Shown here piece after piece: positions 1-50,707 of a stretch of DNA of 50,707 bases. Source of the stretch: an uncultured Eubacteriales bacterium. GTDB lineage: Bacteria > Bacillota > Clostridia > Oscillospirales > Acutalibacteraceae. The position numbers and the translations under genes are program-made. Below the pieces are notes generated by a model. That model made no database searches, was not told where the DNA came from, and saw nothing but the letters and a program-made list of their open reading frames with translations. Within the stretch, counting starts at the first letter, position 1, and every line of letters begins with the position of its first letter. The stretch lies in NCBI GenBank assembly GCA_900316455.1, contig ONCX01000012.1, forward strand, positions 1 to 50,707. The letters run 5' to 3'.

Positions 1-879
1 AACGAATCAAAAAAAACAGCCATATCTGTCATTTTGCTTTGCGTCGTGGTGCTGATGCTTTCGGTGTTCACCGTGCTGGTATACAGGGGAAAGCGGCTCA
101 CAGCTGACGAATTCAAAAATGACCGTGTACGTCCTGTGACCTCAGCCGTTTCCCAATCGGATCAGGCGTCGCCGTCGGATAAGGCGGTCACGTCGCAGCC
201 CGTCGCAAGCTCCGAAACATCGTCGGTTGACGACGTTTCCTCTACAGCGCCGGAAGCCGTTTCGTCAGAAGCCGTTTCGTCGGAAGCTGTTTCATCGGAA
301 GCCGTTTCGTCAGAGCCAAAAAAGGATACGGCTACAAAGAATGATATTCTCAACCCCGATTACAAATCGGATTTCTACATGGTTGTCTACGTCGAAAATC
401 AGGAGATCGTAATATACAAAAAGGGCGACAACGGAAAATACATTCACAGATTCCACGCCCTGAAATGCTCGACCGGCGCTCCCGATACCACTCCAACCAA
501 GGAGGGCGTTTACAAAATCGGCGAAAAGGAAAAATGGGTCGAGCTCAAGGACGGAGAATTCGGTCAGTATTGCTGCCAGTTGAGCAAGGAGGATAATTAC
601 TATTTCAGCTCGATTCCGTTCAGCAAGAAGGATCCCTCCACTATGATCGACGGCGGCTATGAGAATATCGGAACAGCCGTAAGCGGCGGCGGCATACAGC
701 TCTGTTCCCGCGACGCCTACTGGATATATCTGAATATGCCCAAAGGAACGCAGGTACGTGTTGTAAATAAGGCAGGTCCCGAAGTAAAATTCCAGTCGCG
801 CCCAAAGAGAAAAAGTCAGAACGGCAACTGGGATCCCACCGACAAACGCGCCGAGGGCAATCCCTACTTCAAAAAATAA
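1..879 (+). CDS. Membrane-anchored YkuD-like (L,D-transpeptidase fold) protein, 5' end outside window
   Basis: The frame is open from base 1 (NESKKTAISV...), so the true start lies upstream; a TTG at 34 falls inside the membrane helix and is an unlikely start. Order: one N-terminal transmembrane helix, a Ser/Glu/Val-rich extracytoplasmic linker with four AVSSE repeats (256-315), then a YkuD-type domain from about base 370. The domain keeps the family layout up to the active-site strand, but where L,D-transpeptidases have S-H-G-C-I-R it reads S-G-G-G-I-Q (bases 688-705). The catalytic His, Cys and Arg are therefore all replaced. The family crosslinks peptidoglycan through that Cys; this member is probably non-catalytic, perhaps wall-binding. 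A terminator follows. Confidence 0.75.
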   Translation, partial: NESKKTAISVILLCVVVLMLSVFTVLVYRGKRLTADEFKNDRVRPVTSAVSQSDQASPSDKAVTSQPVASSETSSVDDVSSTAPEAVSSEAVSSEAVSSEAVSSEPKKDTATKNDILNPDYKSDFYMVVYVENQEIVIYKKGDNGKYIHRFHALKCSTGAPDTTPTKEGVYKIGEKEKWVELKDGEFGQYCCQLSKEDNYYFSSIPFSKKDPSTMIDGGYENIGTAVSGGGIQLCSRDAYWIYLNMPKGTQVRVVNKAGPEVKFQSRPKRKSQNGNWDPTDKRAEGNPYFKK

Positions 880-891
880 TACTGTTGGTTT

Positions 892-930
892 CTCCGGCGG
901 ACAATACTCAAATGTTCGCCGGAGTTTTTT
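892..930 (+). terminator. Intrinsic terminator after the YkuD-like gene
   Basis: A 12-bp stem with one mismatch (CTCCGGCGGACA pairing with TGTTCGCCGGAG) is followed by six T. It separates the YkuD-like gene from the fumarase-beta gene. Confidence 0.85.
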
Positions 931-955
931 ATTATTTAAAAAAATTAAAAAAATA

Positions 956-984
956 TTGCATAATTAATTTACTGGTGATATAAT
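956..984 (+). promoter_or_regulatory. Sigma-A type promoter for the 1090 gene
   Basis: TTGCAT (956-961), a 17-nt spacer, then TATAAT (979-984). The expected start near 991 leaves a 5' leader of about 100 nt that is T-rich, with no recognisable riboswitch. Confidence 0.75.
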
Positions 985-1089
985 GAAACGGTGAGAGGTT
1001 TTTTATTTTCTGCATTTTTTGATTTTGTGGTATTTTGTTTTTTTTGGATATAAGTTAGTTGTGATTAATCATAAAAAGGAGATTTTTAT

Positions 1090-1620
1090 ATGGCGGAATA
1101 CTCATTCAATACGTCCGATATAAAGGAAATGGCTCCCGTACTCCGCGCCGGAGACAGAGTGCTGCTGTCCGGCACGGTCTATACGTCACGCGACGCAGCC
1201 CACAAACGCATAACGGCGCTTCTCGACAGCGGCGAGGAGCTTCCCTATGACCTTAACGGAGCAGTCGTCTATTACGCTGGACCCACTCCCGCGCCGGAAC
1301 ACCTTGCCATAGGCTCATGCGGACCGACAACATCGAGCCGCATGGATCCGTTCGCGCCCCGAATGCTCGATCTTGGACTCGGCGCGATGATAGGCAAGGG
1401 CGGACGTTCGCCGGAGGTTTGCGAGGCGATACGCCGCAATAAATCGGTGTACCTCTGCGCGGTGGGAGGCGCGGGAGCGCTCGCCTCAAAGTGCATAACC
1501 TCATGTGAAGTCATAGCCTTTGAGGATTTAGGCTGCGAATCGGTCAAGCGTCTGGAATTCAAGGATTTCCCGCTTATTGTCGCAATAGACTGCGAAGGCG
1601 GATCTCTGTTTTCCAAATAA
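1090..1620 (+). CDS. Fe-S hydro-lyase beta subunit (class I fumarase/tartrate dehydratase, C-terminal domain)
   Basis: 176 residues matching the small (beta) subunit of two-subunit class I fumarate hydratases. It has the GDRVLLSGTVYTSRDAAHKR opening, the GPTPA and GPTTSSRMD motifs, GKGG, and a C-terminal EFKDFPLIVAIDCEGG stretch. With an alpha subunit carrying the 4Fe-4S cluster it would interconvert fumarate and malate. RBS AAGGAG lies 9 nt before ATG. No alpha subunit is adjacent: the gene has its own promoter, a terminator lies upstream, and the next genes are secreted deacetylases. The partner must be elsewhere or missing. A tartrate dehydratase beta subunit cannot be excluded by reading alone. 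Confidence 0.85.
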   Translation: MAEYSFNTSDIKEMAPVLRAGDRVLLSGTVYTSRDAAHKRITALLDSGEELPYDLNGAVVYYAGPTPAPEHLAIGSCGPTTSSRMDPFAPRMLDLGLGAMIGKGGRSPEVCEAIRRNKSVYLCAVGGAGALASKCITSCEVIAFEDLGCESVKRLEFKDFPLIVAIDCEGGSLFSK

Positions 1621-1639
1621 TGAATGTAAGGTGAGATAA

Positions 1640-3052
1640 TTGAAGAAAAAAATTCTCAAAGCCGCATTTCTTCTGATGATTGCGGCATGCGCGGCGTGCG
1701 CGTTCCCGATGGCGGTTTCCGCTTCGTCAGCCGACAATGCAAATCCGGAAGCGGAAAGAGCTTCGCTGAGATATTCCTATGAAAATATTCCAAACGAGGA
1801 AACGGGAAGATTAAAATTCATCACCGACGGTGACAAGGAAACATTTTACAAAGCAGCACGCGATATTCATTTGAAATTCACCGCGTCGGTTCCCGTGAAG
1901 AGTCTCTATTTCATGTTTGAAAAGCCGTGCAAATGGAAGCTTACTCTTCCCGACGGCACTGTGAAACAGGGCGGGGAAAACGAATTCATGCATGAATACT
2001 TCTCGCTTGAAAGCGAAGTGACGGAGTTTGAAATCGACATTCCGCAGGATTCATGGCTGACTGACGTTTTCGCGTTCAGTGACGGCGCTCTTCCCGACTG
2101 GGTTCAGATATGGCAGCCCCCATGCGAAAGGGCTGATCTGCTTGTGCTGCCCACTCACGCCGACGACGAATACGCGTGGTTCGGCGGAGCGCTGCCTTAT
2201 TACGCGGGCGAACTGGGATATAACGTGCAGGTGGTCTATCTGACAAACCACTTCAACAATACTATAAGAAATCACGAGCTTCTCAACGCCCTGTGGTATG
2301 TTGGCGTGAGGAATTATCCTTTAATAACCGACAGATTTCTTGACACAATGGACACAAGAGAGGACGCGGAATCGGTATTCGGCAGGGAAAACGTCCTTGA
2401 ATTCCAGGTGGAAATTCTCAGAAGATTCGCTCCGAGGGTGATTCTCGCCCACGACATCAACGGCGAATACGGTCACGCCGCGCATATACTCAACGCCTCG
2501 ACCCTGCTCGACGCGCTCGAAATATATGAAAATCCTGAGATTTATCCCGAAAGCGCGAAAAAATACGGCATTTACAAGATTCAGAAATGCTATCTTCACC
2601 TGTGGCCGAAGAATACGATTGTCGTACCGTGGGGGACAATGTTTCTTTCAAAATTCGGAGGTAAATCGTCGCTCAAGGTGGCAATAAAAGGGCTTGCGTT
2701 CCACAAGAGTCAGGAACAGTACGGCATAGTAGCAAGGGACTGGGGCAAAAAGGACTGCCGGAAATTCGGGCTTGCATATACCACTGTCGGACCTGACACC
2801 AACGGACTCAACGATTTGTTCGAGCATGTCGATTTTAACGACAGCATTGAAATACCCCCTGAACCAAGCGAACCGGTCAGCGTCGTATCTCAGACTGACG
2901 TTTCATCTCAGAGCATAACGCCTGAAAATGTGAAAAAGCAGCCGCGCATACCTGTCTGGGTAATAATACTTGCGGTAATTCTGGTATTAGTGAATGCCAC
3001 GGCATTAATATTCGCAGGTTCTTTAAAAAAACAAGACGTAAAACAGGGTTAA
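1640..3052 (+). CDS. Secreted, C-terminally anchored PIG-L/LmbE-family deacetylase (copy 1)
   Basis: 470 residues. TTG start (RBS AAGGTGAG at 1628-1635), signal peptide about 1-29, a beta-rich region about 45-160, the PIG-L metal motif PTHADDE at 171-177 (usually AHPDDE), a second conserved segment HDINGEYGHAAH, a Ser/Glu/Pro linker, and a C-terminal transmembrane helix with a short basic tail. The family removes N-acetyl groups from amino sugars through a Zn site; here the enzyme would sit outside the membrane, so a wall or envelope glycan is the likely substrate (inference). Copy 2 starts 6 nt downstream and shares the whole architecture. Confidence 0.85.
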   Translation: MKKKILKAAFLLMIAACAACAFPMAVSASSADNANPEAERASLRYSYENIPNEETGRLKFITDGDKETFYKAARDIHLKFTASVPVKSLYFMFEKPCKWKLTLPDGTVKQGGENEFMHEYFSLESEVTEFEIDIPQDSWLTDVFAFSDGALPDWVQIWQPPCERADLLVLPTHADDEYAWFGGALPYYAGELGYNVQVVYLTNHFNNTIRNHELLNALWYVGVRNYPLITDRFLDTMDTREDAESVFGRENVLEFQVEILRRFAPRVILAHDINGEYGHAAHILNASTLLDALEIYENPEIYPESAKKYGIYKIQKCYLHLWPKNTIVVPWGTMFLSKFGGKSSLKVAIKGLAFHKSQEQYGIVARDWGKKDCRKFGLAYTTVGPDTNGLNDLFEHVDFNDSIEIPPEPSEPVSVVSQTDVSSQSITPENVKKQPRIPVWVIILAVILVLVNATALIFAGSLKKQDVKQG

Positions 3053-3058
3053 AGAAAA

Positions 3059-4522
3059 ATGAAAAAAATACTCTTCACCATTCTTTCTCAGGCATTGTTC
3101 GCAGCGCTGTGGCTCTGCGCTTCACAGGCGCCCGTGTCGGCGGCTGGACTGAATTCACCGTCTGGTGAGAATGACGCGTCGCTCGTTTTTCTTGACGTGT
3201 CATGCGGTGGAGTCGCTGCGGAGGAGCTTGAAAAAACCACCGACTCAAATCAATACTCAAGCTGTTATTTCGATGAAGTAGCCCGCATAAGATTTGAAGC
3301 GGAATCTCCTGTCAGGTCGATTTACATTATGTTCGGGAAGCCGTGCGTCTGGACGGTATCACTGCCCGACGGCTACGAGATAATAGGCGGTGAAAATCAA
3401 TTCCTGCACGAATGTGTGGTTCTGGAAAGCTCAGTCACGGCCTTTGAGCTTAACCTCCCCGCGGGAAGCTCCCTGACCGACGTATACGCGTTCACGGAAG
3501 GCAGTCTTCCGGACTGGGTGCAGATATGGCAGCCGCCATGCAAAAGGGCTGATCTTATGCTTATGCCCACTCACGCCGATGACGAGCATCTCTGGTTCGG
3601 CGGCGCTATGCCGTATTACGCGGGCGAGCTGGGTTACAATGTGCAGGTGGTCTATCTGACGAACCACGCCAATGAGCCGTGGCGCGGGCATGAGCTTCTC
3701 AACGGGCTGTGGCTTGTGGGGGTCAGGAATTATCCCATAATCACGGATAAATTCATAGACGACAGGGCTTCAAAACCGAGTCTGAACGCGGCGGAAAATT
3801 TTTACGGACGTGAAAGGGTGCTGGAATTTCAGGTGGAAATGCTCAGGCGATTCTCGCCGAGAGTGATTATCGCGCACGACATCAACGGCGAATACGGTCA
3901 CGGCGCTCACATTCTCAACGCAAGCACATTGCTCGAGGCGCTGAAAGAATACGAGGATCCGTCCGTTTTCCCTGAGAGCGCAAAAAAATACGGCATACAT
4001 AAGGTTCAGAAATGCTATCTTCATCTCTGGGAAGAAAATCAGATAACGGTTCAGTGGAGCGGCAAAACGCTCGACCGCTTCGGAGGAAGAACAGCCTTTG
4101 AAATGGCGAGGGAAGGCTATCACTGCCACGCAAGCCAGCTTGTCTGGCAGAATTACGTGCTTGAATTCGGGGCGTATGACTGCCGGAAATTCGGGCTTGC
4201 CTATACCACCGTCGGTTACGATACCCCCGGACTCAACGATATGTTTGAAAATGTTGACTGGTCTGAGATCCCCGATTTCATTCCCGACAACGGCAATAGC
4301 GACGAAAAAAACAAGTCCGCCGTCTCGGACTCGGATTCGGGAAGATCCTCGCCTTTCTCGGATTTCAGTAAAATTCCACTGTTTAACGTCTCCGGAACAG
4401 ACTTGGATATACCGCTGATCGGCAAAAAAATCCAGCTCCGTGACGCGGCGTTCGCTGTCGCCGCAGCGGTTGTGGCATTCATAGCCTCAATAACGGCATT
4501 TTGCCTTACGCGCCGCAAATAA
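3059..4522 (+). CDS. Secreted, C-terminally anchored PIG-L/LmbE-family deacetylase (copy 2)
   Basis: 487 residues, clear tandem paralogue of the preceding gene: signal peptide, PTHADDE, the shared stretch PYYAGELGYNVQVVYLTNHA, HDINGEYGHGAHI, a low-complexity Ser/Asp linker and a C-terminal helix ending RRK. Both copies keep the putative metal-binding His/Asp/Asp/Glu set. They differ mainly in the N-terminal 60 residues, an insertion before FYGRE, and the linker. Six bases after copy 1, so almost certainly cotranscribed. Substrate unknown; a peptidoglycan or teichoic-acid amino sugar is plausible for an exported pair. Confidence 0.85.
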   Translation: MKKILFTILSQALFAALWLCASQAPVSAAGLNSPSGENDASLVFLDVSCGGVAAEELEKTTDSNQYSSCYFDEVARIRFEAESPVRSIYIMFGKPCVWTVSLPDGYEIIGGENQFLHECVVLESSVTAFELNLPAGSSLTDVYAFTEGSLPDWVQIWQPPCKRADLMLMPTHADDEHLWFGGAMPYYAGELGYNVQVVYLTNHANEPWRGHELLNGLWLVGVRNYPIITDKFIDDRASKPSLNAAENFYGRERVLEFQVEMLRRFSPRVIIAHDINGEYGHGAHILNASTLLEALKEYEDPSVFPESAKKYGIHKVQKCYLHLWEENQITVQWSGKTLDRFGGRTAFEMAREGYHCHASQLVWQNYVLEFGAYDCRKFGLAYTTVGYDTPGLNDMFENVDWSEIPDFIPDNGNSDEKNKSAVSDSDSGRSSPFSDFSKIPLFNVSGTDLDIPLIGKKIQLRDAAFAVAAAVVAFIASITAFCLTRRK

Positions 4523-4618
4523 ATTCAGATTTCGCCCGACTCCAATGAATGATATGCACAATTTTGCAAGTTTCAAAAATTAAAATTGCAAAATTACAGA
4601 AAAATCTGAAAAAAAATA

Positions 4619-4648
4619 TTGACAAATCCTCTGTGTGTGTATTACAAT
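4619..4648 (+). promoter_or_regulatory. Promoter of gdhA
   Basis: TTGACA (4619-4624), an 18-nt spacer, then TACAAT (4643-4648), about 50 nt before the gdhA ribosome site. Confidence 0.75.
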
Positions 4649-4700
4649 AATACCTACAGCGCTGAAAAGGCGTATGAATTCATCTTGCAAAAGGAGATAA

Positions 4701-6053
<1,353 letters not shown>

Positions 6054-6100
6054 AATTTTACCTTAGGCGAGTCAATTTTTAATCATTTATAAATACAATT

Positions 6101-6141
6101 CCCGTCGGACGTAAACGAAATTCTGCCCGGCGGGGTTTTTG
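6101..6141 (+). terminator. Terminator of gdhA
   Basis: CCCGTCGG pairs with CCGGCGGG (one G-U) and is followed by a T-run. The bases just after (6146-6190) hold GTGAAG/GGTGAAG micro-repeats. Confidence 0.75.
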
Positions 6142-6262
6142 TTTAGTGTGAAATGTGAAGTTTTTTAGGGTGAAGGGTGAAGGGTGAAGATATGTAGGAG
6201 CGGTTGCGAAAGAAAAAAAGAAAAACAAAGAAAAAAATCGCTGAAAAATCGGCATATATGGG

Positions 6263-6290
6263 TTGAAGTATCCAATATATCTGGTATAAT
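6263..6290 (+). promoter_or_regulatory. Promoter of the MntA-HepT pair
   Basis: TTGAAG (6263-6268), a 16-nt spacer, then TATAAT (6285-6290). Confidence 0.6.
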
Positions 6291-6341
6291 AATATGTGGA
6301 AGTATATTAATAGAAAAAATGCGTGGCAGGAGGTTGATAAA

Positions 6342-6623
6342 ATGACACAGTCGGAAATAAGAGCCGCTGTTCTTGAAGTGGTAAAGGAATTCCCGATCAA
6401 TCGGGTCGCTTTGTTCGGCTCACAGGCTGACGGAACAGCGACAGAAAAGAGCGATGTGGATCTGATTATAGAATTTTACAAGCCGGTGACGCTTCTCACT
6501 CTCTCAAAAATCACCCAGCGTCTGGAAGAATTAATGCAGACAAGCGTTGATGTCATTCACGGACCTGTCAGAAATACGGACATGTTCACCGTTGAGAAGG
6601 AGATTGAAATATATGCAGCGTAG
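6342..6623 (+). CDS. mntA: MntA-type nucleotidyltransferase antitoxin
   Basis: 93 residues from an ATG with an AGGAGG-type site 8-9 nt upstream; a longer frame from 6294 lacks such a site. The minimal nucleotidyltransferase motif is intact: GS at 26-27, Asp38 and Asp40 in SDVDL, and a third acidic residue, Asp70, in SVDVI. Known role of the family: it AMPylates a Tyr of the partner HEPN toxin and neutralises it. The 3' end overlaps the start of the HEPN gene by 11 bp, the usual arrangement for this pair. Confidence 0.85.
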   Translation: MTQSEIRAAVLEVVKEFPINRVALFGSQADGTATEKSDVDLIIEFYKPVTLLTLSKITQRLEELMQTSVDVIHGPVRNTDMFTVEKEIEIYAA

Positions 6624-6960
6624 GGATAAAATTATTCTGCAAAAAATTCTGTCGGAGATAAACATTGCATTTGAGATGCTCGGAGATACAAAGCAGGAGG
6701 CATTTTTGTCTGATGAAAAGCTGAAAAGAGCCGTAGGAATGACTGTCATCAATATCGGGGAACTCGTAAAGAATATCTCTGACGAACTGCGGGAAGAACA
6801 CAGAGAAGTGCCGTGGAAAGCAGTAGCCGGTATGAGAGATATAGCCGCCCATAAGTACCAGACGCTGCGAATGGAAGATGTCTATAATACTGTTACGATG
6901 GATTTTCCGGAACTGAAAGAAATGCTTATGAGTATACTGAACGAAAGCGGTAACGGATGA
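6613..6960 (+). CDS. hepT: HepT-like HEPN-domain RNase toxin (DUF86)
   Basis: 115 residues from ATG 6613, preceded by AAGGAG at about 6597; the frame is open further upstream without a better start. An all-helical HEPN protein with the Rx4HxY motif intact: Arg75, His80, Tyr82 in RDIAAHKY. In studied HepT/MntA systems Arg and His form the RNase site and the Tyr is the AMPylation target, so toxin and antitoxin both look functional. Ends before a strong terminator, and lies about 100 bp from the trailer end of the CRISPR array. Confidence 0.87.
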   Translation: MQRRDKIILQKILSEINIAFEMLGDTKQEAFLSDEKLKRAVGMTVINIGELVKNISDELREEHREVPWKAVAGMRDIAAHKYQTLRMEDVYNTVTMDFPELKEMLMSILNESGNG

Positions 6961-6989
6961 TTCCCGCAAAAAAAAATCAAAAATAATTA

Positions 6990-7027
6990 GCTGCCTTTTC
7001 TCAATACGGAAAAAGGCAGCCTTTTTA
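6990..7027 (+). terminator. Terminator of the mntA-hepT operon
   Basis: GCTGCCTTTT pairs with AAAAGGCAGC across a 10-11 nt loop and is followed by CTTTTTATTT. Confidence 0.85.
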
Positions 7028-7036
7028 TTTGCGCAC

Positions 7037-7069
7037 AAAAAAACGGACGCCAGACGGTGTCCGTTTTTT
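7037..7069 (-). terminator. Terminator abutting the last CRISPR repeat
   Basis: AAAAAACGGAC at the left pairs with GTCCGTTTTTT at the right. Read on the minus strand, the hairpin comes directly after the degenerate terminal repeat (its last bases overlap that repeat) and ends in a T-run, as expected for the end of the array transcript. It could act in both directions. Confidence 0.7.
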
Positions 7070-7502
7070 CTATTCCCTTATAGAGGTTAATGCAAGGCTT
7101 AATTTACTTGACGAACTCGCAACGGACTTCGTATCAATCCCTTATAGAGGTTAATGCAAGTTATTTTTGATTGGAGATAAATTTCTATGAAAAAAAAGTA
7201 TCAATCCCTTATAGAGGTTAATGCAAGTAAACAAAGCAATAGTAAAACTCGCTACATATCGCCCCGATGAAGGTATCAATCCCTTATAGAGGTTAATGCA
7301 AGTCTTTTCAACTGGATGTGAAAGTACCCAAACAATAGGTATCAATCCCTTATAGAGGTTAATGCAAGTTCTGGGAAATGGAATCGACTTTGTGTTCGGT
7401 GACACGTATCAATCCCTTATAGAGGTTAATGCAAGATGAGTAGGAATTCCCCTACCATACACTCGCAAGAGTGTATCAATCCCTTATAGAGGTTAATGCA
7501 AG
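7067..7502 (-). CRISPR. CRISPR array, 7 repeats / 6 spacers, no cas genes in window
   Basis: Six identical 30-bp repeats start at 7131, 7198, 7273, 7339, 7406 and 7473 (plus-strand form GTATCAATCCCTTATAGAGG plus TTAATGCAAG), with a seventh copy at 7067-7096 that has lost its first 5-7 bases. Spacers are 34, 37, 45, 36, 37 and 37 nt. The array is read on the minus strand: the degenerate copy marks the far end, the minus-strand repeat ends in ATTGATAC (close to the ATTGAAAC handle of many I-B/III repeats), and a consensus promoter lies just right of the array. No cas gene occurs in the 50 kb, so effector proteins must be encoded elsewhere or be absent. Type assignment is inference. Confidence 0.97.
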
Positions 7503-7526
7503 AACAACAGATTGTGTTCTAAAGAC

Positions 7527-7555
7527 ATTATATCCCCAACCCCTTGTAAAGTCAA
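7527..7555 (-). promoter_or_regulatory. CRISPR leader promoter
   Basis: On the minus strand TTGACT (7555-7550), a 17-nt spacer, then TATAAT (7532-7527). The predicted start near 7520 is about 18 nt before the first repeat. The AT-rich leader extends right to about 7690 and carries no gene. Confidence 0.8.
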
Positions 7556-7694
7556 GTGAACTTTTTATGAATAAAAAGCATAAATATAAGTCAATATCTT
7601 AGCAGTATGAATGAAAAAGCACCGTTTTGAAGAGTTTTCAAAGTGAAATAAGATGCTATAACTAATCAATGTAAGAACCCCCTGTTACAAAATC

Positions 7695-7784
7695 TAATTC
7701 CGAATTCCGAATTCCGCATTCCGAATTTTCTCCCCACTGCCCACTTCCACTCACTGTCCACTGACCACTAATCACTAATCACTC
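7695..7784. repeat. Low-complexity mosaic of short direct repeats
   Basis: AATTCCG/CATTCCG units are followed by CCACT/CACTG units and then ATCACTA units, with no coding potential. Sequence slippage is the likely source. Similar GTGAAG units occur at 6146-6190 and at the end of the zur gene. Confidence 0.7.
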
Positions 7785-7794
7785 AAAAAAACAC

Positions 7795-7822
7795 TTGCAT
7801 TTTGGAAAAACCGTGCTATAAT
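7795..7822 (+). promoter_or_regulatory. Promoter of the zur-znu operon
   Basis: TTGCAT (7795-7800), a 16-nt spacer, then TATAAT (7817-7822). The predicted start near 7829 lies just before the operator. Confidence 0.75.
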
Positions 7823-7837
7823 AATTTTACCGGAATT

Positions 7838-7852
7838 TGAAAATGATTTTCA
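7838..7852 (+). promoter_or_regulatory. Zur/Fur-type operator (7-1-7 inverted repeat)
   Basis: TGAAAATGATTTTCA is a perfect 7-1-7 palindrome of Fur-family operator form, placed about 9 nt after the predicted transcription start. It predicts autorepression of the whole zinc operon by the encoded regulator. Confidence 0.8.
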
Positions 7853-7883
7853 TTTTTAATTTAAAAGAGCGCAGGTGATCGAA

Positions 7884-8321
7884 TTGGATAACGGAGAAAG
7901 CAGAAAGAATTACCGCACCCGTCAGCAGGAGTCTCTGGAGAATTATTTCAGGCTCAACCCGCAGGCCTGCGTGACAGCCGACGAGCTTTACATGCATTTT
8001 GCCGGCAGCGGCGGGAAGATAAGCAAGGCGACGATTTACCGATGTCTTGACCGAATGGTGGAAAGCGGCACGGTCAAAAAATTCCTTTCGGGCGGGGGCG
8101 AGGGCGCGACCTATCAGCTTATCGACAGCGGCAACGGCTGCGACAGGCATTTCCACCTGAAATGCACCTGCTGCGGCGCTGTCATTCACATGGACTGCGA
8201 ATTCATGGACGAATTCGAGCGGCACATCATGGAGCACCACAATTTCCGCGTGGACAACGGGCGCACTATAATTTACGGACTGTGCGGAAGCTGTTCTTCA
8301 GGAGCTAAGAGTGAAGAGTGA
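7884..8321 (+). CDS. zur: Fur-family regulator, probably the zinc sensor Zur
   Basis: About 145 residues. TTG 7884 is chosen because AGGTGA sits 5 nt upstream; GTG 7875 is an alternative with a weaker site. The N-terminal winged helix (RTRQQESLENYF through KATIYRCLDRMVESG) is followed by the dimerisation/metal domain with HFHLKCTCCG and CGSC, the structural zinc Cys pairs. Fur-family repressors bind 7-1-7 palindromes when metal-loaded, and one lies in its own promoter. Position at the head of znuABC identifies zinc as the likely signal. The last codons (KSEE) are built from an AGAGTGA micro-repeat that also reaches the znuA leader. Confidence 0.88.
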   Translation: MDNGESRKNYRTRQQESLENYFRLNPQACVTADELYMHFAGSGGKISKATIYRCLDRMVESGTVKKFLSGGGEGATYQLIDSGNGCDRHFHLKCTCCGAVIHMDCEFMDEFERHIMEHHNFRVDNGRTIIYGLCGSCSSGAKSEE

Positions 8322-8327
8322 AGTTAT

Positions 8328-9350
8328 ATGAGTAAGACAAGCAAATTTTCAGGAATCATATCGCTGCTGCTGGCAGCCGCAATAATTGCCGTAATGACGG
8401 CGGGCTGTTCAGGGGGAAAACGTCCCGATGACGGCAGGATCTCGATTGTGGCGACGATCTTCCCGCAGTACGACTTTGCGAGGAGAATCGCCGGAGACAG
8501 GGCAGACGTAAAAATGCTGCTAAGACCCGGCATGGAAGCGCATTCCTATGAGCCAAGCCCCAAGGACATAATCGGCATATCGAAATGCGACCTTTTCCTC
8601 AACGTCGGCGGCGAATCGGAGAGCTGGCTTGAAGCCGTGCTGGAATCGGCGGACAATCCGGATATGAAGATAATTTCGGCGATGGACTGCGTTGAAGCCA
8701 TCGAGGAGGAGACTTCAGAGGGAATGCAGAGCCGCGAACATCACCATCATCACGGAGATGAGGAAGATGAACACGAGCCGGAGACGGATCATCATCACGG
8801 CGATGACGGGGAAGAAGACGGGGAATATGACGAGCATGTATGGACTTCACCAATGAACGCGATTGCCATAGTGAATCAGATAAACCGCGCGCTCTGCGAG
8901 CTTGACCCCGACAACGCGGAATTCTACTGCCGCAATACGGACGAATACGTGGCGGAGCTGACGGAGCTTGACAATTCCTTCCGCGAGACTGTCGCCGGTT
9001 CAAAAAGGAATCTGCTGATATTCGGCGACAGGTTCCCGCTTCTTTATTTCGTGAGGGAATACGGTCTGGATTACTACGCGGCGTTTCCGGGCTGCGCCGC
9101 GGAGACGGAGCCGAGCGCCGCGACTGTGGCATTTTTAATTGACGCTGTGAAGCGGGAGAAGGTTCCGGTCGTGCTGTATATTGAGCTTTCAAATCACAAG
9201 GTTGCCGATGCTATAGCCGAATCAGCCGGAGTGCGGACGGCGCAGTTCAACACCTGCCACAATATTTCGGCTGACGATTTCGCGGCGGGAGAAAGCTATC
9301 TCAGCCTTATGACGGCAAATGCCGATATTCTCAGGGAGGCATTGAATTGA
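8328..9350 (+). CDS. znuA: Zinc ABC transporter substrate-binding lipoprotein
   Basis: 340 residues. Signal peptide with lipobox MTAGC (Cys27) predicts lipid anchoring to the outer face of the membrane. IVATIFPQYDFARRIAGD is the typical start of a cluster A-I metal-binding protein, and MEAHSYEPSPKD supplies the first metal His. A central Asp/Glu/His-rich loop (two runs, HHHHH and HHH) is the hallmark of zinc rather than manganese binders. Six bases after zur; the stop overlaps the start of znuC by four bases. Confidence 0.93.
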   Translation: MSKTSKFSGIISLLLAAAIIAVMTAGCSGGKRPDDGRISIVATIFPQYDFARRIAGDRADVKMLLRPGMEAHSYEPSPKDIIGISKCDLFLNVGGESESWLEAVLESADNPDMKIISAMDCVEAIEEETSEGMQSREHHHHHGDEEDEHEPETDHHHGDDGEEDGEYDEHVWTSPMNAIAIVNQINRALCELDPDNAEFYCRNTDEYVAELTELDNSFRETVAGSKRNLLIFGDRFPLLYFVREYGLDYYAAFPGCAAETEPSAATVAFLIDAVKREKVPVVLYIELSNHKVADAIAESAGVRTAQFNTCHNISADDFAAGESYLSLMTANADILREALN

Positions 9351-10051
9351 AAAAAACGCTTATCAAATGCGACGATATTTCTCTTGGATACGAAAACATG
9401 ACCGTTCTCGAGCATGTCAGCTTCGAGCTTAACGAGGGGGATTATCTCTGCGTGGTGGGAGAAAACGGCGCGGGGAAATCAACCCTTATCAAGTGCCTTG
9501 CGGGGCTAAAGAAGCCGGTAAGCGGACAGATAATTCTTTCGCCGGAAATTTCCCGCGGCGACGTGGGATATCTCCCCCAGCAGACCGCCATACAGCGCGA
9601 CTTCCCCGCTTCTGTGCGCGAGGTTGTGACGTCCGGCTGTCTGAACAAAAGCAGGATCATTCCGTTCTACACCAAAGCCGACAGGGAACTCGCCTTAAAG
9701 CACATGCGCGAGCTTGGAATCGACGGACTTGCCGACAGATCCTACCGCGAGCTTTCCGGCGGACAGCAGCAGCGCGTGCTTTTGGCGAGGGCGCTATGCG
9801 CGTCAAGCCGGCTGCTAATTCTCGACGAGCCTGTGACGGGACTTGATCCTGTAGTGACCTCCGAAATATACGATATCATCAAGGAATTCAACAGGACACG
9901 CGGCATGACGATCATAATGGTCTCGCACGACGTAAAAACAGCCGTAAAAAGCGCAAACAAAATACTTCACCTGAAGCACAGCGTCCTGTTCTTCGGCAGC
10001 ACAGCCGAATACATCAGAAGCAGCGCGGGACGCGAATTCATAGGAGGTTAA
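9347..10051 (+). CDS. znuC: Zinc ABC transporter ATP-binding protein
   Basis: 234 residues from TTG 9347 with GGGAGG upstream. Walker A GENGAGKST (38-46), Q-loop LPQQTA, signature LSGGQQQR, Walker B LLILDEP and switch His in SHD are all intact. It powers import together with ZnuB; translationally coupled to znuA through a TTGA overlap. Confidence 0.95.
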   Translation: MKKTLIKCDDISLGYENMTVLEHVSFELNEGDYLCVVGENGAGKSTLIKCLAGLKKPVSGQIILSPEISRGDVGYLPQQTAIQRDFPASVREVVTSGCLNKSRIIPFYTKADRELALKHMRELGIDGLADRSYRELSGGQQQRVLLARALCASSRLLILDEPVTGLDPVVTSEIYDIIKEFNRTRGMTIIMVSHDVKTAVKSANKILHLKHSVLFFGSTAEYIRSSAGREFIGG

Positions 10052-10057
10052 CGCAAA

Positions 10058-10888
10058 ATGCCAGAGATGCTTTCTTATCCGTTCATAATCAGGGCGCTGG
10101 TCGTAGGTACGCTCGTATCGCTCTGCTCGGCGCTGCTTGGAGTGAATCTCGTGCTGAAAAGGTACTCCATGATCGGCGACGGACTTTCCCACGTCGCCTT
10201 CAGCGCGATGGCAGTAGCGACTGTCATGCACTGGGCGCCGCTATGGGTAGCTATTCCGGTAGTCATAGCCGCGTCGTACATTCTGCTCAGACTCAGCTCC
10301 GACAGCAGGGTAAGCGGCGATTCGGCGATAGCGCTTCTCTCGACGGGCGCGCTCGCCGTGGGAATATTCATCATCTCAATGAAGTCGGGAATAAACACCG
10401 ACATAAACAACTACATGTTCGGCAGCGTTCTCGCCGTCAACAAATCCGACGTTTCCCTGAGCGTGATACTTTCGCTTGCCGTGCTTGCGCTCTACGTGCT
10501 TTTCTACAACAAGATATTCGCCGTGACGTTCGACGAGCCTTTCGCAAAGGCGACGGGAATAAGGGTGGATTTCTACAATATGCTGATAGCCGTGCTGACC
10601 GCGGTGACAATAGTGCTTGGCATGAGAATGATAGGCGCGCTGCTTATCTCCAGCCTGATAATATTTCCCGCAATGTCCTCCATGCGGCTTTTCAAATGCT
10701 TCCGCAGCGTGGTGATATGCTCGGCCGCCATTTCGGTATTCTGCTTTCTCACGGGACTTGCCGCGTCATACGAATATTCCGCGCCAACTGGTGCGAGCGT
10801 CGTAATTGTGAATATAGCGGTGTTCGCGCTCTTCTGCCTGATCGACTTCATCAAGAATAAGGATGTGCTGAAAAAAAACAATGGCTGA
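10058..10888 (+). CDS. znuB: Zinc ABC transporter permease
   Basis: 276 residues, about eight hydrophobic segments, with the family segment GVNLVLKRYSMIGDGLSHVA near the start that contacts the ATPase. RBS TAGGAGG is 9 nt before ATG. The last 8 bases overlap the RnfD-like gene, so zinc import and the next two genes share one transcript. Confidence 0.95.
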   Translation: MPEMLSYPFIIRALVVGTLVSLCSALLGVNLVLKRYSMIGDGLSHVAFSAMAVATVMHWAPLWVAIPVVIAASYILLRLSSDSRVSGDSAIALLSTGALAVGIFIISMKSGINTDINNYMFGSVLAVNKSDVSLSVILSLAVLALYVLFYNKIFAVTFDEPFAKATGIRVDFYNMLIAVLTAVTIVLGMRMIGALLISSLIIFPAMSSMRLFKCFRSVVICSAAISVFCFLTGLAASYEYSAPTGASVVIVNIAVFALFCLIDFIKNKDVLKKNNG

Positions 10889-11954
10889 CGAATTTATGGA
10901 GAGTGCCGCGCCGTATTTCCGGCAGACCGACACCCAGCTTTCATCTACAGTGCAGCGGGTCTGCGCCCTCTGCATACTTCTGCCGCTTCCGCTTGTGCAT
11001 TACGGCGGACGCGCAATTTTAATGGTAATATTCGGAATTCTCACCGCCGTCGGCGCGGAGGCGTTATGGAATTTCATAGCAAAGCGGGAGCAGACGCTCT
11101 ACGATATGACCGCCGTTGAAACGGGACTCGCCTGCGCTCTGCTAATGCCAGCCTGCGCCCACTATCAGCTTGTGATATTCGCCGCGGCTGCAGCTATATT
11201 GATAGGCAAGCTGCCGTTCGGCGGGAAATTCCGCACGCCATTTGTACCGGCGGCGGTGGGTTACTGTCTTTCGGCGATATGCTTTCCGGCGGAGACCTTC
11301 ACCTATTCGCCCCTGAATGAAAACGTGACCGCCAAGCTGTCCGCATTCGGCTCCAACGACATGCTCAAGCCCGCATATTCGCAGATAGCTCTGCTGCGTT
11401 CGGGAAGGGATCCGTTCACTCATATAGGCGAATACCTTCTGGGCGAAGTGGCAGGTCCTTTAGGCACAACATCGGTCGTGCTGCTTATAATAGCGGCTGT
11501 ATGGCTCTTTTTCACAGGAAATCTGGCGTGGCAGTGCGTGATATCCTTTACAACGTCAATCGCGGTGATATCGTTTGCAGTGCCGTACCACACGGCTTCG
11601 ACATTCATGTATGTGGCATACGACATTCTCGGCGGCTCGACGCTGTTCAGCTGCGTATTCCTCGCCGCCTACCCGAACTACTGCCCCAAGCTGCCGACGG
11701 CAAGGTATATCTGGGGCGGACTGTGCGGCGCGTTTGCCGTGCTTATCCAGCATTTCGGCAGCGTGGAGGCGGGTGGAATATTCGCCGTGCTGATAATGAC
11801 TCCGTTTTCCGACGCGTTCGACCGCATGGTATGGAGCAGCCGAAGCAGCGGAATCACATACCGTCAGATAAAAAATAGACTCGGCGTCAGATTGAAGTAC
11901 CGAATGAAAACACAGCAGGAGCGTGAGCTTGATGAATTCAAGAAGACACAGTAG
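10881..11954 (+). CDS. RnfD/NqrB-family membrane protein
   Basis: 357 residues, about ten transmembrane segments. It matches RnfD/NqrB: SSTVQRVCALCILLPLPLVH at the start, AVETGLACALLMP, a PLGTTSVVLL segment at the place where Rnf/Nqr proteins carry a covalent FMN on Thr, and a C-terminal EAGGIFAVLIMTPFSDAFDR resembling the EG..FA.L..N...P..D tail. In Rnf complexes RnfD is part of an ion-pumping ferredoxin:NAD oxidoreductase, but RnfA, B, C and G are missing here. Start overlaps znuB by 8 bp. Function in a zinc operon is unknown; a redox or flavin-linked membrane role is inference. Confidence 0.75.
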   Translation: MADEFMESAAPYFRQTDTQLSSTVQRVCALCILLPLPLVHYGGRAILMVIFGILTAVGAEALWNFIAKREQTLYDMTAVETGLACALLMPACAHYQLVIFAAAAAILIGKLPFGGKFRTPFVPAAVGYCLSAICFPAETFTYSPLNENVTAKLSAFGSNDMLKPAYSQIALLRSGRDPFTHIGEYLLGEVAGPLGTTSVVLLIIAAVWLFFTGNLAWQCVISFTTSIAVISFAVPYHTASTFMYVAYDILGGSTLFSCVFLAAYPNYCPKLPTARYIWGGLCGAFAVLIQHFGSVEAGGIFAVLIMTPFSDAFDRMVWSSRSSGITYRQIKNRLGVRLKYRMKTQQERELDEFKKTQ

Positions 11955-12519
11955 GAAAGGCGCGGAGAAAACAGCGCACCCGATGCTGGTTCACGGCGCG
12001 GGAATCGCGACAATCGTCGCGGCATGCACGTCCGCGTCAAATGCCCTTACGCTTTCGCTGATAATGCTCGCGCTTTGCTCGGCAATGGCGCTAATCTACA
12101 TCTTTGAGCGAAGCGAATATATCCAGCCAATGCTCAGCGTGCTGTATTTTGCACCCGCGGCGATAATCGCCTGTGTATTCAGCATCATAGCGGCGTCGGT
12201 TTCGGTGAGAACCGCGTCGGATATCGGCATGTATCTTCCGCTTACGGCTGTTGACGCGCTCGTTCTTTCAAGAATCCAGCCGGATTCACCCTTTGTTCAG
12301 CCCTCGGAATCGCTTCCCAACGCGATAAGACTCTGGTGGCTCTACGCGACTATGGCTCTTCCGACAGGAATTCTCAGGGAAATTCTCGGCAGCGGCACGC
12401 TGTTCGGCTTCAGGCTGTTCTTCACCCCCGCTGTGGGCGGAATGAAGCTCCCGTTCGCCGGATTCATAATGCTGGGATTCGGTTTGGCGCTATACAACCG
12501 CCTTACCGAGAAAAAATAA
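11932..12519 (+). CDS. RnfA/RnfE/NqrD-E family small membrane protein
   Basis: 195 residues from ATG 11932 (AGGAG 10 nt upstream; GTG 11923 and TTG 11929 are alternatives), six hydrophobic segments. The opening HPMLVHGAGIATIVAACTSA follows the NP.LV...GLCP.LA.T... pattern of RnfE/NqrD, and YLPLTAVDALVLSR matches the family's I.LI..NC.ILGR-like segment, though the conserved Cys residues near the membrane faces are absent. Overlaps the RnfD-like gene by 23 bp. The pair looks like a reduced two-subunit Rnf-like membrane module; loss of the Cys ligands argues against the classical Fe-S role between RnfA and RnfE. Confidence 0.65.
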   Translation: MNSRRHSRKGAEKTAHPMLVHGAGIATIVAACTSASNALTLSLIMLALCSAMALIYIFERSEYIQPMLSVLYFAPAAIIACVFSIIAASVSVRTASDIGMYLPLTAVDALVLSRIQPDSPFVQPSESLPNAIRLWWLYATMALPTGILREILGSGTLFGFRLFFTPAVGGMKLPFAGFIMLGFGLALYNRLTEKK

Positions 12520-12622
12520 TAAAGGCATATGTAACAAAAAATTAACTTAATTTCCTCCGACATATGATATAATTATTGTAAATGCCGACTGTTCGGTAAT
12601 TGTTGGTATGGAGGAAAGAATA

Positions 12623-14674
12623 ATGGATTTTTTTGACAATAATTTTGAAGACGATTTCGGTTCCGGATCTCAGTCGGAGAGCTTCAACGACGGGTTCGAC
12701 AACGGATTTTTTGACGATGATTTTGATTCCGGCAGTACGGCGGACAACGCTCCCGCCGCAAATCAGGATTTCAGCCGCGCCGGAATATCTCCCGAGCCGA
12801 TAAATCTGAGCATGAATTCCGCGCCGCAGCAGACGTTTGTTCCGCAAATCACCCCGATGGCAAATCCGTTGCCGGAAGCCCCCGCGTATGAGGAAGTTCC
12901 TACGTATCAGGAAGTTCCTACGTATCAGGAAGTTCCCGCCTATGAGGAAGCCCCCGCATATCAGGAAGCCCCCGCGTATCAGGAAGTTCCCGCATATCAG
13001 GAAGTTCCTACGTATCAGGAAGTTCCCGCCTATGAGGAAGTTCCTACGTATCAGGAAGCCCCCGCGTATGAGGAAGTTCCCGCGTATCAGGAAGTTCCCG
13101 AATATCAGGAAGCCCCCGCGTATGAGGAAGCCCCCGCATATCAGGAAGTTCCCGCATATCAGGAGCCGGAAAAATACGAAAAATCGCCTGCGGAATGCAT
13201 TACCGAATACGCGGACTGTCATTATAAATACATTCCAAGCGGAACGGACGTAAACGAGCTTAACAAAAAATTCATTTACGGCGTACATTACGGAAAGGAA
13301 TGGGGCTACAGCACGGTAATGATCCCCGTTTCGGAGGAGCTTGCGGAGCAGCTCTGCTTTGACGCAAACGGCAGGCAGTTCGGCACGGACGAGCTTCGCG
13401 CAATGCGGAGAGAAGCGGTTTCAAACGCGGCGATGATATCCGGAACAGACGACATCAATTCGGTTTATATGCAGAAGACCTCGGTAATGGCTCGCAAGGG
13501 AATAAAAATCGACGAATTTGAACGCGCAAGAGTCAAAGGCTCCATGATCAACTGCTTCAGCTCATTTGTAAAGAACGGCGTTACCACAAAGGATATTCTG
13601 ATAGTACAGGTTCCGGTAACGGAGCCGTGGAACGTCTTCGCGTGGTTCCCCGTCGGCGGTATCAACGGAATGCCCTCCAACGAAAGCCTTATTGCAGCTT
13701 CAAAGCACTGGAACGAGCTTTGCGGAGCAATTCCGGCTGTGCTTGATCTGGGAGTTGTAGAGTATTTTGTTCCGAACGGTAGACCGTCGTATGACGCGGC
13801 GCTTCAGATAGCACGCGAGCAGTTCGCGGCTTGTGGATACGCTCACAAGATCCTGCGTATGGTACTTAGGCTGGAAGTAAATCTTTTCTTCCCTTGTTTT
13901 CCCGCAAAATATATGATAAAATATTCCCGTAAAACTTTCAATCCGGAAGGAATGATAGTCATGCGGGATTTTTCTTGTGATTTCGTCATACATTCCAAGG
14001 AAGAGCTTGCCTGCGCCGTTGAGGAATGGGGCATACTGCCGTTTTTCGTCAATTCGGTGAGCGGCTTTTCGGTTGAGGAGCATATCGACCGCCGGCTGTG
14101 GTTCACGTCCGCCGAGGGACCGTGGGAATGGAAGGGTCCTCTGATAAGGGAATACGGCTTTGCCTATGGCAAATTCTTTGAGAAAAAAGCGGCGTTCGTC
14201 AGCCCCGAATGGTTCAGGGAGCTTGCCAATTACAGACGCGACGGATACGACTTCGACGCGCTGTGTGACGAAGGGCTTGCCAACACGAGGGACGCGAGAC
14301 TGTATAATCTGCTGAGTGAAAACGCGCCGGTTCTCTCAAAAAGGCTCAAACGGCTCGGCGATTACGGCAGGGACGGAATAAAAGGCTTTGAGACGTCAAT
14401 AACGCGGCTGCAATCGCAGTGCTACATTCTGATAAGCGATTTTGTATACATGCGCGACAGACACGGCGAACAATACGGCTGGGGCGTTGCGGAATACTCA
14501 ACGCCGGAAAAATTCTTCGGCGGCGATTTTGCGGAGAACGTCTACAGTCACACGCCGGAGGAATCGCGTGATTTGCTCCTTGAACACGTGAAAAAGCTGT
14601 TTCCCGACGAAAGCGAAAAAAGGCTTTTAAAATTCCTTGGGATAAACTCAAACCAGAGCGGTATATCTCATTGA
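12623..14674 (+). CDS. DUF4253-like repeat protein reading through into an AlkZ-related domain (probably two genes joined by a frameshift)
   Basis: 683 residues from ATG 12623 (GGAGGA 7 nt upstream; ATG 12608 has no site). Order: acidic N-terminus rich in Asp/Phe/Asn (1-50), fifteen Tyr-Glu-Pro hexapeptides (about 88-177), a DUF4253-like domain (to about 405: VQVPVTEPWNVFAWFPVGG, HWNELCGAIPAVLDLGVVEY, APSYDAALQIAREQF-type ending), then about 40 residues without domain character (ILRMVLRLEVNLFFPC...), then an AlkZ/YcaQ-related domain (GPWEWKGPLIREYGFAYGKF, YGWGVAEYSTPEKFFG). The linker DNA contains a stop in the next frame, a promoter and a ribosome site. Neither domain's function in this context is established. 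Confidence 0.7.
   Translation: MDFFDNNFEDDFGSGSQSESFNDGFDNGFFDDDFDSGSTADNAPAANQDFSRAGISPEPINLSMNSAPQQTFVPQITPMANPLPEAPAYEEVPTYQEVPTYQEVPAYEEAPAYQEAPAYQEVPAYQEVPTYQEVPAYEEVPTYQEAPAYEEVPAYQEVPEYQEAPAYEEAPAYQEVPAYQEPEKYEKSPAECITEYADCHYKYIPSGTDVNELNKKFIYGVHYGKEWGYSTVMIPVSEELAEQLCFDANGRQFGTDELRAMRREAVSNAAMISGTDDINSVYMQKTSVMARKGIKIDEFERARVKGSMINCFSSFVKNGVTTKDILIVQVPVTEPWNVFAWFPVGGINGMPSNESLIAASKHWNELCGAIPAVLDLGVVEYFVPNGRPSYDAALQIAREQFAACGYAHKILRMVLRLEVNLFFPCFPAKYMIKYSRKTFNPEGMIVMRDFSCDFVIHSKEELACAVEEWGILPFFVNSVSGFSVEEHIDRRLWFTSAEGPWEWKGPLIREYGFAYGKFFEKKAAFVSPEWFRELANYRRDGYDFDALCDEGLANTRDARLYNLLSENAPVLSKRLKRLGDYGRDGIKGFETSITRLQSQCYILISDFVYMRDRHGEQYGWGVAEYSTPEKFFGGDFAENVYSHTPEESRDLLLEHVKKLFPDESEKRLLKFLGINSNQSGISH
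12884..13153 (+). repeat. Fifteen 18-bp tandem repeats encoding (A/T)Y(Q/E)E(V/A)P
   Basis: Fifteen complete in-frame hexapeptide units plus a partial sixteenth to about 13171. Units differ by Q/E, V/A and A/T swaps, and several are identical at DNA level, so slippage can change copy number. The encoded segment is acidic, Pro/Tyr-rich and probably extended. Confidence 0.95.
13894..13922 (+). promoter_or_regulatory. Candidate promoter inside the 12623-14674 frame
   Basis: TTGTTT (13894-13899), a 17-nt spacer, then TAAAAT (13917-13922), in a locally AT-rich stretch. A GGAAGG ribosome site follows at 13945-13950 with ATG at 13961. This is what an intergenic region looks like. Confidence 0.55.
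13961..14674 (+). CDS. AlkZ-related (YcaQ-like) protein, alternative independent gene
   Basis: If the upstream fusion is an artefact or a mutation, the second domain is its own gene of 237 residues starting MRDFSCDFVIHSKEE at ATG 13961, 10 nt after GGAAGG. The start fits the expected domain boundary: the following segment ELACAVEEWGILPFFVNSV looks like the first helix of the family. AlkZ/YcaQ proteins are winged-helix DNA glycosylases that unhook interstrand crosslinks; the family name here rests on recalled similarity, so activity is uncertain. The stop overlaps the TTG start of the radical SAM gene. Confidence 0.45.
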   Translation: MRDFSCDFVIHSKEELACAVEEWGILPFFVNSVSGFSVEEHIDRRLWFTSAEGPWEWKGPLIREYGFAYGKFFEKKAAFVSPEWFRELANYRRDGYDFDALCDEGLANTRDARLYNLLSENAPVLSKRLKRLGDYGRDGIKGFETSITRLQSQCYILISDFVYMRDRHGEQYGWGVAEYSTPEKFFGGDFAENVYSHTPEESRDLLLEHVKKLFPDESEKRLLKFLGINSNQSGISH

Positions 14675-15591
14675 AAGGACTGACGCATATCAAAATACGC
14701 GATTTCTTGTATTTCACCGGATTCGGGATCAAAACCGTTTTGTTTAAGCAAAAAAAACCGATTCTCGGCACAATCATCGTCACCGACAAATGCAATCTCA
14801 AATGCAGGCATTGCTCCGTCAACAATATCACCGCCGTGATATACCCCTATGAACAGATAAAGCGCGAAATGAAACAGCTTTACGGAATGGGAATACGCAT
14901 TCTCTTTTTCTGCGGCGGCGAAACCTTCCTCTGGCAGGACAGCGGCAAAACTCTCCGTGACCTTGTGACAGAGGCAAAGGAGATGGGCTTTCTGATCGTC
15001 AACGTCGTCACCAACGGCACTCACCCCATAGATCTGCCGGAAGCAGACCTCATTCTGCTGAGTCTCGACGGCGACAGGGAACGTCACAACGCGATACGCG
15101 GCGACACCTTCGACACAATAATGCATAATATTTCCAATGCAACCGCCGACAATATCTGTTTCTATATGGCGATAAACCAAATCAACAAAGGCGCGGTGAA
15201 GGAAGTCTGCGCTCTGGCACGCGACGTGAGGAACGTGCGCGCCGTGTCGTTCAATTTCCACACGCCCTACCCCGACACCGCCGAACTCGCCCTTTCGAGG
15301 GAGGAGAAAGCGAGGTGCTGCGAGGACATCGCACAGATGATGAAGGAGGGCGCGCCGGTGTTCAACCTGAAACGCGCCTTCCCGTACCTTATCAATAATT
15401 CCTTTCCCACGCCATGTCATCAGTGCGTCGTCATGGAGAACGGCAGACTTTCCACCTGCGGGCGCTGCATCGACGTTGAGGGACTCTGCCAAAAATGCGG
15501 GTATTTCTTTGTCGCCGAATACACGCTGATTTTCAGCGGCAACATAGGCATAATCGCGGAAATGTTCCGAACCTATTTAAAATACATATGA
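14671..15591 (+). CDS. Radical SAM enzyme with six-Cys C-terminal cluster region
   Basis: 306 residues from TTG 14671, overlapping the previous stop by four bases. CxxxCxxC at Cys41/45/48 (CNLKCRHC) binds the SAM 4Fe-4S cluster; FFCGGETFLW carries the GGE motif that holds the SAM amino group. Near the C-terminus six Cys (249, 252, 263, 266, 273, 276) could bind one or two auxiliary clusters, a SPASM-like feature seen in enzymes that modify peptides or porphyrins. The last 25 residues are hydrophobic, suggesting membrane attachment. No precursor peptide gene is visible nearby. Exact substrate unknown. Confidence 0.8.
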   Translation: MKGLTHIKIRDFLYFTGFGIKTVLFKQKKPILGTIIVTDKCNLKCRHCSVNNITAVIYPYEQIKREMKQLYGMGIRILFFCGGETFLWQDSGKTLRDLVTEAKEMGFLIVNVVTNGTHPIDLPEADLILLSLDGDRERHNAIRGDTFDTIMHNISNATADNICFYMAINQINKGAVKEVCALARDVRNVRAVSFNFHTPYPDTAELALSREEKARCCEDIAQMMKEGAPVFNLKRAFPYLINNSFPTPCHQCVVMENGRLSTCGRCIDVEGLCQKCGYFFVAEYTLIFSGNIGIIAEMFRTYLKYI

Positions 15592-15610
15592 CAAAGGGGA
15601 GCGTACCCAA

Positions 15611-16864
15611 ATGAGCATTGTCACGACACTCACCCGAATGTGGCTCACCCGAACCACAAAGCCATTCACATTCACAAATCAGTACGACCGCACTCTCCCC
15701 TACTCCGAATGCGACGGACTGGGGCTGTACGTACACATTCCCTTTTGCAGAAGCATATGCACATTCTGCCCCTACTGCAAAACGGTCTATTCAAAGGAAA
15801 AATGCGACCGCTACATCGACGCGCTGCTTAAAGAAATAGAGCTTGTCGGAAATCAGCGCAATGGCAGGAAAACCGTCACGAGCCTGTACTTCGGAGGAGG
15901 CACGCCCGCGCTTGCCGCGGACAGGATAGGCGAAATCATATCCGCGCTGCAAAAGCATTTTGAAATAACCGAGGGCATAGGTTTAGAGCTTCACCCCGAC
16001 AACGTGACCCCCGAAACTCTCCGGACGCTCAAAGCGGCAGGCGTTACAAAAATCAGCATAGGGATACAGTCATTCCTGCCGAAATTCCAGAAAATATTAG
16101 GGCGCAGACCCGTTGACGCAAGGGCTATGGCTGCGGCGCTCAGGGAGGTTGATTTTGAAACGGTGTCCATGGACTTCATATTCGCCCTGCCCGAACAGAC
16201 CCTCGACGACCTGAAGTCGGACATAGACGCGGCGTTCGCAACCGGCGCGAACCATGTGGCTATATATCCGTTCATCGACTTCACATTCACCGGAGGAAAC
16301 GTAAAGCCCCTCGGCAAGCGGCAGAAGCGTGACATGCTCGATAAAATCACGGATTACTGTCTCGGCAAGGGGCTGAAAAGGGATTCAATATGGACTTTTT
16401 CATCGGAAAAGGACGCGAAATATTCCTCCATGACGCGGGACAATTTTCTCGGCTTCGGCTGTTCGGCGACAACGCTTCTCAGAAAGCAGTTCAAGATAAA
16501 CACATTCTCCGTTGAGGAATACATAAAGCGCATCGGCGGCGGAAATCTGCCCACATCGCTGACAATACATTTCACACAGCGTCAGAGAATGATATATTAT
16601 CTCTTCTGGACGCTCTACAGCACGCGGCTTGACCCGAATGATTTTGAGAAATTCTTCGGCGTACCGCTAAAGAAAATGTACGGTCTTGAATTCAGCCTTG
16701 CGCGGCTTCTCGGCTTCCTGACCCTTGAGAACGGCATTTATAAAATGACCCTCAAGGGCGCGTTCTACTACCACCACTACGAGAATTACTACACTCTTTC
16801 CTACATAGACAAAATGTGGGGCATAATGCGTAAACAGGCATTCCCTGAGAAAATAGAATTGTAA
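15611..16864 (+). CDS. HemN/HemW-like radical SAM protein (coproporphyrinogen III oxidase family)
   Basis: 417 residues. HIPFCRSICTFCPYC (Cys46, 50, 53, with a fourth at 56) is the HemN-family CxxxCxxC; LYFGGGTPAL and ISIGIQSFLPKFQKILGR are family-specific. It differs from the canonical hemW at 34042 in its long C-terminal half (GFGCSATTLLRKQFKINTFS and a winged-helix-like tail). Members oxidise coproporphyrinogen, insert heme, or act in heme degradation; which applies here cannot be told. It follows the six-Cys radical SAM gene by 19 bp with its own GGGGAG site, so the two probably work together. Confidence 0.8.
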   Translation: MSIVTTLTRMWLTRTTKPFTFTNQYDRTLPYSECDGLGLYVHIPFCRSICTFCPYCKTVYSKEKCDRYIDALLKEIELVGNQRNGRKTVTSLYFGGGTPALAADRIGEIISALQKHFEITEGIGLELHPDNVTPETLRTLKAAGVTKISIGIQSFLPKFQKILGRRPVDARAMAAALREVDFETVSMDFIFALPEQTLDDLKSDIDAAFATGANHVAIYPFIDFTFTGGNVKPLGKRQKRDMLDKITDYCLGKGLKRDSIWTFSSEKDAKYSSMTRDNFLGFGCSATTLLRKQFKINTFSVEEYIKRIGGGNLPTSLTIHFTQRQRMIYYLFWTLYSTRLDPNDFEKFFGVPLKKMYGLEFSLARLLGFLTLENGIYKMTLKGAFYYHHYENYYTLSYIDKMWGIMRKQAFPEKIEL

Positions 16865-16888
16865 ATTCACACCCGCGAATTTCTAAGA

Positions 16889-16980
16889 GCCTGTCAATAT
16901 CCGGAATATTACCATCGAAAAAAATGACAGGTCACTCCGTGACTTATACTAAGTCAATCAAAAGCACACAACCTTAGTAT
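16889..16980. terminator. Hairpins between convergent genes
   Basis: CCTGTCA (16890-16896) pairs with TGACAGG (16925-16931), and ATACTAAG (16946-16953) pairs with CTTAGTAT (16973-16980), the latter touching the amidase stop codon. Neither has a long T-run, so termination is only suggested. Confidence 0.35.
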
Positions 16981-17537
16981 TATTCATCATAAGCCAGTCG
17001 TCCGCTCTCGCCTATGAATATCTGCACGGCATTGGCAAGCGCCCTTGCCATCGCGTCAAAATTGTTTACAATCCAAGCGGCGTCCTCCGGATTGTCGTGG
17101 TAAGCGGTTTCCACCAGCACCGACGGGTAATTCGGGCGAAGCACCTCGCCGAGGAAATCCGTCGGGCGGACGTCCACGAGCTGCGGTTCGGGGTAGATTT
17201 TCCTGAATTCATCCGCAATGATGTTTGCGGCGCGACGGCTTTCGGGATCTGCCGGATTGTAATATATGTCGGGTCCGCGGAGCATTCCGGCGAACTGTTC
17301 GGGCGAGGAGTTGGAATGCAGCGCGAGATACAGGTCGTACGGCGGCGTGGAATTCGCCTGCTGAATGGACGTGCGCGCCGTCATATCCGGCGTGTTGCGG
17401 CTGTAATTAATACCCAGCCGGTCGAGATACGGCACAAGCGCGTCGGCGAGACGGTTCATGTTACGCTCCTCCGAACCGAGATTGTTGATATACTGGTTGT
17501 ATTCCTGCGTTGACGGACTCAGATAAATTCTTGCCAT
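16980..17537 (-). CDS. N-acetylmuramoyl-L-alanine amidase (Amidase_3 type)
   Basis: 185 residues from the ATG with GGAGG 8-9 nt upstream, reading MARIYLSPSTQEYN. It cleaves the bond between muramic acid and the peptide stem. Visible: ERNMNRLADALVPYLDRLGI with the second zinc ligand (Glu), YDLYLALHSNS with the third (His), and SVLVETAYHDN with the catalytic Glu. The first ligand, His in the usual DPGH, is replaced by YLSPS, as in a group of clostridial amidases I recognise by this opening. No signal peptide, so it probably acts in the mother cell or after lysis. Divergent from pgk. Confidence 0.85.
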   Translation of the reverse strand: MARIYLSPSTQEYNQYINNLGSEERNMNRLADALVPYLDRLGINYSRNTPDMTARTSIQQANSTPPYDLYLALHSNSSPEQFAGMLRGPDIYYNPADPESRRAANIIADEFRKIYPEPQLVDVRPTDFLGEVLRPNYPSVLVETAYHDNPEDAAWIVNNFDAMARALANAVQIFIGESGRLAYDE

Positions 17538-17683
17538 GTGTAAAACCTCCATTTGTTAAGCTCCATACCGCATTATATTCATCCGCGCCGCAAAGTGTTA
17601 CCGCATTGATTCAGCGGCTTCTCCGGCTTATATGTAAAATATGTAAAATAATCATAAAATCGGTGGTTTTGCCTTTTTTGCAC

Positions 17684-17712
17684 TTGAAATATCGCGGAAA
17701 ATGTAGTAAAAT
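17684..17712 (+). promoter_or_regulatory. Promoter of the pgk-tpiA-gpmI operon
   Basis: TTGAAA (17684-17689), a 17-nt spacer, then TAAAAT (17707-17712). The leader of about 125 nt is rich in GCGGC words; no riboswitch is recognised. Confidence 0.65.
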
Positions 17713-17845
17713 ATATCATAGATATGCGGCAATGCGGCAGGCTCCGTAATATGCGGCGGGTTCGTGCGGCGGCATTATCCAAAAAATCTGTAATCCATGC
17801 CCGCGGCGGCTGCCGTCGGCATTGAAACGAAAGGATGTATTACCC

Positions 17846-19111
17846 ATGAGTTCTCTTCTTAACAAAAAGAGCATCGACGATATCGATGTAAAAGGCAAGA
17901 AAGTTCTTGTTCGCTGCGACTTCAACGTACCGCTCAAGAACGGCGTTATCACCGACACCAACCGTCTGACCGCCGCTCTGCCCACTATCAAGAAGCTGAT
18001 CGCTGACGGCGGCAAAATCATTCTCTGCTCTCACCTCGGCAAGCCCAAGGGCGAACCCAAGCCGGAGCTTTCTCTCGCTCCCGTTGCCGCGAAGCTCACC
18101 GAGCTTTTAGGTCAGGAGGTCAAATTCGCCGCTGACAACGAAGTTGTAGGTCCCAACGCCAAGGCAGCTGTCGAGGCTATGAAGGACGGCGACGTTATCC
18201 TTCTGGAGAACACCCGCTACAGAAAAGAAGAGACCAAGAACGGCGAGGAATTCTCCAAAGAGCTTGCTTCTCTCTGCGACGTATTTGTAAACGACGCTTT
18301 CGGCACTGCTCACAGAGCGCACTGCTCCAATGTCGGCGTTGCAAGCATCGTTGACACAGCCGTTGTGGGTTACCTCATTCAGAAAGAGATCCAGTTCCTC
18401 GGCAATGCCGTTGAGAATCCTGTCCGTCCGTTCGTCGCTATCCTCGGCGGCGCAAAGGTTGCCGACAAGCTCAACGTCATCTCCAACCTGCTCGAAAAGT
18501 GCGACACTCTCATCATCGGCGGCGGCATGGCTTACACCTTCCTCAAGGCTCAGGGCAAGGAAGTCGGCAAGTCCCTCGTTGACGACAGCAAGATCGACTA
18601 CTGCAAGGAAATGATGGATAAGGCAGAGAAGCTCGGCAAGAAGCTGCTTCTCCCCATCGACACCACAATCACCAAGGACTTCCCGGATCCCATCGACGCT
18701 CCCATAGATGTAACAGTCGTGGATACCATTCCCGCCGACATGCAGGGTCTCGACATCGGAACCAAGACAGCCGAGCTTTACGCCGACGCTGTGAAGTCCG
18801 CAAAGACCGTCGTATGGAATGGACCTATGGGCGTATTTGAAAATCCGATACTCGCAAAGGGTACAATCGCGGTTGCAAAGGCTCTGGCTGAGACAGAAGC
18901 AACCACAATCATCGGCGGCGGCGATTCCGCTGCGGCTGTCAACAATCTCGGCTTCGGCGACAAGATGTCCCACATCTCCACCGGCGGCGGCGCTTCCCTT
19001 GAATTCCTCGAGGGCAAGCCTCAACGAGAAATAATAAAAAAAGAAAGCGGGGCTGATTCCGTGCAGGCTTTGGACTGCTTTTCCGGAGTCGGCTCCGTAT
19101 TGCTTATCTGA
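17846..19111 (+). CDS. pgk: Phosphoglycerate kinase with frameshifted, extended C-terminus
   Basis: 421 residues; the family usually has about 395-402. ATG 17846 (AAGGA 10 nt upstream) gives the normal [20 protein letters not shown] opening; [19 protein letters not shown] and the GGGDSAAA nucleotide-binding motif are intact. It transfers phosphate from 1,3-bisphosphoglycerate to ADP. After LEFLEGK the usual LPGVASLNEK-like ending is lost and 30 unrelated residues follow. The normal ending SLNEK-stop exists at 19018-19034 in another frame, so about 20 bp seem deleted between GCAAG repeats. First gene of a glycolytic operon. Confidence 0.92.
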
Positions 19112-19164
19112 ATTTTACAGATTCAGGTTCACATTAATAAACTGAAAGGGATTGACAAAATAAT

Positions 19165-19932
19165 ATGAACAAGACACTTCGCAAGGCTGTTATAGCCGGC
19201 AACTGGAAAATGAACAAGACCCCCGCTGAGACCACCGTACTCATCAACGAGATCGCTCCCCTTGTCAAGGACGCCGACTGCGACGTTCTGGTGTGCGTTC
19301 CCTACGTTGACCTTCAGAACGCTCTCGAAGCCACCAAAGGCACAAACATCAAGGTAGGCGCCGAGAACTGCCACTGGGCAAAGAGCGGCGCATTCACAGC
19401 CGAAATCAGCGCCGATATGCTCACCTCTATGGGCGTTCAGTACGTCATTATCGGACACAGCGAGCGCAGACAGTACTTCGGCGAGACCGACGCGACCGTA
19501 AATATGAGAACAAGAGCGGCGCTCGACGCGGGTATGACCGCAATCGTGTGCGTCGGCGAGACTCTTGACCAGCGCGAGGCAGGCGTGACCGAATCACTTG
19601 TCCGCGAGCAGACCACAAAGGCTCTCGAGGGCGTTACAGCCGGGGAGCTTGAAAGAATCATCATCGCATATGAACCCGTTTGGGCTATCGGCACAGGCAA
19701 GACCGCTACAGCGGAGCAGGCGAACGAGGTCTGCAAGATTATCCGCGACCTCATCGGCGAGCTTTACAGCGCCGAGGCAGCCGACAGAATCGTTATCCAG
19801 TACGGCGGATCCATGAACGACGGCAACGCCGTAGAGCTTCTCGACCAGCCCGACGTTGACGGCGGACTTATCGGCGGCGCTTCTCTCGTAGCGACCAAGT
19901 TTGCGGCAATCGTCGCGGCAGCCAGCAGATAA
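19165..19932 (+). CDS. tpiA: Triosephosphate isomerase
   Basis: 255 residues, standard length. NWKMNKT carries the substrate Asn/Lys, IGHSERR the electrophilic His, AYEPVWAIGTGKTA the catalytic Glu and flexible loop, and QYGGSMND the phosphate-binding loop. It interconverts dihydroxyacetone phosphate and glyceraldehyde 3-phosphate. GAAAGGG precedes the ATG; 53 bp after the extended pgk stop and 15 bp before gpmI. Confidence 0.97.
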   Translation: MNKTLRKAVIAGNWKMNKTPAETTVLINEIAPLVKDADCDVLVCVPYVDLQNALEATKGTNIKVGAENCHWAKSGAFTAEISADMLTSMGVQYVIIGHSERRQYFGETDATVNMRTRAALDAGMTAIVCVGETLDQREAGVTESLVREQTTKALEGVTAGELERIIIAYEPVWAIGTGKTATAEQANEVCKIIRDLIGELYSAEAADRIVIQYGGSMNDGNAVELLDQPDVDGGLIGGASLVATKFAAIVAAASR

Positions 19933-19947
19933 AGAAAGGATTCCGAT

Positions 19948-21483
19948 ATGAAAAAACCCCTTGTTCTTTGCATAATGGACGGCTACGGCATTAAGGACGT
20001 TTACGGAAACGCCATTGCAGCCGCAAGCAAGCCGAATCTTGACAAATTCTTTGCCGAGAACGCCTACACAACCATCGGCGCTTCCGGAATGGCTGTCGGA
20101 CTTCCCGACGGACAGATGGGAAACAGCGAAGTCGGTCACACCAACATGGGCGCGGGCAGAATAGTATATCAGGAGCTTACCAGAATCACCAAGTCCATAA
20201 AGGACGGCAATTTCTTTGACAACGAAGCCCTCAAGGGCGCTATGGAAAACTGCAAGGCAAACGGCAGCGCTCTGCACCTCATGGGACTTATGAGCGACGG
20301 CGGCGTTCACAGCCACATCACTCACCTTTACGCCATTGTCGAAATGGCAAAGAAGTACGGTCTCAGCGAGGTTTATGTGCATTGCTTCCTTGACGGGCGC
20401 GACGTTCCCCCCGCTTCCGGCGCGGATTACGTGGCGCAGCTCCGCGACAAACTGGCTGAAATCGGCGTGGGCAGAATTGCCACCGTCATGGGCAGATATT
20501 ACGCCATGGACAGAGACAACCGCTGGGAGCGCGTTGCCAAGGCATATGCCGCCATTGTATACGGAGAGGGCGTAAAGAATGCCGATCCGGTTGCCGCAAT
20601 CAAAGCCTCCTATGAGCAGATCGACGAGGAAGGCAAGAACATCACGGACGAATTCGTAATTCCCGTGGTCTGCACCGAGGGCGCGGGCATGAAAGCTAAC
20701 GATTCCGTAATCTTCTTCAATTTCCGTCCCGACCGCGCAAGGGAAATCACCCGCACGCTGGTTGACCCCGAATTCAAGGGCTTTGAGCGCAGGAACGGAA
20801 TGTTCCCGCTCTACTACGTCTGCATGACGCAGTACGACGCGACAATGCCAAACGTTCACATCGCATTCAAGCCGCAGTCGCTCAAGAATACCCTCGGCGA
20901 ATACATCTCCTCTCTCGGAATGACACAGCTCCGCATTGCCGAAACCGAGAAGTACGCGCATGTGACATTCTTCTTCAACGGCGGCGTGGAAAAGCAGTAT
21001 GAAGGCGAAGACAGAGTGCTTGTCAAATCGCCCGCTGTCGCGACATACGACCTCCAGCCGGAGATGAGCGCCTACGAGGTGCGCGATAAACTGGTGGAGC
21101 GCGTGCTTTCGGGCAAGTACGATATCATAATCGTCAATTTCGCTAACTGCGATATGGTTGGACACACCGGAATATTCGACGCGGCAAAAGCGGCTGTTGA
21201 GGCTGTGGATACCTGCGTGGGCGATCTGGTGGAGGCTGCCGTGAATAAGATGGGCGGCGTTGTAATGATAACCGCCGATCACGGAAATGCCGATCAGATG
21301 CTCGACGAAAACGGCGAACCGTTCACGGCACATTCGACGAATCCCGTTCCTTTCTGCGTTGTGGGTTATGAATGTAAGCTTCGCGAGGGCGGCTGTCTTG
21401 CAGACATAGCGCCTACGATGTTAGAGGTGCTGAAGATACCGCAGCCGGAGGAAATGACAGGAGTTTCTCTTATAGCAAAATAA
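19948..21483 (+). CDS. gpmI: 2,3-bisphosphoglycerate-independent phosphoglycerate mutase
   Basis: 511 residues, standard length for the Mn-dependent alkaline-phosphatase-fold enzyme converting 3- to 2-phosphoglycerate. CIMDGYG supplies the first metal Asp, GNSEVGH the phosphorylated Ser, [11 protein letters not shown] and [13 protein letters not shown] the substrate site, and NCDMVGHTG plus ITADHGNAD the second metal set. GAAAGGA precedes the ATG. Ends before a strong terminator, closing the glycolytic unit. Confidence 0.97.
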
Positions 21484-21552
21484 AAAGCAAGCGCGCAAAA
21501 AAAAACGCCCGAACCTGAAACGGTCAGGCAAACACCGAAAAAGTACGACCGC

Positions 21553-21605
21553 AAAAACCGGACAGACAGATTTCCAGAAGAAAACATGCCTGTCCGGTTT
21601 TTTTT
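21553..21605 (+). terminator. Terminator after gpmI
   Basis: AAAAACCGGACAG pairs with CTGTCCGGTTTTT across a 24-nt loop, with eight T. The HAD gene starts only 18 nt later. Confidence 0.88.
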
Positions 21606-21622
21606 AAGGAGCAACTAAAAAC

Positions 21623-22357
21623 ATGTATCAGAATTATATATTCGACCTCTACGGCACACTCGTTGACATCAACACCAACGAGGGCAAACCGTACCTCTGG
21701 AAGAAGGTTGCCGAGCTTTACGCCTATCACGGCGCACACTACACTCCAAAGGAATTCCGCGAGGGATATCTGCGGCTCTGCGGAGAACACACGCGGCGTC
21801 TCAGGGAAAAGAACGGCGCAAAGTACCCCGAAATTCAGCTGGAATATGTGTTCGACGACCTCTTCAAAGAAAAGGGCGTAGAGGTTTCAATGGATATAAT
21901 ACGCACTATAGGACAGACCTTCCGCGTAATATCAACCAAATTCCTCTGTCTGTACGACGGCGTTACAGACCTACTTGAATCCATACACGTGGCAGGAAGA
22001 AAAGTCTATCTGCTCTCCAACGCGCAGGAGATGTTCACGCGGCACGAGATGATAGCCCTCGGAATTTACGACAAATTCGACGGCATTGTATTTTCGTCCG
22101 ATGAAGGCTTGTGCAAGCCCGAAGAAAAATTCTTCCGCACGGTGGTGGAACGCTACAATCTGGACATTCGGCAGTCAATTATGATAGGCAATGACGCTGG
22201 AACTGATATTCTCGGCGCAAATACAATCGGTATGGATTCGCTCTACATTCATTCCGACATTTCGCCCATGCTCACCGACCCTACCGGCGCGGATATCCCG
22301 GCGACATACCGCGTGATGGACGGCGATTTTACAAAAATCAAGACGCTCATTCTCTGA
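21623..22357 (+). CDS. HAD-superfamily hydrolase (subfamily IA)
   Basis: 244 residues. The four HAD motifs are visible: nucleophile Asp8 in FDLYGTLVD, Ser in LLSNAQE, Lys in CKPEEKFF, and the acidic pair in MIGNDAGTDI. The second Asp of the usual DxDGT is Tyr here (DLYGT), as in L-2-haloacid dehalogenases and many clostridial homologues, so a simple phosphatase role is not certain. An AAGGAG site is 11 nt before ATG, directly after a terminator's T-run, so expression may depend on read-through or a promoter not recognised here. Substrate unknown. Confidence 0.85.
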   Translation: MYQNYIFDLYGTLVDINTNEGKPYLWKKVAELYAYHGAHYTPKEFREGYLRLCGEHTRRLREKNGAKYPEIQLEYVFDDLFKEKGVEVSMDIIRTIGQTFRVISTKFLCLYDGVTDLLESIHVAGRKVYLLSNAQEMFTRHEMIALGIYDKFDGIVFSSDEGLCKPEEKFFRTVVERYNLDIRQSIMIGNDAGTDILGANTIGMDSLYIHSDISPMLTDPTGADIPATYRVMDGDFTKIKTLIL

Positions 22358-22362
22358 TTAGT

Positions 22363-22410
22363 AAAAAACGGCAATCCGTAAGAATGCGAATTGCCGTTTA
22401 TTTATTTTTT
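22363..22410. terminator. Bidirectional terminator between convergent genes
   Basis: AAACGGCAAT (22366-22375) pairs with ATTGCCGTTT (22390-22399), with an A-run on the left and a T-run on the right. It serves the HAD gene and the minus-strand GH3 gene. Confidence 0.85.
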
Positions 22411-23923
22411 ATCCGACGGCGCTTTCGTCATCGTCCGACGGCGATTTTGTCGCCTGAGTGGTCGTAACAGTGGTAAATTCAGATAACGCGTCATCGGATT
22501 CTGTCGTGGATTCGTCACTTGAATCAAATCTCCGCTTGAACCGCAGGATTCTCCGCACGGAATCATTCACGCGCTCCATGGGAATTTCGCCCGAATTCAC
22601 CGCTTCAAGCACCGCGTTGTAATCCGAAACGGGATTATTCGGCGCGCAGAGAATATCAATTCCCGCGTTGACAGCCATCACGCAGACCTTGCCGCTGTCG
22701 CCGCCGCTGAAGTCGATTACCGCCTCCATCTCCAGACCGTCTGTTATCAGAAGCCCGTCAAAGCCCATTTTGCCGCGAATCATATTCACCACATCTGATG
22801 AAAGCGACGCGGGGTGATCGGGGTCAATTGAGCTGACAATGGTGTGAGTCAGCATAATGCCGTCCGCGCCCTCGCTTATCGCCGCCTCAAACGGCACGAG
22901 ATCATTTTCCTCCAGCTCGTAAAGGCTTTTTTCATTTACGTCAAGCCCTTTGTGAGTATCAGCCTCGCTGTTTCCGTAGCCCGGGAAGTGCTTGACGCAT
23001 GAGGCGACGGGCGTATTTTTCATCGTGCCTACAACCTTTGATACATATTCAGCCGTTTCCTCCGCGCCCATGCCGAACGCGCGCTTGTACATGAATCCCT
23101 TGGAGGACGTGCAGACGTCGGCGACCGGCGCCATATTCATATTTATTCCGAGCGAATCAAGAAGCTCGCACTTTTCGACGGTATCGGATATTATCAGATC
23201 AAAGCCGCCTTTTTTGTAAAGCTCCTGCGGCGAGAGGAATTTGCTCCTGCGAAGTCTGGTATTCCTGCTGACCCGAACCACCGTGCCGCCCTCCTCGTCA
23301 ACGGCAATTATCATTCTGCCGTCCGAGGACTGCTGAAGCTCTCCTATCATATTGCGGACTTTCTCGGCGGTCTTGCCCCTGAAATCGTCCGCAAACAGTA
23401 TCGCGCCGCCAGCGTGGGTCTGAGAAACAGTGTCGTTAAAGCTGCCCTTGCCGTTGTTCCGCACCATAAAAAGCTGCCCGACTTTTTGTTCCGTCGTCAT
23501 GGAATTCAGCCGCTCTTCAACCACGCGGGTCAGCTCGTCAACCGGCTCTTCCCGCGATTCCGGCGGATCGTAGCTTTCCGGCGATAAATTATCACTGTGC
23601 GAATCCTGTTCATTGATAATACTGTTGACATACATCTTTCCAAAAAGAACCGTCATTACCATTATTCCCAAGAAAATTATCATCAGCGCATACAATATTC
23701 CGGAGCTGACTCCTGTCCCGCCGCCGCTTCCGCGATCCGGAACGCTGCCTCCCCTGAATTTATCGTTTTTGCCCTGCCCGGGATTGCCGTAATAATAGTC
23801 GTAATTGCTGAAATCGCCTAATCTCCTGCGGCTGCCGGATTTATCGTAATAGTCGTAATCGTTGTATCCGTCGTAATCGTCGTAATCGTCGTAATCGTCC
23901 GTATACCAAGATTTTCTGCTCAT
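22409..23923 (-). CDS. Membrane-anchored GH3 beta-N-acetylhexosaminidase (NagZ-like)
   Basis: 504 residues. A cytosolic, very acidic Asp/Tyr-repeat N-terminus (about 1-30, encoded by reiterated GATTACGAC-type units), a transmembrane helix about 75-97, a Glu/Ser linker, then the GH3 TIM barrel. KHFPGYGNSEADTHKGL carries the phosphate-site motif and the Asp-His acid/base dyad typical of NagZ; LLITDGLEMEAV holds the nucleophile Asp. NagZ-type enzymes release GlcNAc from muropeptides. The membrane anchor suggests extracellular wall turnover. First residues MSRKSWYTDDYDD; four bases upstream of it lies the end of pyrF, so it probably belongs to the pyr transcript. Confidence 0.85.
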   Translation of the reverse strand: MSRKSWYTDDYDDYDDYDGYNDYDYYDKSGSRRRLGDFSNYDYYYGNPGQGKNDKFRGGSVPDRGSGGGTGVSSGILYALMIIFLGIMVMTVLFGKMYVNSIINEQDSHSDNLSPESYDPPESREEPVDELTRVVEERLNSMTTEQKVGQLFMVRNNGKGSFNDTVSQTHAGGAILFADDFRGKTAEKVRNMIGELQQSSDGRMIIAVDEEGGTVVRVSRNTRLRRSKFLSPQELYKKGGFDLIISDTVEKCELLDSLGINMNMAPVADVCTSSKGFMYKRAFGMGAEETAEYVSKVVGTMKNTPVASCVKHFPGYGNSEADTHKGLDVNEKSLYELEENDLVPFEAAISEGADGIMLTHTIVSSIDPDHPASLSSDVVNMIRGKMGFDGLLITDGLEMEAVIDFSGGDSGKVCVMAVNAGIDILCAPNNPVSDYNAVLEAVNSGEIPMERVNDSVRRILRFKRRFDSSDESTTESDDALSEFTTVTTTQATKSPSDDDESAVG

Positions 23924-23927
23924 TTTT

Positions 23928-24848
23928 TTATCGGATTGCGCCGTTGATGTCGTCCTTCATGCGAAGCGCCTCACGCCGCGCCGCGCCTGCGAAGTCGGCT
24001 TCGTCACAGCCTTCCTTCTTGTAGGCGCACATTATTGCGCGTGACGAATTTACAACCGCGCCGAGTCCCTCCTTATTGAACGCTCCAGCCAAGCCCTTTG
24101 CGCCGCCGCCCTGTGCGCCGTACCCAGGCACAAGGAAGAAAATCGACGGGTGCGCCTTGCGAAGCTCGGTGAGCTGTTCGGGATAAGTCGCGCCTACCAC
24201 CGCGCCAACGCCTGTGAAACCGTATTTGCCCGGAAGCTCTCTTCCCCATTCGTCGCACATGCACGCCATTCTGCCGTAAATGCTCTCTCCGCCCTCAAGA
24301 GGAAGATTCTGAAGCTCGCCGGAGGATTTGTTCGAGGTCTTGACAAGCACGAAAATTCCCTTGTCCAGCGCCGCGCATACCTTGAGAAGCGGATCAATGC
24401 CGTCGGTTCCGAGGTAGCCGTTGACCGTGAGCGCGTCCGCGCCGAACGCGGCGATCTGCTCGCCGTCAATGTCGGTAATTCCAAGATGACCTGCGGCATA
24501 TGCCTCCATTGTCGCTCCTATGTCGTTCCGCTTGCCGTCGGTAATCACATACATGCCCTTTGACTTAGCGTATTCCACCGTGCGTGCGAAGGTTCTGACG
24601 CCCTGCCAGCCGTACATTTCATAATAAGCCATCTGTGGCTTGACTGCGGGAACGATATCGCACAGCGCGTCGATGAGTCCCGTGTTGAATTCATAAAGCG
24701 CCTCTGCCGCGCCTTCGAGAGTCCTGCCGTACTTTTCAAAGCACCTTGTCCTGATGTACTGCGGAACATAATCGAGCTTGGGATCAAGTCCGGCTACAGT
24801 CGGATTTTTCATTTCGATAATTTTTTCAATAAGAGGATTGAATGACAT
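23928..24848 (-). CDS. pyrF: Orotidine 5'-phosphate decarboxylase (long type)
   Basis: 306 residues from the ATG that follows AAAGGAAAAAATAAAA; the open frame continues 50 codons upstream without a start signal. VAGLDPKLDYVP carries the first active-site Asp, and ITDGKRNDIG the Lys/Asp group that decarboxylates OMP to UMP, the final de novo pyrimidine step. The length matches type 2 PyrF. It follows pyrC by 35 bp on the same strand; pyrK and pyrD lie in a separate plus-strand operon at 31.9 kb. Confidence 0.95.
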   Translation of the reverse strand: MSFNPLIEKIIEMKNPTVAGLDPKLDYVPQYIRTRCFEKYGRTLEGAAEALYEFNTGLIDALCDIVPAVKPQMAYYEMYGWQGVRTFARTVEYAKSKGMYVITDGKRNDIGATMEAYAAGHLGITDIDGEQIAAFGADALTVNGYLGTDGIDPLLKVCAALDKGIFVLVKTSNKSSGELQNLPLEGGESIYGRMACMCDEWGRELPGKYGFTGVGAVVGATYPEQLTELRKAHPSIFFLVPGYGAQGGGAKGLAGAFNKEGLGAVVNSSRAIMCAYKKEGCDEADFAGAARREALRMKDDINGAIR

Positions 24849-24883
24849 TTTTATTTTTTCCTTTCTTTTATTAATATGACATA

Positions 24884-26137
24884 TCAGAAAATTCTTTTGC
24901 CGCCGCAGAATGTCGCCTTGACCTTTCCCGTCAGCTCTTCGCCCTTGAATACAGCGTTCCTCGACCTGCCGTGAAGATTTTCCGGTTTCACAATCCACTT
25001 TTCATTCAGATCGACAATCGCAAAATCAGCCGGTGCGCCTACCCTGATTTCGCCGCCGGATATCTTCATTATTCTCGCAGGATTGAGCGACGTGAGCCTC
25101 ACTATCTCATTCAGCGTCAGCCTATCCCGCATGAACGTAAGCACAGCCGCCAGCGACGTCTCCATTCCCACAACGCCGTTCGGAGCCTTGACAAAATCCG
25201 CCTTTTCCTCCGGCGAATGCGGCGCGTGATCTGTGGCTATCGCGTCGATAGTGCCATCGAGCAGACCTTCGATTACCGCGAGTCTGTCCTCCTCCTCACG
25301 CAGCGGCGGATTCATGCGGTAATCCGCGTCGCGTCCCAGAACCTTCCCGCTCGTATACGCAAAATAATGCGGAGCCGTCTCGCAGGTGACGCTTACGCCC
25401 CGCGCCTTCGCCCGACGTATAATTTCAATGGACTCCTTCGTGCTGACGTGGCAAATATGCACAGGCGCGTCTATGCTTTCCGCAAGCCTTACCGTGCGTT
25501 CGATATCCCCGTACTCCGACGACGAGGACATTCCCTTTACTCCCAGAAGCTCGGAAGCCCTGCCCGCATTAACCTTGCCGCCAGCCGCCTGAGTCAGATC
25601 CTCGCAGTGGCATAGCACTGGCAGACCAAGCCTTTTGCCCTCTTCAAGCGCTTTCAGAAGCATCGCGTCGCTTTCCACAGGTCTGCCGTCGTCCGAAATC
25701 GCCGCGGCTCCAGCGTTTTTCAGCGTTTCGTAATCGCAGCATTCACCGCCCGAAAGCCCTCGCGTAATAGCCGCCGCGGGATAAACGCGGATTCCTGCCG
25801 CACTCGATTTTTCAATAATATATTTCACCGTTTCGGGCGAATCGACTGCCGGATTTGTATTCGGCATACACACCAGCGACGTCACACCGCCCGCTGCCGC
25901 AGCCGCGCAGCCCGATATAATATCCTCCTTGTGAGTCTGACCCGGGTCGCGCAGATGAACATGCATATCCACAAGTCCGGGAATCACATGAAGTCCCGCA
26001 GCCCCGATAATCTGATCCTCTCCGGAAGCGTCGGCAGTTCCGCCAACCTGAGCGAACACCCCGCCGCTTATCACAATGTCTCCGGTAATAATTTTATCCG
26101 GATTGACAATTGTGGCATTTTTAATTATCACAGCCAT
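24884..26137 (-). CDS. pyrC: Dihydroorotase
   Basis: 417 residues, class I type. MHVHLRDPGQTHKED carries the first metal His pair and the substrate Arg; CHCEDL, ICHVSTKES and ATDHAPHS supply further metal ligands and the catalytic Asp. It cyclises carbamoyl-aspartate to dihydroorotate. Preceded on its strand by a 120-bp leader with alternative hairpins that may mask the ribosome site, and by the metallophosphoesterase-like gene. Confidence 0.96.
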   Translation of the reverse strand: MAVIIKNATIVNPDKIITGDIVISGGVFAQVGGTADASGEDQIIGAAGLHVIPGLVDMHVHLRDPGQTHKEDIISGCAAAAAGGVTSLVCMPNTNPAVDSPETVKYIIEKSSAAGIRVYPAAAITRGLSGGECCDYETLKNAGAAAISDDGRPVESDAMLLKALEEGKRLGLPVLCHCEDLTQAAGGKVNAGRASELLGVKGMSSSSEYGDIERTVRLAESIDAPVHICHVSTKESIEIIRRAKARGVSVTCETAPHYFAYTSGKVLGRDADYRMNPPLREEEDRLAVIEGLLDGTIDAIATDHAPHSPEEKADFVKAPNGVVGMETSLAAVLTFMRDRLTLNEIVRLTSLNPARIMKISGGEIRVGAPADFAIVDLNEKWIVKPENLHGRSRNAVFKGEELTGKVKATFCGGKRIF

Positions 26138-26149
26138 AAATTTACAACA

Positions 26150-26252
26150 ACCGCCTTTCCTTATTCTGTGACATAGCAGACAAAAAGGCGGATAAACCGA
26201 CTATGACGGCAAACAAGGCGTTGAACCGCTGCCGACATGACGTAAATCCGCC
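26150..26252 (-). promoter_or_regulatory. Possible RNA switch in the pyrC leader
   Basis: Three mutually complementary segments, in minus-strand order: GGCGGAT (26252-26246), ATCCGCCTTTTT (26193-26182), and AAAGGCGGT (26158-26150). The middle one can pair with the first (terminator-like, followed by T5) or with the third, which lies next to the AAGGAAAGG ribosome region. The layout resembles an attenuator. No PyrR-type anti-terminator consensus was recognised, so the ligand is unknown; a plain terminator of the upstream gene is an alternative. Confidence 0.4.
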
Positions 26253-26259
26253 GTTGTGA

Positions 26260-27546
26260 TCATAGCTTAATATCTCCGAAAACCTTGATCTTGTCTATTT
26301 CCTCAGCCGTCTTGAATTTGTCATAGGAATGCACAGCGTCGCTGTTTCCCATTTCCGCCTGAAGCTCGCTTATGTATTCCGAACGAGTCCTCACCCTTGA
26401 AACGCGGCGGACACTGCTGCCGCTTCTTTTGGCGCGGCGCGCATTTTCCTTAATACGTTCCTGTGGAGACATATAGACGGTTTTTTCCTTGTTCGCCGTT
26501 CCTCTCTTAGCGTAGACCGACTGCTCCTTGTGGGTCAGATTGTCCCACCAGTCGTGCAGCGCGTCAGTGCGTTCATTGAGCAGGTCGCGAATGGCTCTGC
26601 CCTCGGACCTTGCCCAGTACATAAACACGTCATACGCGTTGTCAGTGCTGACCGGCATGGTGTTGAGCAGCGGGCTGTTGGGTCTTGTGATGCATATAAC
26701 GGAAATCTCCGGCGGATTATTGAAGCGTATCCTCGACGGACTGCCCAGACCGCGTGTGACGTACATCTTGCTGCGCGCAATGCGGTATTCGCCCGACGTA
26801 TAAGCAATCTTGTTGCTCCTGATGATCCTGTCGATAAACGGAATTCTGTAATATCCGCCGTGAGTACCTCCGGCAAAAACCAGAGTAGCTCCCCAGCGCG
26901 AATACGCCTCAAAGCCCTTGGCATATCCGGTCAGAAGAATAACCGTCGCGTCCTGCGGACACTCGCCAAGAGTATCAAACACGTCGTTACTGCGAACCTT
27001 CTGGAATTTCCAGTCCTTGATGGGTTTGTTCTCGTCCGCCTTGAGTCCGGGACAATAGCCGTAAATATAGAGCTTCTCCCCGTCAACATTAATTTCGGCG
27101 CGGGAATTATTGAGGATAACCCCGCCCGCTTCCTGCACGGATTTAACAAAATTCTTGTGAAGCGTGCCGTTGCCAAGACGGAGATCGTCCTTACCCGGAA
27201 CCATTACCACAGGAATATCCCTGCCGACAGAATCCAGAAAATTATAGAACGCCTCGATATCCTCAGCCTTCGCGTCGCCCATATTTCCCGCGAAGAGAAT
27301 ATAGTCAGGACGTTCTCTTCGCACCTTGCGGGCAAGCTCAGAATTTTTCTCTCCGAAAGACATGTTGTGCAGATCGCTTATCAGCACGAACTTCATGCCA
27401 TCGAGTACACGCGGCAGTCCGTTGACCGTAACAGCCTTGTGGGTGGTGGAAAGAACAAACTTGCTCCTGATAAACTCCATGTAAACCATGCACACAATAA
27501 ATACCGCGAGTATTAATATAATCCAAAGCCAATTTGGAAGCAACAT
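26260..27546 (-). CDS. Metallophosphoesterase-fold membrane protein with degenerate metal site
   Basis: 428 residues: N-terminal transmembrane helix (1-25), then a calcineurin-like phosphoesterase domain recognisable by ISDLHNMSFGEKNSELA, PDYILFAGNMGD, VPGKDD, TLVFAGGTHGGYYRIP and MYVTRGLGSPS.RIRFNNPPEI. Against the family pattern, GDxxD reads GNMGD, GNHE reads GKDD, the metal His before the last block is replaced (LLTGYAKGF), and GHTHGG reads GGTHGG. Only the first DxH and the last His remain, so catalysis is doubtful. The C-terminal 130 residues are basic and low in complexity. Own promoter at 27594-27622. Function unknown. Confidence 0.8.
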   Translation of the reverse strand: MLLPNWLWIILILAVFIVCMVYMEFIRSKFVLSTTHKAVTVNGLPRVLDGMKFVLISDLHNMSFGEKNSELARKVRRERPDYILFAGNMGDAKAEDIEAFYNFLDSVGRDIPVVMVPGKDDLRLGNGTLHKNFVKSVQEAGGVILNNSRAEINVDGEKLYIYGYCPGLKADENKPIKDWKFQKVRSNDVFDTLGECPQDATVILLTGYAKGFEAYSRWGATLVFAGGTHGGYYRIPFIDRIIRSNKIAYTSGEYRIARSKMYVTRGLGSPSRIRFNNPPEISVICITRPNSPLLNTMPVSTDNAYDVFMYWARSEGRAIRDLLNERTDALHDWWDNLTHKEQSVYAKRGTANKEKTVYMSPQERIKENARRAKRSGSSVRRVSRVRTRSEYISELQAEMGNSDAVHSYDKFKTAEEIDKIKVFGDIKL

Positions 27547-27593
27547 GACAGATTCCCCCAGTTACTCATTTTTACTTACTACTCACCGCTTCT

Positions 27594-27622
27594 ATTATAC
27601 ATTACAAAACCCGCTAAGTCCA
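27594..27622 (-). promoter_or_regulatory. Promoter of the metallophosphoesterase-like gene
   Basis: Minus strand TGGACT (27622-27617), a 17-nt spacer, then TATAAT (27599-27594). It lies downstream of the terminator of the large RNA, so the two transcripts are separate. Confidence 0.55.
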
Positions 27623-27682
27623 TACCTTTTAACGAAAAATTTACGAACTTTTTTGCGCTTTTGTTTGTACGGTTGTTACATC

Positions 27683-27722
27683 AAAATAAAAACGATACCG
27701 ATATATTTCTACATCGGTATCG
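27683..27722 (-). terminator. Terminator of the large RNA
   Basis: On the minus strand CGATACCGAT pairs perfectly with ATCGGTATCG (27722-27693), followed by TTTTTATTTT. Confidence 0.9.
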
Positions 27723-29126
27723 CTTCCGGCTTTATGCTGCCGTAGCTATTTTGTTTTGTAATGTCCAGTTGCTTCTTTTTTTCGGGCTGTCATAACGATT
27801 GCCCGTTCCCGGCTTTTTCTGTTCGGATTATCCTCCGGCTTTTTTACAATTTGCTTTTTCTCAAACCTGCTCCTTGCATTCAGCCTTATCCTCCTGCCTT
27901 ATTACTTCAGGCGGAACGTTTCTTTGCTTTCCGAACTCAGCCTCTCAAAGCTTAATTGTACTTTGGACTCACCCTTTACATTTCATTTCTTGTCAGCTTG
28001 TAAAACTCTTTTTTCATTAAGCTCACTTGCCTTCATCGAAACTCAATTTGGTGCGGTTTTACATTTTCATTGGACTCGACCCTTTACATTTTTTACGATC
28101 TATAAATCTATATCTCGTTCAGGTCATATTAAATCTTTTTTACAGCTTACGCCTCATTAAGATTATTTTACATCGGATTTGCCGCTGCTTTATTAAACCT
28201 GTCGGGTTCTTTCTATATTCAACATTGCATGTGATTTTATGCTTTGCGTATGACGTTGTTCGTTCGACGCTTCTGCATATTTGCTTTCAGGCTTTTTTGC
28301 TCTTTGCCTTTCTCAGCTTTTTCTTTTTCACATCAACTGTTCGATCTGTCTCTGTATAATAATTTACTGCACGCGACTTATTACATCGTTCTTTTTCCAC
28401 TTTTTCACTGTAACTGACGTTCCCGCCATTTTCACGACCGGCTGAGATTGTCTTTTTTGTCGCTTTTTCAGATTTTCACTTTTTTCACTTTTCTTTATCT
28501 GCATCTTTTATCTTTCCCGTCGGTATCACGGTCAGATGCATTTTCTTTTGCAGTAATTATTTACACATTCTGCGCGGCCTTGGTCTGTCTGACTTTCGTT
28601 TCCCGTTTCTGTTATGTTTCGCGTTTCCGTCAGCAGAATTATCTGATTTTTTCAAACGGCTTTCCGCTCCGTTTGTCTGCTTACATTATTGAAGCCTTCG
28701 GAATTTCCATTGCTTTGTAACTCCAAGGCGTACTGTTCATAAACATTGCACAGGCTTTTATCTTGCATCAACCAATCTGCTTCGATTTTTGCGTCTCGGA
28801 TTGTTTGCTATAAAAGCTCTTGTACTCATTGCCATTTTTTGTTACTCAGCAATTTCACTTTCGTGGGCTTCGGTTCCGATGTGCTGTGAGGCAGTTGCTA
28901 CATCCATCGGCGTCACCCCGTTTCTTTTGTATTGCTTAATCGAGCTCTGTTCGGGAAAGGATACGGTCTTCATTTTCGGGTTGTTCCCATTATTTATTCC
29001 AACCTCAGACAGCTTACTTTTTTCGGTCTTATTTTTTCGATCGATACTTCGATCTACGTTGCATTTACGTAAGACTTACTTTTTTTCATTACTGTCTATC
29101 CTTAACTTTGCCGCTCTCCTAAGCTC
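27683..29126 (-). ncRNA. Candidate very large structured non-coding RNA (about 1.44 kb)
   Basis: No minus-strand reading frame of 60 codons exists here; stops occur in all three frames, and the plus-strand frames are short, Phe/Ser/Cys-rich and lack ribosome sites. On the minus strand a TTGACA-17-TATATT promoter (29161-29133) lies at one end and a strong terminator (27722-27683) at the other. The transcript is purine-rich, with A-rich single-stranded stretches between many perfect local stems: GACAG/CUGUC enclosing GUCUUA/UAAGAC, UACGU/ACGUA and GAUCGA-AGUA-UCGAUC (29096-29008); CCGAUG/CAUCGG; CAC-GAAA-GUG (28865-28856); AAACGG/CCGUUU; UGCAUCU/AGAUGCA around CCGU/ACGG (28540-28500); AACC/GGUU. 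This style resembles ornate large bacterial RNAs (OLE, GOLLD, ROOL), but it is longer. Identity with a known family could not be tested. Confidence 0.65.
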
Positions 29127-29132
29127 AACTAT

Positions 29133-29161
29133 AATATAACACATCTTATTGGATTTGTCAA
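29133..29161 (-). promoter_or_regulatory. Promoter of the large RNA
   Basis: Minus strand TTGACA (29161-29156), a 17-nt spacer, then TATATT (29138-29133). Predicted start near 29126. Confidence 0.8.
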
Positions 29162-29220
29162 TAGTTTTTTTAAAAAAACTGAAAAAAATTTATTTAAACT
29201 GAAATAATGCAAATTTCCTA

Positions 29221-29249
29221 TTGACATGTGTAAAAAAAGCGTGTAAAAT
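29221..29249 (+). promoter_or_regulatory. Promoter of the DUF1292 gene
   Basis: TTGACA (29221-29226), a 17-nt spacer, then TAAAAT (29244-29249), divergent from the large-RNA promoter 60-90 bp away. The 5' leader of about 107 nt is GC-richer than its surroundings. Confidence 0.8.
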
Positions 29250-29363
29250 ACAATTGGTTTTTGAAAAGCCCGTTTGAAATGCCCGTAAAACCAGATCTGA
29301 CGCAAGGGGATCCGGCTTTGGGGCGCAATCCAGTTAAGCTTCACAGTGAGGTTAAGGCAATAC

Positions 29364-29723
29364 ATGAGTGATGAGATTAACACAAGCGGCTCCGCCGCCG
29401 AGGAAGAAGACATAGACGAAGACGACAGCATTATTTCTTTGATAGACGACGAAGGACGCACATCTGAATATCAGATACTTGACGCCATTGAAACCCATGA
29501 GGGAAGATTTGTAGCCCTGATGCCGCTCGCCTCCATCGACGACGAAACCGGCGAGGCGGAATACATGATACTCAGGGTTGACATTGTGGACGACGAGGAG
29601 GAGCTTGCCGAGATCGACGACGACGAGTTGCTCACAGCGCTCGACGATCTCTTCCACGAGCGGTTCAAGGAGCTTTACGGCGACGAGGACGAGGATTCCG
29701 GCCGCTCGCTTGCCGGCGCATAA
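29364..29723 (+). CDS. DUF1292 (YrzB-like) acidic protein
   Basis: 119 residues from ATG 29364, 6 nt after AAGG; a GTG 18 bp earlier is less likely. DDSIISLIDDEGRTSEYQIL, FVALMPLASIDDETGEAEYM and ILRVDIVDDEEELAEIDDDE are typical of the small, very acidic Firmicutes DUF1292 family, which often lies near ruvX and alanyl-tRNA synthetase. Function unknown. Net charge is strongly negative, with D/E-rich ends. Monocistronic between its promoter and the 6S-like RNA. Confidence 0.85.
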   Translation: MSDEINTSGSAAEEEDIDEDDSIISLIDDEGRTSEYQILDAIETHEGRFVALMPLASIDDETGEAEYMILRVDIVDDEEELAEIDDDELLTALDDLFHERFKELYGDEDEDSGRSLAGA

Positions 29724-29759
29724 TTTCTTTATCATACGCAAATAATATAATATAACAAT

Positions 29760-29965
29760 GCTTAATATTCTGCCCGATTCGCGGACTGTGCTTTTATAAC
29801 CCTACAAATTTTTCTTAGGGAGCCAGGTCTCCGGCGGTGGATTGCAGACCTCCCGCAGTCTTGAACTGAGTCCGGAAGCAGGGAGCGAGAAGCCGTTGGG
29901 ATGGCACCCACCTGTTACTTTTAGTAGCAGGTTATTTAAAGCCCATTACGGTCGGGCGGGATTAC
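29760..29965 (+). ncRNA. ssrS: 6S-like regulatory RNA (SsrS)
   Basis: About 200 nt with no ribosome site or sensible frame. The ends form a rod: CUGCCCGAUU (29770-29779) pairs fully, with G-U pairs, with GGUCGGGCGG (29950-29959), and GCUUU with AAAGC further in. The interior has AGGUCU/AGACCU, CUCCC/GGGAG and a small hairpin on the 3' side (ACCUGUUACU/AGUAGCAGGU) as in the central bubble of 6S RNAs; the GGCACCCACCUG stretch is one I associate with bacterial 6S. 6S binds the sigma-70/sigma-A RNA polymerase holoenzyme. TATAAT at 29746-29751 may be its -10 box. Family call is by recall of layout; exact ends are approximate. Confidence 0.55.
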
Positions 29966-29972
29966 TTTTTAA

Positions 29973-30016
29973 AAAAAAAACACACGGACTGTCTTTTGTA
30001 CTGCCCGTGTGTTTTT
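29973..30016. terminator. Bidirectional terminator after the 6S-like RNA
   Basis: An A-run, then ACACACGG pairing with CCGTGTGT, then a T-run (stem about 29977-29987 with 30004-30015). Confidence 0.85.
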
Positions 30017-30175
30017 ATACTACTCTCCGGTTGAAAGAAGACAAATTTTTTGCGAGAATATTTCGTGTCATGCGAGGATGACGACGACGGCGGGCTGGCG
30101 CCCGCTTAGGAGGAAGACGAAGCAGGGCGCGAAATAGACCTCAAAAAATGTCTGATTTTAGCCGGAGAGTAGTAT
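30017..30175. repeat. 159-bp inverted-repeat element with nested stems
   Basis: Perfect 14-nt terminal inverted repeats ATACTACTCTCCGG (30017-30030) and CCGGAGAGTAGTAT (30162-30175). Inside are further matching arms, GACAAATTTTTTG with CAAAAAATGTC and ATTTCG with CGAAAT, and an apical hairpin GCGGGC-TGGC-GCCCGC. The whole element can form one long hairpin. No open frame. It could be a MITE-like or REP-like dispersed element, or a structured RNA at the 3' end of the leucine-rich-repeat gene; other genomic copies would decide. Confidence 0.6.
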
Positions 30176-30178
30176 TAT

Positions 30179-31771
30179 TTACTTCTGGAAATTGTATCTG
30201 AATGTCTCGGTTTCCTCGTCAAAGCCTATGACGTTCTTCCATTTTCTGAATGAATTCTTGAATTTTTCTCTGAGCGGCGCGTCTCTCCATTCCTGATTGG
30301 TGGTCCTGAACTGGTCGTGATCCACCTTGAAGAATGTCGTGCAGCCGGGATTGGACTGAGTGAATCTGTTCTGCTCGTCCTCGGGAACGTCGTTGTCAAA
30401 TATCGCCATCTCAAGCCTTTCATGATTATAAAGCGGCGAGAGATCGGTTATTTTCTCGCTTTTGTAAAGATTCACCATTCTGATATTCCCAAGATTCCTG
30501 AGCGGCTCGGCGCTTTCGATGTCGTTGTCATTCAGCTCAAGGAATTCTAACTTTTCAAGTCCCGCAAGCGGGGATATGTCGGTGACAAAATTATCTGTAA
30601 GTATCAGGGCGCGAAGGTTTTTCAGGTTGGCAAGGCAGCTTATATCGCGGAAATTGCAGTGTCCTATGTCGAGCGACACAAGCTCCGTGCAGTATTTGAA
30701 AAGCGGCTCCATCGTCTTGTCGTTGAGCTTCCTGCCCACCGCCTTGGACTTTATCAGAGTGGAGAAAGCGACCGCGTCTGTCCTTACGGTATAGCCCATG
30801 AAGCCTATGTTCCACACGAATTTGACGTCAGGATATCTTTCTATCAGCTTGTCCATGCTGTCGTTGTTCAGACCGCAGTTGAACATATACACCTTTTTCA
30901 GACTGTGGAACCGGCGGAGCTTTTGGTCGAATTCATCGGTGAATTCCTGAAGAGTGTGCTTCTGCCCGTTGAGCTTTACGGATTCGTCGCCCGTGCTGAC
31001 CTTTGCGCCGAACACTGAGGTATTCCATATAACCCTGACCTCCGGAAGGCTTTCCTTCAATCCGAGAAGCTGCTCGCTGTCGGGACAATCCGCCGCGTCT
31101 ATTTCCTCAAGCGAATTAAAGTATTTCAGCCGTGCGGCTTCCTCCTCCCAGCCGCCGTCGAAGAAGCCCGCCGACAGCTTCACGGATTTATCCGAGCTGA
31201 GGTATTCCATGCCGTCAAATGACAGCCTTCTGATTATTTCACATTCCGGAAGATGCTTTTTGAGAAAATCACACGTCGCGTCGCTCACATCAGAACGGCT
31301 GAGATCGAGCGATTCAAGCTTTCTGAGCGCGGCAAGCAGCCGGATATCGCCGTCGCTCATATTATCCGGCAGATTCACCCTCCTGTCGGACGAGCCGAAT
31401 CTCGCGCCGCCTGCCAGCACGCCGCATTCAAGCTCCGCGTTCGGGTGCGCGGTGTAGAACGCTATGCAGTCCTTCGCGGGGAAATCGCTTCCGCTGACCC
31501 GCAGACTGCGAAGCGACGCGCATTCCGCAAGCGCCGGAAGAGCCTTGACCACCTCTCCCGAAGCGTCGGCCGTTTCGAGATAAGTCAGCCTGCCAAGCGC
31601 AGAGATGTCCTGAACGCCGCTGCCCCTGAGATCGGCTGCGGTAACCGAGACAGAAAAGTATTTGTCCCCGATTTTAACATAATTCGCGCTGAACAGAATA
31701 TATCCCGTAACAGCACACGCGACAATCAGACACGCGATTATCGCGGTAAAAACAAAGGCTTTCTTCTTCAT
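30179..31771 (-). CDS. Membrane-anchored leucine-rich-repeat protein
   Basis: 530 residues. N-terminal signal-anchor helix (about 5-27), then repeats: an N-terminal set (DISALGRLTYLETADASG, LLAALRKLESLDLSRSDVSD) and a C-terminal set of internalin-like 22-mers (LVSLDIGHCNFRDISCLANL, LRALILTDNFVTDISPLAGL, LEFLELNDNDIESAEPL), ending in an unrelated tail RKWKNVIGFDEETETFRY. LRR arrays of this type mediate protein binding at the cell surface; no catalytic motif is visible. A promoter was not identified. Partner unknown. Confidence 0.85.
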   Translation of the reverse strand: MKKKAFVFTAIIACLIVACAVTGYILFSANYVKIGDKYFSVSVTAADLRGSGVQDISALGRLTYLETADASGEVVKALPALAECASLRSLRVSGSDFPAKDCIAFYTAHPNAELECGVLAGGARFGSSDRRVNLPDNMSDGDIRLLAALRKLESLDLSRSDVSDATCDFLKKHLPECEIIRRLSFDGMEYLSSDKSVKLSAGFFDGGWEEEAARLKYFNSLEEIDAADCPDSEQLLGLKESLPEVRVIWNTSVFGAKVSTGDESVKLNGQKHTLQEFTDEFDQKLRRFHSLKKVYMFNCGLNNDSMDKLIERYPDVKFVWNIGFMGYTVRTDAVAFSTLIKSKAVGRKLNDKTMEPLFKYCTELVSLDIGHCNFRDISCLANLKNLRALILTDNFVTDISPLAGLEKLEFLELNDNDIESAEPLRNLGNIRMVNLYKSEKITDLSPLYNHERLEMAIFDNDVPEDEQNRFTQSNPGCTTFFKVDHDQFRTTNQEWRDAPLREKFKNSFRKWKNVIGFDEETETFRYNFQK

Positions 31772-31871
31772 GATACAAATTCCTCCGGAGAATCAATAAT
31801 ATATACCCTATATCAAATGAAACACGGAATTTAGTATAGCACATTAAGGCGGTCTTTTCAATAGTTTTTCG

Positions 31872-31900
31872 TTGACTTTGCCGTAATAAAATGCTAATAT
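31872..31900 (+). promoter_or_regulatory. Promoter of the pyrK-pyrD-ruvX-hemW operon
   Basis: TTGACT (31872-31877), a 17-nt spacer, then TAATAT (31895-31900). The leader is only about 30 nt, with GGGAGG just before pyrK. Confidence 0.7.
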
Positions 31901-31935
31901 AAAATAATGGAAATCAGCAGGGAGGAATTATATAT

Positions 31936-32709
31936 ATGAAATACACCAGGGAGCTTTGTCCCATAATCAAAAAGGAACAGCTCAACAAAACAACATTCAG
32001 CTTCACGGTGAAATCCGAAAAAGCCGTGCAGAGCATGAAGGCGGGACAGTTCGCTAATATTCTTGTCGAGGGCAAAACTCTCCGCCGTCCTATATCGGTT
32101 TGCGGATTCAGCCGCGAAGAGGGGCTTATCCGCTTTGTGTTCGAGATAAGGGGCGAGGGAACGGAGATAATGTCCGGAATGGAAGAGGGAGAACGCATGG
32201 ATATTTTAGCTCCTCTCGGCAACGGGTTCGACATAAACCCGAATGAAAAAGCCGTATTTGTCGGTGGCGGAATAGGCGTGCCGCCGCTTCTCGGAGCCTC
32301 CGCGCCATACGGCGGGAACGCGACGGTGCTTCTGGGATTCAGGAACGCCGGAGCCGCGATACTGTCCGATGAATTCCGCGGGAACGGCGCAGACGTGCGT
32401 ATTGCCACGGACGACGGCTCGCTGGGTCACCACGGATTCGTGACGCAGCTTCTCGCCCAAAGGCTGGACGAGTCTCCCTGCGACGCGGTATACGCCTGCG
32501 GTCCAAAGCCGATGTTGAAGCTCACCGCGGCGGAGGCTGAAAAGCGCGGAATAAAATGCATGGTTTCGCTTGAGGAAAGAATGGGCTGCGGCGTGGGCGC
32601 GTGTCTGGTATGCGCCTGCAAAACAAGAACGCCCGACGGCGGGGAGAAATATCTGCACGTATGCAAAAACGGACCCGTATTCGACAGCAGGGAGGTAATC
32701 TGGGAATGA
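31936..32709 (+). CDS. pyrK: Dihydroorotate dehydrogenase B, electron-transfer subunit
   Basis: 257 residues: FAD-binding beta barrel (FANILVEGKTLRRPISVCGF, with the RxxS flavin motif RRPIS), NAD-binding domain with VGGGIGVPPLL and YACGPKPML, and a C-terminal 2Fe-2S site MGCGVGACLVCAC plus the last Cys in HVCKNGPVF. It passes electrons from dihydroorotate, oxidised by PyrD, to NAD. GGGAGG precedes the ATG; its stop overlaps the pyrD start (ATGA), implying balanced synthesis of the heterotetramer. Confidence 0.95.
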   Translation: MKYTRELCPIIKKEQLNKTTFSFTVKSEKAVQSMKAGQFANILVEGKTLRRPISVCGFSREEGLIRFVFEIRGEGTEIMSGMEEGERMDILAPLGNGFDINPNEKAVFVGGGIGVPPLLGASAPYGGNATVLLGFRNAGAAILSDEFRGNGADVRIATDDGSLGHHGFVTQLLAQRLDESPCDAVYACGPKPMLKLTAAEAEKRGIKCMVSLEERMGCGVGACLVCACKTRTPDGGEKYLHVCKNGPVFDSREVIWE

Positions 32710-33620
32710 GCAGACTTAATGTTAATATCTGCGGGGTGGAATTCAAGAACCCCGTCATAGCAGCTTCCGGAACATACGGCTTCGGCAGGGAATACAACGA
32801 ATTCTATCCGATATCAAAGCTCGGCGGCATTTCCTCAAAAGGCATGACTATACGCGAAAAGGCGGGCAATCCTCCGCCTCGTATAGCAGAGACTCCGAGC
32901 GGCATACTCAATTCCGTCGGGCTGCAGAATCCCGGGGTAGATCATTTTATCAGCGAGGATCTGCCGTGGCTGCGTCAGCAGGATATTGTGGTAATAGCCA
33001 ATATCGCCGGAGCGACCGAGGAGGACTACGCGGCAATAGCCGAAAAAATCAGCGCGTCCGACGTTGACATGGTGGAGCTGAACATCTCCTGTCCCAACGT
33101 CAAGGCAGGAGGCGCGGCATTCGGTACTTCCTGCGCCGGAGCGGAGAATATTACCGCGCTTGTCAGGAAACACTGCCCGAACAAGCCCCTGATAGTCAAG
33201 CTCTCGCCCAATGTGACGAGCATTTCCGATATCGCCATGGCTGTTGAAGCAGCCGGAGCGGACGCCGTTTCGCTCATCAACACGCTTCTCGGCATGAGGA
33301 TAGACATTCGCACACGCAGACCCATACTGCGTAACAACAAGGGCGGCATGTCGGGCGCGGCGGTATTTCCGATTGCCGTAAGAATGGTAAACGAGGTCTA
33401 TAACGCCGTAAAGATTCCGGTGATAGGTCTCGGCGGCATATGCGGCTGGAAGGACGCGATAGAAATGACGCTCGCAGGCGCGTCGGCGATTCAGGTGGGA
33501 ACGGCGATGTTCACAGACCCCTACGCGCCGCTTAAAATAATCGACGGAATGGACAGCTACCTCGCCGAAAACGGCATTGAAAATATCTCAGAGCTTGTGG
33601 GACAGGTGGAGCTATGGTAA
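32706..33620 (+). CDS. pyrD: Dihydroorotate dehydrogenase B, catalytic subunit
   Basis: 304 residues from ATG 32706, within the ATGA overlap with pyrK; the frame is open further upstream but inside pyrK. SRLNVNICGVEFKNPVIAAS, GLQNPGV, ELNISCPNVKAGG with the type 1B catalytic Cys in AFGTSCAG, IVKLSPNVT, and GGIC.W.DA are diagnostic of class 1B. It oxidises dihydroorotate to orotate with FMN. Its 3' end overlaps ruvX by 7 bp. Confidence 0.96.
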   Translation: MSRLNVNICGVEFKNPVIAASGTYGFGREYNEFYPISKLGGISSKGMTIREKAGNPPPRIAETPSGILNSVGLQNPGVDHFISEDLPWLRQQDIVVIANIAGATEEDYAAIAEKISASDVDMVELNISCPNVKAGGAAFGTSCAGAENITALVRKHCPNKPLIVKLSPNVTSISDIAMAVEAAGADAVSLINTLLGMRIDIRTRRPILRNNKGGMSGAAVFPIAVRMVNEVYNAVKIPVIGLGGICGWKDAIEMTLAGASAIQVGTAMFTDPYAPLKIIDGMDSYLAENGIENISELVGQVELW

Positions 33621-34036
33621 TAATGTCGGTGGATTTCGGACGGGCGCGCACCGGAATAGCCGTATGCGACCCAAATGAAATGCTCGCTTCGCCCGTTACG
33701 GTGATAAACGAAAAATACGTTCCCAACCTCGTGGCAAAAGTCGCGGCGCTCGCTGCCGAAAAAAAGGCGGAGCTTATAGTCGTGGGACTGCCGGTCAACA
33801 TGGACGGCTCGGAGGGCGAGAGCGCGATGAATGCGCGTCGCTTCGCCGGAGACCTGCGTGAAGCCTGCGGGATACCTGTGGATATGCTCGACGAGCGCTG
33901 CACCACAATGGAAGCGCACGTCTTCCTCAACGCCACCAACACGCGCGGCAAAAAGCGCAAGGCTGTCGTAGACGCTGTGTCGGCGGTAATTATACTTGAA
34001 AACTACCTCGCCAGAAGAAAATCGCCGGGGGTCTGA
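33614..34036 (+). CDS. ruvX: RuvX/YqgF family nuclease (putative Holliday junction resolvase)
   Basis: 140 residues; ATG 33614 follows AGGTGGAG, and ATG 33623 is an alternative. An RNase H-like fold: VDFGRARTGIAVCDP carries the first catalytic Asp, LIVVGLPVNMDGSEGE the Glu region, and DERCTTMEA and DAVSAVIILENYL the remaining acidic residues. In E. coli YqgF processes the 5' end of pre-16S rRNA. Sits between pyrD (7-bp overlap) and hemW (5-bp gap), a mixed operon. Confidence 0.93.
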   Translation: MVIMSVDFGRARTGIAVCDPNEMLASPVTVINEKYVPNLVAKVAALAAEKKAELIVVGLPVNMDGSEGESAMNARRFAGDLREACGIPVDMLDERCTTMEAHVFLNATNTRGKKRKAVVDAVSAVIILENYLARRKSPGV

Positions 34037-34041
34037 TTCTC

Positions 34042-35148
34042 TTGAAAAACATCGGAATTTATATCCACGTTCCATTCTGCCGGTACAAATGTCCCTACTG
34101 TGATTTTTACTCGGTAACGGTAAGGGAAGAGCTGCTCGACAGGTACACGGCTGAAACACTGAGGAGAATATCCGCGCTTCATGAAAAAAAGCTTGCCGCC
34201 GACACGGTGTATTTCGGCGGCGGAACCCCGTCGCTTCTCGGCGGAGAGCGCGTCGCCCGAATCATGGAGGCTCTTGGTAAGAGCGTGAATATCGCGGACG
34301 GCGCGGAAATAACAGTGGAAGCAAATCCCGCCGCCGACCTCGGGGATTTTCTGGAGCGATGCTCTTCATCGGGAATCAACCGTCTTTCCTTAGGAATGCA
34401 GACGTCGCTCAGGCGGGAGCTTTCCGCCATAGGCAGACGGCATTCGCCCGACGACGTTCTCAGGGCAATGGAAAGAGCGACCGGCGCTGGCATAGAGAAT
34501 ATCTCGCTCGACCTGATGCTCGGAATTCCGTTTCAGACAGCCGATTCGCTAAACGAATCCCTGCGCTTCATAGAAAAAGCGTCGCCCGCGCACATTTCGG
34601 CTTACATGCTAAAGATAGAGGAAAACACGCCGTTTTTCCGCATACGTTACGCGCTTCAGACAGCCGGCGAGGACGAACTTGCCGATATGTACGCCCAGAC
34701 CTTCGACACGCTGGAAAAGGCGGGATACAATCAGTATGAGATATCCAACGCCGCCAAAAAGGGATATGAGAGCCGGCACAATCTGAAATACTGGAACTGC
34801 GAAGAATACGTCGGCATAGGTCCCTCGGCGCACGGATTTCTCGACGGGAGACGCTACTATTACGACCGAAGCCTTGAGGGCTACCTTTCCGGCGCACAGC
34901 CGCACGACGACGGTGAGGGCGGCACTCCGGAGGAATATGTCATGCTGAGGCTCCGGCTGTCCGAGGGGCTCACGGAAAGCGGCATGAGAGAGAGATTCGG
35001 CATCGGCATTCCGGAAGCCATGCGGAGAAAAGCTTCTTCCTCAATGATGAATTCATATTGCGTATGTGATGAATCCGGAATAAGGCTGACGCGAAAAGGC
35101 ATGCTGGTTTCCAACGCAATAATATGCGAATTTACATCTCTTTTATAG
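34042..35148 (+). CDS. hemW: Radical SAM heme chaperone HemW
   Basis: 368 residues from TTG 34042. IYIHVPFCRYKCPYCDFYSV holds Cys13/17/20; the Cys-to-Asp/Phe pattern after the third Cys (CDF) is the HemW type rather than true HemN. TVYFGGGTPSLL, LSLGMQTS, DLMLGIPFQT and the HNLKYWN box support this, along with a C-terminal winged-helix-like domain. HemW binds heme and inserts it into target enzymes. Last gene of the operon; a second, divergent HemN-like protein is encoded at 15611. Confidence 0.92.
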   Translation: MKNIGIYIHVPFCRYKCPYCDFYSVTVREELLDRYTAETLRRISALHEKKLAADTVYFGGGTPSLLGGERVARIMEALGKSVNIADGAEITVEANPAADLGDFLERCSSSGINRLSLGMQTSLRRELSAIGRRHSPDDVLRAMERATGAGIENISLDLMLGIPFQTADSLNESLRFIEKASPAHISAYMLKIEENTPFFRIRYALQTAGEDELADMYAQTFDTLEKAGYNQYEISNAAKKGYESRHNLKYWNCEEYVGIGPSAHGFLDGRRYYYDRSLEGYLSGAQPHDDGEGGTPEEYVMLRLRLSEGLTESGMRERFGIGIPEAMRRKASSSMMNSYCVCDESGIRLTRKGMLVSNAIICEFTSLL

Positions 35149-35205
35149 AAATAACAAATATCTATGTGTAAAATGAAGAATGTTTAGTGAATTTTATTAA
35201 AACTA

Positions 35206-35234
35206 TTTACTTTTCTGCTTTTATGTGTTAAAAT
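35206..35234 (+). promoter_or_regulatory. Promoter of the zinc-ribbon membrane protein genes
   Basis: TTTACT (35206-35211), a 17-nt spacer, then TAAAAT (35229-35234). The leader contains a possible AGCCTGT/ACAGGCT hairpin (about 35252-35310). Confidence 0.6.
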
Positions 35235-35321
35235 ATTCCAGTGTAATATTATAGCCTGTCCGTCGTATGTTCCGAGGCGAAAAAAATATTGAACAGGCTC
35301 CAAAAGAAAGAGGTAATATAA

Positions 35322-36053
35322 ATGAGTTATTGCTCAAACTGCGGCGGCAGACTCAACGACAACGGAATATGTCCCAATTGCGGCAGCATGATTGAAGCAA
35401 ACGTCACGCCCACCCAGAAGGACGACTATGACATTTTAGGCTGCGTAAAGGCATTTTTTTCATCGTCGCCGCTTAAAGGCGTCGAAAAGGCTGCGCGCAA
35501 CCGTTCCGCGTCGGTGTGGGTCACATTCGGCTCGCTGTTTGTAGTATCCGCGTCGGCAATGTCGCTCGCGGCGTTCGGCTCGTTTTCATCGGGATTCTTC
35601 CGCGAGCTGTGCGGCTCGAGAATCGCCTCGGTCGTCGATAGTTTATCGGAATCCTCCGACAGCTCCATAATGAATTTCTGCGCCCTGACAGCTCACGCGG
35701 CAATCATTTCATTTCTGGCGCTGATACTGCTTACGGTCATCAGTATGATAGCGTTCATTCACGCCGATGAAAAGCCGTCGCTCAATCAGGCGCTCAATAT
35801 TTCCGCTTTCGCTCTGTTCCCGCTGTCAATTGCTATGCTGCTTGCAATTCCCGTCGCGCTTTTCTCCACCACAATAAGCATAATGCTTGTCATCATTGGA
35901 ATTGCCTGCACCGCTGTATCGCATTATTTCGGACTGCAAAAGGCGTCGGTATTCAGACGCAGCCCCTTCCTGACGCTGCTGTGCTCGTCAATTGTCGCGA
36001 TTGTCATTTTAGCGCTCTGCGGCGAGGGCGTCGCAATGCTTCTCTTCAGATAA
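35322..36053 (+). CDS. Zinc-ribbon multi-pass membrane protein (Yip1-like)
   Basis: 243 residues: an N-terminal zinc ribbon (CSNCGGRLNDNGICPNCG, four Cys), a short linker, then five or so hydrophobic helices. Such zinc-ribbon plus membrane-domain proteins are common in Firmicutes, and the membrane part recalls Yip1-type domains. Function is not established. GAAAGAGG precedes the ATG. Followed by a second membrane protein gene in the same direction; the two probably form an operon. Confidence 0.75.
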   Translation: MSYCSNCGGRLNDNGICPNCGSMIEANVTPTQKDDYDILGCVKAFFSSSPLKGVEKAARNRSASVWVTFGSLFVVSASAMSLAAFGSFSSGFFRELCGSRIASVVDSLSESSDSSIMNFCALTAHAAIISFLALILLTVISMIAFIHADEKPSLNQALNISAFALFPLSIAMLLAIPVALFSTTISIMLVIIGIACTAVSHYFGLQKASVFRRSPFLTLLCSSIVAIVILALCGEGVAMLLFR

Positions 36054-36073
36054 TGTGAAGGGTGGTCGCAACT

Positions 36074-37018
36074 ATGTCAATAAATTCAATCGAACATATC
36101 ACGCAAAAGCATTTCCGCTCCGGTCTGTGCATTTTCACCGATATTACCGCGATTGCGGCAGCCGCGTTATCCTGCTGTATCGCCGTTATGGACGGACTTT
36201 CCGTAATTCCGACGGCGTTTGCGGGATTCCTCGCGCTGTCGGCGCTCTTCTCGGCTGTAAGCCTTATTTCTGCAAGGGCTGGCTGCGTGCTGATGAGAAT
36301 ATCAATATCCGTAAACGCAATCGTCTGCTTTTTTTCCGGCATAGGCGCGTTCACGATCGGATATCTCTTCATCAGACAGCACGGCGCTCAGGAGCGTATT
36401 AACGATATTTTAAGCGGCATGGGAATGAATACCATAGCAACCCCGCCGGAAGTCACCGGTTTGATTCTTTATGCGGGAGCTGTGCTGATGTATCTTGCAT
36501 TCGGGTGCGCTTTTTTCGGACACAGATTTCTTGGCGGCGCAAGAAGCTGCGCGTCGGGAGCATTAAAGCGAAGCGGAGTGCGTATCTTCCCGATTCTGTC
36601 AATCATACTCTTTGTTTTCTCCTTGGGCGGCGTCGTGGCACTGCTCATGCTTTCAGGCAGCAGGTTTTTGGAATGCGTTCTCTCCGACACATTCTCAACG
36701 CTGTGCGGAGCGCTCGGAATACTCCTGCTGCTGCACCTGCTGCTTTCGGGAATAAGCGCGGCTGCTTTCGGACGCAGGACATTCGCCTATAAGTTATTTG
36801 AAAAGCAGATAATGAAGGTCGAAACAAACGCCGACGGAACCGTGTACGTCCCCATCAACGAGGATAGGGAGCCGGACGAGGACGAGCCTCTGCTTCCGGC
36901 TAAAAAGCAGAACGCAAGTCCGGACAAGGCGAAAGGCAAGTCGTATATTCTGGAATATACGCCCGCCGTTGAGGAAGCCGCCGAACACAGAGCATTCGGC
37001 GAGGGCGATATTCTGTAA
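36074..37018 (+). CDS. Multi-pass membrane protein of unknown function
   Basis: 314 residues from ATG 36074 (AAGGGTGG about 9 nt upstream; an in-frame GTG at 36062 lies inside that site). Six or seven hydrophobic segments fill residues 20-250, then a charged cytosolic tail with a Glu/Asp-Pro stretch (EDREPDEDEPLLPAKK). No known motif recognised. The distance to the previous gene suggests cotranscription. It ends just before a perfect bidirectional terminator. Confidence 0.7.
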   Translation: MSINSIEHITQKHFRSGLCIFTDITAIAAAALSCCIAVMDGLSVIPTAFAGFLALSALFSAVSLISARAGCVLMRISISVNAIVCFFSGIGAFTIGYLFIRQHGAQERINDILSGMGMNTIATPPEVTGLILYAGAVLMYLAFGCAFFGHRFLGGARSCASGALKRSGVRIFPILSIILFVFSLGGVVALLMLSGSRFLECVLSDTFSTLCGALGILLLLHLLLSGISAAAFGRRTFAYKLFEKQIMKVETNADGTVYVPINEDREPDEDEPLLPAKKQNASPDKAKGKSYILEYTPAVEEAAEHRAFGEGDIL

Positions 37019-37030
37019 AATAAACTGAAC

Positions 37031-37080
37031 AAAAACCCGTGAATGATTTATGATTGTCATTCACGGGTTTAATTTTTTTT
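37031..37080. terminator. Bidirectional terminator
   Basis: AAACCCGTGAATGA (37033-37046) pairs perfectly with TCATTCACGGGTTT (37057-37070), with an A-run before and a T-run after. It serves the membrane-protein operon and the minus-strand sugar transferase. Confidence 0.92.
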
Positions 37081-37086
37081 GGAAAT

Positions 37087-37899
37087 TCAGTTTCCGTTTG
37101 CGGTCAGCACAATGGAAAAGGTATTCAAAATCAGCTTGCAGTCGAGCAGGAAGCCGCATTCATGTATGTATTTTACATCCATCTTCATCCAATCCGGAAA
37201 CGAAATATCGTCGCGGTTTCTTGTGCTCTGCCAGATACAGGTAAGTCCCGGCTTTACAAGAAGACGCTGCATGGCAAAATCATTGTACTTACTTACTTCG
37301 TTTGGAAGCGGAGGTCTGGGACCGACTATGCTCATGTCGCCTAAGATAATGTTGATAAGCTGAGGAAGCTCGTCGATGCTGGTCTTGCGTATAATATGAC
37401 CAATGCGTGTAATACGGGAATCGTACTTATCCTTAAACGTGGGGTCATTGCGATCCTTGACTGTAGCGCCGTTCTTCTTGACTTTATCAAGAAGCTCCTC
37501 CGCGTTAACCACCATAGAGCGGAATTTAAAGAGCCTGAATTTTTTGCGGTTGATTCCCTCGCGTTCCTGAATGAATATCGGACTGCCGTGTGGATCGTCG
37601 ATAAATATTGCCAGCGCCACCAACAGCAGCAGCGGTGAAAGCACGACGAGAGCAAACACACTCAGCACAATGTCAAAGAATCTCTTTAAAACGCGGTATA
37701 CCGGCTTATTCCTGAGCATATCAGTGCCAAGCGGAAGAACCGGACCGAATTCGCTGAGATCTCCCCATTCAAGCTCATCTATGTTCTCCGTAAAGACCTC
37801 CGTCTGAGGGGCTTCGTCTTCAATTATGACTTCCTTAACCGCAGAGTCAGAAACGCCCGCGGCATTCCGCTTTACAATATCAGGATTTTTTTTGCTCAT
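37087..37899 (-). CDS. Polyprenyl-phosphate sugar-1-phosphate transferase (WcaJ/EpsL type)
   Basis: 270 residues. An acidic N-terminal extension (about 1-55), one membrane helix (LVVLSPLLLLVALAIFI), then the bacterial sugar transferase domain: KRFFDIVLSV, PIFIQEREG, KFRSMVVNAEE, RKTSIDELPQLINIILGDMS, VGPRPPLP, and PGLTCIWQ. These enzymes start exopolysaccharide or capsule synthesis by loading the first sugar-phosphate on the lipid carrier. No other polysaccharide genes are adjacent except the GT4 gene at 43.6 kb, so it may be an isolated initiator. Confidence 0.92.
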   Translation of the reverse strand: MSKKNPDIVKRNAAGVSDSAVKEVIIEDEAPQTEVFTENIDELEWGDLSEFGPVLPLGTDMLRNKPVYRVLKRFFDIVLSVFALVVLSPLLLLVALAIFIDDPHGSPIFIQEREGINRKKFRLFKFRSMVVNAEELLDKVKKNGATVKDRNDPTFKDKYDSRITRIGHIIRKTSIDELPQLINIILGDMSIVGPRPPLPNEVSKYNDFAMQRLLVKPGLTCIWQSTRNRDDISFPDWMKMDVKYIHECGFLLDCKLILNTFSIVLTANGN

Positions 37900-37964
37900 T
37901 GCTTCATCTCCGTTTATATAATTCCTATAATTCCATCATATTTTTTTTATTTTTCCTAAAAACG

Positions 37965-37993
37965 ATTATAACATAAAGAAAAGAATAATACAA
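37965..37993 (-). promoter_or_regulatory. Promoter of the sugar transferase gene
   Basis: Minus strand TTGTAT (37993-37988), a 17-nt spacer, then TATAAT (37970-37965). The rest of the AT-rich stretch to 38127 holds no gene. Confidence 0.65.
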
Positions 37994-38127
37994 CTAACAA
38001 CTTTTGAGATATCTACAATTTTATCAGTCAATGATTTGTACAATTGCGACAATCACAGGTACTTTTTTATTCGCATGTTTATACATAAATTGGAAACAAT
38101 ATACAAATAAATCCTGTTATGAGAATA

Positions 38128-39894
38128 TCAGCCCTCAAACTGGCTGTGATACAGCTTTGAATAGAAGCCGCCTTTTTTCAGCAGAGCCTCGTGACTGCCC
38201 TGCTCGATTATATGACCGTCCTTCATAACGAGAATCACGTCCGCGTCACGAATGGTTGACAGTCTGTGGGCGACAATGAAGCTCGTTCTGCCCTTCATCA
38301 TGCGTGCGAAAGCGTCCTGTATCTTTAATTCCGTGCGGGTGTCAATAGAGGAGGTCGCCTCGTCCAAAATAAGCATTGGCGGCAGACAAAGCATTACGCG
38401 GGCTATGCAGAGGAGCTGCTTCTGTCCCTGCGAAAGACTTCCGCCGTCCTCGCCGATAACAGTATCGTACCCCTGCGGCAGACGCTTGATAAAGCCGTGG
38501 GCATGTGAAGCCTTGGCAGCCGCTATCATTTCCTCATCTGTCGCGTCTGGTCTGCCCATACAGATATTCTCCCTGACAGTGCCATTTTTGAGCCACGTTT
38601 CCTGAAGCACCATTCCGTAATTTTTCCTGAGACTGTGCCGCGTCACATCTCTGATGTCGCTGCCGTCAACCGAAATACTTCCGCAGTTAACGTCGTAGAA
38701 ACGCATGAGCAGATTGATGAGCGTAGTCTTGCCGCAGCCGGTGGGACCGACGATGGCGACGCGCTTTCCGTGGCTGACATTCAGACTCAGATTCTCGATG
38801 AGACTTACCTCCGGAACATATGAGAACGAAACGCCGTCCAGAACGACCTCGCCCTTTACGCGTGAAAGCTCGGAATTGCCCTCGTCGGATACCTGGGACG
38901 GCTCCTCGATAAGCTCAAATATTCTTCCCGCGCATGTCAGGGCATTCTGCAGCTCGGTGATAACTCCGGATATCTCGTTGAAAGGCTTTGTGTACTGATT
39001 GACATAGCTCAGAAATGACGAGAGTATTCCAGCCGTAATGCTTCCGTTAATGGCGGCGAACGCCCCGACGAGAGCGACGGCGGCGTATACGATATTGTTG
39101 ACGAAACGAGTGCCGGGATTTGTCAGCGACGAAAAGAAGGTTGCGCGGAGAGAATATTCCGAAAGGCGCGAATTCACTTCGTCGAATTTCTCCATGCTTT
39201 CTTCCTCATGACAGAACGCCTGCACAACCTTCTGATTGTTCACCATTTCGTCGATAAATCCGGTCTGTTCGCCGCGAGTCTCGGACTGAAGCCTGAACAT
39301 ATCGTGCGTGTGTGTGGAGATGAATTTCGCAACAAACAGCGAAACGGGTGTCATTACCACAACCACCGCGGTTATCAGTGGGTGGAGCATAAACATGAAT
39401 ACAAGAGTGCCGAGTATGGTTACAACGCCGGTGAATAAATTCGTAAATCCCATAAGAAGTCCGTCGGCAAACTGATCCACGTCGGCAATGACGCGGCTGA
39501 CCGTCTCGCCATAGGAATGTGAATCGATATACCCCAGCGGCAGTTCCTCGATTTTTCTGAAAGCCTCGTCCCTTATATCGCGCACGACCTCGAATGTTAT
39601 CTTGTTGTTGACGGTGTTCATCAGCCATTGAAGAATCGCGGTAACGACGGCGGCGACAGCGATTTTAATGAGATAGGCTCTTATGAGTACAAAATCCACC
39701 CGTCCCGCGCCGATAACGCAATCTATGGCTCGTCCGATGAGGAGCGGAATCCACAGCGTCAGAGCGACCGAAGCCCCCGCGAACACAATTGAAGCCGCAA
39801 GCTGAAAGCGGTGAACGCCAATATAACTCAGCACCTTTATTATAGTGCTTTTTGACTGTTTATCAATTTTACCCGTTTTTTTCATGTCTCTCAT
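38128..39894 (-). CDS. ABC exporter half-transporter, catalytically canonical subunit
   Basis: 588 residues (ATG 39894; a GTG one codon earlier is possible). Six-helix transmembrane domain followed by an ATPase: Walker A VGPTGCGKTTL, signature SLSQGQKQ, Walker B MLILDEATSSID with the catalytic Glu, and switch His in IVAHRLST. All are canonical. It pairs with the partner gene immediately upstream, whose ATPase is degenerate, as in the TM287/288 and BmrCD type of heterodimeric multidrug or lipid exporters. Substrate unknown. Confidence 0.93.
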   Translation of the reverse strand: MRDMKKTGKIDKQSKSTIIKVLSYIGVHRFQLAASIVFAGASVALTLWIPLLIGRAIDCVIGAGRVDFVLIRAYLIKIAVAAVVTAILQWLMNTVNNKITFEVVRDIRDEAFRKIEELPLGYIDSHSYGETVSRVIADVDQFADGLLMGFTNLFTGVVTILGTLVFMFMLHPLITAVVVVMTPVSLFVAKFISTHTHDMFRLQSETRGEQTGFIDEMVNNQKVVQAFCHEEESMEKFDEVNSRLSEYSLRATFFSSLTNPGTRFVNNIVYAAVALVGAFAAINGSITAGILSSFLSYVNQYTKPFNEISGVITELQNALTCAGRIFELIEEPSQVSDEGNSELSRVKGEVVLDGVSFSYVPEVSLIENLSLNVSHGKRVAIVGPTGCGKTTLINLLMRFYDVNCGSISVDGSDIRDVTRHSLRKNYGMVLQETWLKNGTVRENICMGRPDATDEEMIAAAKASHAHGFIKRLPQGYDTVIGEDGGSLSQGQKQLLCIARVMLCLPPMLILDEATSSIDTRTELKIQDAFARMMKGRTSFIVAHRLSTIRDADVILVMKDGHIIEQGSHEALLKKGGFYSKLYHSQFEG

Positions 39895-39903
39895 CACTTC
39901 GCA

Positions 39904-41634
39904 TTATTTTTCACTCTTGAATTGTGAATTGTATATTTCACGGTAGACCTCGCAGGTTTTAAGAAGCTCGTCATGTCTGCCCATGCCTGCGATCCTGCCG
40001 TCGTCAAGCACGATGATCCTGTCCGCGTGTGATATGGAAGCCGCACGCTGAGATACGATAAAGACCGTCGGACTGCCCTCCATTGACTTTATCGCCTTGC
40101 GGAGAGCCGCGTCCGTCGCAAAGTCGAGCGCCGACGCGCTGTCGTCAAGAATGAGTATCTCAGGCTTTTTCACCAGTGCGCGGGCTATGGTGAGTCTCTG
40201 CCGCTGACCGCCGGAAAGATTGCGTCCCCCCTGCGCGATCATGTAATCAAGCCCGCCTTCCTTTCCGGCAACAACCTCGGCAGCCTGCGCGGTGGCAATT
40301 GCCGCATTTATCTCACCGTCCGTCGCGTCGGGATTGCCCCAGCGCATATTGTCGCGGATAGTACCCTTGAACAGCACCGCCTTCTGAGGAACTACGCCCG
40401 TTTTTTTCCTGAGTTCTTCGCGGGTATATTCCTTTACGTTCACGCCGTCAACAAGCACCTCGCCCGCAAACACGTCATAGAAACGGGGAATCATATTGAC
40501 AAGCGAGCTTTTGCCGGAGCCTGTGCCGCCGATAACTCCGACTGTCTCTCCCCTCTTCACGCGGAAGTCGATATCGGTAAGAGCGTTCTCGCCCGAACCG
40601 GCATAGCGCAGATCCGCGTGTCTGAATTCCACCGAATATTCGCTTTGCTGATTTCCCCAAGCCGGCGCGGACTTCTCCGGAAATGTCATCGACGGCTGAA
40701 TTTCGAGAACTGCCTGTATTCTGTTGCCGCAGGCTATGGACTTGGTTACGCTGATAATGAGATTCGCCAGCTTGACAAGCTCCACGAGTATCTGCGACAT
40801 ATAATTGTAAAGCGCCACCACCGCGCCCTGCGTGATGATTCCCTGATCGACGCGGACAGCGCCTATGTAGATCAGCGCGATAATGGAAAAATTGATTATA
40901 ATGAGCGTGACGGGATTCATCAGCGCGGATATTCTTCCCACAAACTTCTGCGCGTCGGTAAGCGCCTGATTGCGTTCGATGAAGCGGGCGGTTTCTTCCT
41001 TCTCCTTGCAGAATGCGCGGATAACCCTCACGCCCGTGAGATTCTCACGTGTGGAGAGCAGAACGCCGTCCACCTTTTCCTGAACCTTGCGGTACAGAGG
41101 AATGCATATCAGCATGATCCCGAACACAACAACGGAGAGAAGCGGTATCGTCACAACGAATGTCAGCGCCGCCTTCGCGTCCACCGTGAACGCCATTATC
41201 ATAGCGCCGAACACCACAAACGGCGAACGCAGAAGCAGGCGGAGGGTCATATTCACCCCGTACTGCACCTGATTCATGTCGCTTGTCATGCGTGTGACGA
41301 GAGTAGAGGTTCCGAGCGAATCAATGTCCGAATACGAAAGGCTCTGAATGTGTTTAAAGAGCGCGTGGCGAACTCTTTCCGCAAAACCGACTGCGGCTTT
41401 GGCGGCGAAATACTGTGCAGTAACGGAGCTTATCAGTCCCACCACGCCGAGCGCCAGCAGCAGCAGGCACATTTTCACGGTATAGCCCCTGTCAGCGCCG
41501 CCGATGCCTCTGTCGATAATTGCAGCCACCACCAGCGGAACAAGCAGTTCAAACGAAGCCTCCAGCAGCTTAAAGAGCGGACCCAGAATGCTCTCCATTT
41601 TGAAATCCCTTAAAAATCGGAGTAATTTGTACAT
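39904..41634 (-). CDS. ABC exporter half-transporter, degenerate-site subunit
   Basis: 576 residues, six transmembrane helices then an ATPase. Walker A GGTGSGKSSL and signature NLSGGQRQRL are intact, but the Walker B glutamate is Asp (ILILDDSASALD) and the switch His is Gln (IVSQRAAS). These are the marks of the non-consensus subunit of asymmetric heterodimeric exporters. First gene of the operon, 9 bp before its partner, with promoter at 41686-41714 and ribosome site GAGAGG. Confidence 0.93.
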   Translation of the reverse strand: MYKLLRFLRDFKMESILGPLFKLLEASFELLVPLVVAAIIDRGIGGADRGYTVKMCLLLLALGVVGLISSVTAQYFAAKAAVGFAERVRHALFKHIQSLSYSDIDSLGTSTLVTRMTSDMNQVQYGVNMTLRLLLRSPFVVFGAMIMAFTVDAKAALTFVVTIPLLSVVVFGIMLICIPLYRKVQEKVDGVLLSTRENLTGVRVIRAFCKEKEETARFIERNQALTDAQKFVGRISALMNPVTLIIINFSIIALIYIGAVRVDQGIITQGAVVALYNYMSQILVELVKLANLIISVTKSIACGNRIQAVLEIQPSMTFPEKSAPAWGNQQSEYSVEFRHADLRYAGSGENALTDIDFRVKRGETVGVIGGTGSGKSSLVNMIPRFYDVFAGEVLVDGVNVKEYTREELRKKTGVVPQKAVLFKGTIRDNMRWGNPDATDGEINAAIATAQAAEVVAGKEGGLDYMIAQGGRNLSGGQRQRLTIARALVKKPEILILDDSASALDFATDAALRKAIKSMEGSPTVFIVSQRAASISHADRIIVLDDGRIAGMGRHDELLKTCEVYREIYNSQFKSEK

Positions 41635-41685
41635 TTTCCCATATACCTCTCACGTTAAAATTGTCCAGCAGTATCTTAAAAGTAC

Positions 41686-41714
41686 ATTATACCTTATTGC
41701 ATCGGCGCGTTCAA
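41686..41714 (-). promoter_or_regulatory. Promoter of the ABC exporter operon
   Basis: Minus strand TTGAAC (41714-41709), a 17-nt spacer, then TATAAT (41691-41686). Confidence 0.75.
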
Positions 41715-41898
41715 CAGTAAATTTTTTAATAATACGTCTCGCTGTCACAAAAATCATGATTATTGAAAAAAACGGTTGCATTATTCGTATGATTGATGTA
41801 AAATAAAATGGTATTATGGTGCTGACGAAAAAAAACATGCAGACAAACATTGGAATTTTATTAAGAGAAGCAATCATAATATAAACAAAAAAATTATT

Positions 41899-42144
41899 CT
41901 CCGCACAGCCGCCGCGCAGCATAATAAAGGCGGTCTGATCTCATACGACGAGCTTCTCCCCGGCGACCTCTGCACCACAGTGTACAAATTCGAGAGCCAG
42001 TACACCGGACACGCCGCTATCTATGTGGGAGAAGGAATGGTTATAAACGCCCTTCCCGAAGAGGGCGTCGTTTACACGCCGTTATATACCCTTTACGGAG
42101 AGTACTCCTTCCACCGGCTGTTTGAAAACACCTGCACCGGCTGA
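41899..42144 (+). pseudogene. C-terminal remnant of an NlpC/P60-type wall hydrolase
   Basis: The frame ending at TGA 42142 reads LRTAAAQHNKGG, then YDELLPGDLCTT, GHAAIYVGEGMVINAL and EGVVYTPLYTLYG. This is the second half of an NlpC/P60 papain-like peptidase, with the catalytic His in TGHAAIYVG. The half with the catalytic Cys is absent: upstream codons are A-rich and unlike the family, and there is no ribosome site or start codon in frame. The break lies near 41895, where base composition changes abruptly from AT-rich to GC-rich. Probably a 5'-truncated, dead gene. Confidence 0.7.
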
Positions 42145-42239
42145 AATAATTGCCCGCGTTCAGAGATGGAAGACTCTCCGGCATTTCACGATTAAAAAAG
42201 TCCATTCTTTATTCCGCCGGAGGTATTCAGTTAATCGAC

Positions 42240-43523
42240 ATGAAAAGTCCATACGCAAGCGTCATTTCACTGATAGTGCTGATAATGTTCTCGGCGTATT
42301 TTTCAGCGACGGAGACCGCGTTTTCCGGCGTGAACAGAATACGTCTGAAAAATATGTCGTCCGACGGCAACAGAAAGGCGTCCCGCGCCCTGAAGCTCAC
42401 GGATAATTTTGACAAGCTGCTTTCCACAGTGCTTGTCGGCAACAATATAGTGAATATAGCCGCTTCCTCAATCGCCACACTGCTTTTCACGTCCTTTTTC
42501 GGCGACGCGGGCGCGGCTGTATCGACTCTCGTCATGACCGTGCTGCTGCTGATATTCAGCGAGATAACCCCAAAGAGCATTGCGAAGGAGGCGCCTGAGA
42601 GCTTTGCAATGTTCTCCGCGCCGTTCATCTCCGTGCTGCAGATAATTCTCACTCCCGTCAACTGGATTTTTTCGCAATGGAAAAAGCTCATCGCAAAACT
42701 GCTGAAGGTAGAAGGCGGCGGCGCCATCACGGACGACGAGCTTATCACAATTGTTGACGAAGCCCAGAACGAGGGCGGTATCGGCGAGAATCAGGGAGAG
42801 CTTATACGTTCCGCTATTGAATTCAGCGACCTTGAGGTGGTGCATATTCTCACGCCGAGGGTTGACATTTTGGCGGCGGACATTTCCACCCCGCCGGAGA
42901 AATTCGCCTCGATTTTCAAAAACAACCACTTCTCCAGAATTCCAGTCTACAAGGGTACGATAGACAACATTGTAGGCGTTCTCCACGAACGCGATTTTTA
43001 CGAAAAGATGTATTTCGACAAGACCGTGGACATTCCGTCGCTGCTGATTACAGTGGAATACATTCCCAAGAACACCAAAATATCCGAGCTGCTTAAAATA
43101 TTCCAGCATTCGAGATGTCACATGGCTGTCGTAATTGACGAATTCGGCGGGACTGTGGGAATAATCACTCTTGAAGATATTCTGGAAGAGCTTGTGGGCG
43201 ACATATGGGACGAAAACGACGAAATAATAAAGGAAATAGAGCATTGCGACGACGGCGGCTATATTGTAGCCGGAATCGCCTCGCTCGACAAGATTTTTGA
43301 GATACTCGACATCGAAGAGGACGAAAACACGGAATCCGTCACCATAGGCGGCTGGCTCACCGAACGCATGGGCAAGATACCCTCGGTTGGAGAAGGTGTG
43401 GAATTCGGCGGCTACCGCGTTTCAGTCTCCGAAGCCACTCCTAAGCGGGTGGTTTACGTCAAGATAATCAAGCTGGATCAGGACGAAAAAGCCTCCGGAA
43501 AAACAAACGTCCGGAAGGAATGA
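42240..43523 (+). CDS. CNNM/CorC-type membrane protein with CBS domains (hemolysin-like family)
   Basis: 427 residues from ATG 42240; GGAGGT lies 15 nt upstream, which is far, and the open frame extends 30 codons further without a better start. Order: DUF21 membrane domain (SAYFSATETAFSGVNRIRLK, four helices), a paired CBS domain (VHILTPRVDI, RIPVYKGTIDNIVGVLHERDF, MAVVIDEFGGTVGIITLEDI), then a CorC/HlyC domain. Family members are linked to magnesium and cobalt transport or resistance; the older haemolysin name is unsupported. Ends before a terminator shared with the GT4 gene. Confidence 0.88.
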   Translation: MKSPYASVISLIVLIMFSAYFSATETAFSGVNRIRLKNMSSDGNRKASRALKLTDNFDKLLSTVLVGNNIVNIAASSIATLLFTSFFGDAGAAVSTLVMTVLLLIFSEITPKSIAKEAPESFAMFSAPFISVLQIILTPVNWIFSQWKKLIAKLLKVEGGGAITDDELITIVDEAQNEGGIGENQGELIRSAIEFSDLEVVHILTPRVDILAADISTPPEKFASIFKNNHFSRIPVYKGTIDNIVGVLHERDFYEKMYFDKTVDIPSLLITVEYIPKNTKISELLKIFQHSRCHMAVVIDEFGGTVGIITLEDILEELVGDIWDENDEIIKEIEHCDDGGYIVAGIASLDKIFEILDIEEDENTESVTIGGWLTERMGKIPSVGEGVEFGGYRVSVSEATPKRVVYVKIIKLDQDEKASGKTNVRKE

Positions 43524-43538
43524 ATCCCGAAAAAAAAT

Positions 43539-43580
43539 ATGTCTGCGCCGGATTTCTGAGCGAACCGGCGCAGACATTTT
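43539..43580. terminator. Bidirectional terminator between convergent genes
   Basis: ATGTCTGCGCCGG (43539-43551) pairs perfectly with CCGGCGCAGACAT (43565-43577), with an A-run before and T-run after. Confidence 0.92.
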
Positions 43581-43584
43581 ATTT

Positions 43585-44790
43585 TCATTCCTTCTTCAGC
43601 AGACTTTTGCGGCGGATAGTCCGGAAGGAATTCCATTCATAATAAATTTCCTCATAGCGCTTGTAGGCGTTGGCAACCGAATCGTCCCACGACAGATAAA
43701 CCTCCCGCGCCGCGCGTTCGCCCATCTGTGCGAGCGCGCTCCTGTCGGCTATGGCATTCTGAATCACGGCGGCAAACGAATCGGCGTTTTCCTCGCTGAT
43801 GTAGCCGTTCTGACCGTCAGTGACTATCTCGGAGGCGCAGCTATCCTTGATAAGCACACTCGGCGTGCGGCAGGCAGCCGCTTCCATTACCACCAGACCG
43901 GCGGTATCGTATGTTGAGGGGAAAAGGAAGAGATCGGCGCGTGTGAAATATCCTTTAAGCAATGCGCGGTCGTAAATGGGACCTGTGAAAAGCGTCTGTC
44001 CGGCAAGACCCACCTTGCGGGCGTATTCCTTGATGTCATCCAGCTCGTAGCCTCCGCCGACGAATATCATTCTGAATCGCGTTCCGTCTGCCTTGACCTT
44101 TACAAGCGAATCGAGAATTATCTTAATACCCTTGTACCACTGCATTCTGCCGCAGTAGAGGAAGACCAGATCGCCCGAATTGAAGCCGGTGTCAGCCTGC
44201 ACCTTTCGCATTATCTCGTCGGAGGCGGGATCGAGGGTTATATCCGCGCCGTTGACCATAACGCGGTAGTCGCCCTTGTAACCGAGGGCGCGCAGGGACT
44301 TCGCGCAGCCGTGGCTGACCGTCCAGACCTCGTCGGCGTAATTGAAGCTGTTTACGACAATTCCGGCTCCCACCTTTCTGAGCGACTTGCTCTTGACAGT
44401 GAACGCTATATCGTCATCGAATTTTGTGTGATATGTCATAACGACAGGCAGCCTGTGGAGCGGGTTTGCGTTTTTGGCAAGCATAGCCGCCGTAAACGGG
44501 CTGTGGCAGTGAATGAGGTCTAATTTTTCCTTTTCCACCTTTCTGATGGCGTTTATGGAAAAAGGATTGCCTGTGCGGTAACGGATTCTTGTCTTGTCGG
44601 TGGGGAGCGACTGATAGCGTATCACCTTGAATGGATAATCGTCCACAACATTTTTATATTTTGGAGCGACAACCACGCTCTTTCCGAATTTATCCTGAAT
44701 CACTCGGGCATAATTTACAACCGTATTGGCAACGCCGTCAATGTTTGGCGGGAATGAATCGTTGAAAAGACCTATAGTCAGCTTTTTCAT
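43585..44790 (-). CDS. GT4-family glycosyltransferase
   Basis: 401 residues, GT-B fold. LFNDSFPPNIDGVANTVVNY opens the acceptor domain; IHCHSPFTAAMLAK, YHTKFDDDIA, FLYCGRMQWYKGI and the E-x7-E box region EAAACRTPSVLIKDSCASEI mark GT4 retaining transferases using nucleotide sugars. Resembles mannosyl- or glucosyltransferases that build membrane glycolipids or surface glycans. Single-gene unit on the minus strand. Acceptor unknown; the sugar transferase at 37 kb is the only other glycan-assembly gene nearby. Confidence 0.9.
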   Translation of the reverse strand: MKKLTIGLFNDSFPPNIDGVANTVVNYARVIQDKFGKSVVVAPKYKNVVDDYPFKVIRYQSLPTDKTRIRYRTGNPFSINAIRKVEKEKLDLIHCHSPFTAAMLAKNANPLHRLPVVMTYHTKFDDDIAFTVKSKSLRKVGAGIVVNSFNYADEVWTVSHGCAKSLRALGYKGDYRVMVNGADITLDPASDEIMRKVQADTGFNSGDLVFLYCGRMQWYKGIKIILDSLVKVKADGTRFRMIFVGGGYELDDIKEYARKVGLAGQTLFTGPIYDRALLKGYFTRADLFLFPSTYDTAGLVVMEAAACRTPSVLIKDSCASEIVTDGQNGYISEENADSFAAVIQNAIADRSALAQMGERAAREVYLSWDDSVANAYKRYEEIYYEWNSFRTIRRKSLLKKE

Positions 44791-44937
44791 TTTCTTATCG
44801 TTTACCCCTCTCGAAGATAGCTGATATTTTAAATATGATTATACCATATCATTTAAAAAATTTCAACGATTGTAAGGGAATTTTTATATTTTTCCGCATT
44901 TCAATTTTGAATTTATATAAAATTCTGTAAAAACAGG

Positions 44938-44966
44938 TTGAATTTGGCGGCAGGTAGTATTAAAAT
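44938..44966 (+). promoter_or_regulatory. Promoter of pduL
   Basis: TTGAAT (44938-44943), a 17-nt spacer, then TAAAAT (44961-44966). Confidence 0.65.
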
Positions 44967-45058
44967 ATAATTGTACCAATGTGCGGGAATTCATTACGGC
45001 TGAAATCGGCCGCGGAACAGAACGCGCAAATCTAAGGATATACAGGAGTTTTTTGCAA

Positions 45059-45631
45059 ATGAAAGTTTTAGTTGAAACATCGGCACGCCACGTACATGTG
45101 ACAGACGAGCATCTCGCCGTTCTCTTCGGCGAAGGATACCAGCTCACCAAGAAGAAGGATCTCTCCCAGCCCGGACAGTTCGCCAGCAACGAGCGCGTTG
45201 ATATTGTAGGACCCAAGGGAGTCATGCCCAACGTGTCCATTCTCGGTCCCACACGTAAGGCGTCGCAGGTGGAGCTTTCGCTCACCGACGCGCGCAAGAT
45301 CGGCATAGCTGCACCCGTAAGGGAATCCGGCGACCTCGCTGGAACCCCCGGCTGCGTCATCAGAGGACCCAAGGGTGAAGTCACTCTCGAAGAGGGCGTT
45401 ATCGCCGCCAAGAGACACATTCACTTCACTCCCGAAGACGCGGAGAAATTCGGCGTAAAGGACGCGCAGATCGTTTCCGTAAAGATCGAGACTGCCGACA
45501 GAACCACAACCTTCGGTGACGTCGTGGTGAGAGTCAGCCCAAGCTACGCCGCAGCCATGCACATCGACACCGACGAATCCAACGCCGCCGGCTGCTCCGG
45601 TCATGTCGAGGGCGAGGTCATTGTTGACTGA
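45059..45631 (+). CDS. pduL: PduL-type phosphate acyltransferase (phosphotransacylase)
   Basis: 190 residues from ATG 45059, 11 nt after AGGAG; the upstream codons to 44981 lack a site. Two beta-barrel repeats with zinc-binding His motifs ARHVHVT and KRHIHFT and the C-terminal AAMHIDTDESNAAG. PduL interconverts acyl-CoA and acyl-phosphate. There is no N-terminal encapsulation peptide and no microcompartment gene nearby, so this is probably the cytosolic enzyme replacing Pta in acetate (or propionate) formation; ackA is not in the window. Confidence 0.93.
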   Translation: MKVLVETSARHVHVTDEHLAVLFGEGYQLTKKKDLSQPGQFASNERVDIVGPKGVMPNVSILGPTRKASQVELSLTDARKIGIAAPVRESGDLAGTPGCVIRGPKGEVTLEEGVIAAKRHIHFTPEDAEKFGVKDAQIVSVKIETADRTTTFGDVVVRVSPSYAAAMHIDTDESNAAGCSGHVEGEVIVD

Positions 45632-45703
45632 TATTACGTCGTGTGAAATGTGCAATCATTTGAAATTCGCCGAAATTCACGCAACAGCTCAATAAAATAA
45701 AAA

Positions 45704-45757
45704 ATTCCCGACTGCGCTTGCGCTTAAAAAACTCAAGCCGCGGTCGGGATTTTTTTA
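45704..45757 (+). terminator. Terminator of pduL
   Basis: ATTCCCGAC pairs with GTCGGGAT across a long loop and is followed by seven or eight T. Confidence 0.7.
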
Positions 45758-45775
45758 TAAATATTCGTTTCGTAA

Positions 45776-45818
45776 AAGGCGGGAATATGAAATTATGGTA
45801 AAACAATTCCCGCCTTTC
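45776..45818 (-). terminator. Hairpin after purL
   Basis: AAAGGCGGGAAT (45776-45787) pairs perfectly with ATTCCCGCCTTT (45807-45818). On the minus strand it follows the purL stop by a few bases and ends in a short T-run. Confidence 0.75.
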
Positions 45819-45823
45819 CTCAA

Positions 45824-48800
45824 TTACTTAAAGTATTTGACGCCGGAAGCAAATATCTTCTGATCCTTTTCGCCGGGTACGTTCTTGTAGAGATCGCGTC
45901 CCATGCGTTCGGAATGACCCATCTTGCCGAATACTCTGCCGTCGGGAGAGGTAATGCCTTCGATAGCGCAGACAGAGCCGTTGGGGTTCCATTCGATATC
46001 GGAGGAGGGCATGCCGTTGGGATCGACATACTGTGTGGCTACCTGTCCGTTGGCAATCAGCTTGCCGAGCATTTCATCGTCGGCGACGAATCTGCCCTCA
46101 CCGTGGGAGACGGGAACGGTGTGAAGCTCGCCGACCTCGCACTCATGCAGCCACGGGGATTTGACCGAGCTTACGCGGGTGTAGACCATGCGGGAGACGT
46201 GTCTGCCGAGGGAATTGAATGTAAGAGTGGGATCGTTCTTTCCAATTTCGGTAATTCTGCCGTAAGGCACAAGTCCCAGCTTGATAAGCGCCTGGAAGCC
46301 GTTGCAGATACCCAGCATAAGACCGTCTCTCTCCTCGAGCAGCTTTGTGACCTCGTGAGCTATAACAGGATTGCGGAAGGTGGTGGCGATGAATTTGCCG
46401 GAGCCGTCAGGCTCGTCGCCGCCTGAGAATCCGCCGGGCAGCATGACTATCTGCGCCTTGGCGATTCTCTTAGCCATTTCGCTGATAGTTTCCTCGATAG
46501 CGGAGGGAGTGAGGTTCTTCACAACAAGAATATCTGTCTTTGCGCCGGCGTTCTCGAATGCCCTCGCGGTGTCAATTTCGCAGTTAGTTCCGGGGAATAC
46601 CGGAATGAATACTCTCGGCTTGGCGTTTACAACAGGCAGTATTCCCGGATAAGCGGCTCTCGCAGTATTCATGGGGACATTCTTTACGACAGGCTTGCTC
46701 TTGGGAGCGACGGGGAATATCGGTTCAAGCGGAGCCATCCACGCCTCCTTGAGCTTGCCGAGCGCGATTTTGCCCGCGCCGATCCTGACGAGGGGATTGA
46801 CTGTTGTCCTGCCGAGACTGATATATTTAACGCCGTCTATCATCTGAACGCCGTCTTTAAGCTCCAGAACGAGCGAGCCGGAAAGCGGGGCGAAAAGCTC
46901 CGTGTCCGTGACCGATTCCTCAAAGGTGAAGCCTAAGCCGTTGCCGAAGCAGGATTTGATTACGGAGGCAGCCGCGCCGCCTTCATGCACGACGCTCGCG
47001 GAAAGCACGTCGCCGGTGCAGATCATATGGTAAACATTCTCGTAAAGCGTGTGGAGCTTCTTCCACTTGGGCATATGCGACCTGTTCTTGTGATAAGGCA
47101 CGGGAACAAGCACGACTGTGGAATTTGCCTTTGTAAACGCCGCCGAAAGCGTTCTCTTCGCGCTTGTAGAGGCGAGAGCGAAGCTCACGAGAGTGGGCGG
47201 AACGTCAAGCTCGTTGAAGGAGCCGGACATGGAGTCCTTGCCGCCGATGGAGGGAACGCCCAATTTGAGCTGCGCGGTCAGCGCGCCCAGAAGCGCCGCG
47301 GCAGGCTTGCCCCAGCGTGCGGGCTTGTCGCCTAAACGCTCGAAATATTCCTGGAATGTCAGACGAGCGTTAAGCGGATTCGCGCCGACTGCGAGAAGTC
47401 TGGAAAGCGACTCGACAACGGCAAACGCGGATCCGTGATATGGGCTCCACTCGGTGTGTCCCGGCACATAGCCGAAAGCCATTGCCGTCGCGCAGTCTGT
47501 TTCGCCCTTATCGACGGGGAGCTTGGCTACCATAGCCTCCTCAGGAGTGAGCTGGTTCTTGCCCGCGAAAGGCATAAGCACCGTAGCCGCGCCAATGGAA
47601 GAATCAAAGCGTTCGGAAAGCCCTTTCTGGCAGCAGACGTTGAGTCTTTCCATGTTTCTGACAAGAGCGTCGGTCACGGAAAGCCCTCTCAGCTCATATG
47701 GAACCGACACGCGGTAATCGTTGTAAGGGAATACAGCCTTGATCTTGGCTGAGGCGTGCTGTCTCACGCCGTTTGTATTGAGGAATTCACGCGACAGGCT
47801 GACGATTGTTTTGCCTCTCCACACCATATTGAGCCGCGGAGTCTCTGAAACAGTCGCAACCTCGTAAGCCTCAAGGTTTTCCTTTTCGGCTTCGGCAATG
47901 AATTTGTAAACGTCCTTCTTTTCAAGCACTACAGCCATTCTCTCCTGTGATTCGGAAATGGCAAGCTCCGTGCCGTCAAGACCCTCGTACTTCTTGCGAA
48001 CGTCGTCAAGCCGGATATCCAGACCGTCGGCAAGCTCGCCGATAGCCACGCAAACGCCGCCCGCGCCGAAGTCGTTGCAGCGCTTGATCATCGCCGCCAC
48101 CTTGCCGTTGCGGAAGAGACGCTGGATCTTGCGTTCCGTGGGCGGATTGCCCTTCTGAACCTCTGCGCCGCAGGTTTCGAGAGAAGAGCTGTTGTGCGCC
48201 TTGGAGGAGCCTGTCGCGCCGCCGCAGCCGTCGCGTCCGGTTCTGCCGCCGAGAAGCACCACAACGTCGCCCGGCTGAGGAACGCCTCTTACAACATTGC
48301 TCTTTGGCGACGCGCCGACAACCGCGCCTATCTCCATACGCTTTGCGGTGTAGCCGTAATCGTATATTTCCGTAACCTGCCCCGTGGCAAGTCCTATCTG
48401 ATTGCCGTATGACGAATATCCCGCGGCTGCGCCTGTGGTTATCTTGCGCTGCGGGAGCTTGTTCTCCATGGTCTCTGATACCGGAACCCTCGGATCAGCC
48501 GCGCCCGTGACGCGCATTGCCTGATATACGTAAGCCCTGCCGGAGAGCGGATCCCTTATGGCGCCGCCTAAGCATGTCGCCGCGCCGCCGAACGGCTCTA
48601 TTTCGGTGGGGTGATTGTGCGTTTCATTCTTGAACTGGACAAGCCACTGTTCCGTTCTGCCGTCGATCTCGACGGGGACCTCAATGGAGCAGGCGTTTAT
48701 CTCGTCGCTCTCGTCAAGGTCTGGAATAAGTCCCCTCTTTTTAAGAACCTTCGCGCCGATTGTACCCATATCCATGAGCGTGACGGGGCGGGAATTCTCT

Positions 48801-49597
48801 TCGCCGTAGACCTCGGCACGCGCCTCTAAATACCTGCGGATACCACTGCGGATCTCAGCGTCATAACCGCCGTCCTCCACCTTAACGTCGTCCAGCTCGG
48901 TGAGGAATGTCGTGTGGCGGCAGTGGTCGCTCCAGTATGTGTCGATGACCTTTAATTCGGTAACGGTGGGGTCGCGCTTTTCCTCGTCGCGGAAGTAGTC
49001 GCGGCAGAATTTCAGGTCGTCGAGAGTCATGGCGAATCCCATGGAAGCGAAATACTCAGCCATTTTGTCATCGTCCCACGAAGTGAAGCCCTCGAGCACC
49101 TGCACGTCCGCCGGAACGTCGAATTTCTGTTCAAGCGTGCGGGGCTTGTACAGCGAAGCCTCGCGGGATTCGACGGGGTTGATGATGTAGCTCTTGACGC
49201 GTGCGAATTCCTCGTCGGTGATATCGCCGCTGAGAACGTACACCCTCGCGGTGAGAACGTCCGGACGCTCGCCCTGAGTTAGAAGCTGGGCGCACTGCGC
49301 TGCGGAATCCGCGCGTTGATCGTACTGTCCGGGCAGGTATTCGGTAGCGAATACCCTCACGTCGGAAGCGATGGGGAATGTCTCGTCATAGACAATATCC
49401 ACATTCGGCTCACTGAAAACCGTAACCTTTGCCTGAGCGTACTGGGCTTTGGTAAGACCGGAAACATCGTAGCGGTTGAGCAGCCGCAGTCCTTTAATAC
49501 CGGTCATACCGAGGTTGTCTCTCAGGTCGGAGAGAACGCCTTGGGCTTCAATGTCAAAGCCAGGGGCCTTCTCAACGAAAAGTCTCATTACTGCCAT
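45824..49597 (-). CDS. purL: Phosphoribosylformylglycinamidine synthase, single-chain
   Basis: 1257 residues, the long single-polypeptide form. Order: PurS-like N-terminal domain (MRLFVEKAPGFDIEAQGV), linker (YWSDHCRHTTF), two tandem AIRS-like synthetase halves (KNETHNHPTEIEPFGGAATC; GGRTGRDGCGGATGSS; GGKDSMSGSF), and a C-terminal class I glutaminase with catalytic Cys in LGICNGFQAL and the His/Glu pair in PVSHGEGRF. It makes FGAM from FGAR and glutamine in purine synthesis. Promoter TTGAAA-17-TATAAT upstream, about 70 nt leader. No other pur gene lies in the window. Confidence 0.97.
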   Translation of the reverse strand: MAVMRLFVEKAPGFDIEAQGVLSDLRDNLGMTGIKGLRLLNRYDVSGLTKAQYAQAKVTVFSEPNVDIVYDETFPIASDVRVFATEYLPGQYDQRADSAAQCAQLLTQGERPDVLTARVYVLSGDITDEEFARVKSYIINPVESREASLYKPRTLEQKFDVPADVQVLEGFTSWDDDKMAEYFASMGFAMTLDDLKFCRDYFRDEEKRDPTVTELKVIDTYWSDHCRHTTFLTELDDVKVEDGGYDAEIRSGIRRYLEARAEVYGEENSRPVTLMDMGTIGAKVLKKRGLIPDLDESDEINACSIEVPVEIDGRTEQWLVQFKNETHNHPTEIEPFGGAATCLGGAIRDPLSGRAYVYQAMRVTGAADPRVPVSETMENKLPQRKITTGAAAGYSSYGNQIGLATGQVTEIYDYGYTAKRMEIGAVVGASPKSNVVRGVPQPGDVVVLLGGRTGRDGCGGATGSSKAHNSSSLETCGAEVQKGNPPTERKIQRLFRNGKVAAMIKRCNDFGAGGVCVAIGELADGLDIRLDDVRKKYEGLDGTELAISESQERMAVVLEKKDVYKFIAEAEKENLEAYEVATVSETPRLNMVWRGKTIVSLSREFLNTNGVRQHASAKIKAVFPYNDYRVSVPYELRGLSVTDALVRNMERLNVCCQKGLSERFDSSIGAATVLMPFAGKNQLTPEEAMVAKLPVDKGETDCATAMAFGYVPGHTEWSPYHGSAFAVVESLSRLLAVGANPLNARLTFQEYFERLGDKPARWGKPAAALLGALTAQLKLGVPSIGGKDSMSGSFNELDVPPTLVSFALASTSAKRTLSAAFTKANSTVVLVPVPYHKNRSHMPKWKKLHTLYENVYHMICTGDVLSASVVHEGGAAASVIKSCFGNGLGFTFEESVTDTELFAPLSGSLVLELKDGVQMIDGVKYISLGRTTVNPLVRIGAGKIALGKLKEAWMAPLEPIFPVAPKSKPVVKNVPMNTARAAYPGILPVVNAKPRVFIPVFPGTNCEIDTARAFENAGAKTDILVVKNLTPSAIEETISEMAKRIAKAQIVMLPGGFSGGDEPDGSGKFIATTFRNPVIAHEVTKLLEERDGLMLGICNGFQALIKLGLVPYGRITEIGKNDPTLTFNSLGRHVSRMVYTRVSSVKSPWLHECEVGELHTVPVSHGEGRFVADDEMLGKLIANGQVATQYVDPNGMPSSDIEWNPNGSVCAIEGITSPDGRVFGKMGHSERMGRDLYKNVPGEKDQKIFASGVKYFK

Positions 49598-49668
49598 AGC
49601 TTATCAAATCTCCCTTAGAAATTTATTTGCAATTTATAAAACCATATTGACATAACAGTTCTTTTTAA

Positions 49669-49697
49669 ATTATATCATACAATTGCACTTTTTTCAA
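49669..49697 (-). promoter_or_regulatory. Promoter of purL
   Basis: Minus strand TTGAAA (49697-49692), a 17-nt spacer, then TATAAT (49674-49669). No purine riboswitch is recognised in the short leader. Confidence 0.8.
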
Positions 49698-49699
49698 AA

Positions 49700-50091
49700 T
49701 ATTTTTTATCAAATATTGCAAATTTAATGTGAATAGATAGAAATTATTTTTATGTGCCTCGGAAAGCTCATAAATACGGCATTTACAAAACATTACTTAA
49801 TGGAACTCATGTAAAAATAGCGAATTTCCAACAAAGTTCCAACTTTTCAAGAATAATCCAACGGAGAACCGATTTAGCAATGACAATAACAATACTTATT
49901 TAGATTGACTGCACCACCGGAATGATGATGCAGTCTTTTCTTTTTGATTTAAAATGGTTACAAAAGTGTTACAATGTATTACAATTATGTAATATTTCCG
50001 AATCCGATAATATCAACCCTTTTCTATTCATCACTCACCCAAAAAAGGCTCAAAAACTGAATGTTTACCGAACCATTATCCGAATACCTAT
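49700..50091. other. Intergenic stretch without a recognised gene
   Basis: AT-rich. A plus-strand frame at about 49768-49905 reads KYGIYKTLLNGTHVK and runs to a stop without any start signal; it may be a worn gene end. A hairpin GACTGCA/TGCAGTC (49907-49935) with TTTTC after it looks like a plus-strand terminator, which would fit that reading. Nothing else is visible. Confidence 0.4.
49907..49941 (+). terminator. Candidate terminator in the intergenic stretch
   Basis: GACTGCA pairs with TGCAGTC across a 15-nt loop, followed by TTTTCTTTTT. Confidence 0.6.
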
Positions 50092-50685
50092 TTACTTAGT
50101 ATGAGTATCATCGTCAAATTCAGTACAAATCTTAGCGAATGTTTTTATTACTTCGTCTTGCTCGCCGCCCTGATACATTTCCAACATAACAGTTGCCGTT
50201 GCAACACCTTCTATCTCGTCGTAGTCAAGATTGGGTAAAATTCTGTGCATATCTCGCATGACTTCCTCTAACCTGTCCACTCTGCTGTTAAAATATCCTA
50301 ACCAAAGATATGTACGATCAGTAAAATCCTCCATCTTTCTCCCTCTACTTTGGGCTATTTCCATTACTTTAAACCGTCTTCGGGTAATGTTCGCCTTCGG
50401 ATTTAACGGATGTTGCCAGCAAAACGCTTCCAGCCTTGACATTAAATCACCATTGCAATCAAAAATAGAGAACATTTTTTCTCTATCAACTCGTTCATAT
50501 GGCATTGTCGCACCGGGGAAAACATTTCCATTAGCCGAAACAGTTATAGTTTTATCAACATAAGTGCTAATTACTTTATTATCTCTGATGATCCTCCTGG
50601 TAAAACGATATAGCAATCCAAAAAAAGTATAAGGCAGTTGACAAGGGTGGTAAAATAGAAGCATAGAGGTGAGTGCTATGCTCAA
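50092..50685 (-). CDS. Radical-SAM C-terminal-like fragment, probably 5'-truncated
   Basis: 197 codons as an open frame. From about residue 45 it reads KTITVSANGNVFPGATMPYE, DREKMFSIFDCNGDLMSRLE and FCWQHPLNPKANITRR, which resembles the C-terminal half of radical SAM/SPASM-type proteins; no SAM-cluster motif is present. The first 40 residues (HPCQLPYTFFGLLYRF) look like translated promoter sequence, and the start would be TTG without a ribosome site. It overlaps the start region of a divergent gene. I take it as a truncated gene or pseudogene; a recall-based family call. Confidence 0.4.
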   Translation of the reverse strand: MSIALTSMLLFYHPCQLPYTFFGLLYRFTRRIIRDNKVISTYVDKTITVSANGNVFPGATMPYERVDREKMFSIFDCNGDLMSRLEAFCWQHPLNPKANITRRRFKVMEIAQSRGRKMEDFTDRTYLWLGYFNSRVDRLEEVMRDMHRILPNLDYDEIEGVATATVMLEMYQGGEQDEVIKTFAKICTEFDDDTHTK

Positions 50686-50707
50686 TAAGGAAGAACGGGA
50701 ATTACTG
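50678..50707 (+). CDS. Start of a plus-strand gene cut by the window edge
   Basis: AGAGGTGAG lies 7-8 nt before ATG 50678, followed by ten codons reading MLNKEERELL. TTGACA at 50638-50643 may be its -35 box, but no clear -10 box follows at the right distance. Product unknown; only the ribosome site and start support it. Confidence 0.4.
   Translation, partial: MLNKEERELL

Follow-up and report, generated by a model that had tools for sequence, protein, structure and literature searches.

Several described kinds of bacterial RNA element offer points of comparison for the locus studied here. Among large structured RNAs, ROOL env-120 is 659 nt long and many GOLLD RNAs exceed 800 nt, and both are presented as phage or prophage RNAs located near tRNA islands (PMC12286853). 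Minigenes such as mg2 in the axe-txe leader are reported to act in cis and are thought to protect the message that carries them (PMC8708949). STAB-SD is described as a Shine–Dalgarno (SD)-like site that can pair with the 3′ end of 16S rRNA, where 30S binding blocks RNase J1 (PMC4113751).

We analyzed a 50,707-nt stretch of DNA (contig ONCX01000012.1, an uncultured bacterium of the Acutalibacteraceae; hereafter the window), the minus strand of which carries, from 29161 to 27688, a promoter-to-terminator unit of ∼1.44 kb without an ordinary gene. The promoter, TTGACA-17-TATATT (29133–29161, minus strand), matches the consensus at 11 of 12 positions, is near-invariant in a 13-row alignment and is present in all 16 genus copies that extend to the 5′ end. 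The transcribed unit (27688–29128, minus strand), with its start inferred from the promoter and its end from the terminator, opens with 18 bases that are conserved in the alignment (UUGAGCUUAGGAGAGCGG in the window; 29111–29128, minus strand). It ends in a strong terminator-like stem with a T-run (27688–27727, minus strand; 18 pairs counted), in which 7 of 13 pairs covary and the 5′ arm of which holds a module-like GAUACCGAUG-UAG (27714–27709, minus strand) that is missing from some copies. A previous sequence-only reading of this DNA had proposed both the promoter and the terminator with its T-run, and both stand. Alone, such signals are little proof, since our scans returned 12 promoter sites with 6.7 expected and 6 terminators with 5.8 expected; what lifts them above chance is conservation, namely the presence of this DNA in 16 of 18 genus genomes, the promoter in 16 of 16 copies, and stems, the terminator included, that covary. 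The longest minus-strand frames within the unit encode 46 aa (28364–28504) and 43 aa (28842–28973), neither with a Pfam match, and a minus frame of 110 aa (29129–29461) overlaps the unit at the promoter only, in agreement with the earlier statement that no 60-codon minus frame lies between promoter and terminator. The purine-rich composition of the minus strand, also pointed out previously, is borne out by the plus-strand skews across the unit (AT skew ∼−0.4, GC skew ∼−0.1 to −0.28).

At gathering score, Rfam 15 matched only the 6S RNA in the window and nothing on the unit, and no family, OLE, GOLLD, ROOL and HEARO included, fitted the RNA in scans of relatives from 19 and a further 20 sources. 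A permissive scan of 27500–29300 gave three weak, unrelated matches (E 1.1–2.5), and a scan of four short relatives had no match overlapping the RNA on its own strand. A search of open-licence PMC full text, which leaves absence from print unproven, returned no paper on the module described below or on the RNA; the earlier suggestion that it may be undescribed therefore still holds for Rfam 15 and for that literature. Viral contigs carrying any of three exact module patterns numbered 0, a count that could miss divergent copies, and with the chromosomal DUF1292–6S neighbourhood this led us to reject a phage reading. Among the relatives scanned, tRNAs lay near the RNA at only three loci (L103, L124 and L132).

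A DNA search of 40 relatives yielded 16 matches, all in the same genus, and 0 of 22 among the others. Counting the window's own genome, 16 of 18 genus genomes carry the RNA (15 of 17 excluding it), and the two without a match are 87% (G003) and 77% (G011) complete. Identity to the window ranged from 0.52 to 0.83 across the other 15 alignment rows. A 23-base pattern was found in 16 named contigs, all from metagenome assemblies with titles that read uncultured Ruminococcus, Clostridia, Clostridiales or Bacillota. Goat stomach is named in two of the titles, and RUG stands for rumen. Two of these contigs (L053 and L054) belong to distant relatives. Tandem expansions were seen inside the RNA region, with AAAAGCCAAAAGGCAAG-like units in L036 and L039, and with GATCAAAAA or GAAATCGAA units repeated close to the 5′ end in L041 and L042; at these sites the length of the RNA is poorly constrained.

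Two domains of the RNA covary within the genus. Domain A (28649–28833, minus strand) has five helices, including 28825–28822/28751–28748, 28817–28810/28761–28754 and 28675–28669/28659–28653, with 29 pairs, 15 of them changed on both sides, and 97.0% of cells paired. Domain B (28350–28571, minus strand) consists of nested helices (28567–28561/28359–28353, 28556–28549/28371–28364, 28463–28459/28377–28373 and a short inner helix) with 22 pairs, 9 changed on both sides, and 98.1% of cells paired. The domains were aligned separately, A with 14 sequences and B with 12, the latter excluding L036 and L039 and their long tandem insertions. Homologues thus carry both-side changes in 24 of 51 pairs, and the proposal of a stand-alone structured RNA is upheld. 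None of 500 shuffles matched the paired-cell, both-side-change or covariation-score values of either domain, and slid versions paired at most 45.0% (A) and 42.7% (B) of cells, although the share of paired cells is favoured because the helices were chosen from the same sequences. One of the five covariation measures, further pair types, was not above the shuffles (261 and 160 of 500). Against 25 alignments simulated on the tree, a helix-level test found a covariation sum of at least 2 in 12 helices, with 2.08 expected, in 4 with 0.20 expected at 2.5, and in 1 with 0.00 expected at 3; several of the twelve are mutually exclusive, and one of the four at ≥2.5, helix 211–214/1047–1050 with a span of 839, is probably chance. 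A single-pair covariation test on 16 rows, which was without power, gave values close to the null, and RNAalifold, applied to the whole length, performed poorly as a global fold, its covariation term being unfavourable. Two complementary, near-invariant elements ∼700 nt apart, CAUCGG in CAUCGGAACC (28872–28881, minus strand) and CCGAUG(U) in UCCGAUGU (28170–28177, minus strand), could form a long-range pairing, which their near-invariance places outside the reach of covariation. When 44 sources were searched with a domain A covariance model, only three, all of this genus, gave a good match and the others had E ≥0.12; in 250 family genomes it found 15 matches at E ≤0.1, 4 of them in the same genus at E <1e-48, and the 11 outside it (E 0.01–0.1) were taken as chance. 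As far as these searches reach, the folded core appears to be found in this genus only.

Decayed protein genes had been named beforehand as a threat to the idea of a structured RNA, and the coding test gave no sign of them. An RNAcode-like score showed nothing above shuffled columns on either strand (best p ∼0.125), while the DUF1292 gene, as a positive control, reached 156.5, well beyond the 53.5 that was the highest null score. With the control working, the lack of coding signal counts against decayed genes or neutral intergenic DNA, which the covariation contradicts outright, as does the conservation of promoter, stems and modules at an overall identity of 52–83%; the short frames, low-complexity linkers and tandem expansions of some copies are what such DNA would look like, and we nonetheless regard this explanation as close to untenable.

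Along the RNA runs a repeated module composed of an SD-like purine run (GAAAGG), usually UGAGUCC, and then RAUG or RAAG. Module 1 (AAACGGGGUGACGCCGAUG; 28905–28923, minus strand) combines the SD-like run with a divergent UGAGUCC element and an AUG. Module 2 (28059–28085, minus strand), kept in the genus, contains the micro-ORF AUG-AAA-AUG-UAA (28070–28059), and all 16 genus copies read AUG-(AAA or AGA)-x-(UAA or UGA) here. Module 3 (AAAGGGUGAGUCCAAAGUACA; 27957–27977, minus strand) is of the AAG type and is the element most widely shared outside the genus.

Searching with the module revealed relatives well beyond the genus. When up to 3 mismatches were allowed, GTAAAGGGTGAGTCCAAAGTACA occurred in 29 of the 398 genomes of the family (own genus, 7) and 15 of 135 genera; a related pattern, for which the limit was 2 mismatches, occurred in 19 of 295 order genomes and 14 of 149 genera, spanning eight families (f1, f13, f14, f16, f17, f18, f102 and f103); the reversed patterns were found in none of the 398 and none of the 295 genomes, respectively. 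The related pattern was also present in 7 of 391 genomes of the bacterial class, where the matches outside the order, L114 and L120, may be chance. At L120 (G537, another family of the bacterial class), a unit of 270–290 nt has a promoter, a module AUG-GCA-AAG-UAA and a terminator, and could reflect either chance or a wider spread of this kind of RNA. Units, with boundaries set by us, measure 252 to 1557 nt and hold 1 to 11 pattern matches each, and a promoter (≤2 mismatches) lies upstream in 16 of 20 family loci. The giant size emphasized in the sequence-only reading is therefore true of this genus and some relatives and fails for other members, which are ∼0.25–0.5 kb long. In many short relatives the module sits at the extreme 5′ end. 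Some genomes hold two or more loci or tandem short-form units: G280 (L102, L103), G1024 (L127, L136), G852 (L133, L137) and G1015 (L134, L138, L140).

The class was also approached by a search free of modules, through the DUF1292 gene, which was found in 74 of 110 family genomes. Of 68 regions upstream of it, 23 had at least two loose modules or a strict one, and 20 had a strict one; five of the 23 genomes had already been seen earlier. Over all 68 regions, the RNA strand held 69 loose modules and the opposite strand 26; for strict modules within the 23 positive regions the numbers were 38 and 0. Strict and loose patterns detected nothing in the remaining 45, where the RNA is absent, diverged or located elsewhere. 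Across 58 sequences (18 genus pieces and 40 outside loci with boundaries set by us, leaving out L100, L114, L126, L138 and duplicates of used loci), 159 modules lie on the RNA strand and 4 on the other, an excess partly built in by the choice of sequences by module. Taken from sequence patterns, the RNA is a member of an apparently undescribed, order-wide class.

After most inner AUG modules, translation in frame would meet a stop within one or two sense codons. Outside the genus and after removal of identical strings, an in-frame stop lay within three codons of 32 of 40 inner AUG modules (UAA 20, UAG 8, UGA 4), whereas the other frames gave 5 and 4 (Fisher 8.2e-14, a value overstated, as are the other Fisher values, because the sequences are related). 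For all AUG modules outside the genus the figures were 42 of 70, with 8 and 9 in the other frames, and for AUGs elsewhere in these RNAs 74 of 385; first modules had an early in-frame stop in 10 of 30. Since the pattern had first been noticed in the initial data, the test was repeated on 17 regions found through DUF1292, a set that excludes L228, where all hits were loose, and five genomes already known from the initial data; L179, one of the held-out regions, is of the same genus as L100/L101. Here the inner AUG modules had early in-frame stops in 12 of 17 cases, with 1 and 1 in the other frames (2.7e-6), and the first modules in 4 of 15, with 3 and 5. The SD-like run is 8–11 nt from the AUG in 78 of 82 modules. 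Pairing with the 16S tail of a same-genus genome averaged −14.31 for modules and −12.35 (sd 0.28) when the downstream part was shuffled; 109 gene SD regions paired at −13.98, so that the modules are equally strong even in a comparison that is kind to genes, for which the strongest of the candidate starts was used. Inner AUG modules hence have the layout of a minigene, with a properly spaced SD ahead of an AUG and a stop after one or two codons. The former claim that the unit has no protein gene is right insofar as no ordinary gene is present, and has to be amended for these SD-like sites, with their AUG and mostly near-immediate stop, and for a 5′-proximal frame of 20–22 codons, which all 16 copies keep open.

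Not every feature of the module points to ribosomes. AAG does not start translation, and AAG modules outside the genus nevertheless have in-frame stops in 17 of 28 cases, with 2 and 4 in the other frames; within the genus the stop after them is not retained (3 of 9, with 3 and 0). Reading the module list by eye, we noticed an in-frame NUG nine bases upstream in the genuine AAG modules, which by textbook rules lies too near the SD. UGAGUCC is conserved almost without change, more tightly than an SD needs. A hairpin inside the module (GG..CC), convincing at first sight, was considered and rejected, the mean longest stem being 2.53 and that of shuffled interiors 2.48. The AAG-module stops, the tight UGAGUCC and the missing early stops of first modules count against ribosome docking. 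An alternative is a purely structural large RNA working like OLE, ROOL or GOLLD, in which the modules would be untranslated motifs for protein binding or tertiary contacts; the strong covariation, the very tight module sequence and the AAG modules, unable to start translation, all suit such an RNA. Early stops that use all three stop codons and are confined to the AUG frame, SD-grade pairing with normal SD–AUG spacing, and modules outside the genus, where the covarying core was not found, speak against it, and we consider it possible though doubtful.

The frames opened by first modules are longer. In the window, module 1 starts ORF1 (28842–28907, minus strand), 21 codons encoding MDVATASQHIGTEAHESEIAE, which is kept open in all 16 genus copies at 20–22 codons with gaps of 3 nt only. 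Frames of this type, ∼17–27 aa long, occur in many genera, and the start of frames opened by first modules is M(G/D)xE..Q in many of them. At the 3′ end of short relatives, an SD is followed by a frame of 9–10 codons, M(K/M)LD(I/N)K.., a pattern found in 5 of 295 order genomes; its 12 distinct forms (L104, L123–L127, L131–L134, L140 and L154) differ among themselves by synonymous changes, and each has a 5′ module 174–539 nt upstream. In 12 of 12 folds the stop codon of this frame opens the terminator stem in its 5′ arm, and changes of the stop (UAACCC, UGACCC, UGACAC, UAGCUC) are mirrored on the other arm. The arrangement of frame and stem looks like a translation-coupled terminator. Could the RNA then be a messenger for micropeptides, with ORF1 and, in short relatives, the 3′ frame as products and the rest as regulatory UTR? 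The unbroken ORF1, the start shared by several outside genera, and the 3′ frames with their SD, synonymous differences and stop in the terminator arm would agree with this. ORF1, however, has a coding score of 4.9, which is not above the null (mean 6.0), and conservation of its nucleotides extends to silent sites; no coding score appeared elsewhere in the RNA, and inner frames of 2–3 codons cannot be functional peptides. We hold the micropeptide messenger to be unlikely.

On its 5′ side the RNA is flanked by a divergent DUF1292 gene (29346–29723, plus strand; Pfam PF06949, 44.2 bits, cut-off 24) and, beyond it, a 6S RNA (29764–29966, plus strand; Rfam RF00013, 66.3 bits, cut-off 46.4); the former identification of the first neighbour was correct, and what had been called a 6S-like RNA is 6S. 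DUF1292 is divergent from the RNA in 14 of 14 genus loci having that flank. In the wider class it was found in 18 of 46 loci examined, some of which are pieces of one place, and is divergent in all 16 that were oriented, at a gap of 117–516 nt in 13 loci and ∼0.9–1.0 kb in L094 and L106, with L054 uncounted. In our two sets of outside loci, 6S was a close neighbour of the RNA at 10 of 19 and at 4 of 20. Between 6S and pyrK, the window has a gene for a leucine-rich-repeat protein (PF12799; 30179–31771, minus strand), which was found in only three of the compared genus loci (L031, L032 and L037). A Gut-1 RNA (RF01706) is close to one short relative (L133, 1241–1315, minus strand), and the gene downstream of a three-module RNA at L118 (G714, another family of the order) encodes what we take to resemble the ribosome quality-control protein RqcH/NFACT.

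Downstream, a metallophosphatase gene lies on the same strand as the RNA, in the window and in 10 of 14 genus loci having that flank. Together with the attenuator-like position of the last frame's stop within the terminator of short relatives, this gene would make a long leader or attenuator conceivable. We nevertheless judge such a role very improbable: the metallophosphatase was not found in the other 4 of the 14 loci (L039, L042, L045 and L046), and at 36 outside loci neither strand nor kind of the next gene is fixed (same strand 15, opposite 14, not seen 7).

Promoter and terminator are conserved, the RNA covaries in this genus, and its modules are SD-grade and followed by early in-frame stops; from these features we infer that ribosomes dock at the modules, for a purpose that may be protection in cis or a ribosome decoy. 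In our preferred reading, to which we give an even chance of being right, this is a structured RNA that stands alone, is for the most part not translated and carries ribosome-docking minigenes, mainly for its protection in cis. Ribosomes would land on the modules, begin translation and end it nearly immediately, so that the RNA would be dotted with ribosomes while no ordinary protein is made. Most likely in cis, the docked ribosomes would shield the long untranslated RNA from RNase J and Rho, in the way reported for STAB-SD sites and minigenes on mRNAs. The proper work of the RNA would be done by its lineage-specific folded part.

A use in trans is the bolder reading. By analogy, the RNA might be a ribosome counterpart of 6S, a free RNA that tunes translation capacity through futile start–stop cycles at its minigenes, which we think quite unlikely. 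AAG modules would then be pure docking sites that bind without starting, and the RNA would be made near 6S, the role of which towards RNA polymerase is similar.

If docking with protection in cis is correct, a stand-alone RNA, longer here than ROOL and most GOLLD RNAs, is retained by many bacteria of a gut-dwelling order, and its widely shared part would be an array of ribosome landing sites and not a fold. Minigenes, so far from single-gene leaders, would gain a role of their own, within a class of ribosome-handling RNAs that often adjoin 6S RNA. Even on a conservative reading, what remains is a family of large structured RNAs that covary clearly and have no match in Rfam 15.

Compared with known systems, the RNA shares with OLE, ROOL and GOLLD that it is stand-alone, long, structured and covarying, and has, as they do, A-rich linkers and an obscure function (PMC12286853). 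At ∼1.4 kb it is longer than ROOL and most GOLLD, and it is chromosomal by its DUF1292 and 6S neighbours, whereas ROOL and GOLLD are described as phage or prophage RNAs. Minigenes and modules are alike in having an SD and an AUG with a stop one or two codons later; known minigenes are single and lie in leaders of protein genes, whereas the modules are arrayed in a free RNA without a downstream cistron (PMC8708949). STAB-SD sites and modules both have an SD-like sequence that can pair with the 16S 3′ end, but the former do not direct initiation and are described near mRNA 5′ ends, whereas the modules recur internally and mostly have an AUG and an early stop (PMC4113751). In Rfam, the RNA has no match to OLE, ROOL, GOLLD, HEARO or raiA. 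6S RNA, a decoy of RNA polymerase, does not match it and is a separate gene on the other strand, a near neighbour in many loci, the decoy role of which is a possible parallel. CsrB-type sponges are free RNAs with many copies of a short binding motif, which is what they share with the RNA described here; their motif is a CsrA-type GGA hairpin, whereas the module is an SD-like run with AUG and stop. For repeated SD–AUG–stop modules we know of no counterpart, and since a free RNA with arrayed minigene-like sites fits, to our knowledge, no known kind of system, it would constitute a new one.
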